The translations under genes were made by a program, and so were the position numbers. From a virus: 64,000 nucleotides of DNA. Where the stretch lies: positions 1-64,000 of IMG/VR virus record IMGVR_UViG_3300017706_000970; one strand, given 5' to 3'. This document shows positions 1 through 64,000 of this stretch, piece after piece (position 1 is the stretch's first letter; the number at the start of each line of letters is the position of its first letter). A model generated the notes under the pieces. It saw only the letters and a list, made by a program, of their open reading frames with translations, ran no database searches and was not told the DNA's origin.

Positions 1-1
1 A

Positions 2-139
2 GGCATGAATGGTTTGGGTGGCGCCTACTCATACGACAGTCCTCGACTCCTTGAGATTGTTCAAGGTAAGATTGCCGAACACGAAACTGCACTGATGAAG
101 TGGAACCTTCTTTTAGATAGGATTAATGACAATGTTTGA
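2..139 (+). CDS. C-terminal end of an unidentified protein (cut by window edge)
   Basis: An open frame enters from the left edge and stops with TGA at 137-139. An in-frame ATG at position 5 could start a 44-residue peptide, but the frame is still open upstream, so a 5'-truncated gene is more likely. The visible part has a helical look (EIVQGKIAEHETALMKWNLL). It overlaps the next gene by 14 bases, as expected for a packed phage operon. No family is recognised. Confidence 0.5.
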   Translation, partial: GMNGLGGAYSYDSPRLLEIVQGKIAEHETALMKWNLLLDRINDNV

Positions 140-386
140 ACAACAGTACGCAATGACTATGCTTTTGATTATGACCGTGACCAATGTCTTTCTTGGTATT
201 GTAATGGTCGCAGGATTTATTCCGATTGAATACGGAATGTCGCTTGCTTTCTTCGCAATGTGTGGTATGATCTGGAAGTGCAAGGTGGATCTCATGGGCA
301 ATGTTCGCCTCTGGGAGAATCCGAAGCAGTACCGAGATCGTATGGATACTCGAATTCTCCGTGGAAGGTTTGAAGAAGAGAAGTGA
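126..386 (+). CDS. Small membrane protein, two predicted helices
   Basis: An 86-residue protein with two hydrophobic stretches, at about residues 10-31 and 35-50, followed by a charged C-terminal tail rich in Arg and Glu. This suggests a small inner-membrane protein with a cytoplasmic tail. ATG at 126 is used; ATG at 132 in the same frame is an alternative. It overlaps the end of the upstream gene by 14 bases, which suggests translational coupling. No family is recognised. Small membrane proteins of this kind are common in phage early regions, but no function can be assigned. Confidence 0.6.
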   Translation: MTMFEQQYAMTMLLIMTVTNVFLGIVMVAGFIPIEYGMSLAFFAMCGMIWKCKVDLMGNVRLWENPKQYRDRMDTRILRGRFEEEK

Positions 387-393
387 TATATAT

Positions 394-418
394 GGTGTCC
401 CCTTACAATAGAGACACC
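394..418 (+). other. Intergenic hairpin
   Basis: GGTGTC (394-399) and GACACC (413-418) are perfect inverted repeats around a 13-nt loop in the short gap between two small genes. There is no T run after it, so it is not a clear terminator. It may be an RNA processing or stability element. Confidence 0.3.
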
Positions 419-422
419 ACAC

Positions 423-551
423 ATGTTAAAACGACTCCTGCTTTCTCGCCGTCGTAGGTTATATCTGAAGCGGTTCCGCCGCAACCCAAACTACTTTACT
501 AATTTATCTGGAAGGTATCAGGACTGGGGCCGACCACGGCCCCTACCCTAA
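423..551 (+). CDS. Small very basic protein
   Basis: ATG at 423, TAA at 549-551, 42 residues. About one residue in four is Arg, and the N-terminal half is an Arg/Leu-rich helix (RRRRLYLKRFRR). This composition suits nucleic-acid or membrane-surface binding. No strong ribosome-binding site is visible, and it sits just after an intergenic hairpin. The frame fills the gap between two better-supported genes, which favours it being real, but it could be chance. Confidence 0.35.
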   Translation: MLKRLLLSRRRRLYLKRFRRNPNYFTNLSGRYQDWGRPRPLP

Positions 552-559
552 CGAATATT

Positions 560-769
560 ATGAACTGTCTCGAATGTGAAAATGAAATTGCTCCTGCACG
601 ACTTGAAGCAATTCCCGATACTGAATATTGTGTTGATTGTGTAGACAAGAACTCAACTCCTACTATTGCTCGTGTGATCTATAGTCACAAGTGCGACAGT
701 GAACTCTTTATCGCAAAGGGTAAGGAGAATGTTCGTCGTCTTGACCGAGAATGGGCCAGGGCAAGATGA
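560..769 (+). CDS. DksA/TraR-like C4 zinc-finger protein
   Basis: A 69-residue protein with CLEC near the N-terminus (Cys3, Cys6) and CVDC (about Cys24, Cys27). The four-cysteine spacing resembles the zinc finger of the DksA/TraR family, whose members bind the RNA polymerase secondary channel. The coiled-coil arm of full-length DksA is missing, so this would be a short TraR-type version. An unrelated zinc ribbon is possible. The stop codon overlaps the next start as ATGA (766-769), so the two genes are translationally coupled. Confidence 0.55.
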   Translation: MNCLECENEIAPARLEAIPDTEYCVDCVDKNSTPTIARVIYSHKCDSELFIAKGKENVRRLDREWARAR

Positions 770-1638
770 TCAAAGCCATTTTACCAATTCTGTTTACTAC
801 GGCTGTCTTTGCACAAGAAGTTTGTCCTCCTCGTTACAATAGTTTTGATTGTGACAAGTGGGAAAAAGTAGAAGATAAAATTTGGTACAGGTCATGTACA
901 AGTGAAGTCTTAACCGACGAAGGCGAACTTAAATTCAGCACGACACTGGAGACTTGGAAGGATAAATCCAATCCAGATTTCATCGACGTTGAGGGTATTC
1001 TTACTGTTAAATACCACCAATATGGATGGGCATATTACAACTATGTCCACCGAAGTCAGATGTGTCCATTCCCTTTGACTCAGGTCAGGGGGAATATTTA
1101 TTGGGACTGGGATACTGCCTATGAATGGTACGGACAAAACTCAACAGACGAAGAGTGGGATTTGTACCAAGAAGCGAATGTAAATTTTGGTGATATGCAA
1201 TGGGCCACTAAGAACGGATTCGGTCAGAGTGGAGATTTGTATTTTGGTTGTAGAAAGAAGTATGGTCTAGTTTACAGTGGACCGAACCCAACATTCTCAG
1301 TACGGGACATTGAATTTGACGATAGATTGTGGAGGTATCGTTTTCCGGAAGAAGAGAATGCTATTATTGATTTAGAACCACCACTATCGTTTGATCCCGA
1401 TGATTCGGACAAGAATAATTTTGCGATGAACTTGCGAATTCGCATGAGTGGTAAGCATGTAATCAAAGCAGTAAACGGCGTGATGCTAGATGACGAGAAC
1501 ACAATTCAAATTCCAAACGTAGTACGAATTCGATTCCGTGCTAGGTTTGAAATAATGGATCCTGAGTATTGCCCTGATCAACCAGAACCGCCGGCTCCAG
1601 TGTATGGTGATTCTTCATCTGATGAGATTGCACCATAA
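766..1638 (+). CDS. Secreted protein of unknown function
   Basis: The ATG at 766 is chosen because it overlaps the upstream stop as ATGA and opens directly with a signal peptide (MIKAILPILFTTAVFA, predicted cleavage before Gln17). An ATG at 751 would add five residues before the signal. The mature protein begins QEVCPPR, is rich in Tyr and Trp with scattered Cys, and ends in an acidic, Pro-rich tail. The same CPPR motif follows the signal peptide of the dockerin protein at 3044, so the two may share an N-terminal module. It probably acts in the host periplasm or outside the cell. Function unknown. Confidence 0.7.
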   Translation: MIKAILPILFTTAVFAQEVCPPRYNSFDCDKWEKVEDKIWYRSCTSEVLTDEGELKFSTTLETWKDKSNPDFIDVEGILTVKYHQYGWAYYNYVHRSQMCPFPLTQVRGNIYWDWDTAYEWYGQNSTDEEWDLYQEANVNFGDMQWATKNGFGQSGDLYFGCRKKYGLVYSGPNPTFSVRDIEFDDRLWRYRFPEEENAIIDLEPPLSFDPDDSDKNNFAMNLRIRMSGKHVIKAVNGVMLDDENTIQIPNVVRIRFRARFEIMDPEYCPDQPEPPAPVYGDSSSDEIAP

Positions 1639-1646
1639 CCTAAATA
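1639..1646 (+). promoter_or_regulatory. T4-type late promoter motif (CCTAAATA)
   Basis: The octamer lies 45 bases before the start of the dockerin-protease gene and differs from the T4 late consensus TATAAATA at the first two bases. Variants of it recur before several structural genes in this window. Confidence 0.55.
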
Positions 1647-1690
1647 GGTAAAAAGAGGTTAGCAGTTTACCTCGTAACATGGAGATTTCA

Positions 1691-2785
1691 ATGAGACTAC
1701 AGTATACTTACGTCGAGAGCGACTGCTACGAATATGATCCTGAACCAACCTACATCGGTGGTGCGCCTCCGATTCGAACCGAGGGTATTCCCGTTGGTTG
1801 GAAGAAGGGTTCTTTTGCCGAACAAGACGGACTAGATCTTTCCTCTTTCAATGTTCGCAATCGCCGATACAACAATAAAGCAGGTAATAACAACCTAAGC
1901 GATATCAACAACTGGAACAGTGGTTACTGGGCAACAGTTTTGATTACACCCAAGCACGCAATTGGTTGCCGTCATTATTGGAGAACTGTTCCTGCACAAG
2001 AACGCAAGCAGCGTTTCATGGGGAAGAGTGGTAAGATCTACTATCCTGAGTGGGAATCAACTACCGAGTTTAATGGTGATCGTATTATCATTACATTCAA
2101 AGAAGAACTACCCGAAGATGTCACGCCAATCGAAGGATGTGATATCGGTTATGTACCAGTCGGTAGCAAGATTTATCAGTTGACGAATCAGGGTATGCTT
2201 CACTACATGTACACTAAGGGTGGTAAGGTTATCACTTACGGCGGCCGCCCCCCTCGTGTCTATGACTTTGAATATGAAGTTGACGACATCATGGGTGAAC
2301 GCCAAGCAATATGGAGTGGAGACTCTGGTACACCCACATTCGTCAAGGACGAACAGAACGACAAACTATACTGGCTTGGAAACAAGTGGGGTGGTTTCCC
2401 TATGTCACAAGACAGTGAATCCGCACAAGAGATTATAGATTTCGTCAAGGGTGCAACCAGCGATAAGCGTCCTACTGGTTACGACTGGAAAGTCGCCCGA
2501 CTTAGTGGTGGAGGAATGGATTACAACAATGATGGTGTAATCGACTCTGCTGATCTCGGACATGTTCTTGCTGCCTTTGGTATGAAGGGAGCAGGTTACT
2601 ATGAACAATTCGATCTCAACGATGACGGTAGAATTGATTCAGGAGACATGGGACAGATTTTTGCTAAGTGGGGCGTAACTGCCGAAATGGTAACTTACGA
2701 TCCAGATAATCCCCCACCACCAGTACAAGAAAGAAAACCTGCAAATCCAAACAAGGATGAATGGGGGTTCGGCGCGTCCGACTAA
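1691..2785 (+). CDS. Trypsin-like serine protease with C-terminal dockerin repeats
   Basis: A 364-residue protein. ATG at 1691 is chosen because GGAG at 1681-1684 is well placed; ATG at 1679 is too close to it. A chymotrypsin-like layout is visible: a candidate catalytic His95 in CRHYW after VLITPKH, candidate Asp130 in NGDRIII, and Ser212 in WSGDSGTPTF, the classic GDSG nucleophile site. Residues 277-328 form two calcium-binding EF-hand-like dockerin repeats (DYNNDGVIDSADL and DLNDDGRIDSGDM), each followed by a hydrophobic helix ending in FG or WG. The tail is Pro-rich. No signal peptide is seen, so it may be a virion protein or be released at lysis. Type I dockerins normally bind cohesins, and this two-repeat style is common in planctomycete extracellular proteins. 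Substrate and partner are unknown. Confidence 0.7.
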   Translation: MRLQYTYVESDCYEYDPEPTYIGGAPPIRTEGIPVGWKKGSFAEQDGLDLSSFNVRNRRYNNKAGNNNLSDINNWNSGYWATVLITPKHAIGCRHYWRTVPAQERKQRFMGKSGKIYYPEWESTTEFNGDRIIITFKEELPEDVTPIEGCDIGYVPVGSKIYQLTNQGMLHYMYTKGGKVITYGGRPPRVYDFEYEVDDIMGERQAIWSGDSGTPTFVKDEQNDKLYWLGNKWGGFPMSQDSESAQEIIDFVKGATSDKRPTGYDWKVARLSGGGMDYNNDGVIDSADLGHVLAAFGMKGAGYYEQFDLNDDGRIDSGDMGQIFAKWGVTAEMVTYDPDNPPPPVQERKPANPNKDEWGFGASD

Positions 2786-2788
2786 ATA
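2781..2788 (+). promoter_or_regulatory. T4-type late promoter motif (ACTAAATA)
   Basis: The octamer overlaps the end of the protease gene and lies 27 bases before the next start, with a good ribosome site (AAGGAG) in between. It would drive the holin-like and dockerin genes late. Confidence 0.5.
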
Positions 2789-2814
2789 TAAAGGCAAAGA
2801 ATAAGGAGAATATT

Positions 2815-3105
2815 ATGCCTACAGTAACGACAACTACAGAGCCCAAACCGGGAGTGAAGTCCACCGAGTTTTGGGCAGCATTAACCATTGGAGGGCTTCC
2901 GTTAATTGAACAACTCGGTTGGTTCAAGAATTGGCCTACTACCGAGGGTGGTGAAATTGCAATGTGGTCAATCGCAGGTGCAGTTGTTTGCTCGTACATT
3001 TGGAGTCGAGCATGGGTAAAGGTAAGAGGGAAAGGAGAATTTGATGAGATTAAAACTATTAACAGCAACGCTACTTCTAGCAAGTCCGGCAGTCGCACAG
3101 GATGA
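2815..3105 (+). CDS. Small membrane protein, holin candidate
   Basis: ATG at 2815 follows AAGGAGAATATT; a longer in-frame start at 2761 lies inside the upstream gene and is rejected. The product has 96 residues. It has a Thr/Pro-rich start, two hydrophobic segments at about 18-36 and 47-66 (the second starting near EIAMWSIAGAVVC), then a basic, Ser-rich tail. Size, topology and a late-type promoter are compatible with a holin. The KPGVKSTEFW entry is a motif I associate with small phage membrane proteins. No endolysin lies next to it, so holin is only a suggestion. Confidence 0.55.
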   Translation: MPTVTTTTEPKPGVKSTEFWAALTIGGLPLIEQLGWFKNWPTTEGGEIAMWSIAGAVVCSYIWSRAWVKVRGKGEFDEIKTINSNATSSKSGSRTG

Positions 3106-3838
3106 ATTGGTATGTCCACCAAGACTGATTCCAATGATGTCTGTCAGTCTACCAGACGACACCGGTAAAATCATTACCGTGTCCGAAGTAGAAAACGACA
3201 CTAGAAAAATTGTCGCGGATTACGAAACACTTGATCGAGGAACGATCGGTGCATTTCCTATGGATGGGAGTATTGATTGGACAAACAATTCGGCAGAAAG
3301 AAGAAGGTTAAAGTATCGTCAGTCTATTCTGGTTGACGAGGGTATCATGCCTATTATTCCTCCGGGATTTGATGAGGTATGTTGGGAACCTTCTACTCGA
3401 AGACTGATTACAGTTTACGAACAAGTTCTAGAACCCGGCGAAAGTTTAACAACGCCAATTTTCTGGGAAATCACAACACGACTGGAAGGTCAAATTGCAG
3501 ATGTTAACGGCGATGGTTGGGTTGATGCTCAGGATCAAGGATTGGTCTTGGGAGCATTTGGAACTGATAATCCTCTGTACGATCTCAATCAAGATGGTAT
3601 TGTCGATGGTGCAGATCTCGCAATCGTCTTGAGTCAGTGGTCTGAGTCCTTCGATGATGTTATCGAAGCAAACGCTGGAGGCGGAGGTGGTCCAATTGAT
3701 CCACCAGTTGAAATCGTTTACAACGAAGATTGGAAAGGGGCAAATGAAATTTTTGCTCTAACTCTAAATGAAGTTCCCAACGACAATACTCGGGAAGGAC
3801 ACTTCATAATCCCAAAAGCGATTTGGCGGTTGACCTGA
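3044..3838 (+). CDS. Secreted dockerin-containing protein (zero-frame product)
   Basis: ATG at 3044 follows AAAGGAG with 6-nt spacing, inside the end of the membrane-protein gene. The 264-residue product has a signal peptide (LKLLTATLLLASPAVA, cleavage near residue 19), then DELVCPPR, like the secreted protein at 766. Residues 153-200 are a dockerin with two EF-hand-like loops (DVNGDGWVDAQD and DLNQDGIVDGAD), followed by a Gly-rich linker. The zero frame ends a few codons after a perfect slippery heptamer. The -1 frame then stays open for 137 codons, so the main product may be a 395-residue fusion. Cellular role unknown; likely extracytoplasmic. Confidence 0.7.
   Translation: MRLKLLTATLLLASPAVAQDELVCPPRLIPMMSVSLPDDTGKIITVSEVENDTRKIVADYETLDRGTIGAFPMDGSIDWTNNSAERRRLKYRQSILVDEGIMPIIPPGFDEVCWEPSTRRLITVYEQVLEPGESLTTPIFWEITTRLEGQIADVNGDGWVDAQDQGLVLGAFGTDNPLYDLNQDGIVDGADLAIVLSQWSESFDDVIEANAGGGGGPIDPPVEIVYNEDWKGANEIFALTLNEVPNDNTREGHFIIPKAIWRLT
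3811..3817 (+). promoter_or_regulatory. Candidate -1 frameshift site, C CCA AAA
   Basis: Read in the dockerin gene's frame this is atC CCA AAA, a perfect X XXY YYZ heptamer followed by G. A -1 slip reads CCC AAA AGC GAT and enters the open frame to 4230. A perfect 8-bp hairpin (CGGTGTCG, CAGA loop, CGACACCG) lies at 3852-3871, farther downstream than usual for a frameshift stimulator. A homopolymer sequencing error would look the same. Confidence 0.45.
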
Positions 3839-4230
3839 TTCGAGGATCATTCGGTGTCGCAGACGACACCGGATCCGGTGGACCAGCCGCCATCTCAGCA
3901 TCGACTTACGGGTATCAGTCAGTTAATTTAGATCATGATACAATGTCAGTAGATGAGTGGGTTGCAGCAAATCCAGATGCAGTTTGGATTGTTGAAATGT
4001 ACAGAGATGGTGAATTGATAGGAACGGTTGCAACAGATTCCTCGAACGTAAGTGGAAGGGATCAAGTACAACCAGCAGATGGATCCAGACAATACGGAAC
4101 TGGAATCTGGTGGTCAGCATTGGTTCCTCCTTCGGAATTTGAAGTAGGTGATAAGTGGATAGTGTATGGGTGGGCAAGCCCGGCAGAACAGGCTTTCTTG
4201 CCACCGTATCCGCCTGATAGATTCTATTGA
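3817..4230 (+). CDS. -1 frame continuation of the secreted dockerin protein
   Basis: This open frame of 137 codons has no ATG near its beginning and no ribosome-binding site. The only early initiator is a TTG at 3823. It is entered naturally by a -1 slip at 3811-3817, which gives ...FIIPK-SDLAVDLIRGS... without a break. The segment looks like a compact beta-rich domain (ANPDAVWIVEMYRDGELIG; GDKWIVYGWAS) and would be the C-terminal domain of a 395-residue secreted protein. Alternatives are an independent gene starting at TTG, or one gene split by an indel. It ends 24 bases before a strong terminator. Confidence 0.55.
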   Translation, partial: SDLAVDLIRGSFGVADDTGSGGPAAISASTYGYQSVNLDHDTMSVDEWVAANPDAVWIVEMYRDGELIGTVATDSSNVSGRDQVQPADGSRQYGTGIWWSALVPPSEFEVGDKWIVYGWASPAEQAFLPPYPPDRFY

Positions 4231-4254
4231 AGTAAGCATTCAAAAAGCACTTCT

Positions 4255-4294
4255 GGGGCAGGTTATGGGCATTTGCTTGTAACCTGCCCCTTTT
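4255..4294 (+). terminator. Strong intrinsic terminator
   Basis: A perfect 11-bp stem, GGGGCAGGTTA (4255-4265) with TAACCTGCCCC (4280-4290), is followed directly by TTTT and an A/T-rich stretch. It closes the accessory cassette transcribed from about 560 to 4230. Confidence 0.92.
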
Positions 4295-4348
4295 ATATTT
4301 GGACCTAAAAAATATCTCACAAATATTGGAATAAAGGGTTAAGTAGGG

Positions 4349-4376
4349 TTGACATCTGGTCGATTTATAGTATAAT
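4349..4376 (+). promoter_or_regulatory. Sigma70-type promoter
   Basis: TTGACA (4349-4354), a 16-bp spacer and TATAAT (4371-4376): both hexamers match the consensus. It sits just after the terminator and drives the first early operon (4435 onward) and probably the Glu and Leu tRNAs. An A/T-rich stretch upstream (CTAAAAAATATCT at 4305-4317) recurs upstream of the gp55 promoter. Confidence 0.88.
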
Positions 4377-4434
4377 AGGGGAGTTCCAACGTGGAACGAA
4401 CCGATCGCAACGGGATTTGAAAAGGAATCCAACC

Positions 4435-4674
4435 ATGCACGATGACGACTCTTTCACCCTCACCATGATGAGCATCTCAACGATGATTCTTATTATCTGT
4501 GTTCTGGTCATGATTATGGCCGGTGGATGTACCGTCTCCGTTGGTGCTGAAGGCCGTGCCTTCTACCCGGCGGACAAGTCACCCCGTAAGGGGTTTTACG
4601 ATGCGGGTGGTATGGACGGTATCTACAGCCGTCCTGCCTCCGGATCTTTCGCTACTCTTGGGAGTGGTAACTGA
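4435..4674 (+). CDS. Small membrane-anchored protein, possible lipoprotein
   Basis: ATG at 4435 follows AAAAGGAATCC; the product has 79 residues. A hydrophobic helix (ISTMILIICVLVMIMAGGC, about residues 14-32) ends in AGGC, which looks like a lipobox, followed by a Gly/Ser-rich, probably extracytoplasmic tail. The acidic N-terminus (HDDD) is unusual for a secretion signal, so a simple single-pass anchor is as likely as a lipoprotein. It overlaps the next gene as TGATG (4672-4676). Function unknown. Confidence 0.6.
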   Translation: MHDDDSFTLTMMSISTMILIICVLVMIMAGGCTVSVGAEGRAFYPADKSPRKGFYDAGGMDGIYSRPASGSFATLGSGN

Positions 4675-4820
4675 TGGAATTTATCCGCACGCATGTCGGG
4701 TACTTTGATTTTGTCGAAGGTGGTTTTCAGTCGGGTGCCTCTTGGGGATTCGTGATTGGAGTCGGCGTCATGTTCGTTCTGTTCAAGGTCAGCCGATTCG
4801 GAAGACGAAAGAAGATCTGA
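4674..4820 (+). CDS. Small single-pass membrane protein
   Basis: 48 residues, translationally coupled to the preceding gene through TGATG. One hydrophobic helix (WGFVIGVGVMFVLFKV, about residues 24-39) is followed by a strongly basic end (RFGRRKKI), which predicts an N-out, C-in topology. It sits directly before the Glu tRNA. The pair of membrane proteins 4435/4674 probably works together, but no family is recognised. Confidence 0.6.
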   Translation: MEFIRTHVGYFDFVEGGFQSGASWGFVIGVGVMFVLFKVSRFGRRKKI

Positions 4821-4826
4821 GTGGAC

Positions 4827-4898
4827 GGCCCTGTCGTCTAGTGGTTAGGACACGAGATTTTCACTCTCGTAACCGGAGTTCAATTCTCCGCAGGGTCA
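4827..4898 (+). tRNA. tRNA-Glu (anticodon TTC)
   Basis: Acceptor GGCCCTG pairs with CAGGGTC (one G-U). The anticodon stem CGAGA/TCTCG encloses TTTTCAC, giving anticodon TTC. The T arm CGGAG/CTCCG has a TTCAATT loop. No CCA is encoded after the discriminator base. Confidence 0.95.
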
Positions 4899-4903
4899 TT
4901 CTT

Positions 4904-4976
4904 GGGAACGTAGCCCAACGGCAGAGGCAACGGACTTAAAATCCGTACAGTGCGGGTTCGAATCCCGCCGTTCCTA
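4904..4976 (+). tRNA. tRNA-Leu (anticodon TAA) with a short variable loop
   Basis: Acceptor GGGAACG/CGTTCCT, anticodon stem ACGGA/TCCGT around CTTAAAA (anticodon TAA, reads UUA), T arm GCGGG/CCCGC with TTCGAAT. The variable loop is only ACAGT, whereas bacterial tRNA-Leu normally has a long variable arm. No CCA is encoded. Confidence 0.88.
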
Positions 4977-4990
4977 TTACGAGTAAAACG

Positions 4991-5143
4991 ATGAACAACA
5001 TCAAAAAGAAAATCTCAACGCGAGATAAGAATTGGAACCGAGATGATACGGGGCGTCCCGTAACTCGTTCAACTACATGGGGTGCTAAGGATAGATGCCC
5101 CAAGAAGAACCGCCGTGATTGGCGGAAGGAGAATCACAGATGA
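4991..5143 (+). CDS. Small basic protein of unknown function
   Basis: 50 residues, highly charged (KKKISTRDKNWNRDD at the start; CPKKNRRDWRKENHR at the end), with one Cys. Such composition suggests a nucleic-acid or ribosome-binding peptide, without proof. The stop TGA overlaps the ATG of the next gene (ATGA at 5140-5143), and an AAGGAG just before serves the downstream start. No family is recognised. Confidence 0.5.
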   Translation: MNNIKKKISTRDKNWNRDDTGRPVTRSTTWGAKDRCPKKNRRDWRKENHR

Positions 5144-5454
5144 GTGGATTCGCAATTAAGAGAGAGCTTCTTGAAGAGCTCGAGTATCGTAGTGGTGAGA
5201 ATGGTCTTACTACTTGGTGGGACACGAGGGATCACGGAAGGTTCGTGATTACGTCGCTTCGGTATCACGACGAAGATACCGGCGTGACTAGTGTTCATCG
5301 ATCCGTGAAGGATCTTGAAGGAAATCTTTCCATCAACAACTACCACAATCTCGCCGGTTCGCGGCCTTTCATGGCCACCGAGCGAGATCACCAGCGTCTG
5401 CTTACGCAGATGATCCGTGAGTGGGAATCTGGAGAAATCAATCATGGCGAATGA
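5140..5454 (+). CDS. Hypothetical early protein
   Basis: The start ATG at 5140 is supported by GGAAGGAG upstream and the ATGA overlap; the product has 104 residues. It looks like a soluble mixed alpha/beta protein with a helical, acidic N-terminal part (IKRELLEELEYRSGE), a central strand region (GRFVITSLRYHDEDTG) and a C-terminal helix (HQRLLTQMIREWESGE). It overlaps the next gene by 11 bases. No family is recognised. Confidence 0.65.
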   Translation: MSGFAIKRELLEELEYRSGENGLTTWWDTRDHGRFVITSLRYHDEDTGVTSVHRSVKDLEGNLSINNYHNLAGSRPFMATERDHQRLLTQMIREWESGEINHGE

Positions 5455-6025
5455 AGTCACCAACAACGTCACCATTACTTTCAACTCTGGCCCTGCCGGA
5501 GAAAAGGCTGCCAAGGTGTTTGAATATATCAACGAAAACGATTCGTTGCTGACTCCAGAATTGTATCCAAACAAGCCGGAAGATAATGAAATCTGCCGAA
5601 CGTGGATGGAACAGAACCTTGGTGGAAAGTGGGCTCGCAATGAAGAGGCTGAGATCTCTCGGTCTGATGATGGCAACTACCATGACGCCCACATCAATAT
5701 CGGCACCGCTTGGTCGCCGTGTACGCCTTGGGTCGAACGACTCGTCGAGTATCTTGTCGATGGTTTCACCATCACCCATACATACGTTGACGAGTGCCTG
5801 AATTTTGTTGGGTCGAACGTATGGGAAGACGGCGAATTGATTTACGACTTTGACAGCGAGGATTTCTATTCCACGCTCGAAGAGGAAAGTAAGGTTCGCG
5901 CTAAGAGTGCCGGTATGGTACTTGAAGACATGTCCGACGAAGACATCGACGAATGGCGATGGGATTGGATGTGGGATTTTGTTTACGACACCGTGGAACC
6001 ACCCGAAGAGGTATACTCCCAATGA
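5444..6025 (+). CDS. YubB/Api92-like ferredoxin-fold protein (DUF1281-type)
   Basis: ATG at 5444 follows GGAGAAATCAATC; the product has 193 residues. The middle resembles the DUF1281/YubB ferredoxin-like family of phage and plasmid proteins: an early NNVTITF strand, then NLGGKWARNEE and, later, NIGTAWSPCTPWVERLVEYL. These match that family's typical G-KW and T-WSPP features, followed by a YVDECLNFVGS strand where members often have YxEpGmxFaG. The C-terminal 50 residues are acidic and Trp-rich (DEWRWDWMWDF). The biochemical role of the family is unknown. It is coupled to the next gene by an ATGA overlap. Confidence 0.6.
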   Translation: MANEVTNNVTITFNSGPAGEKAAKVFEYINENDSLLTPELYPNKPEDNEICRTWMEQNLGGKWARNEEAEISRSDDGNYHDAHINIGTAWSPCTPWVERLVEYLVDGFTITHTYVDECLNFVGSNVWEDGELIYDFDSEDFYSTLEEESKVRAKSAGMVLEDMSDEDIDEWRWDWMWDFVYDTVEPPEEVYSQ

Positions 6026-6279
6026 GCCAGTATAGATTGCATATTGACATTCCGCTTGGAACCAGTGAACCCGAAGCCGTGCGTATTGCACAGCATATGA
6101 TCTCGAGCATTGCTACGCATGTTCAGCTTCGATCGAAGATCGATGAAGTGGTTAATGGTATGAACTATCGTCTCGGTCATGATGATGATCGACAGAAGTC
6201 GAATTACCTGATGGTAGATGACGAAGGACATGTAAATAATAAGAAATGTCGCTTGACATTCAACTCAGAGAAGGTATAA
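6022..6279 (+). CDS. Hypothetical small protein
   Basis: 85 residues from ATG at 6022, overlapping the upstream TGA. It begins with a beta strand (YRLHIDIPLG) followed by a long helix (EPEAVRIAQHMISSIATHV) and a polar C-terminal half (GHDDDRQKSNYLMVDDEGHV). A strong sigma70 promoter is embedded in its last codons (6253-6280), so the next gene is expressed separately. No family is recognised. Confidence 0.6.
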   Translation: MSQYRLHIDIPLGTSEPEAVRIAQHMISSIATHVQLRSKIDEVVNGMNYRLGHDDDRQKSNYLMVDDEGHVNNKKCRLTFNSEKV

Positions 6280-6280
6280 T
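6253..6280 (+). promoter_or_regulatory. Sigma70-type promoter inside the end of a gene
   Basis: TTGACA (6253-6258), 16-bp spacer, TATAAT (6275-6280). The next ATG (6287) is only six bases past the -10 box, so transcription would begin about at the start codon. It also drives the Ile tRNA. Confidence 0.85.
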
Positions 6281-6286
6281 ATAAAC

Positions 6287-6520
6287 ATGAAGAACGCAAG
6301 AATTCAAAAGTTCCGCAACATTGCGGTAAATCAAACCCGACTTCCGTTTGTCCTTTTCATTGTCAGCACGTTGCTGACGATCACTTGCCTGCTGAATCTG
6401 ATTCAGCTGGGAAGGGTAGAGGACACTATTCGCCCTGATGTAAGTGTAAACGATCTCCTGTATCTCTTCGGATACTTCGTATCGTCCTGCTTCTTCTGGC
6501 GATGGACGTTCCACAACTGA
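6287..6520 (+). CDS. Small two-helix membrane protein, possibly leaderless
   Basis: 77 residues: a basic N-terminus (MKNARIQKFR), a hydrophobic helix at about 20-41 (PFVLFIVSTLLTITCLLNLI), a short polar loop and a second helix at about 56-73 (LLYLFGYFVSSCFFW). ATG at 6287 coincides with the expected start point of the promoter at 6253-6280. A weak AGAAGG lies 12 bases upstream and would only be present on read-through mRNA. Located directly before the Ile tRNA. No family is recognised. Confidence 0.65.
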   Translation: MKNARIQKFRNIAVNQTRLPFVLFIVSTLLTITCLLNLIQLGRVEDTIRPDVSVNDLLYLFGYFVSSCFFWRWTFHN

Positions 6521-6525
6521 ATCAA

Positions 6526-6599
6526 GGGCCGTGGGAGGAATGGTTTTTCTCAGTCCGACTTATAATCGGGTAAACGTGGTTCGAATCCACGACGGCCTA
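6526..6599 (+). tRNA. tRNA-Ile (anticodon TAT)
   Basis: Acceptor GGGCCGT/ACGGCCT, anticodon stem TCCGA/TCGGG around CTTATAA (anticodon TAT, reads AUA), T arm CGTGG/CCACG with TTCGAAT. The D stem is short (GAG/CTC) and position 8 is G instead of the usual T. No encoded CCA. Confidence 0.78.
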
Positions 6600-6612
6600 T
6601 TTGGAGTATATA

Positions 6613-6975
6613 ATGAATCGTAGACTTAGAATCTATATTGCGGGAGCCATGAGTGGCCACCCGAATCTGAATTGGGATGCCTTCGACCGGAAGGAAAAGC
6701 AATTGGAATCAGACGGATGGGATGTAGTGAATCCTGCTGCTATGGACAGAGACGCGGGTATTGATCCCACCGATCTAGGCATGTATGACTACGAAGAAGC
6801 AGCAAGTCGTGATATCGATGCACTTCGTTCATGTGACGCCATCTACATGATGGCAGGGTTCCAGTTTAGCAAGGGTGCTTGCTGGGAACGGGCTCTTGCT
6901 CGGGATATGGGCCTTCAGCGTTACTATGAGATTCCGCGTGAAGACCACGAACGACCGAAGGATTTTGGAAAATGA
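6613..6975 (+). CDS. DUF4406 protein (nucleoside deoxyribosyltransferase-like fold)
   Basis: ATG at 6613 follows TTGGAGTATATA; the product has 120 residues. The sequence IYIAGAMSG (residues 7-15), then NPAAMDRD, a helix with ASRDIDALRSCDAIYMM and GFQFSKGACWERALAR, match the DUF4406 family. This family has the fold of nucleoside 2-deoxyribosyltransferases, and its conserved acidic residues and final Glu helix are recognisable here (E before RALA). Many phages carry it; a role in nucleotide or NAD-type metabolism is assumed but unproven. Confidence 0.8.
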   Translation: MNRRLRIYIAGAMSGHPNLNWDAFDRKEKQLESDGWDVVNPAAMDRDAGIDPTDLGMYDYEEAASRDIDALRSCDAIYMMAGFQFSKGACWERALARDMGLQRYYEIPREDHERPKDFGK

Positions 6976-6987
6976 TGATTAAGTGGC

Positions 6988-7015
6988 TTGACATCCTTGT
7001 AATATTAAGTATAAT
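6988..7015 (+). promoter_or_regulatory. Sigma70-type promoter
   Basis: TTGACA (6988-6993), 16-bp spacer, TATAAT (7010-7015). It lies just after the DUF4406 gene and drives the Lys tRNA transcript. Confidence 0.88.
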
Positions 7016-7021
7016 GTATTA

Positions 7022-7134
7022 ACTATATGGGTGAGGCCACCACACAAACTGGTCCTCGACTCGCGGAGACAGCGAGGTGAAGAATGAAGTTTTGGGGTAT
7101 CTCGCTTCTTCACTACTACAACCCCACGAATTAT
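7022..7134 (+). other. Leader region before tRNA-Lys with two hairpins
   Basis: This 113-nt untranslated-looking stretch between promoter and tRNA contains two inverted repeats: CCTCG/CGAGG (7054-7077) and TGGGGT/ACCCCA (7093-7126). A 17-codon frame from ATG 7027 ends at 7080, but nothing supports its translation. It is probably a tRNA 5' leader removed by processing. Confidence 0.3.
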
Positions 7135-7207
7135 GCCGCCTTAGCTCAGTTGGTAGAGCTGGTGACTTTTAATCACTAGGTCGGGGGTTCGAGTCCCTCA
7201 GGCGGTA
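7135..7207 (+). tRNA. tRNA-Lys (anticodon TTT)
   Basis: Acceptor GCCGCCT/AGGCGGT (one G-U), anticodon stem with GGTGA/TCACT around CTTTTAA (anticodon TTT), T arm with GGTTCGAGTCC. No CCA is encoded. Confidence 0.95.
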
Positions 7208-7228
7208 CTTGGTTTAGAAAAGGTTTTT

Positions 7229-7429
7229 ATGAACACTCAAGAACAACTACGATTCGATGTCTTCTCCGCCGCACAAATGCGTTGCGATCAGAAGTACAAC
7301 TACGAATTTACGATGTACGAGAACGCTCTTAACAATGGGGAAACTCACACGGCTCCCGTGTACCCTTCGATCGAAGAGATTCTCGACGACGCAAAAACAA
7401 TTTACGATTTTGTTAACAATAAGGGTTGA
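7229..7429 (+). CDS. Hypothetical small acidic protein
   Basis: 66 residues from ATG 7229, 22 bases after the Lys tRNA and preceded by AAAAGG. It looks like an all-helical soluble protein (QEQLRFDVFSAAQMR; SIEEILDDAKTIYDFVNN). It shares the tRNA-Lys transcript. The next promoter begins inside its last codons. No family is recognised. Confidence 0.55.
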   Translation: MNTQEQLRFDVFSAAQMRCDQKYNYEFTMYENALNNGETHTAPVYPSIEEILDDAKTIYDFVNNKG

Positions 7430-7454
7430 CAAACCCTTCAAGATAAAGTATAAT
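7426..7454 (+). promoter_or_regulatory. Sigma70-type promoter
   Basis: TTGACA (7426-7431), 17-bp spacer, TATAAT (7449-7454). It overlaps the stop codon of the upstream gene and drives the winged-helix gene at 7535 with a leader of about 75 nt. Confidence 0.9.
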
Positions 7455-7534
7455 ACTTTAAACAACGGTGACTTCGATACTCGGGTCGAATAAAACACCA
7501 ACACTAGTACCGAGAATTTTTGGAGATGTTTGCC

Positions 7535-7780
7535 ATGAGCAACACCAACACCCAGTCCCAGACTCGCCGCGTTCTTAACTACCTCACCTCGGGACGAGGC
7601 CTCACTTCTGCCGAAGCACGTAGCCGATTCGGCGTTCAGAACATGCGGGCAGTGATGACCCGCGTCCGTCAGCTCACCGAGCGATACGGTAACTGGCGAG
7701 TCACCACGAGCGAGACCGCATCCGGTAGCACCCGCTACATGATCAAGAAGGTCATCCTCGTCGATCCGGTTTCAGCCTGA
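7535..7780 (+). CDS. Winged helix-turn-helix DNA-binding protein
   Basis: ATG at 7535 is preferred: GGAG at 7522-7525 is well spaced for it, while ATG 7526 touches the GGAG. The 81-residue protein has QTRRVLNYLTSGRGLTSAEA, followed by a recognition-helix-like RFGVQNMRAVMTRVRQLTER, then a wing (GNWRVTTSETASGSTRYMIKK). This is the typical short phage wHTH of the type seen in actinophages and marine phages. It probably acts as an early regulator. It is the last gene before the structured non-coding stretch. Confidence 0.7.
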   Translation: MSNTNTQSQTRRVLNYLTSGRGLTSAEARSRFGVQNMRAVMTRVRQLTERYGNWRVTTSETASGSTRYMIKKVILVDPVSA

Positions 7781-7798
7781 TCACCCCCTTGCTTGTGC

Positions 7799-7816
7799 GG
7801 GGGGCGAAAGCCCCCC
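7799..7816 (+). terminator. GNRA-capped GC hairpin (terminator-like)
   Basis: GGGGGGC, a GAAA loop and GCCCCCC form a perfect very stable hairpin right after the wHTH gene. The expected T run is missing (AAACAACTTTT follows), so it could be an atypical terminator or the first helix of a structured RNA. Confidence 0.55.
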
Positions 7817-7829
7817 AAACAACTTTTAC

Positions 7830-8190
7830 AACTGAATAGAATAATGTGCGGGAGACTAATTACCTCCTGTACGGGACTCGCATAATAATCTCCCACGAAT
7901 GGGGATAGTGCAACCTCCAAATGGTTTAGCGACCTGTCCGTATGATGCAGAAATGCTTGTATGAGATGATCCTTAGCGGGATGGGTGGAGGAGTTGAAGC
8001 AGGTTACTACCGACATTGTACGTTCGTGCTGCTTCTTTCAGGTATACAATAACCCTGAGTCCCATTTTGATATACCTCGTTCGTGAGATCTCGATGTACA
8101 AGTTCCGAGATGGTTGCGTGACGGTTCGACTCTCCAGTCTTTTTTAGAGATTGAGTCGAAGGAGTCGGGTGGGGAATCCGACCCACGAAC
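7830..8190 (+). ncRNA. Gene-free stretch with many inverted repeats; candidate structured RNA
   Basis: No convincing gene lies on either strand in these 360 bases. The sequence holds a series of perfect inverted repeats: GGGAGA/TCTCCC (7850-7894), GAAGCAG/CTGCTTC (7996-8035), GGTATA/TATACC (8041-8076), ATCTCG/CGAGAT (8088-8111), TTCGACTC/GAGTCGAA (8125-8160) and GTCGG/CCGAC near 8165-8181. It lies between a wHTH gene and tRNA-Gly and is probably co-transcribed with the tRNA. Signatures of tmRNA or RNase P RNA were not recognised. It may be a novel phage RNA, a long processed leader, or remnants of tRNA genes. Confidence 0.4.
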
Positions 8191-8195
8191 GATTA

Positions 8196-8267
8196 GCGGG
8201 AGTCGTATAACGGCCATTACCCAAGGTTTCCAACCTTGAGATGAGAGTTCGATTCTCTCCTCCCGCT
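8196..8267 (+). tRNA. tRNA-Gly (anticodon TCC)
   Basis: Acceptor GCGGGAG/CTCCCGC, anticodon stem CAAGG/CCTTG around TTTCCAA (anticodon TCC), T arm GAGAG/CTCTC with TTCGATT. No CCA is encoded. Confidence 0.93.
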
Positions 8268-8295
8268 TTTGCTTACATGTTTAGGAGAATAAATC

Positions 8296-8469
8296 ATGAG
8301 TAAGTTTTTTGAGAATGTTTCCAAGGCCTTTTACCTGATGGCCCTTATGTCGATCGTTTTTTCGATCTACGTTTACCAGAACGATTCGACGCTAGGAATC
8401 TTCATCGGTCTTTGGGTTCCTACCCTTCTACTGCTCGGTCCTTCCTGCCCTTGGTTTAGATCAGAATGA
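8296..8469 (+). CDS. Small two-helix membrane protein
   Basis: 57 residues from ATG 8296, preceded by TTAGGAGAATAAATC. Two hydrophobic helices lie at about 11-27 (AFYLMALMSIVFSIYVY) and 33-50 (LGIFIGLWVPTLLLLG), with a short polar loop between them and a CPWFRSE tail. Its stop overlaps the next ATG (ATGA at 8466-8469). No family is recognised. Confidence 0.65.
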   Translation: MSKFFENVSKAFYLMALMSIVFSIYVYQNDSTLGIFIGLWVPTLLLLGPSCPWFRSE

Positions 8470-8597
8470 GTAGGCAACACAGCGCGGGGAAGGGAGACTC
8501 TCCCCGTAAAGTGGACCAACAGAAGTACCGCGAGAACTACGAAAAGATCTTCGGTAAGAAAAAAAATCAGAGTGTGAAAAAGAAGAAGAAGACTTGA
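8466..8597 (+). CDS. Small conserved phage protein (GKGD-PR-VD-KY-NYEKIFG type)
   Basis: 43 residues. The motif HSAGKGDSPRKVDQQKYREN, followed by YEKIFG, resembles a small protein I know from many marine phages, including cyanophages, and from some bacteria. Its function is unknown. The C-terminus is a run of lysines (VKKKKKT). It is translationally coupled to the upstream membrane-protein gene, and its last codons form the left arm of a terminator-like hairpin that overlaps the next promoter. Confidence 0.7.
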   Translation: MSRQHSAGKGDSPRKVDQQKYRENYEKIFGKKKNQSVKKKKKT

Positions 8598-8612
8598 CTC
8601 TTCTTCTTTTTT
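8579..8612 (+). terminator. Terminator-like hairpin overlapping a promoter
   Basis: A 14-bp stem pairs 8579-8592 with 8599-8612 (AAGAAGAAGA-type arm against TCTTCTTCTTTTTT) around a six-base loop, and the right arm ends in T6. The loop and first stem base contain the -35 box of the promoter at 8594, so one short segment could end one transcript and begin the next. Confidence 0.6.
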
Positions 8613-8621
8613 GTGTATAAT
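8594..8621 (+). promoter_or_regulatory. Sigma70-type promoter
   Basis: TTGACT (8594-8599), 16-bp spacer, TATAAT (8616-8621), followed by AAAGGAG and ATG at 8642. It drives the small basic gene and probably tRNA-Arg. Confidence 0.82.
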
Positions 8622-8641
8622 AACTACAAAGGAGTCAACAC

Positions 8642-8755
8642 ATGGCTAAGAGAATTCTAACCGCAACGCAGCAGGCGCAGATGACCAAGCGAGGAAAGAC
8701 GAAGAAGCACAAGAAGAACAAGCACGGTACGACTGGTAGAGGCAGGAAGAACTGA
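8642..8755 (+). CDS. Small, extremely basic protein
   Basis: 37 residues from ATG 8642 with a good AAAGGAG. About 40 percent of residues are Lys, Arg or His (KRGKTKKHKKNKHGTTGRGRKN), resembling the tails of ribosomal or nucleoid proteins. It has its own strong early promoter, so it may be made in quantity soon after infection; RNA or DNA binding is likely. No family is recognised. Confidence 0.55.
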   Translation: MAKRILTATQQAQMTKRGKTKKHKKNKHGTTGRGRKN

Positions 8756-8817
8756 CAACCGGCATTTACTATCAACAAGTCCTTGCCAGATAAGGACTTA
8801 CGGCAGTCTTGCCCATT

Positions 8818-8891
8818 GCTCCCGTAGCTCAGTTGGATAGAGCAGCTGACTTCTAATCAGCAGGTCACACGTTCGAGTCGTGTCGGGAGTG
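8818..8891 (+). tRNA. tRNA-Arg (anticodon TCT)
   Basis: Acceptor GCTCCCG/CGGGAGT (one G-U), anticodon stem GCTGA/TCAGC around CTTCTAA (anticodon TCT, reads AGA), T arm with CGTTCGAGTCG. No CCA is encoded. Confidence 0.94.
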
Positions 8892-8895
8892 CTTA

Positions 8896-8903
8896 CCTAA
8901 ATA
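8896..8903 (+). promoter_or_regulatory. T4-type late promoter motif (CCTAAATA)
   Basis: The octamer lies 36 bases before the ATG at 8939, directly after tRNA-Arg, with an AAGGAG ribosome site in between. Spacing is similar to the late motifs before structural genes. Confidence 0.5.
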
Positions 8904-8938
8904 GAATGGTCGAATTCTTTTCACATAAGGAGATAAAC

Positions 8939-9079
8939 ATGTTTGAAGATATTACCACATCAGAGGTTCTTGGAACCGTATTTTACACTATCGTCGTTTT
9001 CGTCGCCGGTGCCGTCGTTGGTCCTAAGTTCTTTGGCTTCCTTAATGGATTAATGCCTTGGAACAAGTCGGGCGAGTGA
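8939..9079 (+). CDS. Small single-pass membrane protein
   Basis: 46 residues from ATG 8939 after AAGGAGATAAAC. One hydrophobic segment at about 9-27 (EVLGTVFYTIVVFVAGAVVG) is followed by a Phe/Gly-rich amphipathic end. It is flanked by tRNA genes and preceded by a late-type promoter motif. No family is recognised. Confidence 0.6.
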   Translation: MFEDITTSEVLGTVFYTIVVFVAGAVVGPKFFGFLNGLMPWNKSGE

Positions 9080-9090
9080 TATGAGTGTCC

Positions 9091-9163
9091 GCCACCGTAG
9101 CTCAGTTGGCAGAGCAGAGCTTTTGTAAAGCTCAGGTCGCAGGTTCGAGTCCTGTTGGTGGCT
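9091..9163 (+). tRNA. tRNA-Thr (anticodon TGT)
   Basis: Acceptor GCCACCG/TGGTGGC, anticodon stem GAGCT/AGCTC around TTTGTAA (anticodon TGT), T arm with GGTTCGAGTCC. No CCA is encoded. Confidence 0.94.
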
Positions 9164-9182
9164 ATTCGGAGGGCAGTGTTCT

Positions 9183-9255
<73 letters not shown>

Positions 9256-9258
9256 TTT

Positions 9259-9332
9259 CGGGGTGTAGCGCAGCTTGGTAGCGCGGCTGGTTTGGGACCA
9301 GCAGGTCGCAGGTTCAAATCCTGTCACCCCGA
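9259..9332 (+). tRNA. tRNA-Pro (anticodon TGG)
   Basis: Perfect acceptor CGGGGTG/CACCCCG, anticodon stem GCTGG/CCAGC around TTTGGGA (anticodon TGG), T arm GCAGG/CCTGT with TTCAAAT. The acceptor begins with C, as is usual for bacterial tRNA-Pro. No CCA is encoded. Confidence 0.95.
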
Positions 9333-9339
9333 TTAGATT

Positions 9340-9714
9340 ATGATTACGCAGAAACGATTAGACAAATTTCTTGAGACTGGTAAAGACCAATGTCTTTCCA
9401 TCGAACGATCGAAGAAGCATTGCTCTCTTATCATCTACAAGAATCAGATTGTGTCCGTTGGTATCAATGGTATCGGCAAGACGCACCCTGAAGCCAAGCG
9501 TATTGGTTACCGATACGACGAGGTGCATTCGGAACTTGATGCAGTTCTGAAGTGCAAGTATAAAAAGAATCTTACACTGCTGAATCTACGTTTCAACCGA
9601 TTCGGAGAAATGCGTATCGCAAGGCCTTGCCAACTGTGTATGCCTTGGTGTAAAATGTATTTCGATTCGATCTATTACACGATGCCTGAAGGCGTTGTAA
9701 AACTGGAGTATTAA
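9340..9714 (+). CDS. Cytidine/deoxycytidylate deaminase-like protein
   Basis: 124 residues from ATG 9340. The zinc-deaminase signature is visible: His63-x-Glu65 in VHSELDAV and Cys97-x2-Cys100 in RPCQLC. A substrate-loop-like N-terminal half (KKHCSLIIYKNQIVSVGINGIGKTHPEA) resembles small phage deaminase-fold proteins. The length is shorter than T4 dCMP deaminase (about 190 residues) and the surrounding motif is divergent, so the substrate (dCMP, cytidine or a modified base) cannot be told. The next gene begins right at its stop. Confidence 0.72.
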   Translation: MITQKRLDKFLETGKDQCLSIERSKKHCSLIIYKNQIVSVGINGIGKTHPEAKRIGYRYDEVHSELDAVLKCKYKKNLTLLNLRFNRFGEMRIARPCQLCMPWCKMYFDSIYYTMPEGVVKLEY

Positions 9715-9936
9715 ATGATATTTGAATTAACGGAGAGTTCGTTCTCCAAACAAGTGGAAGACAAGGTTCGCAAGAACAACTGCGAGTACATGGAGGCAGT
9801 GGTTGAACTTTGTGAAGAACTAAGCATTGAACCAAAACTTGCTGCAAAACATTTATCAAAGCCAATTATCGAGAAGATAGAAGTGGAGGGCGCAAACAAC
9901 AATCTATTACCAAAGAAGACTAAATTACCGTTTTAA
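9715..9936 (+). CDS. gp33: gp33-like late-transcription coactivator
   Basis: 73 residues. The sequence matches marine T4-like late promoter accessory proteins: a helix KNNCEYMEAVVELCEELSIE, then AAKHLSKPIIEKIEVEGANN and the ending NLLPKKTKLPF. In T4, gp33 bridges RNA polymerase bearing gp55 to the sliding clamp and activates late promoters. T4 gp33 is about 112 residues, and this short form is like that of cyanophages. It starts directly after the deaminase stop and sits just upstream of gp32. Confidence 0.8.
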   Translation: MIFELTESSFSKQVEDKVRKNNCEYMEAVVELCEELSIEPKLAAKHLSKPIIEKIEVEGANNNLLPKKTKLPF

Positions 9937-9938
9937 TA

Positions 9939-9967
9939 TTGACAACACACAAAACATCTAGTATACT
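9939..9967 (+). promoter_or_regulatory. Sigma70-type promoter for gp32
   Basis: TTGACA (9939-9944), 17-bp spacer, TATACT (9962-9967). It is followed by AAGGAG and the gp32 ATG at 9995. Confidence 0.85.
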
Positions 9968-9994
9968 TAAACACACAAAACAAGGAGACATTAT

Positions 9995-10879
9995 ATGTCA
10001 TTCAAAGATCTAAAGAACAAGTCAACCGCAGACATGACCGCTCGTCTTAACGCCGAGATGGAGAAGATGAGTAAGGGTAGCAAGTCCTACAAGGACGATC
10101 GATTCTGGCGTGCAACGCAGGACCAGTCGGGTAACGGTTACGCCGTTATTCGTTTCCTCCCGCCAGGCGAGTCTCAGGACATCCCGTGGGTTCGTCTGTT
10201 CAATCATGCCTTCAAGGGCCCCGGTGGTTGGTACATCGAGAACTCTCGTACCACCCTCGGTGATAAGGATCCTGTTTCAGAGATGAACACTCGTCTGTGG
10301 AACTCTGGTATGGAATCTGATAAGGATATCGCTCGTGAACGAAAGCGTAAGCTCAGTTACATCAGCAACATCTACGTTGTCAGTGATCCATCCAACCCGG
10401 AGAACGAAGGAAAGATTTTCCTTTACAAGTATGGTAAGAAGATCTTCGACAAGATCAACGAAGCCATGAACCCTGAGTTTGAAGACGAAGCGGCAATCAA
10501 TCCGTTCGACTTCTGGAAGGGTGCTAACTTCCGTCTTAAGGTTCGCAAGGTTGCTGGTTACACCAACTACGACAAGTCAGAATTCGAACAGCCTTCTGAA
10601 CTTCTCGGTGGTGATGATACGGAACTCGAAACGCTTTACAACAAGCAGTACGATCTTTCCGAATTCAGTGACAAGAGTAACTTCAAGTCTTACGATGAAC
10701 TGAAGACCAAGCTTGATCGGGTTCTCTCTGGTACGGAGAACACTTCGACTGCGGAGGAGACTACGGTTTCCTACGAGGAACGAACTCCTACTCCTGCACC
10801 CGAGAAGGCGGCGGCCGTCGCGCCTGAACAAGAGGACGACGCCATGTCGTACTTCGAACGTCTCGCTAACGAAGGTTGA
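9995..10879 (+). CDS. gp32: Single-stranded DNA-binding protein gp32
   Basis: 294 residues (T4 gp32: 301). The N-terminal basic domain (MSFKDLKNKS) for cooperativity, the core with YAVIRFLPPGES, LFNHAFKG and WYIENSRTTLGDKDPVSEMN, and an acidic C-terminal tail ending MSYFERLANEG are all present. It coats single-stranded DNA in replication, recombination and repair. The core keeps a His (LFNHAF), but the three zinc-ligand cysteine positions of T4-type gp32 read Ser, Asp and Ser here, so the zinc site seems lost. It has its own sigma70 promoter and is followed by a strong terminator. Confidence 0.95.
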   Translation: MSFKDLKNKSTADMTARLNAEMEKMSKGSKSYKDDRFWRATQDQSGNGYAVIRFLPPGESQDIPWVRLFNHAFKGPGGWYIENSRTTLGDKDPVSEMNTRLWNSGMESDKDIARERKRKLSYISNIYVVSDPSNPENEGKIFLYKYGKKIFDKINEAMNPEFEDEAAINPFDFWKGANFRLKVRKVAGYTNYDKSEFEQPSELLGGDDTELETLYNKQYDLSEFSDKSNFKSYDELKTKLDRVLSGTENTSTAEETTVSYEERTPTPAPEKAAAVAPEQEDDAMSYFERLANEG

Positions 10880-10903
10880 AATCAATTAAAGAGTTTGGGA
10901 GGA

Positions 10904-10929
10904 GTGGGGTCTTCGGACCCCACTTTTTT
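10904..10929 (+). terminator. Intrinsic terminator with UUCG loop
   Basis: GTGGGGTC, loop TTCG, GACCCCAC, then TTTTTT. It ends the gp32 transcript and separates it from the converging minus-strand tail genes. Confidence 0.95.
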
Positions 10930-10930
10930 A

Positions 10931-12328
10931 TTATACGGGACTAAATCGGCCGGTTGGGGTGCCGATCGGTCCATCTGTCGTTGGTGATTTTGGTTCTGTT
11001 GGATTTACAATTGTAGTGTTATTATTTGTTGTAATTTGTTGTATTGATTCTCGAGCCCTTGCAGCATCTTCTCTACGAGACTCTACAGAGTCTCGATCCA
11101 TTGATCCAGCAAGTTCTGACTCTCCTATTTTGGACTGAACTCCAATACCTGACTTTACTTGTTCACCCAGTATTCCCACTGAGGTGCCACCACCCATCGC
11201 AGAACTAATCATACTCGCACCACCAAGGGTCGTGGCATCCAGTCCCAATAATGCAAGTCCTTTTATCGTACCCCACCACGAATCATCATATGTGGTTGTA
11301 TCTATATTTTGTTGAACCGCATTGGCCGTTCCTTCGGCTCTAATTATTTCTTGTTCCAATACAGCAACATTCCCTGTTTTGGATGCTGCATCAACCCGTG
11401 CCGTAGAAGTCATCGTACCAGTTCTATTGTTCGCTGCAACAACTGGTACTACATCTGACTTAAATTCATCTACGGCCGCACGGTCTTCTGCTGATAGACT
11501 GTCGTAGTGTTCTTGTTGTCTATCTTTCATATCTGTTAAGATACCAACAAACTGTTTACTGTTTTCGTTTAGTTTTGCGAGTTCTTCTTCTGGGTCGAAT
11601 ATGCTATTTGCAATTGCGTCCGTTATTTTATCAGCAAAATCAGACTTTAAGAAAGCTATGAGTGCAGTTATACCAGCAACAGCACCAATCAAAGGAACAG
11701 CGATTGGAGCAATTGCGGCTGCGACCGAACCCAGTATTCCGAGAAGAGGTAGAAGTCCTAACATTGACATCATTCCACCACCACCCGAAGCCGTTGTACC
11801 ATCAGCTCTGGTAAGTGATGATTCTCGCCGACGAGCTCGCCGGCGTTCGAGTCGAGAAGATTCTCTTCTACTTTCCAAGTCGGGCATCGCTCCCAGAATA
11901 CTGGTTGCAATTGTTGAAATCTCTTCAAGTACGGTAGAAATCACATCTGTTGTAAAATTAAGACTGAACACATCATCAGCCATATCACTCAATCCGGTTT
12001 CCAAACTAGACAGTCTGTTTGTGATGGATTCTCCCACGCCTTCGATGGCTTGTTGAAGGCCGGCCAGAGGTGAGTCCGTAGGCATAGAGATTGCCGAATC
12101 CATTACTTCGGGTTCTAGACTGGATGATTCGGCCCGTGGAGAACGTCTAGTTAGATTTATTTTACTCAGTAGTTTTTTACCACCAGCCATTGCAGCTAAA
12201 ACTTCTGGTTCTGTCTGAGACAGAGCCAACGCTCCTATTGCTTGTGATCCAGTACGAACAGATTTTTGTATTGCGCCACCAACAGATGACATTCCCTGTA
12301 GTCCCGCGCCTAGTAATCTTGGAAGCAT
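10931..12328 (-). CDS. Putative tail tape-measure / hub protein (gp29 position)
   Basis: 465 residues. It starts directly after the stop of the gp51-like gene on the minus strand. Features: a helical N-terminal half, an Arg/Ser-rich segment (RRESSRLERRRARRRESS), a hydrophobic block at roughly residues 185-227 (MLGLLPLLGILGSVAAAIAP onwards), then Ala-rich coiled-coil-like helices and a NNNTTIVN stretch near the C-terminus. The hydrophobic block and helical character fit a tape measure, and the order chaperone, chaperone extension, tape measure is typical of tailed phages. T4 gp29 is 590 residues. The assignment rests on context and composition, not on a recognised family. Confidence 0.5.
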   Translation of the reverse strand: MLPRLLGAGLQGMSSVGGAIQKSVRTGSQAIGALALSQTEPEVLAAMAGGKKLLSKINLTRRSPRAESSSLEPEVMDSAISMPTDSPLAGLQQAIEGVGESITNRLSSLETGLSDMADDVFSLNFTTDVISTVLEEISTIATSILGAMPDLESRRESSRLERRRARRRESSLTRADGTTASGGGGMMSMLGLLPLLGILGSVAAAIAPIAVPLIGAVAGITALIAFLKSDFADKITDAIANSIFDPEEELAKLNENSKQFVGILTDMKDRQQEHYDSLSAEDRAAVDEFKSDVVPVVAANNRTGTMTSTARVDAASKTGNVAVLEQEIIRAEGTANAVQQNIDTTTYDDSWWGTIKGLALLGLDATTLGGASMISSAMGGGTSVGILGEQVKSGIGVQSKIGESELAGSMDRDSVESRREDAARARESIQQITTNNNTTIVNPTEPKSPTTDGPIGTPTGRFSPV

Positions 12329-12526
12329 TTACTTACCTCTTTGTTTGGATTGACGTTCTCTGGCCTCGTCCTTTTGTTCCTTGACCCAATTCTCAACCAA
12401 TATCACATAGAGTTCTCGTTCCCACGGTAACATATTTTCCAAGTCCTCTAATGTATAGTTATGAAATTTCATTAGAGCAAAATTTGTCTGGTAGTAGTTT
12501 GTCAACTCATCGTGGGCCATGATCAT
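12329..12526 (-). CDS. gp51-like tail/baseplate hub assembly protein
   Basis: 66 codons if started at the ATG overlapping the gp26 stop as TGATG; ATG at 12520 gives 64 residues. There is no ribosome-binding site at either. The sequence DELTNYYQTNFALMKFHNYT, followed by LEDLENMLPWERELYVILV, is the small protein that follows gp26 in marine T4-like phages and is often called gp51-like. It resembles the extension translated by frameshift in the tail chaperones of lambda and P2 type phages. Because the upstream gene ends in an 8-T run in the right frame, it may be made mainly as a gp26 fusion. Confidence 0.65.
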   Translation of the reverse strand: MIMAHDELTNYYQTNFALMKFHNYTLEDLENMLPWERELYVILVENWVKEQKDEARERQSKQRGK

Positions 12527-13254
12527 CAAAAAAAATCAAAAATGTCTTTCACCTCCACATCAATTTTACCGTCCGGATCTGGGCATTCGGCAGTTATCTT
12601 GATGTATGGGTATGGAAGACTCTCAAAATACTTCTGAATGTCTTTTAACTTTTCAATAGGAAATCCATCAATAAATTCGTTTAACTCTTCTATACTATAA
12701 TCTGATGTGTCGTATACTGTTTCGGCGTCTGCGATCTCTTTTATGCAACTTGCAAGTATCGATGTGCTTAGATCGTCACCTGATTCCATTTCACTCATCA
12801 TCATGGATTCTTTTACTTTGGGTGGTCGTAGTTTAATCATTACCTCTGGTGTAATTTTTAGTTCTTTCTCGTAGTCAGAACCTTTCTTGATGTTCTTTAC
12901 CTTCATACTCTTCAAGACCATCACAGGGTTCACAGACTCGCCACAGGGACACTTGTACGCGAGTTTGATCTCTTCACCGACAGAGAACTCTCGGAGTTTT
13001 ACCGTAAGATAAACAAAGTCGGTCACACTCAGTTCGGTTAGATCATGATCACCTTGAACACACGCTTGCAATACCTCTAGGCAATTTGATATTATGTGAC
13101 TTCTACTTGCACCCGTAACCTCTTCACCAATTTCACTAGCAGTCATCAGTAGTGTTTTTTGTTCTTTCACTGTAAACGGACGAATCTTTATCGTCTTGTT
13201 GCATATCGGCAATTTCACACTGTATGTCTTCACTGCAATTTTCGGTAATGTCAT
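12526..13254 (-). CDS. gp26: gp26, baseplate hub / tail assembly protein
   Basis: Started at 13254 (MTLPKIAVKTYSVKLP) with GGAG upstream on the minus strand; a longer frame to 13356 has no support. 242 residues, a little longer than T4 gp26 (208). It matches the T4 gp26 family in the LPK-x-TYS-LP entry, IRPFTVKEQKTLLM, the CPCG pair near residue 120 and a C-terminal VKDIFDFF. In T4 it belongs to the hub/tape-measure assembly group with gp51, gp27, gp28 and gp29. Here it heads a three-gene minus-strand operon, and its 3' end carries the T8 candidate slip site. Confidence 0.85.
   Translation of the reverse strand: MTLPKIAVKTYSVKLPICNKTIKIRPFTVKEQKTLLMTASEIGEEVTGASRSHIISNCLEVLQACVQGDHDLTELSVTDFVYLTVKLREFSVGEEIKLAYKCPCGESVNPVMVLKSMKVKNIKKGSDYEKELKITPEVMIKLRPPKVKESMMMSEMESGDDLSTSILASCIKEIADAETVYDTSDYSIEELNEFIDGFPIEKLKDIQKYFESLPYPYIKITAECPDPDGKIDVEVKDIFDFF
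12528..12535 (-). promoter_or_regulatory. Candidate -1 frameshift site (T8 run)
   Basis: On the minus strand the gp26 gene ends GAT TTT TTT TGA. A -1 slip on T TTT TTT reads TTG ATG ATC ATG and continues in the gp51-like frame with no stop. The arrangement copies the tail-assembly chaperone frameshift of other tailed phages. It could also be a chance overlap. Confidence 0.5.
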
Positions 13255-13279
13255 TATATTTCTCCAAAATGAACATATA

Positions 13280-13287
13280 TATTTAGG
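13280..13287 (-). promoter_or_regulatory. Late-type promoter motif for the minus-strand tail genes
   Basis: CCTAAATA read on the minus strand, 26 bases upstream of the gp26 start. The same A/T-rich gap (TATATATTTA) could serve gp4 in the other direction, making a divergent late promoter region. Confidence 0.45.
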
Positions 13288-13294
13288 GGAAAAG

Positions 13295-13744
13295 ATGGCA
13301 TACAAAGGAAAGTATACACCAAAAAATCCCTCCAAGTATATCGGGAATCCCACCAAAGTTATTTATCGTTCGTTGTGGGAAAGAAAAATGATGAATTGGA
13401 TGGACAACAATCCATCCGTCTTGAGATGGGGTTCAGAGGAAACAATAGTGATGTACGTTTCGCCAGTGGATGGTAAACGACATCGTTATTACGTTGATTT
13501 CATAATGGAAGTGCAGAACAAGAACAAGGAAATACAAACCTTTCTGATAGAGGTTAAACCAAAGAAGCAGACGAAACCACCAGTGAAACCCAAGAAAAAA
13601 ACCAAGACGTTTATCAACGAGGCGAAAACGTATTCAGTAAACAAGGCAAAATGGGATGCAGCTGAAAGAGTCTGTGAATCTAGGGGATGGAAGTTTATGA
13701 TCGTAACCGAGGACACGTTGTTCAAGAAGGATGCAAATGGCTAA
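13295..13744 (+). CDS. gp4: gp4/gp50 head completion protein (TnsA-like nuclease fold)
   Basis: 149 residues from ATG 13295, after AGGGGAAAAG. It matches the head-completion family: MAYKGKYTPKNPSKYIGNPT, then YRSLWERKMMNWMD, WGSEETIV, and a PD-(D/E)xK-like core with Asp in YYVDF and ExK in FLIEVKPKKQ. In T4 gp4 acts after DNA packaging to prepare the head for tail joining and may trim DNA ends. All core acidic and Lys residues look intact. Its end overlaps the next start. Confidence 0.9.
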   Translation: MAYKGKYTPKNPSKYIGNPTKVIYRSLWERKMMNWMDNNPSVLRWGSEETIVMYVSPVDGKRHRYYVDFIMEVQNKNKEIQTFLIEVKPKKQTKPPVKPKKKTKTFINEAKTYSVNKAKWDAAERVCESRGWKFMIVTEDTLFKKDANG

Positions 13745-14381
13745 AAAACAAAAAGACCCCATATCGATCCTCGAAAAATTCAAAGTTACCAAGAACCCTT
13801 CACCCGCCAATGCCAAAAAAATGTATACGGAGGCAAGGCAGGAATTGGGAACTGCTCTATACACTCCAGATGTATTTGAATCATATTCCAATCGAATCTA
13901 CGGTAAGACTGAATTCAAACCCGTACTCAAAGAAGTCGGAAAGATGATTACCTTTCGTTACTTTCCCCAGACATATAAGACACTCCCATACTTTGATGCA
14001 CAACCGTTGATTCTCATTGTAGAGGTTCCAGATAAGGACACAGTGATTGGTGTCAACCTTCACTACTATTCCATACAGGATAGAATGAGAACTTTCTACT
14101 CAATGTGGCCGTTACTTACAGATAGAAATCTCGGAGAGCAAGCAAGATTTAGAATGTATTATAAAATAATATCAGAGAGTAAGAAATACATAAGAGGACT
14201 TGCCGGTTTAAAGGAATATAAAACAAATCGAATACGTTCGAGGGTATACGAAATAAACCCTAAATACTGGGAAACCGCTTTAGCTTTGCCTACAGAACAT
14301 TTCATAAAGAAGAAGTCGCACGTTATACAGACGGAAACCAGTAAGAAGATAAGAAAACTTCTAGGAGAATCAAACAGATGA
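13737..14381 (+). CDS. DNA end-protector gp2-like protein
   Basis: ATG at 13737 is favoured because AAGAAGG lies six bases before it; ATG 13731 is two codons upstream. 214 residues. It resembles marine T4-like proteins annotated as gp2: an N-terminal Lys-rich helix, YSNRIYGKTEFK, GKMITFRYFPQTYKTLPYFD, and a C-terminal INPKYWETALALPTEHF. T4 gp2 binds DNA ends and protects them from RecBCD. The neighbour gp4 supports the call, since genes 2 and 4 are adjacent in T4. The family match is from memory, so moderate confidence. Confidence 0.6.
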   Translation: MAKKQKDPISILEKFKVTKNPSPANAKKMYTEARQELGTALYTPDVFESYSNRIYGKTEFKPVLKEVGKMITFRYFPQTYKTLPYFDAQPLILIVEVPDKDTVIGVNLHYYSIQDRMRTFYSMWPLLTDRNLGEQARFRMYYKIISESKKYIRGLAGLKEYKTNRIRSRVYEINPKYWETALALPTEHFIKKKSHVIQTETSKKIRKLLGESNR

Positions 14382-15124
14382 TTTCACCAAAAGTAGATTT
14401 AATCAAAAATACTATTGCAAGGGGACAGAACATTGTTCATCCCTATGATTTTGAAATCATCTTACCCACTGGACCAACCACTACAGTGTCCGCTCCCACT
14501 CGGACTGAATCAATTCGAGAAAGAGAAGGACTGGAAAAGAAATTTAGATTCAGTAAGCAGAACGTATTGGACATGAATGTGGCAGTGCGTTCCTTTACTT
14601 TACCTTCACGAACATCATCCAAACAGTCGGTATATTACGGTGGACCTCTCCGTCAGTTTCCTTACATTTCAACTTACGATGGTGAAATCAACATGACTCT
14701 GTTGATGAGAAGAAATGATCCACTACTATATGCTTTTCACGCATGGCAGTCGTTGGGGGTTTCACCAAGTTCAGGTACACTGACATATCAAGACGACTAC
14801 ACTACCGACATGACAATACTGATTCGATCAGTCACTAAACAGGGAGTAGGTCCGGTTCCTGCTTCTTCTCAATTAGGAACACCGGGAAGTCCAACCCTGC
14901 AATATAGTCTGTCTAATGTCTGGTGCGAGACCATCGGTCAAGTTCAAATGTCAAACGAATCTGCTAACGAAGCTCTGCTCTACAACATCATCTTATGTTA
15001 CAGAGATTTTACGACATCCACATTCGATGGTCCAGTTGAGCCAGGTGGAATGCCAATGGATGTAAGAAGTGATCTTAACGATGTCACACCAAGTAACAAT
15101 CCACAACAGATAGGTAACCAATGA
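14378..15124 (+). CDS. gp54: gp54-like baseplate tail-tube initiator
   Basis: 248 residues, coupled to the upstream gene by ATGA. Features of the tail-tube fold: NVLDMNVAVRSFTLPSRTSS, a GGPLRQFPYISTYDGEINMT strand pair and the final NIILCYRDFTTST. In T4, gp54 sits on gp48 and starts tail-tube polymerisation; it is a tail-tube paralogue. Position just before a gp48-like gene supports this. It is shorter than T4 gp54 (320), so it could be another tube-family protein. Confidence 0.65.
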   Translation: MISPKVDLIKNTIARGQNIVHPYDFEIILPTGPTTTVSAPTRTESIREREGLEKKFRFSKQNVLDMNVAVRSFTLPSRTSSKQSVYYGGPLRQFPYISTYDGEINMTLLMRRNDPLLYAFHAWQSLGVSPSSGTLTYQDDYTTDMTILIRSVTKQGVGPVPASSQLGTPGSPTLQYSLSNVWCETIGQVQMSNESANEALLYNIILCYRDFTTSTFDGPVEPGGMPMDVRSDLNDVTPSNNPQQIGNQ

Positions 15125-16101
15125 GCACAATAGTTTTTCCATCCACGATAACGAGAACATCGCCGGCTATGATACGCTTTCGATTTTTCGATAGTGCAAA
15201 ACCAAATCCAGACGAACCAACTGCAACTGTAGTTTTACCTTCGCCTCTTGGACTGAGTAACAACTATAATGTTTCGTTTGATGATCTCGAATCCGGTTTG
15301 TTTGAAAGGGCGTTGGAGACTTTTATTCGTACTACTTCCGATGTAGCTGGTGTAATTACATCAGAACAATCTGGTACTGATAAGGTTTTAAATTCAGTAG
15401 ACGCAATAACAGATGGTGCCGGAGAGTTAATTGGTTCTTTATTCGGGGGATCACAAATAGTACGAAGAGCCATTGGTGGAAACCTAAACAAAAGAAACGA
15501 ACTGGTAATCAACAAACCACAGAACAGAAGTTTTAGTATGCGGTTTCAGTTGGTTCCCACGAACAAAGAAGAAGCGAATTCAATTCAAGAGATTGTGAAC
15601 ACTTTTAAAATTGCAATGCACCCACCGACGAATCAGGAATTATCTAACACGAATGGTGCAGAAAACAGAATAAACAAAGCAGTATTCTTCCTGAACCCCG
15701 CAAGAGTAAAAGTAGATTTTCTCTTTAGAGATGCGGTAAAAGAAGGAGATAATTTTGACTTTAGTACGGACAATGTAAATCGAAGAATATTTTCTACTTC
15801 ATTTTGTTTCCTGAGTAACTTGGATGTAAACTACCACAACGCCGGCGCTCCCTCGTATTTCAGTGACGGTCAACCTGGCAATATGGCATTTTCAATTCAA
15901 ATGACAGAGGTACATCCAAATAGTAGAGAGATGATAAAGAGAATTGATCTAGGAACTAGAGATCCATTTGGTAATTTTACTGACACTGGTGATGCCACGA
16001 CTGATGCAGCTGCCAGACTCGAAGGCACACCCTCCGGGTCTTTAGTAAAAACTATTAATGAATACCTTAGTCAAAACCCCGAAGACGATAGGAGTAATTG
16101 A
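15121..16101 (+). CDS. gp48: gp48-like baseplate tail-tube cap
   Basis: 326 residues from the ATGA overlap at 15121. The central part, NKPQNRSFSMRFQLVPTNKE followed by EANSIQEIVNTFKIAMHP, is the characteristic strand-helix of gp48/gp54-type tube proteins. The region between about 90 and 120 carries a Gly-rich hydrophobic insertion (DGAGELIGSLFGGS). It caps the baseplate hub and nucleates the tube together with gp54. T4 gp48 is 364 residues. Confidence 0.75.
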   Translation: MSTIVFPSTITRTSPAMIRFRFFDSAKPNPDEPTATVVLPSPLGLSNNYNVSFDDLESGLFERALETFIRTTSDVAGVITSEQSGTDKVLNSVDAITDGAGELIGSLFGGSQIVRRAIGGNLNKRNELVINKPQNRSFSMRFQLVPTNKEEANSIQEIVNTFKIAMHPPTNQELSNTNGAENRINKAVFFLNPARVKVDFLFRDAVKEGDNFDFSTDNVNRRIFSTSFCFLSNLDVNYHNAGAPSYFSDGQPGNMAFSIQMTEVHPNSREMIKRIDLGTRDPFGNFTDTGDATTDAAARLEGTPSGSLVKTINEYLSQNPEDDRSN

Positions 16102-16940
16102 TGTCATTTTACTTTGAAAATTATCCAGTAATTGATTATGAATACTCTCCCGGTGTTTTAAAAAAATCGGTTGATATTCTACGAAGAACTGATATAACCA
16201 ATCAGCTCCTAAACACAAACGAATACAAAACTCGCATTCTTCGTGATGGAGAAACACCTCAGAGTGCCGCGATGAAATACTACAATGATGTCAGTCTATA
16301 CTGGTCCTTCTTTATCACAAACCGACTAATCAATCCGTTCTACGATTGGCCTGCCAGTTACGAAAAGTTAAACAAACGAATAGACTCCAAGTATGCAGGT
16401 GTTTCACTTTACGTTACCGAAAACTCAAACGGTCTCACTATGGATACACAGTCTACAACGAGTTCGTATTCTATCGGTGATACGGTAAACGTCAGTACCG
16501 GAAGTGACAAGGTTGTAGCTACTCTGGTAGATTATGATAGAACAACAGGACACATGCGACTAAGTGGTGCTGAAGATCTAGTCGGAGAAACTGTTTCCGG
16601 TTGGACGATCACGGATACAACTGGTTCAAAGAAAATGTATGTTGGTCGAAAGATAGACCAGTCTAGATTATCACTTCACCACTTCAGAGACATTGCGTTA
16701 TCTTCTGAAACAAATTCAATTGATGTATATCGGTCACCTCTTACTTTGATCGGTTCCGCTCGATATATCGATGTATACTTAAGTGGTTCGGTTACTGCAA
16801 TTACAAATGACGGTGCAAGCACAATTACAAATGAAAAATTTGAAACAGAGATAAACGACCGAAACCGAAATATAAGAGTTTACAGTGTTGCTATCATAAA
16901 AACGATACAAGATAAACTTAAAGAGGTTATTAATCTATAA
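16101..16940 (+). CDS. gp53: Baseplate wedge subunit gp53
   Basis: ATG at 16101 shares a base with the upstream TGA and follows AGGAG; 279 residues. The N-terminal signature is clear: RILRDGETPQSAAMKYYNDV, then SLYWSFFITNRLINPFYDWP and YEKLNKRIDSKYAG. This resembles a LysM-like wedge domain seen in gp53. A beta-rich insert follows (DTVNVSTGSDKVVATLVDYD) and a C-terminal helix (VAIIKTIQDKLKEVI). T4 gp53 is 196 residues and binds wedges together around the hub. Confidence 0.88.
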   Translation: MSFYFENYPVIDYEYSPGVLKKSVDILRRTDITNQLLNTNEYKTRILRDGETPQSAAMKYYNDVSLYWSFFITNRLINPFYDWPASYEKLNKRIDSKYAGVSLYVTENSNGLTMDTQSTTSSYSIGDTVNVSTGSDKVVATLVDYDRTTGHMRLSGAEDLVGETVSGWTITDTTGSKKMYVGRKIDQSRLSLHHFRDIALSSETNSIDVYRSPLTLIGSARYIDVYLSGSVTAITNDGASTITNEKFETEINDRNRNIRVYSVAIIKTIQDKLKEVINL

Positions 16941-18379
16941 TGGCAAGAGTATCTGATAACCTTCGAAAAACAATAATGACAGTTCCCATCGGCAAATTCG
17001 AGGGTGCAGCTATAACTATAGTTTCTGCGGAAGACAATGAAGCTATCGTCGAGACCGGCGGAAATGTAGAACCTAGAATTGTAAGTATTACTTTAAATGA
17101 AAGTATCTTTCAGCCATTCATCGTTGGTACAGTCATTCTTGATATCCCGAATGGTTACCTAGAAGAAAATAAAACCAGAATCACATCACAGGATATTCTG
17201 TTGATGGACATTGCTACTTTTGTTTCTTTAGAAAAAACCTATGCAATTCCCGGTAAAAAAATGCAAGAGAGTTTTATCATATACAATACATCCAAATCAT
17301 CCAGTAGTGAAAAGACTACGAGGTATAGACTTGATATTGTTACTCCCGAAGGATTTAAGGACTCAACCACCCGAGTAGTAAAGTCATTCAGTAAAAAGAA
17401 AAGATCAAATATTGTATCAAGTATTTACACTGACTATATTCTTGAGGAAAAGAGACTGGATGCAGGATCGGGTAATCTCAGTTTTGTAACTGAAACACTT
17501 GGGTCTGATTTTTCATGTGTCTTGCCAAACTGGAGTCCATCGAAGTGCATATCGTGGTTAACGAATGGATCAATTGATTCAAAGAACGAAGACTGTGCGA
17601 ACTTCTTTTTCTTTCAGAGATTTAACGACAGGGGTAGAGTGGAATCCGTTTTCACTTCCTTTACCGACATGATAAAAGAACCAGTCGTTGGTACAGATGA
17701 CGATAAGACATCTGGTTACATTGTTGACATACTGTATGATGCAGAAGATCCAATAGAAGCACACATACGGGAAAGACGAACGGTGAAGGGAACGACGGTT
17801 GTTCCAGATATGAACAGCACCAAATATAATGCGTTTGGTACTTGGGGAGGCACGTTATACTTTTACGATCAGACTCGTAAAAAGTATTTTGAAAAGGTAT
17901 ACAATTACAAAGACGATGCACCCGAACCATTCGTGGATTCGAACACCAAAAAGTTTATAGAAGACGACAACGAGATAATCACGAATAGATTGGGTTCACC
18001 TGATTCGTTTAAGGCGTTCATACCAAAACAAAAATACTTGTTCAGTGACGATGAGAAAAACAAAGGTGTTGATAAGAAGGAAGATTGGTTGGATTTAGTT
18101 TATACTCAGCGAAACCTGAACATTTACTTTCCACTTGAAATAAATATTGTAGGTGATACTAACCGCAGAGTGGGAGAATGTGTGATGTTCTCAGATATGC
18201 AGGTGAGAAATTTAACCAAAGACCAAAGTTCTTACACTTCACATGACGAAGAGGGAAGGTCTCTGGGTGGCAAGTATTTAATTTCTGATGTAGAACACAG
18301 ATTCATTTTTGAATCTACTTCAGTCAATCAGGAATACACAACCAAACTTACGTTGATGCGAGATGGAGCTCCTAAATAA
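16940..18379 (+). CDS. gp27: gp27-like baseplate hub protein
   Basis: 479 residues, starting on the last base of the upstream TAA. Its position between gp53 and gp5 and its C-terminal pattern (EINIVGDTNRRVGECVMFSD; KYLISDVEHRFIFES; YTTKLTLMRDG) match hub proteins of the gp27/VgrG type, which form the trimeric torus carrying the gp5 spike. The middle part (about 240-350) is polar and probably forms an extra domain. T4 gp27 is 391 residues. Overlaps the gp5 start as TAATG. Confidence 0.7.
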   Translation: MARVSDNLRKTIMTVPIGKFEGAAITIVSAEDNEAIVETGGNVEPRIVSITLNESIFQPFIVGTVILDIPNGYLEENKTRITSQDILLMDIATFVSLEKTYAIPGKKMQESFIIYNTSKSSSSEKTTRYRLDIVTPEGFKDSTTRVVKSFSKKKRSNIVSSIYTDYILEEKRLDAGSGNLSFVTETLGSDFSCVLPNWSPSKCISWLTNGSIDSKNEDCANFFFFQRFNDRGRVESVFTSFTDMIKEPVVGTDDDKTSGYIVDILYDAEDPIEAHIRERRTVKGTTVVPDMNSTKYNAFGTWGGTLYFYDQTRKKYFEKVYNYKDDAPEPFVDSNTKKFIEDDNEIITNRLGSPDSFKAFIPKQKYLFSDDEKNKGVDKKEDWLDLVYTQRNLNIYFPLEINIVGDTNRRVGECVMFSDMQVRNLTKDQSSYTSHDEEGRSLGGKYLISDVEHRFIFESTSVNQEYTTKLTLMRDGAPK

Positions 18380-20028
18380 TGCACGAACTTTTTAAGTCAA
18401 ATTCTTTTATATGGTGGCAAGGTGTTGTGGAAGATAGAAAAGATCCACAACGACTTGGTAGGTGTAGGGTTCGAGTTTTCGGTTATCATGACAAAGATAA
18501 AAATCTTATTCCCACTGCTCAGTTGCCTTGGGCCTCTCCAGTAACGCCTGTAAATTCTGCTTCGACTAGTGGTATCGGCGAAACACCAGTCGGACCAGTT
18601 CCCGGTACTCACGTTTTCGGATTCTTCCGCGACGGAGAAAACGCACAGATGCCAGTCATAATGGGAACCGTTCCCGGTATTCCAGAAGATGCACCAGATG
18701 TCAGTGATCCGTCTAAAGCCGGTTACCAAGATCCGAATGAAAAATATCCACTGGACTCAGAAGAGCATGGATTAAACGAATCTGATGTTACTCGACTTGC
18801 TCGTCACCGATGGGAAGATGAAGACGGTACAGAACAAACAGAAGAAGAACTACCGGCCGTAGTCAAAAACAAAATTGATAATAGAGTGAAGAATGTTCCT
18901 GTTGCAAACGGTCATGGTTCATACAGTGAACCTCCCACTCCTTTTGATGCAAAGTATCCATATAACCATGTCATCACAAGCGAGTCTGGTCATATCATCG
19001 AACGAGATGATACACCCGGCAAAGAACGTACACACGAATACCATAGGTCCGGAACATTCACAGAAGTCCATCCGTTCGGAACAAAGGTTGCCAAGATTGT
19101 TAGAGACAACTATGAATTTGTATTGGGTGATAACTATATCAACATCAAGAAACTAATTCCAAGTGACGAAGGTTCACTTGGTGGTAATTTGTTCTTGAAT
19201 ATTGAAGGTGATGTATATGAATTTATTCAAGGTAATGTTGAAAGACAAATAAACGGAAGTGTAAGGGAATCCATTCGAGGAAACTATGATACGTTCGTCA
19301 ACGGAGACAGAACAATAGGTGTTTCTGGTTCTTATGCTGAATCGATTAACGGTGATATGACCGTCGAGTGTTTCAATGAACTTTTCCACACTAGAGGAAA
19401 GAGTAAAAGATATTCCGAAGATGAAGTATCAATCGACAGTACCAAGAACATACAGATAATGACTATCGGTGGCAACATTGGACTTCACTCTGTCCCACAT
19501 CCAATCAGCAGTGCCTTTCCCGGTGTTAAGAGTGGTAACATATTCATTAATGCGGGAAGTTCAATCTCGGCTACATCTCTCCAGAATTTAAATATCATAT
19601 CGACAAATGGTAGTGTGGCTCTAAATGCTCAAGAGGGTGGTTTGAGTCTTTTGGCAAATCGTTCCATGTTGATGAAAACATCAGCAGGTGAAATGGTGGT
19701 AAATGCTGCAACTACACTTGATGTAATTTCTGGGATGAACCAAACATATCAAACATCTGCATTATGCACTCAGAGATTTGGAAATCTAGACACATTAGTG
19801 GACAGTGTGCATTTTCACAAAACACCAAATTACGCCAGAGGAACTGATTTTGAAGTAGTAAGTACATCAATTAGAAAGGTATCTGGAGATGATTTATCAG
19901 AAGTGTTTAGTTCTACTATAAAATTCAAATCGAATGGTACACTCTTTACGGGTTCTAATGGTGACATGCAAATAAACTCATCTGCAAACATCAATATAAC
20001 TACCGGCGGATTGTTAAACCTCAACTGA
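18379..20028 (+). CDS. gp5: gp5-like baseplate central spike (no lysozyme domain)
   Basis: 549 residues. The N-terminal OB-fold region is typical of gp5/VgrG (WWQGVVEDRKDPQRLGRCRV; PGTHVFGFFRDG; QMPVIMGTVPG). The C-terminal half is repetitive beta structure (NGDRTIGVSGSYAESINGDM), as in the triple-stranded spike needle. No lysozyme domain with its E-D-T residues is seen between them, unlike T4 gp5. Marine T4-likes commonly lack it. It should sit under the gp27-like torus and carry the PAAR-like tip encoded at 37995. Confidence 0.85.
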   Translation: MHELFKSNSFIWWQGVVEDRKDPQRLGRCRVRVFGYHDKDKNLIPTAQLPWASPVTPVNSASTSGIGETPVGPVPGTHVFGFFRDGENAQMPVIMGTVPGIPEDAPDVSDPSKAGYQDPNEKYPLDSEEHGLNESDVTRLARHRWEDEDGTEQTEEELPAVVKNKIDNRVKNVPVANGHGSYSEPPTPFDAKYPYNHVITSESGHIIERDDTPGKERTHEYHRSGTFTEVHPFGTKVAKIVRDNYEFVLGDNYINIKKLIPSDEGSLGGNLFLNIEGDVYEFIQGNVERQINGSVRESIRGNYDTFVNGDRTIGVSGSYAESINGDMTVECFNELFHTRGKSKRYSEDEVSIDSTKNIQIMTIGGNIGLHSVPHPISSAFPGVKSGNIFINAGSSISATSLQNLNIISTNGSVALNAQEGGLSLLANRSMLMKTSAGEMVVNAATTLDVISGMNQTYQTSALCTQRFGNLDTLVDSVHFHKTPNYARGTDFEVVSTSIRKVSGDDLSEVFSSTIKFKSNGTLFTGSNGDMQINSSANINITTGGLLNLN

Positions 20029-20040
20029 TAAGGAAATTAC

Positions 20041-21030
20041 ATGACTTGCGAAGATTGCGAAAACAAATTCCCCGATAGAACAGTAGATCAGAACTGTTCC
20101 GATGGTACTGGTTTACTAGGTAACGAAGAATCTGCGGTTGGTCCTACCACTGTTGGTTTGGATGCCATATCATATGTCTCGAATGCTGTTCGTAATATAG
20201 GTAAGCGTTTTGGAAAAGTTCAACCGGGAATTTATCTTACAGACGAACAAGCAGATGGTTTAAATTCAGAAATTGGTGTTATCTTTGATGATCTAGAAAG
20301 TAATTTAGAAAACATTGTAAATGAAATTACACAAAGATCAGAAGAGATAAACCAACGAGTCCAAAATAAATCAGATGATTGTGAAAATATATTTGATGGT
20401 TTTGAAATAAAAATTCCATTTGGTATGGATTGGGTGAATCCCCTTTCATTCTCAACATTGCTCAAGGTAGGAAATTGTAGATTAAATTTAGGATGTCAGT
20501 TCTGTGATTTTCCGGGAGACATTAACATTCCACCATTCCCCGGAATTCCATCTTGTAATTTCATCGAGGAATTTGATGACATCTGTGGTGTGGAGTTTTT
20601 GAATCCCTTTGCTACTGTTCAGAATGTTGTAAATGGATTTCAACTATTCGCAACTCAAGTCGGACAGTTTGCATATGCATTCTTTGACCTTGTAAATCTA
20701 GCAACTGGATTCTTGGGTAGATGTATCATGAGAATCTTGAACTGCCTTTCTAAGTTCTTTGCCGATCTGAATTTTGATTTGGGTCTAAACAATATTGGTT
20801 CAAAAACCAGAGAAACAATTGCAGCTACCAGTGCGGTTCTGATTGGTGCATTTGCAAAACTGAATACTATATTCATAACCATACAAGAAATTATCAAGGG
20901 TGCTGTGTTTGAGTTATTCCGATTCATTCAGGATGTTCTCAGTCTTTGCGATCCATGCAAACTCACACAAGCTATCACTAATCCTGCAACCATACCAGAA
21001 ATTCCAAGCTTTGGTGGTCTTCTAGACTGA
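20041..21030 (+). CDS. Unknown cysteine-containing baseplate-operon protein
   Basis: 329 residues from ATG 20041 after AAGGAAATTAC. The N-terminus is Cys-rich (MTCEDCENKF), and further Cys clusters lie at about 150-185 (GNCRLNLGCQFCDFPG; IPSCNF). The second half is strongly hydrophobic and helical, with LLGAFAKLN-type stretches. It lies between gp5 and gp25, a slot for variable baseplate proteins in marine T4-likes. It may be a hub or peripheral baseplate part. No family is recognised. Confidence 0.6.
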   Translation: MTCEDCENKFPDRTVDQNCSDGTGLLGNEESAVGPTTVGLDAISYVSNAVRNIGKRFGKVQPGIYLTDEQADGLNSEIGVIFDDLESNLENIVNEITQRSEEINQRVQNKSDDCENIFDGFEIKIPFGMDWVNPLSFSTLLKVGNCRLNLGCQFCDFPGDINIPPFPGIPSCNFIEEFDDICGVEFLNPFATVQNVVNGFQLFATQVGQFAYAFFDLVNLATGFLGRCIMRILNCLSKFFADLNFDLGLNNIGSKTRETIAATSAVLIGAFAKLNTIFITIQEIIKGAVFELFRFIQDVLSLCDPCKLTQAITNPATIPEIPSFGGLLD

Positions 21031-21049
21031 TACATAGTAGGGAGAAAAT

Positions 21050-21436
21050 ATGCCTTTAAGAACAGTAGATTTAGATTTAAACTTTTCGAAGAATCCGATT
21101 ACATCGGACGTTTCGTTATTGGTTGATAATAATGCCATAAAGAGAAGTCTTAAGAACCTAGTGTTTTTCAACCTACTAGAAAAACCGTTCAATCCTCAAA
21201 TAGATGCGGGACTTCGATCTTTACTTTTCGAGTTGAACGATCCTTTTATTCAACTAGATATAGAGGAACGATTAAGAACACTGATTGAAAAGTATGAACC
21301 CAGAGTCACTTTAAATAGACTCAAGTTTGACGAAAACAGATTCGATAAGAACTCGTTGGATCTAACGATTTATTTTTCCGTTTCCGGTCAAGATAACATA
21401 GACGGTACAACTGTCACAATCAAGAGAGTACGATAA
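21050..21436 (+). CDS. gp25: Baseplate wedge subunit gp25
   Basis: 128 residues (T4: 132) from ATG 21050 after GGGAG. Conserved gp25 features: a DLDLNFSKNP start, NAIKRSLKNLVFFNLLEKPF, GLRSLLFELND and an IEERLRTLIEKYEPRV helix. gp25 is the small wedge protein shared by all contractile injection systems, where it holds the gp6 dimer. It overlaps gp6 by a single base. Confidence 0.95.
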   Translation: MPLRTVDLDLNFSKNPITSDVSLLVDNNAIKRSLKNLVFFNLLEKPFNPQIDAGLRSLLFELNDPFIQLDIEERLRTLIEKYEPRVTLNRLKFDENRFDKNSLDLTIYFSVSGQDNIDGTTVTIKRVR

Positions 21437-23289
21437 TGGCTTCTAAAAATACATCACTACCAATCGACAGCCTTGACTTCAATGATATCAAGGACAACCT
21501 AAAAACATATCTGTCTTCGCAGTCAGTGTTTTCTGGTTATAACTTTGAGGGTTCGGGTCTCAATGTTCTTCTTGACATTCTTGCATACAACACTCACTAC
21601 CAAGCATTCTATAACAACATGGCAATATCAGAGTCGTTCATCGATAGTGCAATCAAACCAGACTCAATCAACTCGTTACTCAAACTTTTAAACTACACAC
21701 CGCAGTCTAGAACTTCCGCGAAGGCTACAGTTAAGGTTATCTTCAGACCAACTTCAGCCGGAACTATTCCGTATGGTGATGGAATCCTACCAGACAAGTC
21801 TACATTTTCTGCAACAGTCGGTGATAATAACTTTACGTTTAAGAATCCAGATGCAGCAGAATTTAAGGCATGTGCTTACAATGATAACGGGGATCCAACC
21901 GAATGGATTACAGGCGAAGTAGATATTTACGAAGGTACATTCTTTACATACGATCTGGTTTACGATTCATTAAATGAAAGTGGATATGTGATTCCAGAAT
22001 TGAGTGTTGACAATCGATTCCTCAAAGTGTTTATTAAGGATTCTCAAACAGTAGACAGTACAACAAGCAACGAGTGGTTTAAGTCTGACACTATCTTAAA
22101 TGTTAGCGATACCACAGAAACATATTTTCTGCAAATTGGATTGAACCGATATTATGAAATAGAATTCGGTGACAATGTAATTGGAAAAAGACCAGATGAT
22201 GGAAACATAATTTCTATTGAATACCTTAGATCAAAGGGACAAAACGCAAACGGTATTGGTGGCGGAGACGCGGTAGGATCAAGAGTATTTTCTCATACAG
22301 GTGACGATGGAACATTCGAGGTTGTAGTGTCAACTGTAGCTACGGGTGGTGGTGAAAGAGAACAGTCTTCTTTCTCTAAGAAGATTGGTCCGAGATCCTT
22401 TCAATCACAGAACAGATTGGTAACCTCTGAAGATTACAGAACAGAAATTCTCAAACGATTTCAACAACTAAAATCAGTTTTAGTTTACGGTGGTGAAGAT
22501 GCAGATCCACCACAGTATGGAAAAGTCTTCGTTGTAGGTAATACGAAGAACTCCGTGGGACTTTCTGATGTGGAAAAGAATGATATCATCACAAACATTA
22601 TCAAAACAAAAAATATAGTGGGGATTATTCCTGAGTTTGTTGATGCCGATTATAGTTATGTAAGACCTAATATTGATGTATTGATCAATAACGCATTCAC
22701 ACAACTTTCTTCACTTGCCGTGAAATCATTAGTCAGACAATCAGTACAAGATTATACAGATAATCAGTTGGAAGACTTTGGTGAAAATTTCCGAGGTTCT
22801 ACTATAATTAAAAATATTATTGCCGTCAATCCGTCTATAGTTTCTGTCAATTTAACAATTGATATAGAAAAGAGAATCGATCCTACAGATTTCTTCGGCA
22901 CACCGAAAGATTATACCGTGACATTCCCCGGTGGTGTTTTACAAGTAACAGGAAAATCTAGTATTGAAAGTAATGTTTTTGTGGTGAATGGTGTTAACTC
23001 ATACATTCAAGACGACACAAAAGGCACACTTCAACTTTATACGTTAGATGTTTCTGGTAAGAGAATAATTTCCAATTCAAATATCGGCACTATAAATTAC
23101 ACAACTGGTAAAGTAGATATTAAACAACTAAACGTACAGAGTATTCCAAACGATTCTTTCATTCGATTATATGCTTCGTCCAAGAACACCGATGTTGAAG
23201 TAAACAGAAATCAAATTCTTGTTATTGACGAAACCGATACAACTTCAGTTACCATAAACATGGGTCTATCAAACGACACTCCTGCTTGA
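21436..23289 (+). CDS. gp6: Baseplate wedge subunit gp6
   Basis: 617 residues (T4: 660). Typical start SLDFNDIKDNLKTYLSSQ, then GSGLNVLLDILAYNTHYQAF and an AISESFIDSA-like segment, followed by LLNYTPQSRTSAKATVKV, all diagnostic of the gp6/baseplate J family. gp6 forms the inner ring of the baseplate that drives sheath contraction. Tightly coupled to gp25 upstream. Confidence 0.95.
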   Translation: MASKNTSLPIDSLDFNDIKDNLKTYLSSQSVFSGYNFEGSGLNVLLDILAYNTHYQAFYNNMAISESFIDSAIKPDSINSLLKLLNYTPQSRTSAKATVKVIFRPTSAGTIPYGDGILPDKSTFSATVGDNNFTFKNPDAAEFKACAYNDNGDPTEWITGEVDIYEGTFFTYDLVYDSLNESGYVIPELSVDNRFLKVFIKDSQTVDSTTSNEWFKSDTILNVSDTTETYFLQIGLNRYYEIEFGDNVIGKRPDDGNIISIEYLRSKGQNANGIGGGDAVGSRVFSHTGDDGTFEVVVSTVATGGGEREQSSFSKKIGPRSFQSQNRLVTSEDYRTEILKRFQQLKSVLVYGGEDADPPQYGKVFVVGNTKNSVGLSDVEKNDIITNIIKTKNIVGIIPEFVDADYSYVRPNIDVLINNAFTQLSSLAVKSLVRQSVQDYTDNQLEDFGENFRGSTIIKNIIAVNPSIVSVNLTIDIEKRIDPTDFFGTPKDYTVTFPGGVLQVTGKSSIESNVFVVNGVNSYIQDDTKGTLQLYTLDVSGKRIISNSNIGTINYTTGKVDIKQLNVQSIPNDSFIRLYASSKNTDVEVNRNQILVIDETDTTSVTINMGLSNDTPA

Positions 23290-23297
23290 GAAAATAA

Positions 23298-25091
23298 ATG
23301 CCAAGATACCCACGAAATAAAATTTCAGATGTAGTTGCAGAGAATCTTCCTGATTTCGTTGTTCAGGATCACCCTCTGTTTGTTACGTTTGTTGAAGAAT
23401 ATTATAAGTGGTTAGAATCACAGGATAATTCTTACTTCGCACCAATGAGTTTACTTGGTACGGTTGATATCGACCAAACTACTGATGACTTCGTGAAGTA
23501 TTTCAAGAGTGAAGTATTCAAAGGTTTTCCAGATAATTACACTTCCGTAAGGGGAGATACTCTGGACATGAGATCGGTCTTGAAACGAGTTCGATCTTTT
23601 TATCTAGCAAAGGGTACAGAATCATCCATTAGATTTTTACTGAGAGCTTTGTTTGATGTATATTCTGAAGTTTATATTCCTTCGACTGATATACTTAATG
23701 CTTCCGGTGGTCGATGGATTCAACCAACTATCGTAAGATGTATTGATGGAGACCCTGAAAGAAATATAACACTTAGAAATACGAGAGTTCTGTTTGTTGA
23801 TTCAGGTTCAGTCGAGCAAGGTTCTGCTACTATTGTAGATTTAAATCAGTTCAACAAAGATGGTACTCCGATTCTAGAATTGGAACTATCCTCGGTAATT
23901 GGAACAACACCATATCCCGGAAAAGTTGTTTCTAGATCTGACCAACCAATTCAATTTTCTTCTGCTCTATTGAGTATGGTATCTGGAATAACATTCACCA
24001 ACGGTGGATCGAATTACCAACCTGATGATCTTGTGAATATTGAAACCGCTTCAGGTTTCTCTGGAAAGGGAGCTAAAGCTTCTGTAGAGTCGGTAACAAA
24101 AACCGGAACAATCCGATCTATTCGTATTGATGATCCCGGTCTGAATTATGTTGAAATTCCTGTAACATACACAGTAACAGTAGATTCAAAAACTGGTACG
24201 GGTGCAAGTGGTTTGTCGCTAATTAAAAATGCAAAAGTAACTAGACCGGGATACTGGACCAACAATGATGGTAAGGTTTCTTCTACCGAAAAGTTACAGG
24301 ATAACTATCGTTATCAGATTCATTCTTATGTCGTAAGAACAGAAGCAAATCTAAGTGAATACAAAGACACGTTAAAAGAATTTGCACACCCAAGTGGTAA
24401 ACTGGTATTGGGTGATTACTTTGTGTATAGAAAAGAAAGTGCAACAGCAGATGCTGGCGGGTTTGGACTACTGCGTGATGAGATGCCTCAGTTTGCAAAT
24501 TATTTTCCATACACTATCGCTCTTGCAGGTGATAATTCAAATGGAGTCACATGTACATCAGCATTGTCATCAACTGGTGTGTTACCTTCGAGCTTTGATT
24601 TGCGAGGAGTGGTTGTAGATAATCTAGGGGGTAGTGCAGTTCTAGATGGTTTTCTTATTGATTATTTTCCATATGGTTATGATACGGCAAATTCATATGA
24701 TATACAAGGAAACACAAGAACCGCGGCCTCTGATTTGGGTGCTGGAATTTCTTCTGGGTGGAGTAGTCAAAACTTTCGCAGGTTTGGTGGAATTGGTGCT
24801 ACGCAAGAATTTCTTGGTCAATTCGATGACGGACAGTATACCGGATCCACTATGCCGGGATGGCCATCCAATAATATAGATTGGTGGATTGTTCACCCAC
24901 ATCCAAACACATGGCACGGAGGAGTTAGATCAACATATGGTAATGGTGTAACGTGGGGTAGAATTAGATTGCAGGACTTTATATTAGGACCATATATTCT
25001 AACCTCACCTCCCGTAGCCGGATCCAGTTATAGTTCTCAAGGAACACAAGGATCTATAGACGTACCAAACAATTACGGGCAAGACTTGTAG
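23298..25091 (+). CDS. Baseplate structural protein in the gp7 position
   Basis: 597 residues. The N-terminal 120 residues (VAENLPDFVVQDHPLFVTFV; EEYYKWLES; RVRSFYLAKGTESSIRFLLR) match a family found between gp6 and gp8 in marine T4-like phages. The rest is beta-rich, with repeated GSxYQPDDLV-type modules and a Gly/Trp-rich C-terminus (MPGWPSNNIDWW). T4 has gp7 here (1032 residues), but clear gp7 similarity is not visible, so only the position is used. A late promoter follows immediately. Confidence 0.65.
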   Translation: MPRYPRNKISDVVAENLPDFVVQDHPLFVTFVEEYYKWLESQDNSYFAPMSLLGTVDIDQTTDDFVKYFKSEVFKGFPDNYTSVRGDTLDMRSVLKRVRSFYLAKGTESSIRFLLRALFDVYSEVYIPSTDILNASGGRWIQPTIVRCIDGDPERNITLRNTRVLFVDSGSVEQGSATIVDLNQFNKDGTPILELELSSVIGTTPYPGKVVSRSDQPIQFSSALLSMVSGITFTNGGSNYQPDDLVNIETASGFSGKGAKASVESVTKTGTIRSIRIDDPGLNYVEIPVTYTVTVDSKTGTGASGLSLIKNAKVTRPGYWTNNDGKVSSTEKLQDNYRYQIHSYVVRTEANLSEYKDTLKEFAHPSGKLVLGDYFVYRKESATADAGGFGLLRDEMPQFANYFPYTIALAGDNSNGVTCTSALSSTGVLPSSFDLRGVVVDNLGGSAVLDGFLIDYFPYGYDTANSYDIQGNTRTAASDLGAGISSGWSSQNFRRFGGIGATQEFLGQFDDGQYTGSTMPGWPSNNIDWWIVHPHPNTWHGGVRSTYGNGVTWGRIRLQDFILGPYILTSPPVAGSSYSSQGTQGSIDVPNNYGQDL

Positions 25092-25099
25092 TATAAATA
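25092..25099 (+). promoter_or_regulatory. T4-type late promoter (TATAAATA)
   Basis: An exact match to the T4 late consensus, 24 bases before the gp8-like ATG. Confidence 0.8.
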
Positions 25100-25115
25100 A
25101 ACTAAGGAATAATAA

Positions 25116-27584
25116 ATGTCCAACTTGCAATTTTCTTTCAATGTATCAGCAGCAGAATCGTTTCTTGATGATTTTTCAAGTGACTCAGATTCTTTCTATC
25201 TGATGATTTCTCGGCCAGAATCGTGGCCAAATGAAAACACACCACCAACTTCTATGGATACATCGAGCAATCAATTTGATTCGTGGTCTTCTGCTATTGC
25301 TGCAAAGAAAATTACAAGTAAAGATGCGAGACTCGTAACAAAAAGATACGACTGGACATCTGGTGTAACGTATTCACAATTCTCAGATACAAATGAAATT
25401 TTTCGTTCTGCGACATATGAATCAAGACCGTTCTATGTAATGACTCCGCAGTATAGAGTCTACAAGTGTCTTGATAATAACAGAGGATCGGTTGCATCTA
25501 CAGTACAACCAACACATACTTATCCAGATTATCAAACGCCCGGGACCGATGGTTACTCTTGGCAGTTCATGTATCAACTCAAAGAAGAAGATCTGGAATT
25601 TGTGACTGACGACTATATTCCAGTTTCAGTTGCCGGTTCAACCACTAAGATTGGAACAATCGAGTACCTTCAACGAGAGGTTCAGGAAAATTCCTCGAAT
25701 GGTGGAGTATTCGGAGCTAAACTAGATCGTTCTGGAAGTTACTGGTCTGAATCAGAAATAATGAGGAAGGGAAATAGTTCTGATGGAACATTCTACATAA
25801 AGCATTCAGTTTATGGTTTGGATAACACATCAGTATTCCCCACTCCACTCGGAGACGTAGATGCTTGCAAATGGACAGTAAACAATTCATATACCGTCGG
25901 TCAGTATACAGACTGGGCACTAACTGATCTTGATATGGGAACAGGTATTATTCCGAATAATCCAACTTCCTATACTAAAATAGGTTTCTATAAGAAAATT
26001 CTCGGAACATCTGGTGGAGATATTTTCACCACAAGGTTTGAAAATACCCCATCGTTCGTGCCAAGTTCCAGTACACCGGCGTATTTTAATATTGTACCTT
26101 ACATATATGTTGCAAGTGGAACTGGGAACACATCTGAACAGAATGCTGTTATATATCCACTGTTTCAGGGAATTTCTTTCTCTACCGATGTTAGTGTACC
26201 AAGAGACTCAGACGGTATAGTAAATGAAACAAAGGTAATAACTGGCATTCGAGTTCTCGACCCCGGTTCTGGTATTACTGATCCCTCAATTCAGATGTTA
26301 ACCCCAACAGGTTCCACTGCTGCTGGAATTGGATTCCAAGCTTCCGCAGTTGGTTCGCCATTAGGTGGACATGGTTCTAACGCTCCATATGAATTAGGTG
26401 CAAACAAGGTAATGATTCGAACATTACTAAAGGGTTCCGAAGGCGGCGCGTTTGATGTTCAGAATGATTTTAGAAAATTCTCAATTATTAAGAACCCACA
26501 ACTTGCAGGATGGACTGCGGGAGTTACTGCCGGATTTGTTGCGGGAACTGCAACACCGAACTTCACTGACGTAAGAATACGAAACGAAAACAATACTGCT
26601 GTTATAGATTTCCACACAGTGGGAACACCGGGAATGACTCACCCAGTAGACGCATTTGTTGTTGGACAAAAGATTCATCAAGGCGAATACAGCACAACAC
26701 AGGCAAGAGGAACAGTAACAAATTGGGTTCCAAATACTGCCGGAAAACTAACCGTGTCTGTAGACAACGGATCATTCAGAGCTTGTGTAATTCCAGATGA
26801 ACGACCAAGTTCCGTGACCTCCGGTAGAATTTTCTACGGAGAAACAACAGGAACCGGTTACACATTTGGCGGAGACGGAAATAGTTTCGGTGGATTTGTA
26901 GATTCCGTAACACACAGTAAGACATTCGTTAATGAATCATTCCCAATCGGATCTGTTGTGTATGGTATGGACTCCGGTTCTACTGCCAAAGTAACTCGAT
27001 TCGTTGCTGATGCAGATGGTGAACGAGGAATTATGACACTCACAGATAAAGTTGGTTCTTTCATTGCTCCTCGCGTTGCACTCGGAACTCAACTAGATGG
27101 CGAAAAGGTATTTGGTTTCCGATCACTTTCGGAAGATGGCACAGTTCAGCTGAGCAATTCTCCAGTGGGAACTATTACCAAAACCGAAAGTCAACCAGTA
27201 AATATTGATGAGACTCACAGACTCACCACCAAGGTTCGGTCGTTATTTAACAGTCCACAATTTCAATTAGATTCGAGTCTTCTTGACTTGAATGTAAGTG
27301 CAAATTCAAATTTGTTTAGTTCGACTTTAGTTGGATTTAGTTATGCAACCGGAAGCACTTCGGGTGTATCAGGAAGCACCGTGGATATGTTCCTGACATC
27401 CACAATAGGTTCAATAACATCAGGAAATGTAGTAACACTAAACGGTTTTACTGGTGAAGTTCTGGGAACAACTATACCGGAATTCTTGAGAAATACCGGA
27501 CAAGTGTTATACATAGAGAACGTAAGACCTGTAGAAAGAAATCCAGACCAAGACGAAGAAATCAAAGTCGTAATTGACTTTTAG
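25116..27584 (+). CDS. gp8: gp8-like baseplate wedge subunit
   Basis: 822 residues, much longer than T4 gp8 (334). The N-terminal third carries the gp8 pattern of marine T4-likes: SFYLMISRPESWPNENTPPT, an AAKKITSKDARLVTKRYDWT block, RVYKCLDNN and GYSWQFMYQLKEEDLEFVTD. The remaining two thirds are repetitive beta-rich sequence with many Gly and Ser, perhaps added decoration or fibre-attachment domains. It follows a perfect late promoter. gp8 links gp7 to gp10 at the baseplate periphery in T4. Confidence 0.82.
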   Translation: MSNLQFSFNVSAAESFLDDFSSDSDSFYLMISRPESWPNENTPPTSMDTSSNQFDSWSSAIAAKKITSKDARLVTKRYDWTSGVTYSQFSDTNEIFRSATYESRPFYVMTPQYRVYKCLDNNRGSVASTVQPTHTYPDYQTPGTDGYSWQFMYQLKEEDLEFVTDDYIPVSVAGSTTKIGTIEYLQREVQENSSNGGVFGAKLDRSGSYWSESEIMRKGNSSDGTFYIKHSVYGLDNTSVFPTPLGDVDACKWTVNNSYTVGQYTDWALTDLDMGTGIIPNNPTSYTKIGFYKKILGTSGGDIFTTRFENTPSFVPSSSTPAYFNIVPYIYVASGTGNTSEQNAVIYPLFQGISFSTDVSVPRDSDGIVNETKVITGIRVLDPGSGITDPSIQMLTPTGSTAAGIGFQASAVGSPLGGHGSNAPYELGANKVMIRTLLKGSEGGAFDVQNDFRKFSIIKNPQLAGWTAGVTAGFVAGTATPNFTDVRIRNENNTAVIDFHTVGTPGMTHPVDAFVVGQKIHQGEYSTTQARGTVTNWVPNTAGKLTVSVDNGSFRACVIPDERPSSVTSGRIFYGETTGTGYTFGGDGNSFGGFVDSVTHSKTFVNESFPIGSVVYGMDSGSTAKVTRFVADADGERGIMTLTDKVGSFIAPRVALGTQLDGEKVFGFRSLSEDGTVQLSNSPVGTITKTESQPVNIDETHRLTTKVRSLFNSPQFQLDSSLLDLNVSANSNLFSSTLVGFSYATGSTSGVSGSTVDMFLTSTIGSITSGNVVTLNGFTGEVLGTTIPEFLRNTGQVLYIENVRPVERNPDQDEEIKVVIDF

Positions 27585-27598
27585 GGAGTAATAGAAAC

Positions 27599-30500
27599 AT
27601 GCCTTCATATGACCCTGAATTGACATCGGGAGATCCATACTACGACGATTTTGATAAGACAAAGAATTATCTTAAGATTCTTTTCAAGCCAGGATTCGCC
27701 GTTCAAGCAAGAGAACTCACGCAACTTCAAACCGCTCTTCAAACACAGATCGAGCGTTTTGGAGATCATGTCTTTAAGAACGGAACTCCAGTTCTCGGTT
27801 CTGGTCTGACAGAAAAGAACGTAGGTTATATTCGAGCAACTGGACTCAGTGAAGCAAACAGAGCTCTTATTGCCGGTGACTTCTTAACTGGTACAGGTGA
27901 TAAATCAAATCTACGAGCGAGAGTAATTTCAACAGAAGCTCCTCTCTCTACTGGTGTAGATACTTTTCCAGTCGTGTTTCTTCAGTACCTAAGTGGCGGT
28001 GGAACTGCTGGTGATTCCTTTGGTCTGGGTGATCAAGTTTACAGCGAAACTCAGAGTGTCAACTTTGCAGTAAAATCTACCACAGGTGATTATGTTGCAT
28101 CAACCGGCAATGGACTGGCATGTTCCATTGATACTGGTGTATTTTATGTTGATGGTTTCTTTGTTTATGTCAATCCACAAACCAACGTACCTTTTAGATT
28201 ATCAACAGCCAATCAAATCGAAAGTCCATCTTCTGGTGAAGACGGAACGGCCGCCGGCGCATCAGCTGGTGTTCGTCTTTACCAATTCCCAACCAACCGT
28301 GTCGGTCTTCAAATCAATAAGAAAATCATTGATAATATTGATGATCCTACTCTTGTCGATCCTGCAAAGGGTTCTTACAACTACTCAGCACCCGGTGCCG
28401 ATCGGTATCAAGTAGATCCTGTTTTTAGTTCTAAGGTTCTAAACATTACTACAAACACTCCGTCTGAATTTATCGACGAAGATTTCGTAGATGTCCTTCG
28501 AGTTGTAAACGGTAAGATTACTAAGCGATATAACAAGACAGAATATGCTGAATTAGAAAAGACACTTGCAAGAAGAACATTCGACGAATCTGGTAACTAT
28601 ACCGTCAAACCATTTAATGCTACTATTCTAAACAATCTTAGAATTGACAAGTATCAGGTAGATGTTACCCTAAGTTCGGCCGCGGCAACTTTTGGTATTG
28701 GAGATAATGTTACCAGTAATGGTGTTACTGCTGAGGTTCTCAATGTATTAGATCGAACGAACTTCATCGGTTCTACCGCACAGAGATTAATCGTAGACAT
28801 GGATTCTGGAAGATTTGCATCTGGTATTAGCATGACCAACAATGAAAGTCCAGATCCAGCTACCGGAACCGTAAACGCAATATCTTTCTTACCAGATTCA
28901 ACAGGTATTTTTAGTGCAGAACAGGGTGGTACTGCATCTAAGTTAGCTGTATCCATAAATTCCGGTAAGGCTTATGTTTTTGGTTATGAATTCGAAACAC
29001 AGTCGAAAACAAATATCTCTTCGGATAGAGCAAGAACAGATGAATCTTTAATTGGTGCTAATCTAAATGCTAATTTAGGCAATTTTATCGTTGCAGAGAC
29101 AGATGCACTTCCCGTCAATGATGTAGCAATCAAATATTCTGGAAATAGATTTGACAGTTACCCATTCGATTCTGGTGTTTCTATATTAGGAACAGATGGT
29201 CCTTTTGAATATAACAATTTACCCAAAGTAGATCTTAAAGGTAAGTTCATTCAAGTTAACATTCCATATAGAGCTAACGAAGCAGGAACGGCTACCATTA
29301 GATATTGGGCCCCATTGTTTGCCACAGAACATGACGGTTCATTCGATAGTGCTCTTGTTATCGATAATTTTGCTTCCGCTACTATGGAATCATCAGATAC
29401 ATCTTTAATTGTGGGATCCGAATCTTCCGCATATTATCTGCCAACTTCAATTGACAGTCAAGGTGGTTATGTTAGTTCCGGTGCAAATTCTCCCGGTGCA
29501 AGTGCAGATCGATTTCTACAAAAAATAACTTTTAGGCAGAATTATAGAAGTGGTGTAAACTACAGCACAGGGCGAGGAATTGCACCCAGTTTAAATGAAT
29601 ATGCTTCCTTTAAAGGTCAAATAGGAACTCCCGGTGCTACTTGTTCGTTTGTTCGACAAGTTTTCATGGGTAACATTGACGGTGATATCGGCTCTGGAAA
29701 CGGACCAAATGCTTATGTTAGAGCTGGTGGTGTTGCTAGACGATGGGTTCCAGCGGAGTCTGTTACCTTTAGATCTGGCAGTTCGATGATTCTACAATCA
29801 GCAGGGACCGGAGGGTTTGAGAAATCCGGTGGTGTTATTCAACAGGGTTGGGCTGGAATCAGCGGAACGATTCAAGATTGCAGTCCAGTTTCATATGGGT
29901 CTAGTATTAACTCCATCATTAATAAAAATATATACGCACTTCCAGTTGCGGATGCTTATGTTACTGGGCAGAATGGTTACAATTCTGCATCTAACTTTGC
30001 AGTTGGTGATGTAGTGAGACAGTTCCAATATGGAGCTACCGGAAGCCCGGCCGCCGGAGGATTTACGCTCGGTGCTTCTGGTGGTGGATATGCTTATACT
30101 GATCCAACCAGTCTATCAGAAGCAATAGCTGAAGTTGTTGGTTGGGTGTTAACTGTAAATGGTCCGATTCTTTATGCGGAACAGGTATCAGGTGTAACCT
30201 TCGCAGCATCTTGTGGATTTAGTAATCTTTCATATCCCGGAGTTCTTCCCGGAATCGCGTTTGGTAACACATGTGATGGTTGTCCCGGAGCCGGTTGCAC
30301 TGTAGGATTTAATGGTCTCATAGACTTAGTTTCCACTTCTGCTCCTTCGAGCGGAGCAACCGTAGATTACACATTCAAGTATGGATTAAGATCAGGTTTT
30401 ACTGCCGACATGACAGTACAAGAGGTCAGGTTTGAATCAGACGATCCCGGTATTGTTGGTGATGGATATCTAAATGTACTTCAGGACGAAGGTAAAGTCG

Positions 30501-33500
30501 ATGCAGACTTTAATGCGGGATCAGCTGCTGTTGATAATCAAACTGCGACGGGGTTGATTGATGCTGGAATAGTTTCCACTTCATATAAACATGGACAAAT
30601 AGTAGTTCAGTTTACATATAATGACTGGGACGTTTCGAGAATTGATTATAATGATTATAAGGGCGATCCAAATATAATCAATAAGGGTAACGTGATTAGT
30701 TGGGATAATAGTCAAAACAAACTTCTGTTAGAAATCTGCACAGGGTTCCAAGGATTCCAACGCGATCTTGGTTACATATATGGTATCAGAGATACATCAT
30801 GTGATATGGCTTTCGTTGGATATGGTGGAAATGGTATAAATTCAAATAGTGACGTTTCAGAAAACTTTAGTAATATCGTTGATGTGGCTGGACCTTATAA
30901 TATTACAACTGCTAATTTCAATGGTTTTGGTTCATATACTGAAGGTGAAACAGGAACTCAACTTCTACAGTCCAAGAGTAATTTTGTTCCCGGTCGATTC
31001 TATTCGGTCGGTGAGAAAGTTGCTCAGAATGTTCCGGGATCACAACCAACCAAATACGCAACTGGTACGGTGGTAAATTTCACGGCAAGGAACTCAGGAA
31101 ATTCTGCTGACGTTCAAGACACAACACTTCTCATTGAGTTAGATTCAACTAATGGTGCTTCTTTCGAGGTTGGTGCAAATGCAAAACCAATTTTAGAAGG
31201 AACACTTTCGAGTGCTTCGGGTGTAACTGGATTTGTTCCAAGTCCAACAGGTAAGGTCACAACTGTTCAGAATTCTTATGGACTAAACGGTGCATACTTT
31301 AATGGATTCCTTGGTACTGCTGGTTCTTCTATGGATCAATATACTACAACGCAGGTTCCAGTTACTATTGGTACAGCAAGAATTAGGCAAATTCAAGAAC
31401 AATCAAATGACGCTCAACAAGTTTCACTCTTTGATGTGAATATGGGCAACAAGAGATCAGGTGTTAAGTTCTTCCTAAATGAAATGAACGCAGCTTTTTA
31501 TGGATTCGCAAAACAAACAAACAGAGCTGGATTGGTTCAATCCGCCGGCGGCAAACTGTTTGATGTTCATCCAACTTATATTGGTAAGGTATTCAATCCT
31601 GATCAGAACAAGTTAGTTTTCCCAGTTCCAGTAGGAGATGTAGTCAAGACAATTAATTCTCTTGACTACAGAGTAATCAAGTCATTCCCAATAACCTTTG
31701 ATAATCCTAGTGATCTATCTGCCGAGGCTTCTTCCGGAAATTCTAATATTCGATTCGTAGGAGGTGGAGTTTCTGGTGGTATAGTAGATGGAACTGATCT
31801 AAACAACTATATCATGGTAGATAATAATGGTAAGATTATGGATCTGTTCTCAGATGCCTTTACACTTAGAACCAACAACACAGATTTCGGTGACCTAGGC
31901 AAATTAACTGTAACCAAGAACATTGGCGGTGGTACTGGGACATATCCAGATACTACCAAGTTTGATCTTATTGCCATGTTGGATGTAAATCCGGGTGAAA
32001 GTATTACCACAAGTCCAATTAGATTCAAGAAACTAAAAGAAGTTTCAACCACACTCGCAACAGGTGATATTAAAACATCAGCCACTGGATTGAAATACTT
32101 CGAATTATCGAATAATGATATCTACTCATTCGTTTCTGCCTTCGATGAAGGTATTTCAGCAACCGCCGATGTATTTAACTTATTCTCACTGGACAACGGA
32201 CAACGAGATAATCTTTACCAGAATGGTAGATTGTACATCTCAAATAATGGTTTAGAATCAGCTGGAACTGTTGCGGATGTTAAAGATAAAAAGGCAAACC
32301 TCGCCGGTCCTATTAGTGTAGTGTATAGGTATTTCGAACATAGTGGTATTGGACCATTCGTTTCCGAATCATACATCAACGACTCTCCTGCTTCCGGTGA
32401 AATTAAATTTACATTCGATGACATTCCAGAATATACATCACCCGATAGTGGTGAAGTTATTAATCTAAACAAGATTATTGATTTTCGTCCAACATTCGAT
32501 GGAATAAACTTCAACGCAGTGTTCTTACCTGCAAGTGGACAGTCGTTTAATATCTCATATTCTTACTTTCTTCCGAGAATCGATAAACTCGTTCTTACAA
32601 GAGACAAAGAATTCAAGGTAATTCAAGGTGTTCCCGCACTCGAACCCACAACCCCAGATAAGGTTGTCGATGCAATGGAACTTTATAAGTTCTATATTCC
32701 TGCTTACACATATAAATCAACGGATGTAATCTCCAAGTTCATCGAGAACAAGAGATTTACCATGCGAGATATTGGTAGTCTTGAACGAAGAATTCAACAA
32801 ATTGAATACTACAGCACACTTTCTCTTCTTGAAAGACAAACAGAAGCCCTGTTTGTTAAAGATGAAAATGGAAATGATAGATTCAAGAACGGTATTATTG
32901 TTGATCAGTTCTCTGGTCACAATATCGGTGACGTAAAGAACAAAGATTACAATGTCGCAATGGACTTTGAAAACCAAGAGTTGAGATCACCATTTACTTC
33001 ACGCAGTGTTGATTTTGATGTGAAGACACTCAACAGTCTTCATAAGACATCAGATAATCTGGTTATGTTACCATTTACCAGCGAATCACTCAATACTCAA
33101 CCACTGTCCACATCAACAGTAAATCTCAATCCGTTTACTGTTACAAACTGGTTGGGTCGGGCTAAATTGACTCCACCATCAGACAACTGGTATGATGACA
33201 CAAAAAACCCAGATGTTCTTGTGAACATAGAAGGTGAAAACGATGCGTGGAAGGCTCTTGGATCAAACGCATTCGGAACCCAATGGAATGATTGGAAGAC
33301 AAACTGGGTTGGTTCCGAGTCAATGTCCGATACAATTCTGAATAAGAATGCAAAGGGAATTTCAAGAACAACTGACGTTACCTCCAGTAGGCAACTTCGC
33401 ACTGGAATTGAAACCCGAGTGGTTCCAGAAAGAATCGTAAAGGAAATCGGAAGCAAGTTTGTAGATCTAAGTGTCGTACCTTTCGTTAGATCGAAGAGTG

Positions 33501-35206
33501 TATCAATTACTGCTACAAACCTTCGACCAAGTACAAAGGTTCACGCATTCTTCGATGGAGCGAATGTAGATGAACATTGCACCTTCTCAGTGGATGGTAC
33601 TACTTACAGGTTAACTGAAGCCGACTTGATTACAGATTCGACTGGTTCGATTGCATCAAGTGTTAATTTGACATTTACCATTCCATCCGGTCAATTCCGC
33701 GTTGGTGAGAAACTATTCCGACTCACAGATAGTGCAACTAATGTAGTTTCTGCCGCAACCACAAGTGCAGAAATGGTCTACCCAGTTGAAGGGTTAGTTG
33801 ATACGAGAGAAGATATTACAATCACAACTCGCAAACCAAATCTAATTCGAAAGAGTGTAAATGAAGAAAGAATCATAACTGATACGGACACGGATCTCTT
33901 CGTGAATGAAAGTTCACCAACCAATCCAGTATCACAGACATTCTTCGTATCACCATCAGAATATCCTAACGGTGTTTATGTTGATAAGGTAAGTATTTAC
34001 TTCAAGAGTAAATCAAACACACTACCAGTTACTCTTCAACTTCGACCAACTTCAAATGGATACCCTAGTTCTTCTATAGTGTACCCGTTTGCGGAAGTCG
34101 TTAAGAACGCATCCGAAGTAAACATCAGTGAAAGTCCAGATGTTGCAAGTGTTGGTTCTGCCACTACATTCACATTCTCTTCGCCAGTATATCTACTTCC
34201 CGGTGAACATGCTGTATCACTTAAGACAAACAGTGACGAATACTCCACATACATTGCCGTCATGGGCGACAATCAAATTGGAACTGAGATTCCCGTTACA
34301 GAACAACCAAACCTCGGATCACTTTTCCGATCTGAAAATGCTGGTAAATGGGAAGCAGATACAACTGCGGATCTCATGATGCAGGTAAGTAAGTGTAAGT
34401 TTACTTCCGGTGGTTTAAATGTTCTAACCCTAAAGGAAGAAAAGGGTTCTGGTGGATATACCGACGAAATCAAACTTGATACGGGCAACTTGAATGCCGA
34501 AGTTACAAACTGGCCTGAAAGTCGTTTCGATATTAAGATGAGATTTACACCAAACAATCCATCAAATGTCTCAGCAACGAGCACAGAATTTGCAGTAACG
34601 ACGAATGAATCATTCTCGTTCGATAGTTCTCGTAAGATTAATCTTAACGTATCTGACACAAACGAAACATTGATTCTAGATGCTACGATTTCTGGAACAG
34701 ATGATCATGTGTCCCCGGTATTTGATCTGGATCAAGTAAGTCTGATATCAGTTGAGAATATTATCGAAGGTGCCAAGGACTTAACGCCGGGTGGGGCCAA
34801 CAATAATGGCGAACTAGACCCAGAGGCAAAACCAGTTGCAAGTGGATCGGTGCCAAGATCTCGTTATGTTTCACGACAGGTAAACCTCGCAGACGGTTTC
34901 GAGTCTAAGAATATCAGAGTAATTTTGAACGAGTTCAAACCACAAAACACTGATATACAGGTGTTTGTGAAACAACAACCAGCGGGCGAAGATGCACCGT
35001 TCGAGAACGAACCATACGTTCAGTTGACTACATCGACAACAGGAACATTTGATGGATTCAGAGAAGTAGAGTATAATTTACCCGCAGACCTAACGGAAGC
35101 AATGGGTAAATTTGCAATCAAGGTTTGTATGTACGCCGACGGAGCTCCACTAAATACTGCGGTTGTTCCAAGAGTTAAAGACTTAAGGACGATTGCCCTC
35201 GCATGA
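27599..35206 (+). CDS. Giant 2535-aa tail/baseplate protein, DUF4815 N-terminus
   Basis: The start (YYDDFDKTKNYLKILFKPGF, then AVQARELTQLQTALQTQIER and FGDHVFKNGT) matches the DUF4815 proteins of marine T4-like phages, which are virion proteins of the baseplate periphery. Domains then run as beta-rich segments. A Cys cluster (NTCDGCPGAGC) lies at about residue 890, a helical zone (MRDIGSLERRIQQIEYYSTL) at about 1720-1745, and lectin-like sandwich regions towards the C-terminus (ANLRPSTKVHAFFDG-type; YPNGVYVDKVSIYFKS). It may replace several short T4 genes (gp9-gp12). It is likely involved in fibre attachment or host contact. Confidence 0.75.
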   Translation: MPSYDPELTSGDPYYDDFDKTKNYLKILFKPGFAVQARELTQLQTALQTQIERFGDHVFKNGTPVLGSGLTEKNVGYIRATGLSEANRALIAGDFLTGTGDKSNLRARVISTEAPLSTGVDTFPVVFLQYLSGGGTAGDSFGLGDQVYSETQSVNFAVKSTTGDYVASTGNGLACSIDTGVFYVDGFFVYVNPQTNVPFRLSTANQIESPSSGEDGTAAGASAGVRLYQFPTNRVGLQINKKIIDNIDDPTLVDPAKGSYNYSAPGADRYQVDPVFSSKVLNITTNTPSEFIDEDFVDVLRVVNGKITKRYNKTEYAELEKTLARRTFDESGNYTVKPFNATILNNLRIDKYQVDVTLSSAAATFGIGDNVTSNGVTAEVLNVLDRTNFIGSTAQRLIVDMDSGRFASGISMTNNESPDPATGTVNAISFLPDSTGIFSAEQGGTASKLAVSINSGKAYVFGYEFETQSKTNISSDRARTDESLIGANLNANLGNFIVAETDALPVNDVAIKYSGNRFDSYPFDSGVSILGTDGPFEYNNLPKVDLKGKFIQVNIPYRANEAGTATIRYWAPLFATEHDGSFDSALVIDNFASATMESSDTSLIVGSESSAYYLPTSIDSQGGYVSSGANSPGASADRFLQKITFRQNYRSGVNYSTGRGIAPSLNEYASFKGQIGTPGATCSFVRQVFMGNIDGDIGSGNGPNAYVRAGGVARRWVPAESVTFRSGSSMILQSAGTGGFEKSGGVIQQGWAGISGTIQDCSPVSYGSSINSIINKNIYALPVADAYVTGQNGYNSASNFAVGDVVRQFQYGATGSPAAGGFTLGASGGGYAYTDPTSLSEAIAEVVGWVLTVNGPILYAEQVSGVTFAASCGFSNLSYPGVLPGIAFGNTCDGCPGAGCTVGFNGLIDLVSTSAPSSGATVDYTFKYGLRSGFTADMTVQEVRFESDDPGIVGDGYLNVLQDEGKVDADFNAGSAAVDNQTATGLIDAGIVSTSYKHGQIVVQFTYNDWDVSRIDYNDYKGDPNIINKGNVISWDNSQNKLLLEICTGFQGFQRDLGYIYGIRDTSCDMAFVGYGGNGINSNSDVSENFSNIVDVAGPYNITTANFNGFGSYTEGETGTQLLQSKSNFVPGRFYSVGEKVAQNVPGSQPTKYATGTVVNFTARNSGNSADVQDTTLLIELDSTNGASFEVGANAKPILEGTLSSASGVTGFVPSPTGKVTTVQNSYGLNGAYFNGFLGTAGSSMDQYTTTQVPVTIGTARIRQIQEQSNDAQQVSLFDVNMGNKRSGVKFFLNEMNAAFYGFAKQTNRAGLVQSAGGKLFDVHPTYIGKVFNPDQNKLVFPVPVGDVVKTINSLDYRVIKSFPITFDNPSDLSAEASSGNSNIRFVGGGVSGGIVDGTDLNNYIMVDNNGKIMDLFSDAFTLRTNNTDFGDLGKLTVTKNIGGGTGTYPDTTKFDLIAMLDVNPGESITTSPIRFKKLKEVSTTLATGDIKTSATGLKYFELSNNDIYSFVSAFDEGISATADVFNLFSLDNGQRDNLYQNGRLYISNNGLESAGTVADVKDKKANLAGPISVVYRYFEHSGIGPFVSESYINDSPASGEIKFTFDDIPEYTSPDSGEVINLNKIIDFRPTFDGINFNAVFLPASGQSFNISYSYFLPRIDKLVLTRDKEFKVIQGVPALEPTTPDKVVDAMELYKFYIPAYTYKSTDVISKFIENKRFTMRDIGSLERRIQQIEYYSTLSLLERQTEALFVKDENGNDRFKNGIIVDQFSGHNIGDVKNKDYNVAMDFENQELRSPFTSRSVDFDVKTLNSLHKTSDNLVMLPFTSESLNTQPLSTSTVNLNPFTVTNWLGRAKLTPPSDNWYDDTKNPDVLVNIEGENDAWKALGSNAFGTQWNDWKTNWVGSESMSDTILNKNAKGISRTTDVTSSRQLRTGIETRVVPERIVKEIGSKFVDLSVVPFVRSKSVSITATNLRPSTKVHAFFDGANVDEHCTFSVDGTTYRLTEADLITDSTGSIASSVNLTFTIPSGQFRVGEKLFRLTDSATNVVSAATTSAEMVYPVEGLVDTREDITITTRKPNLIRKSVNEERIITDTDTDLFVNESSPTNPVSQTFFVSPSEYPNGVYVDKVSIYFKSKSNTLPVTLQLRPTSNGYPSSSIVYPFAEVVKNASEVNISESPDVASVGSATTFTFSSPVYLLPGEHAVSLKTNSDEYSTYIAVMGDNQIGTEIPVTEQPNLGSLFRSENAGKWEADTTADLMMQVSKCKFTSGGLNVLTLKEEKGSGGYTDEIKLDTGNLNAEVTNWPESRFDIKMRFTPNNPSNVSATSTEFAVTTNESFSFDSSRKINLNVSDTNETLILDATISGTDDHVSPVFDLDQVSLISVENIIEGAKDLTPGGANNNGELDPEAKPVASGSVPRSRYVSRQVNLADGFESKNIRVILNEFKPQNTDIQVFVKQQPAGEDAPFENEPYVQLTTSTTGTFDGFREVEYNLPADLTEAMGKFAIKVCMYADGAPLNTAVVPRVKDLRTIALA

Positions 35207-35427
35207 GTTCAGGATTCCTAAATATCGAAGGTAGAAAAGATTTGGTCAGAGATCTAAAGTCTGGCGCAGTTCTTTCTCAAAATAAAGAAGCGCTTCTTGC
35301 TTATAAGCAAAAAGGTGAAGATAAAGATCAGATTAGAAAACTACAAGAGCAACAAAATTCTTTGCAACATGAAATGAGTGAAATCAAATCCATGTTACAA
35401 ACATTACTGACTAGAGGAAATAATTAA
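35203..35427 (+). CDS. Small coiled-coil protein, conserved in marine T4-likes
   Basis: 74 residues, coupled by ATGA to the giant gene. Start FLNIEGRKDLVRDLKSGAVL, then NKEALLAYKQKGEDKDQIRK and a predicted coiled coil to the end (LQEQQNSLQHEMSEIKSMLQ). Proteins like this follow the large baseplate gene in marine T4-like phages. The function is unknown; a trimerising connector or fibre chaperone is possible. Overlaps the next start by one base. Confidence 0.65.
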   Translation: MSSGFLNIEGRKDLVRDLKSGAVLSQNKEALLAYKQKGEDKDQIRKLQEQQNSLQHEMSEIKSMLQTLLTRGNN

Positions 35428-37991
35428 TGCCCGGATACACACTATCTAACTTGGGGATCACCGAAACCTTTTATGGTTGGTTCACAAAGACTAACGATAT
35501 TATTGCACAACTAAACTCGGTCTCTGGACAGGGTGTTTCAGCTGCTGGTCTTTCTGGTGATAATTTAATTATTACATTAATTGACGGTAGTACGTTTGAT
35601 GCTGGATCCGCAGTCGGTCCTACTGGAGATGCTGTTGCTGGTGCTGCCATAACAAATGGCGAACTGATCTTTACTCTGGATAGTGGAATCGTTATCAATG
35701 TGGGTAATGTTGTGGGTCCAACGGGAACAACCGGACCGATAGGTCCAGCAGGATCAACTGGTCATACAGGTGCTTCAGGTCCAGCGGGTGAGGGAGTCCC
35801 GACCGGCGGAAATGTTGGTTATGCACTGGTCAAAGCCTCAAACACTGATCGAGATACAGAATGGTCTGACATTACCAGTCTTTCTAGATCACATCCCGGT
35901 CAAATTGGTGGGTTCGAAGCAGGAACCGGAGACTTAATTTTTGGTATTGGTATTTCTCAAGATAGTCTCGCTAGAGATTTATATCCTCGTTGGTCAACTA
36001 ACTATTATCTCTCAGAGGTTCACACAGGGCCCGGCGTCTCTCAAGAGGGTGCCAAGGGATTATACTCAGTTGCCCTACAGATGGATGGATATACACAGGG
36101 TTATGACGACGGGTTAACATCTGGTATAAAAGTACTAAACTTCTTAGAATCTACAAGACCATTTGAATCTAATTACTTCACTCGTGGTTCTTGTACTGGA
36201 GAAACATTAGACGGACCTCCCGGATTCTACTGGAACCGTATGAAGTATTTCCCAACAACAAAACTTCAACCAATCTATGTTGCTAATTATTGTACAGTAG
36301 ATAAGTATCTCATGTATATTTCTGGTTACACTGGAGGAGCAACCGCAACTGCGGGTAACCTTTCGAAGAGAAGGGGAACCTACGGTTGGTTTGGTATGAT
36401 TCCAATGCAAAGTTTTCCAGTGGGAACTCCATCTAGTGAATCTACAAACTTTGATGGATTCGTTAATGGATCAACCTGTGCATACTTATTCAGACCACAG
36501 GGAGCTGCATTAAACTCAGGCGGAGTTGGTATCTCGGTTACCGATTCGAATTTTGATGTTGATGGTATTTCATATGGATCATGGACTGGTGATTATGTTA
36601 GAGAGGTAACTCCGGGTAGAACTGGACCAGTTGCACTTTACCCTGAGTCAAATGGTGAATTGGGATTAGGATCAGGATTTACTCTATCTCCCGGTTGGTA
36701 TTATCTTGCTAGTGAAATTATTCCTGCTGCTTGGTTTAGTGTTGGTTCAGAGATAGATCCACTGAAAGACGGTGGTGTAACCGATCAGGGATTATTGGGT
36801 GATGATATTATTATCACCCATACTAATGCTAGTACCAGTCAAGGTTCTTCTGATATGTTTGGACTGAATGGATTTGAACTAGCCCCCGAGGGAGAAAGCA
36901 CTGGGGTTGGAGCTCCGTTTACACCTTCTGCTTATCTAGGAATTGCATCACTTACGCAAGACATGGAAACTATTCCAACTGGTCTTCCCCCGTACCTATG
37001 GTATACACAGGGACTTTCTGGTGCTTCAGCAGAAGGTAGATTTGGATCTAGTGGTTCTGATCTTTTCTTTGTTGGTCACAAGGGACTTCATCCGTTAGAT
37101 ACGTCAGTTGACACCGATGGTGCAATCACAGTTAGAGCTCAGAATGCTGAACAGGCATCTGCTCCAAGAATTGCAATTTCTATTGCTAGTTCTTCTTCAC
37201 AATTAGATTCGTTACGACCATTGGTCAATCCACAAGCAGAACAACAAGAAGCAGAAAAATGCATTGCTTTCTGGGATGGTCATGTAAACCCACTAACAAA
37301 CCCCGGAAACGCCGGTGGTGCGGGTGATCCGGGTTATAGTGGAGATTGGACTGGTGGACTAGACGGAATTGCGTGGACATACGCATTGTTCGGTCAAACA
37401 TACAGTGATGGAGTTAGTGCGGGGTGGACATTCGAAAGTGTAAGATGCCCAGACGGAACTTGTCCAGAGTTCCTCCGACCTCCTGCTCACGGAGGTACAT
37501 ACGGTGTTGTCGGAGGTGACAGAACCGGACTACCCGGTAGTTACAGTTCGTTCGACTTAAACCCTCAAGGACTGACTACTGCTGGTATTACAGGTAGCAC
37601 CGCTGAAGGATTTATTCGAATTACCGGAACAGGTGGAGATATATTCTACTATGGATTTGGTTTAAATGTTGCTGCTAGAGGACATGGTGTATCGGGCGCT
37701 ACCGCAGCAGGATGTACTGGTGCTATTACGGATCCGGCCGAAGGCGGTGGTTTTAATGTGATCTATAGATTCCCGATCGGCGATACCATCTCGATTCCGG
37801 GCAACAACTCTCTACCGGTAGATGGTTTAGGTATTGACGCGAGCATTTCACTCTTTGTGAATGCACAAGAAGATATTCACAAGAAATGGTTCGGTACTGT
37901 TTCCGGATCAGAGAAGAACCACTTGGTTCACTTCACGGGAACATTTGGTTGTTCTGGTGATGGTGGATATCCAGTTTATACAGGACCATAA
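35427..37991 (+). CDS. Tail fibre-like protein with collagen-like repeats
   Basis: 854 residues. N-terminal part TLSNLGITETFYGWFTKTND resembles virion-binding N-termini of fibres. Residues about 94-121 are collagen-like Gly-X-Y repeats (GPTGTTGPIGPAGSTGHTGA). The long C-terminal region is rich in Gly, Ser, Tyr and Trp and beta-prone, suiting receptor binding. Codons for Gly-Pro repeats make this typical of phage fibres. It precedes the PAAR-like gene, so it may be carried by the baseplate. Confidence 0.72.
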   Translation: MPGYTLSNLGITETFYGWFTKTNDIIAQLNSVSGQGVSAAGLSGDNLIITLIDGSTFDAGSAVGPTGDAVAGAAITNGELIFTLDSGIVINVGNVVGPTGTTGPIGPAGSTGHTGASGPAGEGVPTGGNVGYALVKASNTDRDTEWSDITSLSRSHPGQIGGFEAGTGDLIFGIGISQDSLARDLYPRWSTNYYLSEVHTGPGVSQEGAKGLYSVALQMDGYTQGYDDGLTSGIKVLNFLESTRPFESNYFTRGSCTGETLDGPPGFYWNRMKYFPTTKLQPIYVANYCTVDKYLMYISGYTGGATATAGNLSKRRGTYGWFGMIPMQSFPVGTPSSESTNFDGFVNGSTCAYLFRPQGAALNSGGVGISVTDSNFDVDGISYGSWTGDYVREVTPGRTGPVALYPESNGELGLGSGFTLSPGWYYLASEIIPAAWFSVGSEIDPLKDGGVTDQGLLGDDIIITHTNASTSQGSSDMFGLNGFELAPEGESTGVGAPFTPSAYLGIASLTQDMETIPTGLPPYLWYTQGLSGASAEGRFGSSGSDLFFVGHKGLHPLDTSVDTDGAITVRAQNAEQASAPRIAISIASSSSQLDSLRPLVNPQAEQQEAEKCIAFWDGHVNPLTNPGNAGGAGDPGYSGDWTGGLDGIAWTYALFGQTYSDGVSAGWTFESVRCPDGTCPEFLRPPAHGGTYGVVGGDRTGLPGSYSSFDLNPQGLTTAGITGSTAEGFIRITGTGGDIFYYGFGLNVAARGHGVSGATAAGCTGAITDPAEGGGFNVIYRFPIGDTISIPGNNSLPVDGLGIDASISLFVNAQEDIHKKWFGTVSGSEKNHLVHFTGTFGCSGDGGYPVYTGP

Positions 37992-37994
37992 TCT

Positions 37995-38276
37995 ATGCCG
38001 GGAGTCGCAAGAATAGGAGATGGTACAAATTCAGAAGCAAAGGTCGGTCCAAAACCCGGATCTACTAATGTCTTTGTAAACAGTCGATCAATTGCAACTG
38101 AAGGTAATTCTTTTCTAACTCCGCACCAGCATGGACAGAGTACAATTACTTCTACTTTTGTTGGAACAGGAAATCAGAAAGTTCTTGCGAATGGAAGTCC
38201 TATACTGAAACAAGGAAGTCAAGCTTTGTGTGGTCATAGTATCATAGAATCTTCCCCCAATGTTCAAACGGGTTAG
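37995..38276 (+). CDS. PAAR-like spike tip protein
   Basis: 93 residues: MPGVARIGDGTNSEAKVGPK, then NVFVNSRSIATEG, HQHGQ, QKVLANGSPILKQGSQALCG and H, matching the PAAR repeat architecture with candidate metal ligands (His in PHQHG, Cys and His in LCGHS). In T4, gp5.4 is the PAAR protein that sharpens the gp5 needle. Here it should cap the gp5-like spike. It has no strong promoter of its own and starts three bases after the fibre gene. Confidence 0.85.
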   Translation: MPGVARIGDGTNSEAKVGPKPGSTNVFVNSRSIATEGNSFLTPHQHGQSTITSTFVGTGNQKVLANGSPILKQGSQALCGHSIIESSPNVQTG

Positions 38277-38312
38277 TCTTTCGTTTATACATAGTATAAC
38301 GGAGGTGTATAG

Positions 38313-39062
38313 ATGAGCGTAACATCAAGAGAAGAACTCAAAGAATACTGCTTGCGAAAGTTAGGTTTTCCTGTCGTTGAAATTAACGTGGATGATCAAC
38401 AAGTAGAAGATCGAATTGATGATGCTATCGAACACTTCACGGAGTATCACTTCGACGGAGTAGAAACTCGATACCTAAAACACCAAATTGTTGCAGATGA
38501 TGTAACCAATGGATATCTGGATATGAATCTGGTAGATCCAAGTGTGGTTTCCGTTGTTCGTGCTTTTCAATTTGGAAGTGGAGCCGCAGGTAACTTCATG
38601 GGTGTCAAATACCAAATGGCATTCAATGACTTCTACGGTCTTCGTAACGGCGGTACACTTCAGTATTATGATCAGGTAATGAGACACATGCAAATGATCT
38701 CAGACTATCTCACACCAGAAAAGAAAATTCGTTTCAACCGAGTAACTAATAAGTTATTCCTTGATATGGACTGGTCAGAAGAAGTTTCGGTAGGAGATTA
38801 TCTGATGTTTGAGTGTTATGTTGCCGTTGATGGTGAGTCATACAAAGAACTATATAATGATCGTTTCCTTAAAGAGTATGCCTCGGCCCTCATTAAAAGA
38901 CAGTGGGGTTCGAACCTCTCGAAGTTTGAGGGAATGCAGTTACCCGGTGGTGTACAGTTCAACGGACAACAAATGTTTCAGGATGCACAAGAAGAAATTA
39001 GAAGGCTAGAAGACGAGATGTCTCTCAAGTATGAACTTCCACCAGACTTTATGACGGGATGA
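38313..39062 (+). CDS. gp13: Neck protein gp13
   Basis: 249 residues from ATG 38313 after GGAGGTG. Conserved features: LKEYCLRKLGFPVVEINVDD, QVEDRIDDAIEHFTEYHFDG and VKYQMAFNDFYG. gp13 binds the portal side of the finished head and helps close it before tail attachment. T4 gp13 is 309 residues. It begins the head-neck operon with gp14. Confidence 0.93.
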   Translation: MSVTSREELKEYCLRKLGFPVVEINVDDQQVEDRIDDAIEHFTEYHFDGVETRYLKHQIVADDVTNGYLDMNLVDPSVVSVVRAFQFGSGAAGNFMGVKYQMAFNDFYGLRNGGTLQYYDQVMRHMQMISDYLTPEKKIRFNRVTNKLFLDMDWSEEVSVGDYLMFECYVAVDGESYKELYNDRFLKEYASALIKRQWGSNLSKFEGMQLPGGVQFNGQQMFQDAQEEIRRLEDEMSLKYELPPDFMTG

Positions 39063-39065
39063 TAA

Positions 39066-39719
39066 ATGGGAACTAATCCGTTCTTCAACAAAAAACCACA
39101 CACTTCTTCAAGTGTTCTAGAAGATCTCACCGTCGAAACCATTCGAATGTATGGTCGAGATATGGTCTACCTTCCACGAACACTCGTTCGAGAAGACACT
39201 ATCTTCGGTGAAGACAATGCCTCTATCTTCTCAGATGGTATGCAAATGGAAATGTACATTGATTCGATTGATGGGTTTGGTGGTGGAGATCAGATTACAC
39301 AGTTCGGTTTTGAAATTCAAGACACCGTAGATCTTGTAGTTGCAAAGAGAGTTTTCCGCGATAACTTTGTTGGTTCTGGTTCTACGCAGATTCACCCGCA
39401 AGAAGGTGATTTAATTTACTTTCCGATGTCTCGTTATATCTTTGAGATTAAATTTGTAGAACATGAAAATCCTTTTTACCAGTTAGGTAAACTCTACACA
39501 TATAGATTATCCTGCGAACTCTTCCGTTACTCACACGAGAAACTGGATACAGGTTGGTCTGCGATCGATGGTCTAGAAGATGCGATCGATGGTGTCACTG
39601 GTGCCTCTGGAGATATTATTCCACAGGACGGATATGGTACGAACTCCGACATTAAGACTGATGGTGATTCAATTCTCGACTTCTCAGAGAATGATCCATT
39701 CTCGGAGGGTAACTACTGA
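39066..39719 (+). CDS. gp14: Neck protein gp14
   Basis: 217 residues (T4: 256), three bases after gp13. Features: TNPFFN, LEDLTVETIRMYGRDMVYLP, EDTIFGEDNASIFSDG and YIFEIKFVEHENPFYQLGKL. It forms the neck with gp13 and the tail terminator gp15. Its stop overlaps the next ATG as TGATG. Confidence 0.93.
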   Translation: MGTNPFFNKKPHTSSSVLEDLTVETIRMYGRDMVYLPRTLVREDTIFGEDNASIFSDGMQMEMYIDSIDGFGGGDQITQFGFEIQDTVDLVVAKRVFRDNFVGSGSTQIHPQEGDLIYFPMSRYIFEIKFVEHENPFYQLGKLYTYRLSCELFRYSHEKLDTGWSAIDGLEDAIDGVTGASGDIIPQDGYGTNSDIKTDGDSILDFSENDPFSEGNY

Positions 39720-40624
39720 TGTTTCAATCACACTTCTATCATGAGACAATAAGAAACACTGTTGTAGCTTTCGGTACTTTATTTGATGATATTAAAATAC
39801 AAAAGTTAAATGCGGATGGTACTGAACGAGTAAGTATTCAGGTTCCTCTTGCTTATGCTGCAAGAGAAAAGTACATTGAACGGTTAAAACAAGACAACCG
39901 ATTAAACGATGACGAATACCCAAACGCACATGTCCAGATGACGCTGCCTAGAATGTCTTTCAATATGACATCTCTGAATTATGATGCAAGTCGAAAGAGA
40001 AATACAATTCACCGCCGTCGTGTCAAGGATGTTGAAGGTACACAAGGACAATTATCATATCAGTACGCCGAAGTGCCATATAATATGGGTTTTGAACTTG
40101 GTATCTATGCGTCTACATTTGAAGATGGATTACAGATTGTAGAACAGATTGTTCCATACTTCACTCCAGAATTTAACGTAACCTTTCAAAAGGCTGGTGG
40201 AACTTCTGATATTAACAGCAAGATCGATTTGCCTATTGTGTTGGATAGTGTAAACTTAGACTATGACTTCCTTGGTGATATGGAAACAAGAAGATTACTA
40301 AACTGGACACTCTCCTTTAATGTAAGAAGTTATTTGTATGGTCCGACTAGAAGAGACAAGACAATCATATACACAAAGTCCACTTTGTTTGATCTCGGAG
40401 ACGGATTAACTTCTGGTCAAGTTGCAGGACTCTGTGGAGCAACGGGAGCAGTGGCTAGAATTGATATTGGAATATCGGGCGGTACTGGAATCTTTATCGA
40501 TGGTTCTCAGACAGATCCATCTGCTATACCACCTTATACATTTACACAAACTGAATATCAATTCAACAATCCATCTGGATCTGGAACTGGTGATGTGATT
40601 GATGGAGGAGGAGAAACTGTATGA
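39719..40624 (+). CDS. gp15: Tail terminator / sheath stabiliser gp15
   Basis: 301 residues (T4: 272). Conserved start FQSHFYHETIRNTVVAFGTL, FDDIKIQK, then QVPLAYAAREKYIERLKQDN and a middle TLPRMSFNMTSLNYDASRKR. gp15 forms the hexameric ring on top of tube and sheath that joins tail to head. The C-terminal 60 residues are Gly-rich and not part of the core. ATGA overlap with gp16. Confidence 0.93.
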   Translation: MFQSHFYHETIRNTVVAFGTLFDDIKIQKLNADGTERVSIQVPLAYAAREKYIERLKQDNRLNDDEYPNAHVQMTLPRMSFNMTSLNYDASRKRNTIHRRRVKDVEGTQGQLSYQYAEVPYNMGFELGIYASTFEDGLQIVEQIVPYFTPEFNVTFQKAGGTSDINSKIDLPIVLDSVNLDYDFLGDMETRRLLNWTLSFNVRSYLYGPTRRDKTIIYTKSTLFDLGDGLTSGQVAGLCGATGAVARIDIGISGGTGIFIDGSQTDPSAIPPYTFTQTEYQFNNPSGSGTGDVIDGGGETV

Positions 40625-41070
40625 GTGAAGATCGTGTAGATAAAAATCTCAATGAGGTATTTGAGATAGAACCCGTGGTAGTTGATGCTGAAATTATCGA
40701 ACCAGAAAAACCAAAACAAGTCGGTGATCAAAAGGCAGAGAGAGATTTTCACGAAGTTCGTGGGTCTCTCAAAGATATCATAGATCGAGGCAGTGAAGCC
40801 ATTGATGGTATTCTTCAGGTTGCCTCCGAAACGGAAAGTCCGAGAGCATATGAAGTCGCAGCTCAGATGATTAAAACCGTCGCAGATGCGAACAAAGATC
40901 TCTTAGAGATTCACAAGAAACTCAAGGACATCAATAAAGAAACAACAACAGTCAACAACACCACAAATAATTCTCTATTCGTTGGTTCAACTAAAGAACT
41001 TCAAATGTTCTTGAAAGAACAAAAAGAAAATATGATGCTGGAGGAGAAAGATGCCGAGGTCGGAGACTGA
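40621..41070 (+). CDS. gp16: Small terminase subunit gp16
   Basis: 149 residues (T4: 164). An acidic N-terminal segment, then a helical core RGSLKDIIDRGSEAIDGILQ with VAQMIKTVADANKDLLEIHK, and a C-terminal TTNNSLFVGSTKELQMFL typical of T4-like gp16. It forms the ring that regulates the packaging motor. It overlaps gp17 by 20 bases. Confidence 0.9.
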   Translation: MSEDRVDKNLNEVFEIEPVVVDAEIIEPEKPKQVGDQKAERDFHEVRGSLKDIIDRGSEAIDGILQVASETESPRAYEVAAQMIKTVADANKDLLEIHKKLKDINKETTTVNNTTNNSLFVGSTKELQMFLKEQKENMMLEEKDAEVGD

Positions 41071-42679
41071 TCATTACTTAGGCAACCCATTATTAAAGGC
41101 TGCCGGAGTAGAACAACAATTTACACAAGAAGAGATCAAAGAATACATCAAGTGTTCTCAAGATCCTATTTTCTTTATCAAGAACTACATTCAGATTGTA
41201 TCACTTGATAAGGGTCTTGTTCCATTTACTCTATGGGACTTTCAAGAAGAAGTTGTAGAGACCGTTCACAACAATCGTTTTGTCATTTGCAAGTTCCCGC
41301 GTCAGACGGGAAAGAGTACGACAATGATCGCATACATCTTGCACTATGTTTTATTCAATGACAATATGAATGTAGCAATTCTTGCTAACAAACTTGCAAC
41401 TGCACGAGAGTTGTTGTCTCGATTGCAACTGGCATATGAAAATTTGCCGAAGTGGTTACAACAGGGCGTGATATCATGGAACAAGGGATCGATCGAACTA
41501 GAAAACGGATCCAGAATTATCGCTTCTGCTACCTCGTCCAGTGCAGTTCGTGGTGGATCTTTCAACATGATTTTCCTTGACGAATTTGCTTATGTTCCAC
41601 ATGAAGTAGCTGACGAGTTCTTCAGTTCAGTCTACCCCACCATTTCATCTGGTAAGGATACTAAAATTCTAATCGTCTCCACTCCAAGGGGTATGAATCT
41701 GTTTCACAAATACTGGGTGGGTGCAAACAAAAAAGAAGGCGAACCGGGCAAAAATACATACGTTCCTATCGAGGTGCATTGGTCACAGGTGCCGGGTAGG
41801 GATGAGAAGTGGAAGAAGGAAACAATTGCCAACTCGTCAGAAGAACAATTCCGTACAGAATTTGAATGTGAGTTCTTGGGTTCAGTAAACACTTTAATCT
41901 CTCCTGCTAAATTAAAATGTATGACATATGAGTCTCCAATCATGAAAAGAGAAGAGGGTCTAAAGGTATACAAAAAACCGGAAAAGGATCGACAGTACTT
42001 TATCACTGTGGACACCTCCAGAGGTCTAGGGCAGGACTACCATGCATTTGTTGTGTTCGATACTACTGAGAGTCCATATCAGATCGTAGCTACGTTTAGA
42101 AATAACGAAATGGCTCCGATGGTTTATCCAAATGTGATATACCAGACCGCTAAAGAATACAACGAAGCACAAGTTTTATGTGAGTTAAATGATATCGGCG
42201 GACAGGTTGCGGACATTCTTCGTAACGATCTTGAATACGAGAATATGTTGTCTACTTCTATGAAGGGTAGATCGGGTCAGGTTCTCGGTGAAGGATTTGG
42301 TCAGCAAGTAACTTACGGTATGAAAATGACTCAACCAGTGAAAAAAATTGGTTGTTCTACTCTAAAGAGTTTCATTGAAACCGATAAGATGATAATTAAC
42401 GATTATAATATATTGGAAGAGTTAATCAACTTCGTTTCAGTTCGTACTAGTTACGAAGCAGACGCTGGTCATCATGATGACTTAGTTATGTGCCTCGTCA
42501 TATTTGCGTGGATGACTACTCAGAAGTATTTTCAAGAGTATTTTGATGTTGATCTTAGAAAACAATTATACGAAACTGAAATGAAAACTATCGAAGAGGA
42601 TATGATGCCTTTTGGGTTTATTCAGGATGGATTAGAAGATCAAGGAGAGATCGATGCAGAGGGTGATAGGTGGTTTTGA
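41051..42679 (+). CDS. gp17: Large terminase subunit gp17
   Basis: 542 residues. Walker A at about residues 79-90 (FPRQTGKSTT), Walker B near 174-180 (MIFLDEFAYVP), coupling motif VSTPRG, and the C-terminal nuclease with acidic residues in FITVDTSRGLGQDYHAFVVF and GHHDDLVMCLVIF. It is the ATP-driven packaging motor and headful nuclease. T4 gp17 is 610 residues; the shorter N-terminus is usual in marine relatives. ATG 41051 lies inside gp16. Confidence 0.97.
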   Translation: MPRSETDHYLGNPLLKAAGVEQQFTQEEIKEYIKCSQDPIFFIKNYIQIVSLDKGLVPFTLWDFQEEVVETVHNNRFVICKFPRQTGKSTTMIAYILHYVLFNDNMNVAILANKLATARELLSRLQLAYENLPKWLQQGVISWNKGSIELENGSRIIASATSSSAVRGGSFNMIFLDEFAYVPHEVADEFFSSVYPTISSGKDTKILIVSTPRGMNLFHKYWVGANKKEGEPGKNTYVPIEVHWSQVPGRDEKWKKETIANSSEEQFRTEFECEFLGSVNTLISPAKLKCMTYESPIMKREEGLKVYKKPEKDRQYFITVDTSRGLGQDYHAFVVFDTTESPYQIVATFRNNEMAPMVYPNVIYQTAKEYNEAQVLCELNDIGGQVADILRNDLEYENMLSTSMKGRSGQVLGEGFGQQVTYGMKMTQPVKKIGCSTLKSFIETDKMIINDYNILEELINFVSVRTSYEADAGHHDDLVMCLVIFAWMTTQKYFQEYFDVDLRKQLYETEMKTIEEDMMPFGFIQDGLEDQGEIDAEGDRWF

Positions 42680-42691
42680 AAAACTGATTTT

Positions 42692-42699
42692 ACTAAATA
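42692..42699 (+). promoter_or_regulatory. T4-type late promoter motif (ACTAAATA)
   Basis: 40 bases before the sheath gene start, in the gap after gp17, followed by CAAAGGAG. Confidence 0.6.
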
Positions 42700-42738
42700 T
42701 CATGACTATATTGAGATATTCTCACAAAGGAGAGCACA

Positions 42739-44574
42739 ATGGCCTTTCAAGTAAGTCCCGGCGTACAAGTAAAAGAATTAGATTTAACCACGATCGTTCC
42801 CACTATTGCCACGACCCCAGCGGGTTTTGTTGGATTATTCTCATGGGGGCCCGCAAATGAAGTTGCCACTGTTTCTTCTGAAAACGAATTGAGAGAACTC
42901 TACGGCGAACCAAATGACGCAAACGCTGCACACTGGTGGACCGCCGCGAGTTTCCTTCGTTACGGAAGTAACCTCCAAGTCGTTCGTGCAGAACCAGACA
43001 CATCACTAAATGCCGGTCACGGAACATCAGGAAAAGATGGTGTAACTGGATGTTTCCCACTCACAGATAAACTCGCATCAACCACCGGACCTTTCCAGAG
43101 TACCCAATATTCTTCCGGAACATTCGTTGCAAGATATCCCGGTAAACTCGGCAACTCAATCGGTGTTGCCGTTTGGGATAGTGCCGCAGCAGGAACCGGC
43201 GGTGTAGACGGTGGTACATTTGCAGGATGGGGTGTGGTAGGAGCTACCGGAACATGGGCATCTTACTTCCGCGAGAAACCAGACACATCACAGGCTGCAC
43301 AAAACGCCACTGGAATTACAACTGGTTTTAATGACGAACTTCATATTCTCGTTTTTGATGCCGACGGTAAACTTACTGGAACAAAGAACACTCCATTAGA
43401 AATTTACGAAGCTGTTTCCAAAGCAACAGACGCCAAACTTCCAGATGGATCTACGAACTACTATCGCAACCGAATTAACAATCTTTCGGAATATATCGCA
43501 GTTACAAAGGCTACAGAACAATCATCACCAACTGGTGATGGAGATACGATCGGCGAAGTATATGATGGTGCGGCCGGTAATTCCTTTGGTGCGTTCTTCA
43601 ATCCTACTATCGGCGACGGGACCGGTGCAACAGCCAGCCGACAACTTCGAGATGGTCAACAACTCGCAGGTGGTACTGCCTCTGGTGGTGAGATCGGTGT
43701 TACGAGTGAAATCACTCTTCAGTACGACGCTATCTTCGACAATGCTGAAGAAAGAGACGTATCCTTCCTTATCTCCGGACCAGCTGATACCACACTAAAG
43801 AATAGTCTCGTATCGATTGCTGAACGCAGAAAAGATTGCATCGTAACTCTATCACCAGATTCCGATTCGGTTGTAGAAAAAAGTTCAGGACAGGCCACGG
43901 AAATTCTCGCCGATGCAGCTGCCGTCACAACTAAGTCATCCTTCGCTGTTATGGACAGTGGTTGGAAACTAGTCTACGACCCATACAACGATGTATACCG
44001 ATATGTCCCACTAAACGGTGACATCGCCGGTCTCATGGTTGCATCTGATCAGGATTCAGAACCTTGGTTCTCTCCTGCCGGTTTCAACCGTGGTAGACTA
44101 CGAAACGTAATTAAGCTTGCATACAGTCCCAACAAGGCTGACCGCGATGCTCTCTATGTTAAGGGAGTAAACCCAGTCGTTGCCTTCGAATCAGAAGGTG
44201 TAGTGTTGTTTGGTGACAAGACCATGCTTGCGAAACCAAGTGCATTCGACCGAATCAATGTTCGTCGTCTGTTCAATATTCTTGAGAAATCAATCGCCAC
44301 TGCTGCGAAGTTCTCACTCTTCGAATTCAACGATGAGTTTACAAGAGCGTCCTTCCGCAACTTGGTCGAACCATTCCTCAGAGACGTTCAAGCAAGAAGA
44401 GGTATCTTTGACTTCAAGGTTGTTTGTGACGAATCAAACAACACACCAGTCGTGATTGATAGAAACGAATTTGTTGCAGACATTTACATCAAACCAGCTC
44501 GTTCCATCAACTTTATTACTCTGAACTTTATCGCTACCCCAACTGGTGTAGACTTTGAAGAAATTGGTGCTTGA
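42739..44574 (+). CDS. gp18: Tail sheath protein gp18
   Basis: 611 residues (T4: 659) from ATG 42739 after AAAGGAGAGCAC. Typical start FQVSPGVQVKELDLTTIVPT, PAGFVGLFSWGPANEVATVS, and a C-terminal core FEFNDEFTRASFRNLVEPFL, DVQARRGIFDFKVVCDE and YIKPARSINFITLNFIATPTG. It is the contractile sheath. It has its own late promoter, in keeping with high expression. Confidence 0.97.
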   Translation: MAFQVSPGVQVKELDLTTIVPTIATTPAGFVGLFSWGPANEVATVSSENELRELYGEPNDANAAHWWTAASFLRYGSNLQVVRAEPDTSLNAGHGTSGKDGVTGCFPLTDKLASTTGPFQSTQYSSGTFVARYPGKLGNSIGVAVWDSAAAGTGGVDGGTFAGWGVVGATGTWASYFREKPDTSQAAQNATGITTGFNDELHILVFDADGKLTGTKNTPLEIYEAVSKATDAKLPDGSTNYYRNRINNLSEYIAVTKATEQSSPTGDGDTIGEVYDGAAGNSFGAFFNPTIGDGTGATASRQLRDGQQLAGGTASGGEIGVTSEITLQYDAIFDNAEERDVSFLISGPADTTLKNSLVSIAERRKDCIVTLSPDSDSVVEKSSGQATEILADAAAVTTKSSFAVMDSGWKLVYDPYNDVYRYVPLNGDIAGLMVASDQDSEPWFSPAGFNRGRLRNVIKLAYSPNKADRDALYVKGVNPVVAFESEGVVLFGDKTMLAKPSAFDRINVRRLFNILEKSIATAAKFSLFEFNDEFTRASFRNLVEPFLRDVQARRGIFDFKVVCDESNNTPVVIDRNEFVADIYIKPARSINFITLNFIATPTGVDFEEIGA

Positions 44575-44588
44575 TTTTAAAAATCTCG

Positions 44589-44596
44589 TATAAATA
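44589..44596 (+). promoter_or_regulatory. T4-type late promoter (TATAAATA)
   Basis: An exact match to the T4 late consensus, 34 bases before the tail tube gene. Confidence 0.82.
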
Positions 44597-44622
44597 AAGT
44601 AGAAAGAAACTAGGAGTCCCAA

Positions 44623-45210
44623 ATGCCTTCACTAAAAGTCGATCAGATTAAACAAGTTCTTAAGGGCGGTGTACGAAGTAATCTCTTCCAAATCACCGTT
44701 AACAGAACGGCTTCAGGAGTTAATGTTCCTGCCCTGCCGTTCGGTGACAACGGACAGAACCTTTCTGTTCTTGTGAGAGCTGGTCAAATCCCAGCGTCTA
44801 CAATTGCACCAATCGAAGTTCCATTCCGTGGAACCAGATTCAAGACTGTAGGTGAGAGAACATTCGAGCCATGGACAATGACCGTTTATAACGATCAGGA
44901 GATGCAGATTCGTGGATTCTTTGAAGAGTGGGCAAACGCCATGAAGGGGTTTGCTTCGAACGTAGGTCAACAAGATCCAACCACTCTGTTTGGTATTGTT
45001 GAAATTCGTCAACTAAATATGGCAGGAGAGATCATCGGTCAACCTTGGGTACTTCAAGATTGCTGGCCATCAGACATCAGTGCAATTGATCTCTCAAATG
45101 ATGCAGAAGGTGCCTTATCAGAGTTCTCCGTTACTTGGCAATACCAGTACTGGACACATCAACCGTTTACTGATGGTCCCAACATTGATGTCAACAACGC
45201 CGGTCTTTGA
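44623..45210 (+). CDS. gp19: Tail tube protein gp19
   Basis: 195 residues (T4: 163) from ATG 44623. Conserved features: GGVRSNLFQITV, VRAGQIPASTIAPIEVPFRG, YNDQEMQIRGFFEEWAN and a final SEFSVTWQYQYW. It polymerises into the inner tube. The perfect late promoter just upstream and the strong start (CTAGGAGTCCCAA) fit a major structural protein. Confidence 0.96.
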   Translation: MPSLKVDQIKQVLKGGVRSNLFQITVNRTASGVNVPALPFGDNGQNLSVLVRAGQIPASTIAPIEVPFRGTRFKTVGERTFEPWTMTVYNDQEMQIRGFFEEWANAMKGFASNVGQQDPTTLFGIVEIRQLNMAGEIIGQPWVLQDCWPSDISAIDLSNDAEGALSEFSVTWQYQYWTHQPFTDGPNIDVNNAGL

Positions 45211-45235
45211 TATATTTTAACATGAAGGAAGTGAT

Positions 45236-46798
45236 ATGCCGAACCTATTTGGTTTCTCATTCGGGAAGAACAATAAAGATTTAGATAGTTCCATCATCCA
45301 ACCAGATGGTACACTAGTAAACCCATCATTTGTCCCACCAGAGGTCGATGATGGGTCTACTGTTGTTGGTGGTGGTGGACATTTCGGACAGTACCTAGAT
45401 TTAGATGGTGCAGTTCGTAATGACGCAGAAATGATAATCAAGTATCGTTCAATGACGGCTCATGCTGAAATTGAAATGGCAATGGAAGATATTCTAAACG
45501 AAGCCATCGTTTATGAATTGGATTATCCTGCTGTAAAACTCAGACTTGATCAGTCCAATCTAACAGATACAATCAAGGATAAAGTTACCGAAGAGTTTAA
45601 TACGATTCTTCGGTTACTGAATTTTGCAAACAAGGGTTATGAAATTTTCAGACGATGGTACATCGATGGTCGATTATATTATCACATCATTGTGGATCCT
45701 GCTGCTACCAAAAAAGGTATCAAGGAACTTCGTGCAGTTGATGCGGTGAAGATCAAGAAGATTAAGAAAATTGATAAGATAAAAGACCCATCAACTCAGG
45801 TTCCTATTGTAACCAAAGTCGAAGACTTTTACATCTATTATGATAAAGCATATATGGATCGTTATGGTGGTGGCGGTATGTCTGTAGTGAACAACCAAGG
45901 CATCGATGGTATTAAGATTGCAAAAGAAGCAATCTGTTATGTTCCATCTGGAATGTATGACTTCGAGAACAAACGAGTGACTGGTTATCTTCAGAAGGCA
46001 ATCAAACCACTTAACCAACTTCGGATGATTGAAGACGCTGTAGTCATCTATAGAATCTCAAGAGCTCCCGAACGAAGAATCTTTTATATTGACGTTGGTT
46101 CATTACCTAAGACTAAGGCAGAACAATATCTTCGAGAGATCATGAATAAGTATCGAAACAAACTAGTGTACGATGCTTCTACAGGTGAACTCAAAGACGA
46201 TAAGAAGCACATGACGATGCTTGAAGACTTCTGGTTACCTCGTCGTGAAGGTGGTAGAGGAACCGAAATCAGTACACTAGATGGTGGTCAGAATCTAGGC
46301 GAGATGGAAGATGTAGAATACTTCAAAAAGAAACTGTACAGAGCTCTCAATGTTCCTGTTACTCGACTCGAACCAGACAGTGGTTTCAACATGGGCAGAG
46401 CATCGGAGATTACAAGAGATGAACTTAAGTTCTCCAAATTTGTAGACAAACTACGTTCTGCTTTCTCTCAACTTTTTATCAGTCTTCTCAAGACTCAAGT
46501 TATTCTTAAGGGTATTATGAGAGAAGAAGAGTGGAGATCTCTAGAACAGGATATTCGTTTTGACTATATTCGAGATTCTTACTTCACAGAATTGAAAAAT
46601 GCTGAAATGATGAAAGAACGACTTGAGATCCTACAACAAATGGAAGAGTTTATTGGTACTTACTATTCAAGAGATTTTGTTCGCAAGAATGTTCTTCGTC
46701 AGACTGAAGAAGAAATTAAAGATATGGACGCACAAATTCGAGCAGAAGAGAAAAGTGGCGACATAGATATTAATGCAGACCAAGATAATCAGGAGTAG
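45236..46798 (+). CDS. gp20: Portal protein gp20
   Basis: 520 residues (T4: 524). Signature segments: YRSMTAHAEIEMAMEDILNE, FANKGYEIFRRWYIDGRLYY, IYRISRAPERRIFYIDVGSL, MLEDFWLPRREGGRGTEIST and NVPVTRLEPDSGFNMGRASE. The dodecameric portal is the DNA gateway and head initiator. The C-terminus is acidic (DINADQDNQE). ATG 45236 after GAAGGAAGTGAT. Confidence 0.97.
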   Translation: MPNLFGFSFGKNNKDLDSSIIQPDGTLVNPSFVPPEVDDGSTVVGGGGHFGQYLDLDGAVRNDAEMIIKYRSMTAHAEIEMAMEDILNEAIVYELDYPAVKLRLDQSNLTDTIKDKVTEEFNTILRLLNFANKGYEIFRRWYIDGRLYYHIIVDPAATKKGIKELRAVDAVKIKKIKKIDKIKDPSTQVPIVTKVEDFYIYYDKAYMDRYGGGGMSVVNNQGIDGIKIAKEAICYVPSGMYDFENKRVTGYLQKAIKPLNQLRMIEDAVVIYRISRAPERRIFYIDVGSLPKTKAEQYLREIMNKYRNKLVYDASTGELKDDKKHMTMLEDFWLPRREGGRGTEISTLDGGQNLGEMEDVEYFKKKLYRALNVPVTRLEPDSGFNMGRASEITRDELKFSKFVDKLRSAFSQLFISLLKTQVILKGIMREEEWRSLEQDIRFDYIRDSYFTELKNAEMMKERLEILQQMEEFIGTYYSRDFVRKNVLRQTEEEIKDMDAQIRAEEKSGDIDINADQDNQE

Positions 46799-46801
46799 TA
46801 A

Positions 46802-47305
46802 ATGGCTTCAGCAAATTACGACATTTCACATGAACAGGGAACCAACTTTGTTCTCAACATAAACTATTATGATGATTTAGGTGTTCCTCTTGATCTTAGT
46901 TATGGTTATTGGGCACAGATGGATGTCAGGGGACAAAGATATGAACTTGACACCGAAAATGATACACTAAAGTTACGTTTTTCAACATCAAACGTATATG
47001 GTGTAACTGGATCTATATCACCAAATAAGGGTGCCACTGCTGGTCACATATCATTAAACGGTGAGTACGTCTATAGTGATACAGGAGAAGGAGCCACTAC
47101 TAGTGGAGTAACCGGTCAAATTTCACTATCCTTTACCAAAGAAATATCCACACAACTTGCATCAGGATCATCACTGTTTGATCTTTTTTTATTCGATGAC
47201 CGAGGAATATCAAGTGGAACCACGGGTGATGCTTACGCAGAAAAACTAATATCCGGTAAATTTATAATCTCACCTGCAATTTCAGATCCAAATTTCGGAG
47301 GTTAA
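46802..47305 (+). CDS. Beta-rich virion-type protein between portal and prohead genes
   Basis: 167 residues, three bases after gp20. It opens with YDISHEQGTNFVLNINYYDD and LGVPLDLSYGYWAQMDVRGQ, reminiscent of small proteins in marine T4-likes that begin with a QGxxF strand and a GYTVxxQMR element. The rest is beta-rich, with a SGVTGQISLSFTKEIS repeat feel. It may be a capsid decoration or head fibre protein. No firm family. Confidence 0.55.
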   Translation: MASANYDISHEQGTNFVLNINYYDDLGVPLDLSYGYWAQMDVRGQRYELDTENDTLKLRFSTSNVYGVTGSISPNKGATAGHISLNGEYVYSDTGEGATTSGVTGQISLSFTKEISTQLASGSSLFDLFLFDDRGISSGTTGDAYAEKLISGKFIISPAISDPNFGG

Positions 47306-47308
47306 TCT

Positions 47309-48232
47309 ATGCCATTACAGGTATTAAACGCCACTGGATTTGAAATAGCAAAATTTGGTGGTAGTTTTATTAATTTGCACAGAGTTTCTGTGGAACAAAA
47401 TAATGGAGGCGCTCAGTTTTTACCGGAAGTTGCAAATCCAGCTGTTCCCCGTGGAGCTGTTAGTGTTGGTATGGGAACTAATCAATGTCTTTCTGGATTT
47501 AAACAAGATCCGTCCAGACGATCTTTTTTCTCTATCGACACTAGTGGATTATCAATTCCCATCGAAACATGCAATACTCCTGTAGGTAAGCAGAAATTCT
47601 TTGATCAATTTAAATTACCAGTTGCACATGATGACCAATTCTTAAATAGAGATCCTACCGGAGATTATATTGACGGTGTTAATATTCTTAACACAGATTT
47701 CGGAAGAAAAAAATATTCGGCTAGCGGAACTGGTAATAATATTCAAGTAGTTTCTGCTATATCCTTTTCCCTTACACAGACCACAGAGTTCAATCCAACA
47801 TATGATGCAATGATTGATGTTCATTGGGCAAGAGGTATGGATACTTCTGGTTCCTGTCCATCTGCCACAATATTTCAACCTTTAATTGTACCAGATCAAA
47901 GAAATGAGGAAGGTTTAAATATTGCTAGATATGGTTACAAGGGTCAGTGGTGGTTATCTGGTTCTAGGTATTATTTAGAAATAAGACACGGATTAAACAC
48001 TATGGATTATAGTGCAATCGTTAATGATGGAGGTTGGTTTGTGCAAATTCCTAAAAATAATTCTCTTATTCTTTCTAGATACATTGAACAAAAAACTTCT
48101 TACTTAGAAACCAATAAAAGATACGAAACAGACGAATCAATGTTTGAACTACCGAAGGGTAGAATAAACGTGACAATTTTTGCTGATCCATGTGATATAA
48201 CTAGTCAAACTAACCCGTTAAGTATTGGATAA
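47309..48232 (+). CDS. Unknown accessory protein in the portal-prohead insert
   Basis: 307 residues, start three bases after the previous stop. No family is recognised. It looks soluble and beta-rich, with some Cys (NQCLSGF, IETCNTP, SGSCPSA, ADPCDIT) and a WARGMD / GQWWLSGSRYYLEIRHG segment. Its codons show an A/T-rich tendency like its next neighbour. Location among head genes suggests a virion part, perhaps working with the neighbouring Cys-rich protein. Confidence 0.55.
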   Translation: MPLQVLNATGFEIAKFGGSFINLHRVSVEQNNGGAQFLPEVANPAVPRGAVSVGMGTNQCLSGFKQDPSRRSFFSIDTSGLSIPIETCNTPVGKQKFFDQFKLPVAHDDQFLNRDPTGDYIDGVNILNTDFGRKKYSASGTGNNIQVVSAISFSLTQTTEFNPTYDAMIDVHWARGMDTSGSCPSATIFQPLIVPDQRNEEGLNIARYGYKGQWWLSGSRYYLEIRHGLNTMDYSAIVNDGGWFVQIPKNNSLILSRYIEQKTSYLETNKRYETDESMFELPKGRINVTIFADPCDITSQTNPLSIG

Positions 48233-48234
48233 TT

Positions 48235-49602
48235 ATGGAAGGTAGTAATCAAAAAATAACTGGTTATATAAAGATCATAGAACCAACTGAAAGTGTTCTC
48301 TTAACGGGGGGAAATCCGTTAAGACTTTCTCGTAGGCGAGATGAAATAGTTTTAGATTTAACTATTAGAGATAAAAAAAATCATTACTTCTATGATGACT
48401 ACAATAGTAAATTTTTTATGCCAGAACCATGTATTCCATGTTTTAATGGTAGAGGTATAGATGAATGTTGCGGACAAGATTTATGTGATATTGGCAGTGT
48501 TGGTATTGTTACTAATATTTCACAGTCTCCAAAAGATACCGTATTTCTTGCGCCGCCAATTATCCCACCTCCCATAATAATCCCTAGGCCGCCTGGCATT
48601 CCAATACCGGGATTTGAAGATGAGGATGAACAAGAAGAAGAAGATAGTTGTCCATCGACAGTAACTCGTTACGGGAGACTAGGAGACTCTTGCAGTGAAG
48701 AGTGTTGTTTTTGCGGAAATGTAGAACACTGCATAGAAATTACTTCATATAAGTCAGGTTTTATTGTAAGACAATGTGCTCCGGCAGAATCTCAACTTCC
48801 TCCTGAATGTGCGACATTTAGTGGTTGTACTTGTCCCACATGTGATTGTGATTGTGATAATGATTATAATCCAAATGAATATTGTTACTGTCCATGTTCA
48901 ATACCTAGAAGGGAACCTAGTGTAGAATTTAAAACATGTGAAACTAAAACTGTAAGAGCATGTTGGTCACCAAGTGACGGACTTGAAGATGATGGAAGAA
49001 TGAAATTTACAGCAAGTGATGGTACAACAGCTTTCCTAGATTTTGAAACAAGTTCGTTCATTCCCGGAAATTTAGGTTCCGGACTACAACATACTGAAAA
49101 TATTACATCAGAGGATCCCGAGGTTCCCGGAGCATTTGATTCATGTCCGCAAGACCAAGCTTCTTCGATTTCATACGGGGGAATACCATGTTTACTTGGA
49201 TGTGGTTATGGAGAAGGATTTAGTTGCGAACCGTTGGAAGATCTTTCACCGGAGACTAACACAAATGGATGTCAAAGTGGAAGCACAACTTATTATCAAT
49301 ATGCGTGTTATGGTATTTTAACATGTCCACAAGGTACACATTTTTCTGAGTGTATTAAAGTTCCACGCATAACTTTTTCTTGGAGTAAAATAGAATTGCG
49401 AGACGACATCGGAGATGGAGGACAATTCAATATACCAACACCCGTGCCTATAGGACTACCTTTCGGTGGGCCCGAATATTCACCTGCTACTGATTGTCAA
49501 ACAAGAACATCTTCTTCTTGTGGACAAGAATCTGATGGAGGATTACCAGAAGATTACCAAACAGACTTCGGCGGTACATTATATCCACCATCTGCTGGAT
49601 AA
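48235..49602 (+). CDS. Cysteine-rich accessory protein (33 Cys in 455 aa)
   Basis: 455 residues from ATG 48235. An N-terminal segment (KITGYIKIIEPTESVLLTGG; RRRDEIVLDLTIRD) is followed by a Pro-rich stretch (PPIIPPPIIIPRPPGIPIPG) and then dense Cys clusters such as CSEECCFCG, CTCPTCDCDCDNDYN and CYCPCS. I count 33 cysteines. That composition suggests disulphide-rich or metal-binding extracellular modules, unusual for a gene inside a T4-type head operon. The Cys pairs could also bind iron or zinc. Probably a virion surface protein or secreted effector. No family is recognised. Confidence 0.6.
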   Translation: MEGSNQKITGYIKIIEPTESVLLTGGNPLRLSRRRDEIVLDLTIRDKKNHYFYDDYNSKFFMPEPCIPCFNGRGIDECCGQDLCDIGSVGIVTNISQSPKDTVFLAPPIIPPPIIIPRPPGIPIPGFEDEDEQEEEDSCPSTVTRYGRLGDSCSEECCFCGNVEHCIEITSYKSGFIVRQCAPAESQLPPECATFSGCTCPTCDCDCDNDYNPNEYCYCPCSIPRREPSVEFKTCETKTVRACWSPSDGLEDDGRMKFTASDGTTAFLDFETSSFIPGNLGSGLQHTENITSEDPEVPGAFDSCPQDQASSISYGGIPCLLGCGYGEGFSCEPLEDLSPETNTNGCQSGSTTYYQYACYGILTCPQGTHFSECIKVPRITFSWSKIELRDDIGDGGQFNIPTPVPIGLPFGGPEYSPATDCQTRTSSSCGQESDGGLPEDYQTDFGGTLYPPSAG

Positions 49603-49614
49603 AAAACACGTTTT

Positions 49615-49622
49615 TATAAATA
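49615..49622 (+). promoter_or_regulatory. T4-type late promoter (TATAAATA)
   Basis: An exact T4 late consensus, 33 bases before the prohead core gene. Confidence 0.8.
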
Positions 49623-49647
49623 TACAAGAACTCTAAGGAGACTTTAA

Positions 49648-50139
49648 ATGTCACATGTTAACAAAATTATCGAAGGGTTAATCGAAGAAAACCCATCAGA
49701 AGTAAAGCAAGCTATCGAGGATACTCTCATGAGTAAACTTGCCGATAGGCTCGAGATTGCAAGAGAAGAAATCGCCTCTGCTATTCTCGACGAGAAGAAG
49801 AAAGAAGACAAAGAAGATGAACTTGAGAAGGAACTCGATGACGATGAAACCGGCGAGTCTTTCCCAGTAAAAGATGAAGAAGAAGAAGAAATAGATGACG
49901 AGGATGAGGACGAAGAAGTAAAGCCAAAAAAGAAAGTTAAAGAAGGTTCATATATGCCTGGCCGGGGCAAAGCAAAAGACGCAAAACACTCTACCATGGC
50001 CAAAGACTACAAAGAAAGTGCATTAGATGCAGTTGGTGGAGAAGACGACGATGTTAACAACGATGGTAAGGTAAATTCCTCGGACTCTTATCTCAAGAAC
50101 CGAAGAAAAACAATCGCCAACAAGATGAAGTCCCGCTGA
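49648..50139 (+). CDS. Prohead core protein with an EF-hand-like end
   Basis: 163 residues. The helical start ([37 protein letters not shown]) and very acidic middle ([16 protein letters not shown]) fit the small prohead core proteins (gp67/gp68-type) next to gp21 in T4-like phages. Near the C-terminus, [20 protein letters not shown] is a calcium-loop motif of the same DxNxDGxxxxxD style as the dockerins at the other end of the window; similar ends occur in cyanophage relatives. It is expected to be cleaved by gp21 during head maturation. Confidence 0.72.
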
Positions 50140-50162
50140 TATAACCTTAAGAGAGAAGAACT

Positions 50163-50807
50163 ATGCTTCTAATAACAGAACAAAGAGATGACATTCAATG
50201 TCTCACTGAAGCCACCGAAGATGGAAAGAAAAACTATTTCATCGAAGGTATCTTCATGCAGTCAGAGAAAGTAAACCGCAACGGTAGAATGTATGAGAGA
50301 AAAATTCTCTTCAACGAAGCAGACCGTTACAACAAAGAATACGTTCAGAAGAGTAGAGCAATGGGAGAGTTGGGACACCCAGACGGACCGTCACTAAATC
50401 TCGAACGTGTATGTCACAACATTGTTGAAATGAGTTTTGACGGCGACAACGTAATGGGCAAAGCAAAAATTCTCGATACTCCCTATGGAAAAATCGTCAA
50501 GAGTCTCATCGATGATGGGGTAAAACTTGGTGTATCCACTAGAGGTATGGGAACACTTGAAGAGAAAAATGGAGTCAAGATGGTTAAGGAAGACTTCATG
50601 CTCACCGCAGTTGACGTTGTTGCAGATCCATCTGCCCCTGATGCCTTTGTCAACGGTATCATGGAAGGTAAAGAATGGGTATGGAATAACGGTATGCTCA
50701 AAGAACGAGAAATCGAAACCTATAGAAAAACAATAACCAAAGCTGAACGAGAAAATCTCGAAGAACAGAAACTTAATGTGTTCCGAGATTTCCTTTCAAA
50801 ATTATGA
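50163..50807 (+). CDS. gp21: Prohead protease gp21
   Basis: 214 residues (T4: 212). Catalytic signature: His in MGELGHPDG and Ser in LGVSTRGMG, within the S77/herpes-assemblin-like fold. It also has NYFIEGIFMQSEKVNRNGRM and AVDVVADPSAPDAFVNGIME. It cleaves the scaffold and capsid precursors, cutting after Glu. Shares a transcript with the prohead core protein. Confidence 0.96.
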   Translation: MLLITEQRDDIQCLTEATEDGKKNYFIEGIFMQSEKVNRNGRMYERKILFNEADRYNKEYVQKSRAMGELGHPDGPSLNLERVCHNIVEMSFDGDNVMGKAKILDTPYGKIVKSLIDDGVKLGVSTRGMGTLEEKNGVKMVKEDFMLTAVDVVADPSAPDAFVNGIMEGKEWVWNNGMLKEREIETYRKTITKAERENLEEQKLNVFRDFLSKL

Positions 50808-50811
50808 TTTT

Positions 50812-50819
50812 ACTAAATA
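50812..50819 (+). promoter_or_regulatory. T4-type late promoter motif (ACTAAATA)
   Basis: 34 bases before the gp22 start, right after the gp21 stop, in the same TTTACTAAATA context as the motif before gp18. Confidence 0.6.
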
Positions 50820-50852
50820 ATACTACTGTAAGGTAACAAAAGGAGTCCTTAA

Positions 50853-51986
50853 ATGAGTTCAGATAGCCTAAGCCCAATCGAGGCAGCAAGAAATATTCTT
50901 GCCGGAAAAAACCGTAAAGAAGAATCAGCTTCGGAACTGGTCGAAGGCCTTGCGATCGAAGACGAGAATGATGAAGTTATCACTCTCGAAGATAATGATT
51001 ATGAGGAATTCGACGAGGACGAAGAGGATCAAGACAACTTAGAAGAGGAGTCACCCGAAATGAAGCCTAAGAAACCATCAATGGCCGGAGAAAAAGGCGC
51101 CGCTGTCGAGAAAGACGCCACCGGTAAGTCCGCATTCGATGCCTCAGGTAAAGGACCAGTCATTGGTACTGAAGCCGGCACCGAAGGTAAAGATAAGCCT
51201 AATAAAAAATCTGTCGCCGCTAAACCTTCTGCTGCTTCACCCAAGGTTGAAAAGCCTCATATGAAAGAGCATATGGATGCTCTCTTCGCAGGTGAAGAAT
51301 TAACAGAAGACTTCAAGGAGAAGGCAACAACCATCTTCGAAGCAGCTGTTAATGATTCATTAAGCGTCTACGCTGAAGCTCTCGAAGAGAACTACAACGA
51401 ACGCCTTATGGAAACAGCTGCTGAGATTGAAGAAAACCTCACCGCAGAACTCGACGACTATCTAGGATACGTTGTTGAGAACTGGATGAAGGATAATGAA
51501 CTCGCAGTCGAACGAGGCATTCGTGCTGAAGTTGCCGAGTCATTCATGGAAGATCTTCGCGGTGTCTTTGAAAATCACTTCATTGATATCCCAGAAGATA
51601 AATTCGATGTCGTTGAAGGTATGGCCGAGGAACTCGAAGACCTCACCGCTAAACTCAATGAAGAGATCGAACGAAACATGGAAATGAGAAACGATATGGA
51701 AGGCCTTCACTGTGAAGGTGTCTTTACCGATATGGCCGAAGGACTAGTAGACACTGATGTCGAAAAACTTCGTTCACTCGCAGAAGGTATCGATTTCGAT
51801 AATGCGGAACAATTCGCAGAGAAACTCTCAGTTCTTAAAGAAAGTTACTTCACTAAGTCAAACGCTTCGGATGAAGTTACCTTTATTACAGAAGAGTCCG
51901 ACTCAGAAGAACCAACTTCCATTCAGGAAACAACTGGTCCAATGAGTTTCTACGCCCAAGCAATTTCAAGACAACAAAGAAAATAG
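50853..51986 (+). CDS. gp22: Major prohead scaffold protein gp22
   Basis: 377 residues from ATG 50853 after AAAGGAGTCC. It is Glu/Ala-rich and helical, with an acidic N-terminus, a middle HMDALFAGEELTEDFKEKAT that matches marine gp22 proteins, long coiled helices (EEIERNMEMRNDMEGL) and a C-terminal MSFYAQAISRQQ typical of gp22. It forms the inner core around which gp23 assembles and is then degraded. T4 gp22 is 269 residues, so this scaffold is longer. Confidence 0.93.
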   Translation: MSSDSLSPIEAARNILAGKNRKEESASELVEGLAIEDENDEVITLEDNDYEEFDEDEEDQDNLEEESPEMKPKKPSMAGEKGAAVEKDATGKSAFDASGKGPVIGTEAGTEGKDKPNKKSVAAKPSAASPKVEKPHMKEHMDALFAGEELTEDFKEKATTIFEAAVNDSLSVYAEALEENYNERLMETAAEIEENLTAELDDYLGYVVENWMKDNELAVERGIRAEVAESFMEDLRGVFENHFIDIPEDKFDVVEGMAEELEDLTAKLNEEIERNMEMRNDMEGLHCEGVFTDMAEGLVDTDVEKLRSLAEGIDFDNAEQFAEKLSVLKESYFTKSNASDEVTFITEESDSEEPTSIQETTGPMSFYAQAISRQQRK

Positions 51987-52009
51987 TCTAAATCAAAAGG
52001 AGATTTTAG

Positions 52010-53452
52010 ATGTCTAACTACGATCAAACTGCTTCGCTCGCTGAGCAAGTAAAAGCCAAGTGGGAACCAATTCTGGAACACCCAGAACTCCCAACAATTG
52101 AAGATTCATACAAGAAGAATGTCACAGCTGTTCTTCTTGAGAACCAAGAACAGTACCTTTCTGAAGCCATTCCAAACAGTGGTATGCAGAATGGTATGAT
52201 TAGTGGTATCGGCTCGAACGCACACGCTCAAGGACAGGTTCAGTCATTCGACCCAGTTCTTATCAGCCTCGTTCGTCGCTCCATGCCAAACCTCGTTGCT
52301 TATGATATCTGCGGTGTCCAGCCAATGACTGGTCCTACCGGACTTATCTTTGCAATGAAGAGTAACTACGTTGATGCAGCTGGTGCTCGTGGTGACGAAG
52401 CACTCTTCGACGAAGCTCGTACAGGTTACGCCACACGCGCTGGTGGTAAAACTGGCGAGAACGAAGCACTTACATCTGCTTCCGTCTTCGGTAATGCAGG
52501 AGCAGGTCTAACTGGTGATCCGATCGCTGACTTCGTTCATGGAGGTATTACCAACGATCTAGCCGAAAAACTCGACGGAACTGGTGCAAACGCATTCCAG
52601 CAAATGGCATTCTCCATCGAGAGAACCGCAGTTCAGGCGAAGACTCGCGCCCTCAAGGCCGAATACTCAACTGAACTCGCTCAAGACCTCCGTGCTGTTC
52701 ACGGACTTGATGCCGAGACCGAACTCGCTAACATTCTCAGCACTGAGATCCTTAGCGAAATCAACCGCGAAGTCGTTCGTACTATCCTCAAGGTTGCTAA
52801 ACTCGGTTGTCAGCAAACTGACCTCAAGGGTAAGGGTACAAATGCGGGCGTCTTCGGCGTCGCCGGCGGCGCCGGTGGTGTCTACGATATCCTCTCGGAC
52901 TCAGACGGTCGATGGTCAGCAGAACGCTTCCGTGGTCTGCTCTTCCAAATCGAACGTGAATGCAACCTCATCGCACGACAGACTCGTCGCGGTAAGGGCA
53001 ACATCGTCATCTGTTCCTCAGATGTCGCTGCTGCACTCGCACTCAGTGGATCACTTCAGTCAACCCCAATGGGTGGCGGAAGTCTCACGGTTGACGACAC
53101 AGGCAACACCTTTGTCGGTACACTCAACGGTCGTCTCAAGGTCTACATTGACCCATACGCCGACTTCAACTACTGCGTAGTAGGTTATAAGGGTGCCAGT
53201 CAGTATGACGCCGGACTCTTCTACTGCCCATACGTTCCACTACAGATGGTTCGTGCAGTCGGGGAAGATACCTTCCAGCCCAAGATCGGATTCAAGACTC
53301 GTTACGGTCTTGTCTCTAACCCATTCGTCAAGACCGCTGCAGGAACCGGAGCTGACGGTGAATCACTCAATGCTCGTCTCAACCAGTACTACCGTGCATT
53401 CAGAATTGATAACCTCCACGGTATCAACTCTGGCGGTGGTGCAACTCAGTGA
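52010..53452 (+). CDS. gp23: Major capsid protein gp23
   Basis: 480 residues (T4: 521). Clear signatures: LAEQVKAKWEPILEHPELPT, QSFDPVLISLVRRSMPNLVA, YDICGVQPMTGPTGLIFAMK and FKTRYGLVSNPFVK. The N-terminal pro-sequence ends before the mature start in the usual way; a likely gp21 cut lies after Glu near residue 50. Start at ATG 52010 with AAAGGAGATTTTAG. It ends at a strong terminator. Confidence 0.98.
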   Translation: MSNYDQTASLAEQVKAKWEPILEHPELPTIEDSYKKNVTAVLLENQEQYLSEAIPNSGMQNGMISGIGSNAHAQGQVQSFDPVLISLVRRSMPNLVAYDICGVQPMTGPTGLIFAMKSNYVDAAGARGDEALFDEARTGYATRAGGKTGENEALTSASVFGNAGAGLTGDPIADFVHGGITNDLAEKLDGTGANAFQQMAFSIERTAVQAKTRALKAEYSTELAQDLRAVHGLDAETELANILSTEILSEINREVVRTILKVAKLGCQQTDLKGKGTNAGVFGVAGGAGGVYDILSDSDGRWSAERFRGLLFQIERECNLIARQTRRGKGNIVICSSDVAAALALSGSLQSTPMGGGSLTVDDTGNTFVGTLNGRLKVYIDPYADFNYCVVGYKGASQYDAGLFYCPYVPLQMVRAVGEDTFQPKIGFKTRYGLVSNPFVKTAAGTGADGESLNARLNQYYRAFRIDNLHGINSGGGATQ

Positions 53453-53484
53453 TAACTGAAACTCGGACTTGATCCGACACTAGG

Positions 53485-53519
53485 AACAGGGGAGACTTCG
53501 GTCTCCCCTGTTTCTTTTT
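53485..53519 (+). terminator. Intrinsic terminator after gp23 with UUCG loop
   Basis: AACAGGGGAGAC (53485-53496), loop TTCG, GTCTCCCCTGTT (53501-53512) and then a T-rich tail. It ends the head operon. Confidence 0.95.
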
Positions 53520-53522
53520 GTA

Positions 53523-53530
53523 TATAAATA
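53523..53530 (+). promoter_or_regulatory. T4-type late promoter (TATAAATA)
   Basis: An exact late consensus, directly behind the gp23 terminator and 15 bases before the next ATG. With the usual T4 spacing the leader would be very short, and the ribosome site GGAG at 53535-53538 falls within it. Confidence 0.78.
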
Positions 53531-53545
53531 TATTGGAGAAACACT

Positions 53546-54139
53546 ATGCCAAGTTACAACCAGTATGTTAAGTATGCACTTGACAGACAACCAGACAACG
53601 AAAACTTATTACAGACGACTGCGTTTAGATTCGTCATGACAAAGGCACCAGAAGTCGTATACTTCTGTCAGAGTGCGTCTGTCCCATCTATCAGCGTGAT
53701 AGACACACCAGTATTAAGTAAACATCCCACTCTTCATTTTGCAGATCCCAAATTAAATTATGATCCACTCACTCTATCATTTCTAGTAAATGAAGACATG
53801 GGTAACTGGATGGAAATATACAACTGGATGCGATCGTTCACTATTCATGATGAAACATTAGAACCAAGAAACCGATCGGAAATTCGTCTAAGTGGCATTG
53901 CAAATTCTGACGATCCTTATAGTGCCAAATCTAAACCCGGCGACCCATCAGATTACCAAGTCGATGGTACATTAGTTTTATTAAATAGTAAATCACTACC
54001 ACAAGCTTCCATAACATTTAAAGATCTTTATCCAAGCAGTCTAGGAGAACTTGATCTGAATGCTTCCGACGGCGAAGCTTCCCCAATAACATGTAGTCTC
54101 ACGTTACAATACAGAGATTATGAGGTAACAGTGTATTGA
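53546..54139 (+). CDS. Tail-tube-fold paralogue (gp19/gp3-type)
   Basis: 197 residues. The pattern AFRFVMTKAPEVVYFCQSAS, VPSISV, then LNYDPLTLSFLVNEDMGNWM and EIYNWMRSF is that of gp19-like tube-fold proteins widespread in marine T4-likes. It ends SLTLQYRDYEVTV. T4 carries gp3, the tube terminator, just after gp24/gp23 in related genomes, but the sequence looks more like a tube-fold protein. Role: minor tail or tube-end protein. It has its own exact late promoter. Confidence 0.7.
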   Translation: MPSYNQYVKYALDRQPDNENLLQTTAFRFVMTKAPEVVYFCQSASVPSISVIDTPVLSKHPTLHFADPKLNYDPLTLSFLVNEDMGNWMEIYNWMRSFTIHDETLEPRNRSEIRLSGIANSDDPYSAKSKPGDPSDYQVDGTLVLLNSKSLPQASITFKDLYPSSLGELDLNASDGEASPITCSLTLQYRDYEVTVY

Positions 54140-54164
54140 CTTACTTGCCTTTGTGGTGTATAAT
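54136..54164 (+). promoter_or_regulatory. Sigma70-type promoter for uvsY
   Basis: TTGACT (54136-54141), 17-bp spacer, TATAAT (54159-54164). The uvsY ATG (54171) begins six bases after the -10 box, so transcripts should start at or next to the start codon. Confidence 0.85.
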
Positions 54165-54170
54165 TACAGT

Positions 54171-54605
54171 ATGAACTTCGAAGATTTAAAACGACATACC
54201 GAACGAGATATGAAAGTCGATGACACTCAGTTGGATCTGGAGTCTCTTAAGATTCCACAACTCCATAATAAGTATCTCAATTTCCTACAAGAAGAACGAT
54301 TCAATCTAAAGAAGATGGGTTTCGACTTTGCTTCCTTACGAAGATCAAAGTGGGAATACTATACAGGTAAGATATCTGAAGAGGATCTCGAAGAAAAAGG
54401 ATGGGAACCCTTTGACCTTAAGATTCTGAAGTCAGATATTGACATGTATCTCGATTCTGACAACGATATGATTCTGATGAAACAGAAGATAACATATCAA
54501 GAAGAAAAAGTATTCTACTTAGAATCTGTAATTAAAGAGATCGGTCAAAGAAACTGGGAGATTCGCAATGCGATCGAATGGAGAAAGTTTGTATCCGGTT
54601 CTTAA
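54171..54605 (+). CDS. uvsY: Recombination mediator UvsY
   Basis: 144 residues (T4: 137). Features: LESLKIPQLHNKYLNFLQEE, RFNLKKM, LRRSKWEYYTGKISEEDLEE and the end VIKEIGQRNWEIRNAIEWRK, matching UvsY. It loads UvsX recombinase onto gp32-coated DNA. No ribosome-binding site precedes the ATG, and the promoter geometry predicts a leaderless mRNA. Neighbours uvsW and gp55 mirror T4 order. Confidence 0.92.
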   Translation: MNFEDLKRHTERDMKVDDTQLDLESLKIPQLHNKYLNFLQEERFNLKKMGFDFASLRRSKWEYYTGKISEEDLEEKGWEPFDLKILKSDIDMYLDSDNDMILMKQKITYQEEKVFYLESVIKEIGQRNWEIRNAIEWRKFVSGS

Positions 54606-54640
54606 TTCAAAAGATATTAAATTTTATTGATTCAGAGTTG

Positions 54641-54715
54641 ATGATGATACTGTTTTATATCTCATCAACATTTTATTTACTGATAATGGCATGGTTGTAT
54701 CTTTCTCCTAAATAG
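54641..54715 (+). CDS. Possible 24-residue hydrophobic peptide between uvsY and uvsW
   Basis: MMILFYISSTFYLLIMAWLY followed by LSPK, one transmembrane helix, fills the only gap between uvsY and uvsW. T4 also has tiny genes near uvsY. No clear ribosome site; its final codons contain a late promoter-like CCTAAATA. It could be chance. Confidence 0.3.
   Translation: MMILFYISSTFYLLIMAWLYLSPK
54707..54714 (+). promoter_or_regulatory. T4-type late promoter motif (CCTAAATA) before uvsW
   Basis: Only four bases separate this octamer from the uvsW ATG, so if used it would give a leaderless or internal start. In T4, uvsW is a late gene, which fits. The closeness makes it less certain than the others. 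Confidence 0.4.
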
Positions 54716-54718
54716 AGA

Positions 54719-56203
54719 ATGAGTGACTTAGTTATTGAAAAGATTGATGAAGTAAATATTAGAGTTCGATGTGAACGAAGTTTCGCCAAAGAACTCTCTG
54801 ACTTCTTTACTTTCAAAGTACCTGGCCATAAGTTTATGCCTGCATATCGCAACAAGGTATGGGATGGTACTATAAAACTATACAACATGTTCTCTCAAGA
54901 GATTCACTCTGGGTTACTTGACTATGTAACTACTTTCGCCAAAGAAAGAGGTTACACTTATCAGGTAACTTTTGACACACCACATAATAAAGTCAGTGAC
55001 GATTTAGTCAAACGATACCTAACAGACACCCTAAAAATATCTGCGGGTGGTAAACTAATCGTACCGCATGATCACCAGATACGAGCCATCTCTCATGCGA
55101 TTAAACATGAACGATGTTTGTTGTTGTCTCCTACTGGATCAGGAAAGAGTCTAATCATCTACGGTCTTCTTCGACATCTCATGGAAAAAACGAACAAGAA
55201 GATTCTAATCATCGTACCTACTACTGGTTTGGTTTCACAGATGTATTCAGACTTCGAAGATTACTCTAAGATGAATGACTGGAACGTAGAAGAGAACTGT
55301 CATAAGATCTATGCGGGACAAGATAAATCCACCGATAAAAAGATCGTTATATCTACGTGGCAGAGTTTGTACAAATTACCGGCAAAATACTTCGAGGACT
55401 TCGAAATTGCCTTTGGTGATGAGTGTCATTTGTTTAAAGCCAAATCCTTGACTTCTATCATGTCGAAACTAAAGAACGCCAAGTATAGGATTGGAACTAC
55501 AGGTACACTCGACGGAGCCCTTACTCATAAGTTAGTCATCGAAGGACTGTTTGGCCCAGTGAAAGATGTGACCACTACAAAAGAACTGATGGAGAAGGAC
55601 ATTCTATCTAAATTAGAAATAGACTGCATCCTTTTAGACTACGATGACGAAGACAAGAAGTTAGTAAAGACATTGAAGTATCAAGACGAGATGAAGTGGT
55701 TGATTACAAATGACAGAAGAAACAAATTTATCTCTACTCTTGCAGGGACAACAAAGGGAAATACATTGGTGTTGTTTCAGTTTGTAGAAAATCACGGAAA
55801 ACAACTGTATGAGAAAATAAAGTTAGAGAACCAGCATAAGAAAGTGTTTCTTATTCATGGTGGCGTAGAGACAGACGACCGTGAACGTGTCCGTGGCCTC
55901 GCCGAGAAACAAAAGGACGCGGTTATCGTGGCTTCTTATGGAACATTCTCAACTGGTATCAACATCAAGAACCTCCATAACATTATTTTCGCCTCTCCTT
56001 CTAAGTCTCGCATTCGAATTCTTCAATCAATCGGAAGGCAATTGAGGAAACACGAAAGTAAGTCAGTCGCTAAACTGTTTGATATTGGAGATAATCTTCA
56101 GTGGAAAAAGAAAATGAATCACACTCTTCGTCATTTCTTCGAGCGAATCAAACTATATAAGATAGAAGAATTTATTTTTAAGACGATTAAGATAAAACTA
56201 TAG
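54719..56203 (+). CDS. uvsW: Recombination and branch-migration helicase UvsW
   Basis: 494 residues (T4: 503 with the UvsW.1 part). Walker A LLSPTGSGKSLIIYG at about 134-148, a DEAD-like GDECHLF, motif III TGTLDG, and helicase C-terminal motifs (TTKGNTLVLFQFVENHGKQL; SYGTFSTGINIKNLHNIIFA; QSIGRQLRKH). N-terminal DNA-binding domain EKIDEVNIRVRCERS. It unwinds R-loops, switches replication mode and migrates branches. Confidence 0.96.
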   Translation: MSDLVIEKIDEVNIRVRCERSFAKELSDFFTFKVPGHKFMPAYRNKVWDGTIKLYNMFSQEIHSGLLDYVTTFAKERGYTYQVTFDTPHNKVSDDLVKRYLTDTLKISAGGKLIVPHDHQIRAISHAIKHERCLLLSPTGSGKSLIIYGLLRHLMEKTNKKILIIVPTTGLVSQMYSDFEDYSKMNDWNVEENCHKIYAGQDKSTDKKIVISTWQSLYKLPAKYFEDFEIAFGDECHLFKAKSLTSIMSKLKNAKYRIGTTGTLDGALTHKLVIEGLFGPVKDVTTTKELMEKDILSKLEIDCILLDYDDEDKKLVKTLKYQDEMKWLITNDRRNKFISTLAGTTKGNTLVLFQFVENHGKQLYEKIKLENQHKKVFLIHGGVETDDRERVRGLAEKQKDAVIVASYGTFSTGINIKNLHNIIFASPSKSRIRILQSIGRQLRKHESKSVAKLFDIGDNLQWKKKMNHTLRHFFERIKLYKIEEFIFKTIKIKL

Positions 56204-56212
56204 GAGAATCCA

Positions 56213-56842
56213 ATGGTTGAATACAAAATACTAAAGCTTCGTTCAGGTGAAGAACTAATCAGTATTGTAAATCAAGTTGGTGCAAAAAAGATTGTCCTAG
56301 ATCGACCCATGCAAATGAAGTTGACTACAATGCACGATCCTATTACCGGTGAAATTAAAAAAGAAATGTGGGTGTTACGAGACTGGATGAATAACAGTGA
56401 AGAACTCACATGTGATATTCCACTTGATTTTGTAGTTACCACAATCAAGCCTAACCAAAAAATTATAGATCAATACGAATCAAAAAAGTTAAAGGAAGAT
56501 GAGATTGCTTCTTTGGGTATTGATCCAATAGATCCAAATAGTATACTAGAAGATCTTTACAAACAACTTGGTATTGATATGTCCACCGAAAACCTTAAAG
56601 ATAAAATAAAACCTCCTTCTTCTGAGGAGGAAATGATCATGATGAATTTTGCGATGTCTAAGAAGATGTTTGAGAAAATGATGGAAGAAGGATTCTTCGA
56701 CGAGATGGGACTCGATGATGAAATACCTTTGGACGATTTTGATTTTGATGAAGAAGAAAAAACCGACCGCACTAAAGAAGAACCCGATTGGGGTAACGAC
56801 TGGTCAGACTGGTCTGGGGATAGTGAAGACTATACTAAGTGA
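56213..56842 (+). CDS. Sm-like-domain phage protein of unknown role
   Basis: 209 residues. The N-terminal 85 residues (YKILKLRSGEELISIVNQVG, IVLDRPMQMKLTTMHDPITG, then MWVLRDWM) look like the Sm-like beta-barrel protein found beside uvsW or gp55 in marine T4-likes. The C-terminal half is helical and then very acidic and Trp-containing (GNDWSDWSGDSEDYTK). Possible RNA or RNAP-associated role; not established. It begins ten bases after the uvsW stop with a GGAG site. Confidence 0.62.
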   Translation: MVEYKILKLRSGEELISIVNQVGAKKIVLDRPMQMKLTTMHDPITGEIKKEMWVLRDWMNNSEELTCDIPLDFVVTTIKPNQKIIDQYESKKLKEDEIASLGIDPIDPNSILEDLYKQLGIDMSTENLKDKIKPPSSEEEMIMMNFAMSKKMFEKMMEEGFFDEMGLDDEIPLDDFDFDEEEKTDRTKEEPDWGNDWSDWSGDSEDYTK

Positions 56843-56945
56843 ATGCTTTATAGGCTCTAGAGCTTCCCCTTTCTTTCTTAGCACACATAGTGTAACCCGG
56901 ATTTAAAACCTGTCAAGAAGAAAATCTAAAAAATATCTTATAAGG

Positions 56946-56974
56946 TTGACAATATTTGTTTTATGATGTATAAT
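56946..56974 (+). promoter_or_regulatory. Sigma70-type promoter for gp55
   Basis: TTGACA (56946-56951), 17-bp spacer, TATAAT (56969-56974). A 13-base A/T-rich element (CTAAAAAATATCT, 56926-56938) lies just upstream, the same word as near the promoter at 4349. Confidence 0.9.
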
Positions 56975-56979
56975 TACAT

Positions 56980-57009
56980 ATGAATTCAAGGGAACAACAT
57001 TATGGCTAA
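56980..57009 (+). CDS. Possible 9-residue leader peptide overlapping gp55
   Basis: ATG at 56980 lies five bases after the -10 box and encodes MNSREQHYG, then TAA inside the second codon region of gp55. If leaderless translation works in the host, this could modulate gp55 expression. More likely a chance ATG, because a plain AAGGG site serves gp55 itself. Confidence 0.2.
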   Translation: MNSREQHYG

Positions 57010-57574
57010 AAGAAAAACATCAAAGGGAGATCATTACATAGATAATGAAGCTTTCTTTCAAGAGATGGTAAAATGGAAAAATGATTTAAATCAAGCAGAG
57101 GAACTCGGAGATCCGAAACCTCCTGCGACTCACTACATGGGTGAGTGTTTCATGAAAATTGCTGAACGACTTTCGTACAAACCCAATTTCATGAACTACC
57201 CATTCAGGGATGAGATGATTGGTGATGCGATCGAAAACTGCTTGATGTATGCACATAACTTCAATCCAGAGAAATCTAAGAATCCATTTTCATATTTTAC
57301 TCAGATGATATATTATGCTTTCATACGCAGAATAGAAAAAGAAAAGAAACAAATATACGTCAAGTATATGATGATGGAAAAGTTAGATCATGAGAATAAG
57401 TTTACCAAGTGGGCAAATGATAATGAACTGGTAGATCCTAGTTCAAAGAATCCTTATGCTGACTATTTCAAACTCTCAGATAACGACTTAGAAAAGTACA
57501 AACCAAAGAAGAAGAAAAAGAAAACTGAAGAAACCACAGACGGTGGTACATTAGGAAAACTTTTTGAGGATTGA
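57002..57574 (+). CDS. gp55: Late sigma factor gp55
   Basis: 190 residues (T4: 185). Core: LSYKPNFMNYPFRDEMIGDA, IENCLMYAHNFNP, NPFSYFTQMIYYAFIRRIEK and EKKQIYVKY, the region-2-like motif that recognises late promoters on host polymerase. A Lys-rich linker and an acidic C-terminus (GGTLGKLFED), the clamp-binding tail, are present. With the gp33-like coactivator it would read the TATAAATA motifs of this genome. Started at ATG 57002 with AAGGG upstream. Confidence 0.95.
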   Translation: MAKRKTSKGDHYIDNEAFFQEMVKWKNDLNQAEELGDPKPPATHYMGECFMKIAERLSYKPNFMNYPFRDEMIGDAIENCLMYAHNFNPEKSKNPFSYFTQMIYYAFIRRIEKEKKQIYVKYMMMEKLDHENKFTKWANDNELVDPSSKNPYADYFKLSDNDLEKYKPKKKKKKTEETTDGGTLGKLFED

Positions 57575-57576
57575 AA

Positions 57577-58623
57577 TTGAAGCTTGCCATTATAAATGAT
57601 ACGCACTTTGGTGCAAGAAATGATTCACAGTTGTTTTTGGATCAGTCATTCAAGTTTTTTGAAGAACAGTTTTTCCCGTACTGTAAAGAGAACAACATCA
57701 CAACGGTTTTGCATCTTGGAGATTTCCTTGATCGCCGAAAGTTTGTGAACTTTAATACTCTCTCGCAGGTACGCACTCGATTTATTGATAAGATTAACGA
57801 GTATGGAATACAAGTACACTGTATTCTTGGAAACCACGACACATACTACAGAAACACAAACAGAATTAATTCTATTCGTGAGTTGTTTTCTGACACTGAT
57901 AATTTTCATCTGTATGAAGATCCGATCGAACTAGAGTTTGGTGGGTTGTGTATTGGTATGGTCCCTTGGATAAACAAGAACAACACCGAACAATGTATTG
58001 ACTTCATCAAGAACTCGACCTGTCCTATTATGGCTGGTCATTTTGAACTAGATGGTTATGAAGTTATGCGTGGGGTTAAGTATGACGGTGGATTGAACGA
58101 CAAACTGTTTAGTAGATGCGAAATGGTTCTGTCTGGACACTTTCATTCGAAGTACAGTAAGAATAATGTTCACTATCTTGGTACGCAATATCAATTAACC
58201 TTTAGTGATTTAAACGTCAAGAAAGGTTTCCATGTATTGGATACGGAGACCAGAGATCTGAGGTTCGTTGAGAACCCCGTGAACGTCTTTCACGCGATTA
58301 CATATGAAGAAGACGAGGATATGTTGGAACGTGATTATTCTAAGTACGAAAACTCATATGTTAAGGTGTATGTTTTTGAGAAAAATAATCCATATCTGTT
58401 TGACAAGTTCTTGGACAAACTGTATGATGTGAAGGTTGCAAATCTAACAGTCATTGAAGACATGGGTGTGGATCATACCGAAGAAGATTCTTTGGACATA
58501 TCTAAGGACACTGTTTCAATTATCAATGATGAAGTAGATATAATGACTAATGTTCCAGATGAACAAAAGTCAAGAATCAAATCGTTAATGCGTGAACTTT
58601 ATATGGAGAGTCTTTCGTTATGA
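57577..58623 (+). CDS. gp47: Recombination nuclease subunit gp47 (Mre11-like)
   Basis: No ATG is available at the 5' end. TTG at 57577 is chosen because GAGG at 57566-57569 is spaced for it; TTG 57571 overlaps the gp55 stop. 348 residues (T4: 339). Metallophosphoesterase motifs: INDTHFG, HLGDFLDRR, ILGNHDTYY, AGHFEL and LSGHFHSKY. Complexed with gp46, it resects DNA ends. Coupled to the next gene by an ATGA overlap. Confidence 0.96.
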   Translation: MKLAIINDTHFGARNDSQLFLDQSFKFFEEQFFPYCKENNITTVLHLGDFLDRRKFVNFNTLSQVRTRFIDKINEYGIQVHCILGNHDTYYRNTNRINSIRELFSDTDNFHLYEDPIELEFGGLCIGMVPWINKNNTEQCIDFIKNSTCPIMAGHFELDGYEVMRGVKYDGGLNDKLFSRCEMVLSGHFHSKYSKNNVHYLGTQYQLTFSDLNVKKGFHVLDTETRDLRFVENPVNVFHAITYEEDEDMLERDYSKYENSYVKVYVFEKNNPYLFDKFLDKLYDVKVANLTVIEDMGVDHTEEDSLDISKDTVSIINDEVDIMTNVPDEQKSRIKSLMRELYMESLSL

Positions 58624-59186
58624 ATATCTTTGTACTGGACAAAGATCCTAAAATCTCAGCACAAATGATGTGTGATAAGCACGTTGTAAAAATGATTGTC
58701 GAATCAGCTCAAATGCTTTCGACTGTTCATCGTTATCTAGACGGTACAGAATACATTTCTTACAGTAAGAATGGTCGCCGAATTAAACGGTGGAGTCATG
58801 ATACAGATCGATCCGGCTCTGAAATGAAATTATTTAAGTCGGTCATGTTGAACCATCCCTGTACTATATGGACTAGAGAATCTCTGGCTAATTATTGTTG
58901 GTTGTCTTGTCATGCACTAAACCTATGTCGTGAATATACTCGTCGATACAACCGACATCACAAAACAGAAGGTCTAGTGAAGTGGTTTATGAAGAACTAC
59001 CCCAATAAATTGTACGGGTTTCATCTAACGGAATTTGCACAGGCAATGCCTGATGAATACAAGGTAGAAGGAAATGCACCACAGGCCTATCGAAATTATT
59101 ACATGGGCGAGAAGAGTGGGTTTGCTAAATGGACTAATCGACTGGTTCCAGATTGGTGGTCGTTAACGGAGGATGTTCCTGCATGA
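58620..59186 (+). CDS. Conserved phage protein of the CDKHVVKM family
   Basis: 188 residues, between gp47 and gp46 with ATGA overlaps on both sides. The pattern MNIFVLDKDPKISAQMMCDK, HVVKMIVESAQMLSTVHRYL, NHPCTIWTRESLANYCWL and APQAYRNYY belongs to a conserved phage and bacterial family I have seen labelled hypothetical or pyrimidine-dimer-glycosylase-like. His and Cys residues at conserved places (CDKH, NHPC) suggest an enzyme. Location within the recombination nuclease pair hints at DNA repair. Confidence 0.6.
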   Translation: MNIFVLDKDPKISAQMMCDKHVVKMIVESAQMLSTVHRYLDGTEYISYSKNGRRIKRWSHDTDRSGSEMKLFKSVMLNHPCTIWTRESLANYCWLSCHALNLCREYTRRYNRHHKTEGLVKWFMKNYPNKLYGFHLTEFAQAMPDEYKVEGNAPQAYRNYYMGEKSGFAKWTNRLVPDWWSLTEDVPA

Positions 59187-60904
59187 TAAATTTTAAAACC
59201 GTTAGGTTCCGAAACTTCGGGTCTTTCGGTAACAACGAAACAGAAATAAATTTAGACAAACATAACTTTGTTCTCGTGTCTGGAAACAATGGACACGGTA
59301 AATCGTTTGCTTTGTTGGACTCTATTACCTTTGCTTTGTTTGGTAAACCGTTTAGAAAAATCAATATTCCTCAGTTGACTAACAGTGTAAATCAGAAGGA
59401 CTGCATGGTCGAGGTTGATTTTCTTATTGGAACAGATGAATATACAATTCGTCGTGGACTAAAGCCAAAGATCTTTGAGATATTCAAGGATGGGAAGATG
59501 ATTGATCAGTCTGCAAAGGCTAAAGATTATCAACGAATGCTCGAAGAACAAATTCTCAAGATGAACTATAAGTCATTTACTCAGGTGGTGATTCTTGGTA
59601 GTTCGTCGTTTGTTCCGTTTATGCAATTGACAGCCGCTGATAGAAGAAGTGTCATTGAAGACATTCTTGATATTAATGTTTTCTCTCTGATGAATGGAAT
59701 TCTGAAGACGAGAGTCTTAACACTAAAAGAAGAAGAAAGAGAACTGGGATATGAAATTAGTATTGCGAAAGAAAAAATCGACATACAACACAAACATATC
59801 AAGAAAGTCCAAGACAAAAGTCAAGAATCAATCAATGAAATACAAGAGGACATTAAAACGATTATCAACGAGGCGCAAGAGGTAAGAACTTCTATGAGTT
59901 CGATTGAGATTGGAATTGATGAACTAAAAAATCAGATAACCAATAAAGATTCTGTAGTGTCTTCTTTGGGTAAAATTAATAAACTCAAGGATAGTATTGA
60001 TAAGAATATTCAAACCACAGAGAAGGATATTAAGTTCTACATTGATAATCAAAATTGCCCAACGTGTCATCAACATATAGAAGATGATCACCGAGAAGAA
60101 ATGATTGAAGATAAAAGAAACAAGAAGTCTGAATATACCGATGGTCTATCTAAAATTAATTTGAAACTAGAAGAACTTTCCGGCGAACTCACTGTGGTTC
60201 AAGAAGTGATGTCTGATATTGTAAAGAAAGAAAAAGAACTTTCCGAACTGAATACAGAACTTTCTATTAAGAAGGATCGTATTGACAATGCTAATAAAAG
60301 AATCAGTAGTATAAAGTCCAAGGACACGGACGACACGCAGGAAAATGAAAGACTTAAAGAATTAGTAAAGGAACTAGCTGATCTGGATTCTGTTCACGAA
60401 TCGAATACCTCCCAGATGCACGACTACGGAATTGTATCTGGTCTCTTGAAGGACAGTGGAATTAAGTCAAAGATCATCAAGTATTATTTGCCTATTATGA
60501 ATAGGTTGATCAATAAGTATCTTGGATCGATGGACTTCTTCGCACAGTTTCATTTGGATGAAAACTTCAACGAGACAATTAAATCTAGACATCGAGACGA
60601 ATTCAGTTATATGAGTTTCAGTGAAGGTGAAAAGATGAGAATTGATTTGGCTTTGCTTCTGTCTTGGAGAGAAGTCGCAAGACTAAAGAACAGTGCGAAT
60701 ACCAATCTCCTTATTTTAGATGAAGTTTTTGATTCATCTTTGGATAGTATGGGTACAGATGAGTTTATGAAACTGCTATATAATTTGGGTAAAAAAGTAA
60801 ATGTATTCATCATCTCTCACAGGACTGATCAACTGTCAGACAAATTTGAACATACGATCACCTTTGAGAAGAAGAACAATTTCAGTCGAATCATTCGAAC
60901 TTAA
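59183..60904 (+). CDS. gp46: Recombination nuclease subunit gp46 (Rad50-like)
   Basis: 573 residues (T4: 560). ATG 59183 follows GGAGG and overlaps the upstream stop. Walker A GNNGHGKS at 34-41, long coiled-coil arms, a zinc hook CPTC at 292-295, signature-like SEGEKMRIDLALLLS and Walker B LLILDEVFDSSLD. SMC/Rad50-type ATPase that works with gp47 in end resection and recombination-dependent replication. Confidence 0.97.
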   Translation: MINFKTVRFRNFGSFGNNETEINLDKHNFVLVSGNNGHGKSFALLDSITFALFGKPFRKINIPQLTNSVNQKDCMVEVDFLIGTDEYTIRRGLKPKIFEIFKDGKMIDQSAKAKDYQRMLEEQILKMNYKSFTQVVILGSSSFVPFMQLTAADRRSVIEDILDINVFSLMNGILKTRVLTLKEEERELGYEISIAKEKIDIQHKHIKKVQDKSQESINEIQEDIKTIINEAQEVRTSMSSIEIGIDELKNQITNKDSVVSSLGKINKLKDSIDKNIQTTEKDIKFYIDNQNCPTCHQHIEDDHREEMIEDKRNKKSEYTDGLSKINLKLEELSGELTVVQEVMSDIVKKEKELSELNTELSIKKDRIDNANKRISSIKSKDTDDTQENERLKELVKELADLDSVHESNTSQMHDYGIVSGLLKDSGIKSKIIKYYLPIMNRLINKYLGSMDFFAQFHLDENFNETIKSRHRDEFSYMSFSEGEKMRIDLALLLSWREVARLKNSANTNLLILDEVFDSSLDSMGTDEFMKLLYNLGKKVNVFIISHRTDQLSDKFEHTITFEKKNNFSRIIRT

Positions 60905-60916
60905 AAGAGGAATCCG

Positions 60917-61693
60917 ATGACCATAAACAATGTTCGGGAAGATTGGTATTCTCAGCACCGAAAGAAAATTATGGATCATTTTAAAATTGCCAAACCCCTA
61001 TCCAATAGGGTTAAAAAGTATCAGTCCCCAACGGGTAAGTATACTGTGGTAGTGACTCCAGTAGAATTTAGATTTAGAAATAAGAAAACAAAATATATTT
61101 ACACTATTGGTACTGTCTACCAAGATGGTAAAATGATATTCAACGTCCATAGAAACGCTCCTGATTTTCCATACCTCTTCGTAGAGGATCATGAAGATGG
61201 GTTTGATTATCTTCTCTGTGCAGAAGACAATCAGGCTAGAACCGTTGTTCAATTGAACACATCTAAAGCCAGATCTTTCATCAGTGAGAAATCCCAACGA
61301 GGTATAGAATTCTGTTGGCAGAAATTACACACCTCGGAAAATGCCAAAGTTATTGCCGTTGAGGGGTATGTAAAACACAAACCAAAAGATAAACTAGAGT
61401 ACAGAGAAATAAGATTTTACAAATTTTCTGATATTATGGACTTGCCATGGAAGGAAATTGGTGAGAGAATAAATTTTCCTTACGAGGAATTCATCTCTTG
61501 GGAAAATGATTCTCATTACACACTTGCCATTCATGAAGAAGTAAGGTATACTGATGATATGAAAGTTACCGATTTAACTCAAGCTGAGAGAAAGAACTCT
61601 CTTCTGAAAGATGAAATTCGTTTGAAGAAGATATTTTATAAGTTTCCCCTACAAGAAGGAATTCGAGAAGAAGTTTACTCTGAGTGGATCTAA
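60917..61693 (+). CDS. Conserved protein of unknown function
   Basis: 258 residues after GAGGAATCCG. Beta-rich pattern: GKYTVVVTPVEFRF, YIYTIGTVYQDGKMIFNVHR, VEDHEDGFDYLLCAEDNQAR, GIEFCWQKLH and a late LPWKEIGERINFPYEEF. Similar proteins, with a VxRN-pxFpyxxV then GxDYLxCgEDxQ pattern, are known from phages and bacteria but have no function. It lies among replication genes. Confidence 0.6.
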   Translation: MTINNVREDWYSQHRKKIMDHFKIAKPLSNRVKKYQSPTGKYTVVVTPVEFRFRNKKTKYIYTIGTVYQDGKMIFNVHRNAPDFPYLFVEDHEDGFDYLLCAEDNQARTVVQLNTSKARSFISEKSQRGIEFCWQKLHTSENAKVIAVEGYVKHKPKDKLEYREIRFYKFSDIMDLPWKEIGERINFPYEEFISWENDSHYTLAIHEEVRYTDDMKVTDLTQAERKNSLLKDEIRLKKIFYKFPLQEGIREEVYSEWI

Positions 61694-61694
61694 A

Positions 61695-62825
61695 ATGAAA
61701 ACCAAAAGAAAAATTAAACGAGGCGCCACCATTGAGAAGATTCACTATGGTGACGAACCAAGTTGGAATGAGTCAGATGAAATGGATATTGATACCTTTC
61801 TTCTGCGATCTTATGCTTGGTATAATGCAATGTCCAATCTCAAGAACTACAAGAAGTGGTGTCTTGTTTGGATGAAAGAAAATAATTATGATGTAGAAAA
61901 CATCAAAAAAGTTAATCGTGTTGACCACCGAAGTTTTTTGTTTGGTCATAATTGTAGAATGTTGAGTAACGAAGTTCCTCTTCCAGAAATTCTCATAGAG
62001 AAAACCAAGACTCATATTAAAGAAATGATTGCATTGGGTAGTAGGTCAAAGAAAGTCAAGACTGAAACTGTCGAGAAACCTAAGATTTCTATTCAGGATA
62101 GAATGAAGGAACAGGTAATCGAATACTCCGGTGACATTAATATTATTCTCGACAAAACTCTTGATGAGATTCTTGAGAAGAAGAAGCCTCAGATGGATGT
62201 TGTCAAGTGGTTGAAGGATAATGAAGTAAAGTCTATTCAATCTGGAATGATTTCGTCGGAGTTCAAGTCACTTGTTGATGAACTGAACATGGTTTATAAC
62301 AAGGAAGATAAACAACTAATGGAGGGATGGGGTTTTCTCTCTCGTCCGCAGTTAAAGAAGTATCGAGACTTTGTTCAGAACATTGTCGATACATGTGAGG
62401 AATACTCTACTGTTCTCAAGAAGACTCGTAAGCCTCGTCGTAAGAAGTTGCAGACTAAGGCCAGTCTTGTTAAGAATGTTAAGTACATGATTCAAACCGA
62501 AGATGGTAAAGTGAAGTCGATCGATCCAAAGCAGATCATCGGTGCAACTAAAGTTATTACCTACAACACCAAGACCGATCAGTTCTCTATCTACGAAAAG
62601 ACTAGAATGGTTGACGGACTCTCGGTTAAGGGTACAACCATTGTAGGAGTGGACAACGAGAAGTCGGTGTGTAGGAGAGTGGGTAAGGATAAGTCCATCG
62701 TAAAGGTTGCTAGTTCCAGTGGAATTAGAGCCATCAATAACGCATATAAAAATCTTAAAAATAAGGAATCTGTTCCAAGTCCACGACTAAATAGTAATGT
62801 TGTGATTCTACAGGCGTTCAAATGA
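61695..62825 (+). CDS. Unknown Lys-rich protein upstream of RNase H
   Basis: 376 residues, starting with a basic KTKRKIKRGATIEKI. An N-terminal domain contains MDIDTFLLRSYAWYNAMSNL, then a Lys/Glu-rich linker, a helical middle (MDVVKWLKDNEVKSIQSGMI) and a C-terminal domain KPRRKKLQTKASLVKNVKYM. It resembles unassigned proteins in marine T4-like replication regions. Nucleic-acid binding seems likely. ATGA overlap with rnh. Confidence 0.55.
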   Translation: MKTKRKIKRGATIEKIHYGDEPSWNESDEMDIDTFLLRSYAWYNAMSNLKNYKKWCLVWMKENNYDVENIKKVNRVDHRSFLFGHNCRMLSNEVPLPEILIEKTKTHIKEMIALGSRSKKVKTETVEKPKISIQDRMKEQVIEYSGDINIILDKTLDEILEKKKPQMDVVKWLKDNEVKSIQSGMISSEFKSLVDELNMVYNKEDKQLMEGWGFLSRPQLKKYRDFVQNIVDTCEEYSTVLKKTRKPRRKKLQTKASLVKNVKYMIQTEDGKVKSIDPKQIIGATKVITYNTKTDQFSIYEKTRMVDGLSVKGTTIVGVDNEKSVCRRVGKDKSIVKVASSSGIRAINNAYKNLKNKESVPSPRLNSNVVILQAFK

Positions 62826-63658
62826 TTTTAATTGATAACAGTCAAGTAATACTTTCTAGTATCTTTGCCCAGACAAAGGGCAGTGTAAATGGAATTGACG
62901 AGTCTCTTGTTCGACATATGACTCTCAATGCCTATCGAAATTTTAAAAACAAGTTTTCCTCTAAGTTCGGCGAACTAGTAATCTGTGAAGATTCTAGTAA
63001 CTGTTGGCGTAAGGATCACTTTCCTCTTTACAAGGCGAACAGAAAGAAGAATCAAAATAAGTCTGATGTTGATTGGTCCTCTGTGTATGACACGTTGACT
63101 AAGGTTCGGAATGAAATTCGGGATACTTTTCCATACAAGAACATGAGAGTTCCTCGAACAGAAGCTGATGATATCATCGCCGTTCTGACTCGAAAGTTTC
63201 ATGTACAGGAACCCATCATGATTGTATCTGGTGACAAGGACTTCAAGCAGTTGCAGAAGTTCCCGAATGTTCAACAGTATTCGCCTGTCCAAAAGAACAT
63301 GATCGAATGTGATGACCCTGAGAAGTTTTTGATTTATCACATTATCAAGGGGGATGCCAGTGATGGCATTCCGAATGTTTTATCTGAAGACGATGTGTTT
63401 GTGTGTGAAGATAAACGACAAAAGCCATGCGGCGAAAAGAAAATTAATTCCTTAATGGAAAATCTTGACCCCGTTGCTTGCACTGATAATTGGAATAGGA
63501 ATGACACGCTCATTAACCTAGACAAAATTCCAGATGATATAGTAAATCTGGTAGTGCAGGAGTGGGACACCCCTATTGTCGGTTCAAAGTCTAAAGTATT
63601 TAATTACTTTATCGAACACAAACTCAAAAATCTCATGGGAGATATACAGGAATTCTGA
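62822..63658 (+). CDS. rnh: T4-type RNase H (5' nuclease family)
   Basis: 278 residues (T4: 305). FEN-family features: ILIDNSQVI start, LVICEDSSNCWRKDHFPLYK and ANRKKN, the acidic motif RVPRTEADDIIAVLTRKF, VSGDKDFKQL and GDASDGIPNV. It removes RNA primers from lagging strands. The acidic metal ligands (EADD, GDKD, GDASDG) are intact. It follows the unknown gene with ATGA overlap. Confidence 0.95.
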   Translation: MILIDNSQVILSSIFAQTKGSVNGIDESLVRHMTLNAYRNFKNKFSSKFGELVICEDSSNCWRKDHFPLYKANRKKNQNKSDVDWSSVYDTLTKVRNEIRDTFPYKNMRVPRTEADDIIAVLTRKFHVQEPIMIVSGDKDFKQLQKFPNVQQYSPVQKNMIECDDPEKFLIYHIIKGDASDGIPNVLSEDDVFVCEDKRQKPCGEKKINSLMENLDPVACTDNWNRNDTLINLDKIPDDIVNLVVQEWDTPIVGSKSKVFNYFIEHKLKNLMGDIQEF

Positions 63659-63659
63659 G

Positions 63660-63842
63660 ATGAAAAAACAATACTACTACGAAGATTACGACGATACTCG
63701 TGACATAGGTTCACGGTCTACTAAAAAGAATCAAAAAAAGAGTAAACGACACAACGAAAAACAGTCCCTTAAAGATCTGAGAAATCTTTCAGAAGATGAC
63801 ATTGAAGATAAATGGGACTCTGAATTTGAAGAGGAGTGGTGA
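63660..63842 (+). CDS. Small charged protein
   Basis: 60 residues from ATG 63660, one base after the rnh stop. Tyr/Asp start (KKQYYYEDYDDTRDIG), Lys-rich middle (KKNQKKSKRHNEKQ) and an acidic end (IEDKWDSEFEEEW). Similar short mixed-charge proteins are common near marine T4-like rnh genes. No function is known. Confidence 0.55.
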   Translation: MKKQYYYEDYDDTRDIGSRSTKKNQKKSKRHNEKQSLKDLRNLSEDDIEDKWDSEFEEEW

Positions 63843-63843
63843 T

Positions 63844-64000
63844 ATGGGATGCGGATGCGGTAAAAATCAAAGTTCTAGTCCAGATTCAGCTAGAGCTTCT
63901 GCTAATTTAAAGAAAGTTTCGGAAAAAAAACTAGAACCTGATCCTAGTTTAAATCAACCTACGTTTCCGTCTATTCCGCAGTTATCTGTGGATAGACGAA
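63844..64000 (+). CDS. MGCGC-type small protein, cut by window edge
   Basis: ATG 63844 begins MGCGCGKNQSSSPDSARA and stays open to the right edge (52 codons seen). The two close cysteines suggest a metal-binding or lipidated start; phage proteins beginning MGCGCK are frequent and unassigned. The remainder is Ser/Pro-rich. Confidence 0.5.
   Translation, partial: MGCGCGKNQSSSPDSARASANLKKVSEKKLEPDPSLNQPTFPSIPQLSVDRR

What the first reader, a model, noticed from the sequence alone, without database searches (positions are those of the whole stretch)
1691..3838. Dockerin modules in a T4-type phage, one fused to a trypsin-like protease
Two nearby genes carry two-loop type I dockerins with hydrophobic helices ending FG/WG. 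One is attached to a protease with a GDSG site, the other to a signal peptide. Dockerins bind cohesins in cellulosomes and in extracellular complexes of planctomycetes. A phage that carries them under late promoters, next to a holin-like gene, might anchor a protease to host surface cohesins or reuse the modules for calcium-dependent virion assembly. I know of no described phage system of this type.
Basis: partly seen in the sequence, partly recalled or inferred. Interest (0 to 1): 0.8.

Follow-up and report, generated by a model that had tools for sequence, protein, structure and literature searches.

The report
Phage dockerin proteins, one ribosome-frameshifted
A T4-like marine phage, probably infecting planctomycete bacteria, carries two late genes with bacterial docking modules (dockerins), one joined to a protease-like domain and the other apparently made in a short and a long form by a conserved ribosomal frameshift; related phages put the same modules on their virion tail parts, which suggests a calcium-dependent way of gripping the host that has not been described in phages.

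Summary
The dockerins are real. P0002 (3044-3838) passes Pfam Dockerin_1. P0001 (1691-2785) is below that cut-off, but its homologue in L007 passes it, and in a PDB profile search known dockerins outrank calmodulins. A model of the P0002 family matches a solved dockerin at 1.4 A. The record is T4-type. The protease call rests on an invariant His-Asp-GDSG pattern; no profile or confident model supports it.

An invariant slippery site CCCAAAA (3811-3817), with an upstream Shine-Dalgarno-like element, a 6-nt spacer and an invariant stem, leads into a -1 frame under protein-level selection in nine distinct contigs. Four other phages encode the same long protein in one frame. Several others encode only the short one.

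In L007's phage, which has both genes, the baseplate wedge also carries a dockerin. Other T4-type phages have dockerins in a tail tube and, with over twenty calcium loops, in a baseplate wedge. The nearest cellular dockerins are planctomycetal.

Best reading: phages reuse a host-type docking module on virion and exported proteins. Binding to host cohesins is inferred, because no cohesin was found in the phages.

The parts
766..1638 (+). P0004: Sec-signal-bearing secreted protein beginning ...AQEVCPPR, the same start motif as P0002; neighbour, not a dockerin
   Evidence: sequence; near-identical homologue next to the frameshift gene in L018
1640..1646 (+). CTAAATA late-promoter-like element before the protease gene
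   Evidence: same motif before tail sheath and other structural genes; 16 on + strand, 2 on - strand
1691..2785 (+). P0001: serine-protease-like domain with C-terminal dockerin, 364 aa; candidate triad H95 (1973-1975), D151 (2141-2143), S212 (2324-2326)
2516..2680 (+). dockerin of P0001 (residues 276-330)
   Evidence: PF00404 16.2 bits, EF-hand_6 E 3.4e-6; profile against PDB dockerin 2y3n_B E 7.7e-7
2782..2788 (+). CTAAATA late-promoter-like element before the small membrane gene and P0002
2815..3105 (+). small membrane protein (96 aa), conserved next to the secreted dockerin gene; 'holin-like' unproven
   Evidence: conserved neighbour in L004, L006, L008, L009, L018, L020; no Pfam or PHROG hit
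3044..3838 (+). P0002, 0-frame product: signal peptide, beta domain, dockerin, start of C-terminal domain; 264 aa
3044..3097 (+). predicted Sec signal peptide MRLKLLTATLLLASPAVA (by eye)
   Evidence: sequence; same pattern in all relatives
3491..3652 (+). dockerin of P0002
   Evidence: PF00404 E 5.5e-5; modelled homologue superposes on dockerin 2y3n_B, rmsd 1.4 A, TM 0.79 by target length
3795..3799 (+). Shine-Dalgarno-like AAGGA, 11 nt before the slippery site
   Evidence: AAGG/AGGA/GGAGG at this place in all nine sequences
3811..3817 (+). slippery heptamer C CCA AAA for -1 frameshifting
   Evidence: invariant in nine sequences; only in-frame CCCAAAA in the 89-kb record
3824..3832 (+). 5' arm of frameshift stem, 6 nt after the heptamer
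   Evidence: 100% paired in nine sequences
3854..3869 (+). inner hairpin of the frameshift element
   Evidence: one UA to AU double change keeps pairing
3884..3892 (+). 3' arm of frameshift stem (contains GCCGCC)
3817..4230 (+). -1 frame extension (137 codons): rest of the C-terminal beta domain; predicted long product 395 aa
   Evidence: dN/dS about 0.15-0.2 where dS is not saturated; homologous to the C-terminus of natural in-frame fusions

Best explanation
A clade of T4-type marine phages, most likely infecting dockerin-rich planctomycetes of the Phycisphaerae kind, uses host-type dockerins as calcium-dependent docking tags on virion and exported proteins. In this window a late gene joins a serine-protease-like domain to a dockerin. 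A second gene makes a Sec-exported protein (beta domain, then dockerin). During its translation a fraction of ribosomes slips -1 at CCCAAAA and adds a second beta domain, so short and long dockerin proteins come from one gene in a fixed ratio. The dockerins would hold the protease and the C-terminal domain at cohesin-type modules on the host surface, helping adsorption, local proteolysis of the surface layer, or release. Shown by computation: dockerin identity, conservation of the frameshift signals and of the -1 frame, natural short and fused forms, dockerins on virion proteins of relatives. Inferred: the host, cohesin binding, protease activity, timing, and the two products themselves.
For: Dockerin profiles and structure. 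Frameshift: CCCAAAA, 6-nt spacer, TGGCGGTTG/GCCGCC stem and upstream SD-like element in nine distinct sequences. The heptamer's CCA and AAA are codon-invariant, whereas only 8 of 59 amino-acid-invariant columns of the 0 frame are; of the 8 codon-invariant columns in the -1 frame, four lie in the stem arms. It is the only in-frame CCCAAAA in the record and the only gene-end heptamer with a long -1 extension (137 codons). In a scan of 2.9 million viral contigs the heptamer-plus-stem pattern found this cassette in 11 of 14 matches, the other 3 being chance. The long form is one reading frame in L007, L028, L029 and L030; the short form stands alone in L012, L128, L138, L140 and others. The modelled C-terminal domain has its first strand in the 0-frame part and the rest in the -1 part. 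Virion dockerins: baseplate wedge in L007's own phage, wedge with over twenty loops in L135, tail tube in L155. Planctomycete affinity; 48 of 298 class genomes have cohesins. The hypothetical 'planctosome', peptidases held by cohesin-dockerin contacts on Phycisphaerae, was proposed in PMC6461901.
Against: No cohesin in the window's record or 16 related viral records, and no named host receptor. Only 1 of 12 genomes with the closest dockerins has a Pfam cohesin. Host evidence is indirect: no convincing T4-type gp23 in 298 genomes of the class, and no cellular homologue of the protease, N-terminal or C-terminal domain. No protease profile hit, and AlphaFold of P0001 failed (pLDDT 31). P0001 has no signal peptide, so it must leave by lysis or on the virion. 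The frameshift stem has little covariation because it is nearly invariant.
Confidence: 0.55

Rival explanations
1. The dockerins are calcium-stabilised structural or assembly modules within the phage particle and its accessory proteins, and bind no host cohesin.
For: Dockerins in baseplate wedge and tail tube proteins; tandem arrays of loops in L135; a Pfam cohesin in only 1 of 12 selected planctomycete genomes and none in the phages.
Against: Closest relatives are planctomycete dockerins; the module also sits on a Sec-exported protein and on an enzyme-like domain; it is present or absent between homologues (window wedge and tube have none), as expected of a docking accessory rather than a structural need.
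Confidence: 0.22
2. The protein after 3838 is a separate gene started by coupled re-initiation at the NTG codon at 3823, not a frameshift product.
For: All nine sequences have ATG, GTG or TTG at this place, overlapping the 0-frame stop.
Against: The SD-like element is 23 nt from this codon but 11 nt from the heptamer; an invariant in-frame heptamer and stem are not explained; a re-initiated protein would lack the signal peptide and the first strand of its domain, while homologues carry the whole as one exported chain.
Confidence: 0.08
3. The phage supplies a protease and a binding protein that join the host's own extracellular peptidase complex during infection, as an auxiliary metabolic aid, with no role in adsorption or lysis.
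For: A peptidase complex held by cohesin-dockerin contacts has been proposed for freshwater Phycisphaerae (PMC6461901); P0002 is exported; a separate trypsin-like lipoprotein is encoded in L018.
Against: P0001 has no signal peptide; late-promoter-like motifs precede both genes; dockerins also occur on virion proteins.
Confidence: 0.12
4. The frame break is a sequencing or assembly error, or a decaying gene.
For: Frame breaks are common artefacts in metagenome contigs (general knowledge).
Against: The same break, site and stem occur in nine distinct contigs, several with near-saturated synonymous divergence, and the -1 frame is under purifying selection.
Confidence: 0.01
5. The modules are ordinary EF hands, not dockerins.
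For: P0001 scores better on EF-hand_6 than on Dockerin_1.
Against: Profile search ranks dockerins above calmodulins; homologues pass the dockerin cut-off; modelled module matches a solved dockerin at 1.4 A.
Confidence: 0.03

Closest known systems
Type I dockerins of cellulosomes (PF00404)
   Same: Two DxNxDGxxDxxD loops each followed by one helix, F/W-G endings, joined to enzymes and binding domains; modelled fold matches 2y3n_B
   Different: Carried by phage virion and phage-exported proteins, with no scaffoldin or cohesin in the phage
'Planctosome' of Nemodlikiaceae, Phycisphaerae (hypothetical model, PMC6461901)
   Same: Peptidases with dockerins held by cohesins at the cell surface; same bacterial group as the closest dockerins
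   Different: Phage-encoded serine-protease-like domain instead of M12B/M14 peptidases; no anchor or adaptor in the phage
Ig-like domains added to phage capsid and tail proteins, by -1 or +1 frameshift or in frame (Fraser et al. 2006; reviewed in PMC5009743)
   Same: A C-terminal beta domain supplied to a fraction of copies by frameshift in some phages and in frame in others
   Different: Host protein is a Sec-exported dockerin protein, not a capsid or tail subunit; Ig fold of the domain not established
E. coli dnaX and phage tail-assembly-chaperone -1 frameshifting
   Same: Heptamer, 3' stem-loop and (dnaX) 5' Shine-Dalgarno stimulator
   Different: Different gene, CCCAAAA heptamer, long product unrelated to tau or gpGT
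Trypsin-like serine proteases (clan PA)
   Same: Order H-D-S, GDSG, 'LITPKHAIGCRH' resembling 'LISPTHVLTAAH' of the real trypsin-like protein in L018
   Different: No significant profile match; AAHC-type box replaced by GCRH

Membership tests
Type I dockerin | curated profile score | tested here: met
   P0002 23.7 of 22.9 bits; P0001 itself 16.2 (below), homologues 28.9 and 23.7
Type I dockerin | two calcium loops each with a single following helix | tested here: met
   loops invariant in alignment; helices 156-164 and 183-191 and rmsd 1.4 A to 2y3n_B in the modelled L029 homologue
Type I dockerin | calcium-dependent binding to a cohesin | not testable with these tools
   no cohesin in the phage records
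Trypsin-like serine protease (clan PA) | His-Asp-Ser triad in order, GDSG | tested here: met
   H95, D151, G210-G213 invariant down to 28-29% identity
Trypsin-like serine protease (clan PA) | profile match or double beta-barrel fold | tested here: inconclusive
   no Pfam, NCBIfam or PDB profile hit; model pLDDT 31; hhalign to L018 trypsin only 15 residues
Programmed -1 ribosomal frameshift | X XXY YYZ heptamer in the 0 frame, conserved | tested here: met
   C CCA AAA invariant in nine sequences
Programmed -1 ribosomal frameshift | 3' structure at 5-9 nt spacing and 5' SD in bacteria | tested here: met
   6-nt spacer, stem 100% paired, z -2.8 to -4.6 in five sequences; SD-like element
Programmed -1 ribosomal frameshift | both products made | not testable with these tools
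   natural short and fused homologues only
Cellulosome or planctosome | cohesin-bearing scaffold in the same genome | tested here: not met
   no PF00963 in the phage records; records may be incomplete
Phage Ig-like domain | immunoglobulin fold | tested here: inconclusive
   beta domain at pLDDT about 70, no clear structural match
T4-type phage | gp23, sheath, baseplate, tube homologues | tested here: met
Holin | profile match | tested here: inconclusive
   no hit for 2815-3105

The most novel reading that the evidence does not exclude
A group of T4-type phages has built a docking system parallel to the cellulosome: host-type dockerins on baseplate wedge, tail tube, a protease and a frameshift-tuned exported protein let virions and enzymes grip cohesin complexes on planctomycete surfaces, which would then serve as phage receptors.
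Probability: 0.35. Interest if true: 0.9.

Novelty: new variant of a known kind. Interest (0 to 1): 0.74.

Why it matters
Cohesin-dockerin contacts are among the tightest natural protein contacts and are known from polymer-degrading bacteria, not from phage adsorption. If phages use them, the host's surface complex becomes a receptor, and the abundant planctomycete dockerins and cohesins gain a role in phage-host conflict. The frameshift adds a conserved, compact example outside tail chaperones and capsid proteins and shows why a gene call that stops at 3838 is incomplete. Both claims can be tested with ordinary reporters and binding assays.

Tried and rejected
tblastn of P0001, P0002, the fused L029 protein and a dockerin against 50,697 phage records: nothing, except one weak dockerin match in an unannotated faecal phage. 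Genome contigs with the protease alignment: nothing. AlphaFold of P0001 from six close sequences failed. Candidate host protease-dockerin genes found through the class search proved unrelated, sharing only dockerins. N- and C-terminal domains of P0002 have no homologue in 248 class genomes. The N-terminal domains of the L144-L152 secreted dockerin proteins look cohesin-like by eye but have no Pfam or PDB support, so I do not claim a phage cohesin. The N-terminal beta domain of P0002 gave only weak beta-sandwich matches, none a cohesin. Three of 14 pattern matches for the frameshift motif were chance and were dropped. L006 and L029 extensions look like beta-helices by eye but have no profile hit and no convincing mutual similarity. 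A sequencing error was considered and rejected.

Full report
What was checked. The window is the first 64 kb of an 88,995-bp linear IMG/VR record. The two genes of the finding are P0001 (ATG 1691 to 2785, 364 aa) and P0002 (ATG 3044 to 3838, 264 aa). The record is T4-type: its gp23 is 56% identical to Phage C48C1 and about 54% to cyanophage and pelagiphage gp23, and it encodes tail sheath, baseplate wedge and tail tube proteins. P0001 and P0002 hit no PHROG, and no record among 50,697 phage genomes encodes a relative.

Dockerins. P0002 passes the Pfam Dockerin_1 cut-off and also hits NCBIfam's GC-type dockerin, below that family's cut-off. P0001 alone is below the Pfam cut-off (16.2 bits) and looks like an EF hand, but its homologues in L007 and L129 pass (28.9 and 23.7 bits). 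A profile of the family finds cellulosomal dockerins before calmodulins in the PDB (2y3n_B E 7.7e-7). AlphaFold of the fused relative L029 (pLDDT 72) gives a two-helix module that matches dockerin 2y3n_B over 52 columns at 1.4 A and TM 0.79.

The protease. No profile recognises the first 270 residues of P0001, and AlphaFold with six close sequences gave pLDDT 31. A distant homologue, L129 (28% identity, E 3e-42), keeps H95, D151 and S-G-D-S-G around S212, in the order and context of a trypsin-like triad. The segment LITPKHAIGCRH resembles LISPTHVLTAAH of a genuine trypsin-like protein that lies next to the dockerin cassette in L018. I treat it as a probable but unproven serine protease. In L006 the same protein continues in frame into a further 700 residues of no known family.

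The frameshift. P0002's relatives L004, L006, L008, L009, L018, L020, L023 and L025 end at the same place as P0002, and in each the -1 frame continues for roughly 130 to 142 codons. The heptamer C CCA AAA is in the 0 frame and invariant in all nine distinct sequences. Six nucleotides later begins TGGCGGTTG, which pairs with an equally invariant GCCGCC arm. AAGG, AGGA or GGAGG lies about 11 nt upstream. The outer stem is paired in every sequence, with three wobble-keeping changes; the inner hairpin has one UA/AU double change. In five sequences single-strand folding is 2.8 to 4.6 standard deviations better than shuffles. The -1 frame is under protein-level selection, with dN/dS near 0.15-0.2 where dS is not saturated. 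In the 0 frame 8 of 59 amino-acid-invariant columns are codon-invariant, and both codons of the heptamer are among them. In the -1 frame 8 of 48 are, four of them in the stem arms. In the whole record this is the only in-frame CCCAAAA, and the only slippery site at a gene end with a long -1 extension (137 codons). In 2.9 million viral contigs the heptamer-plus-stem pattern matched 14 stretches, 11 of them this cassette.

Natural forms on both sides. L007, L028, L029 and L030 carry the complete protein in one frame. L012, L128, L133, L138, L139, L140 and L143 stop right after the dockerin. The frameshift form therefore makes from one gene what other phages make as one form or the other. The first strand of the C-terminal beta domain lies in the 0-frame part, so only the frameshift product restores the domain; re-initiation at the NTG codon would not. 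Phage Ig-like domains show the same pattern of frameshift or in-frame attachment on capsid and tail proteins (review PMC5009743). Whether this domain is Ig-like is not settled.

Surroundings. CTAAATA, the motif before the sheath and other structural genes, lies before both the protease gene and the small membrane gene. The small membrane gene (2815-3105) accompanies the secreted dockerin gene in most relatives, but no profile calls it a holin. P0002 has a signal peptide by eye and two conserved cysteines, as expected for an exported protein; P0001 has none.

Dockerins on virions. A dockerin scan of IMG/VR found 48 loci. In L007's own phage, which holds both genes of this finding, the baseplate wedge protein carries a dockerin. 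L135 encodes a baseplate wedge (PF23786 E 4.6e-12; PHROG wedge E 7e-52) with more than twenty dockerin loops (PF00404 E 2e-98). L155, whose gp23 is 60.5% identical to the window's, encodes a tail tube protein with a dockerin-like loop. The window's own wedge and tube showed no dockerin in the scan of the whole record. The modules thus come and go on virion, enzyme and exported proteins of one phage group.

Host. The best 30 cellular relatives of these dockerins are all in planctomycete genomes. 261 of 298 genomes of the Phycisphaerales locus's class have Dockerin_1 and 48 have Cohesin. A cohesin-dockerin peptidase complex, the hypothetical planctosome, has been proposed for Phycisphaerae (PMC6461901). 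No convincing gp23 of this type was found in those genomes (two weak 26% matches only), so the host remains an inference.

Mechanism and confidence. Dockerin identity (about 0.95) and programmed frameshifting (about 0.9) are well supported by sequence. Planctomycete host (about 0.75), protease activity (about 0.65) and docking to host cohesins (about 0.5) are inferences. The main rival is a purely structural, calcium-stabilised use. I found no paper in the held library that describes phage dockerins on virions or a frameshifted dockerin protein. Paper PMC5967307 mentions only a structural resemblance of part of an E. coli phage protein to a cellulosomal carbohydrate-binding module.

Noticed in passing
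L135 1274-7720 (IMGVR_UViG_3300032302_000043): T4-type baseplate wedge protein of 2148 aa with more than twenty dockerin calcium loops in tandem.
   Followed up: partly
L155 2970-3821 and 3890-5185 (IMGVR_UViG_3300025771_000694): Tail tube protein with an N-terminal dockerin-like loop, followed by a 431-aa protein of no known family with another, next to gp23.
   Followed up: partly
L182 322-2811 (IMGVR_UViG_3300021197_001481, 27.8-33.8 kb): Baseplate wedge with a C-terminal dockerin in the same phage that holds the protease-dockerin and fused secreted dockerin genes.
   Followed up: yes
L144, L146, L147, L150, L152: Sec-exported phage proteins with a C-terminal dockerin and an N-terminal domain that looks cohesin-like by eye but matches no profile.
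   Followed up: partly
L029 1524-3428: 634-aa dockerin protein with a beta-helix-like C-terminal region (by eye) just before the fused secreted dockerin gene.
   Followed up: partly
L129 3164-6801: Distant protease-dockerin followed by an 817-aa protein that also ends in a dockerin.
   Followed up: partly
L018 414-1178 (-): Phage-encoded trypsin-like lipoprotein (PF13365 E 9.7e-15) near the dockerin cassette.
   Followed up: partly
window 766-1638: Secreted protein with the same AQ-x-CPPR start as P0002 but no dockerin; function unknown.
   Followed up: no
window 49648-50139: Acidic small protein before the prohead-protease-like gene with one dockerin-like calcium loop (PF00404 16.8 bits, below cut-off).
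   Followed up: no
record positions 68.6-81.4 kb (L013, L014): Long run of glycosyltransferase, epimerase and heptose-kinase-like genes (by eye), as if the phage remodels surface sugars.
   Followed up: no
window 4827-9333: Nine tRNA genes directly downstream of the dockerin cassette.
   Followed up: no
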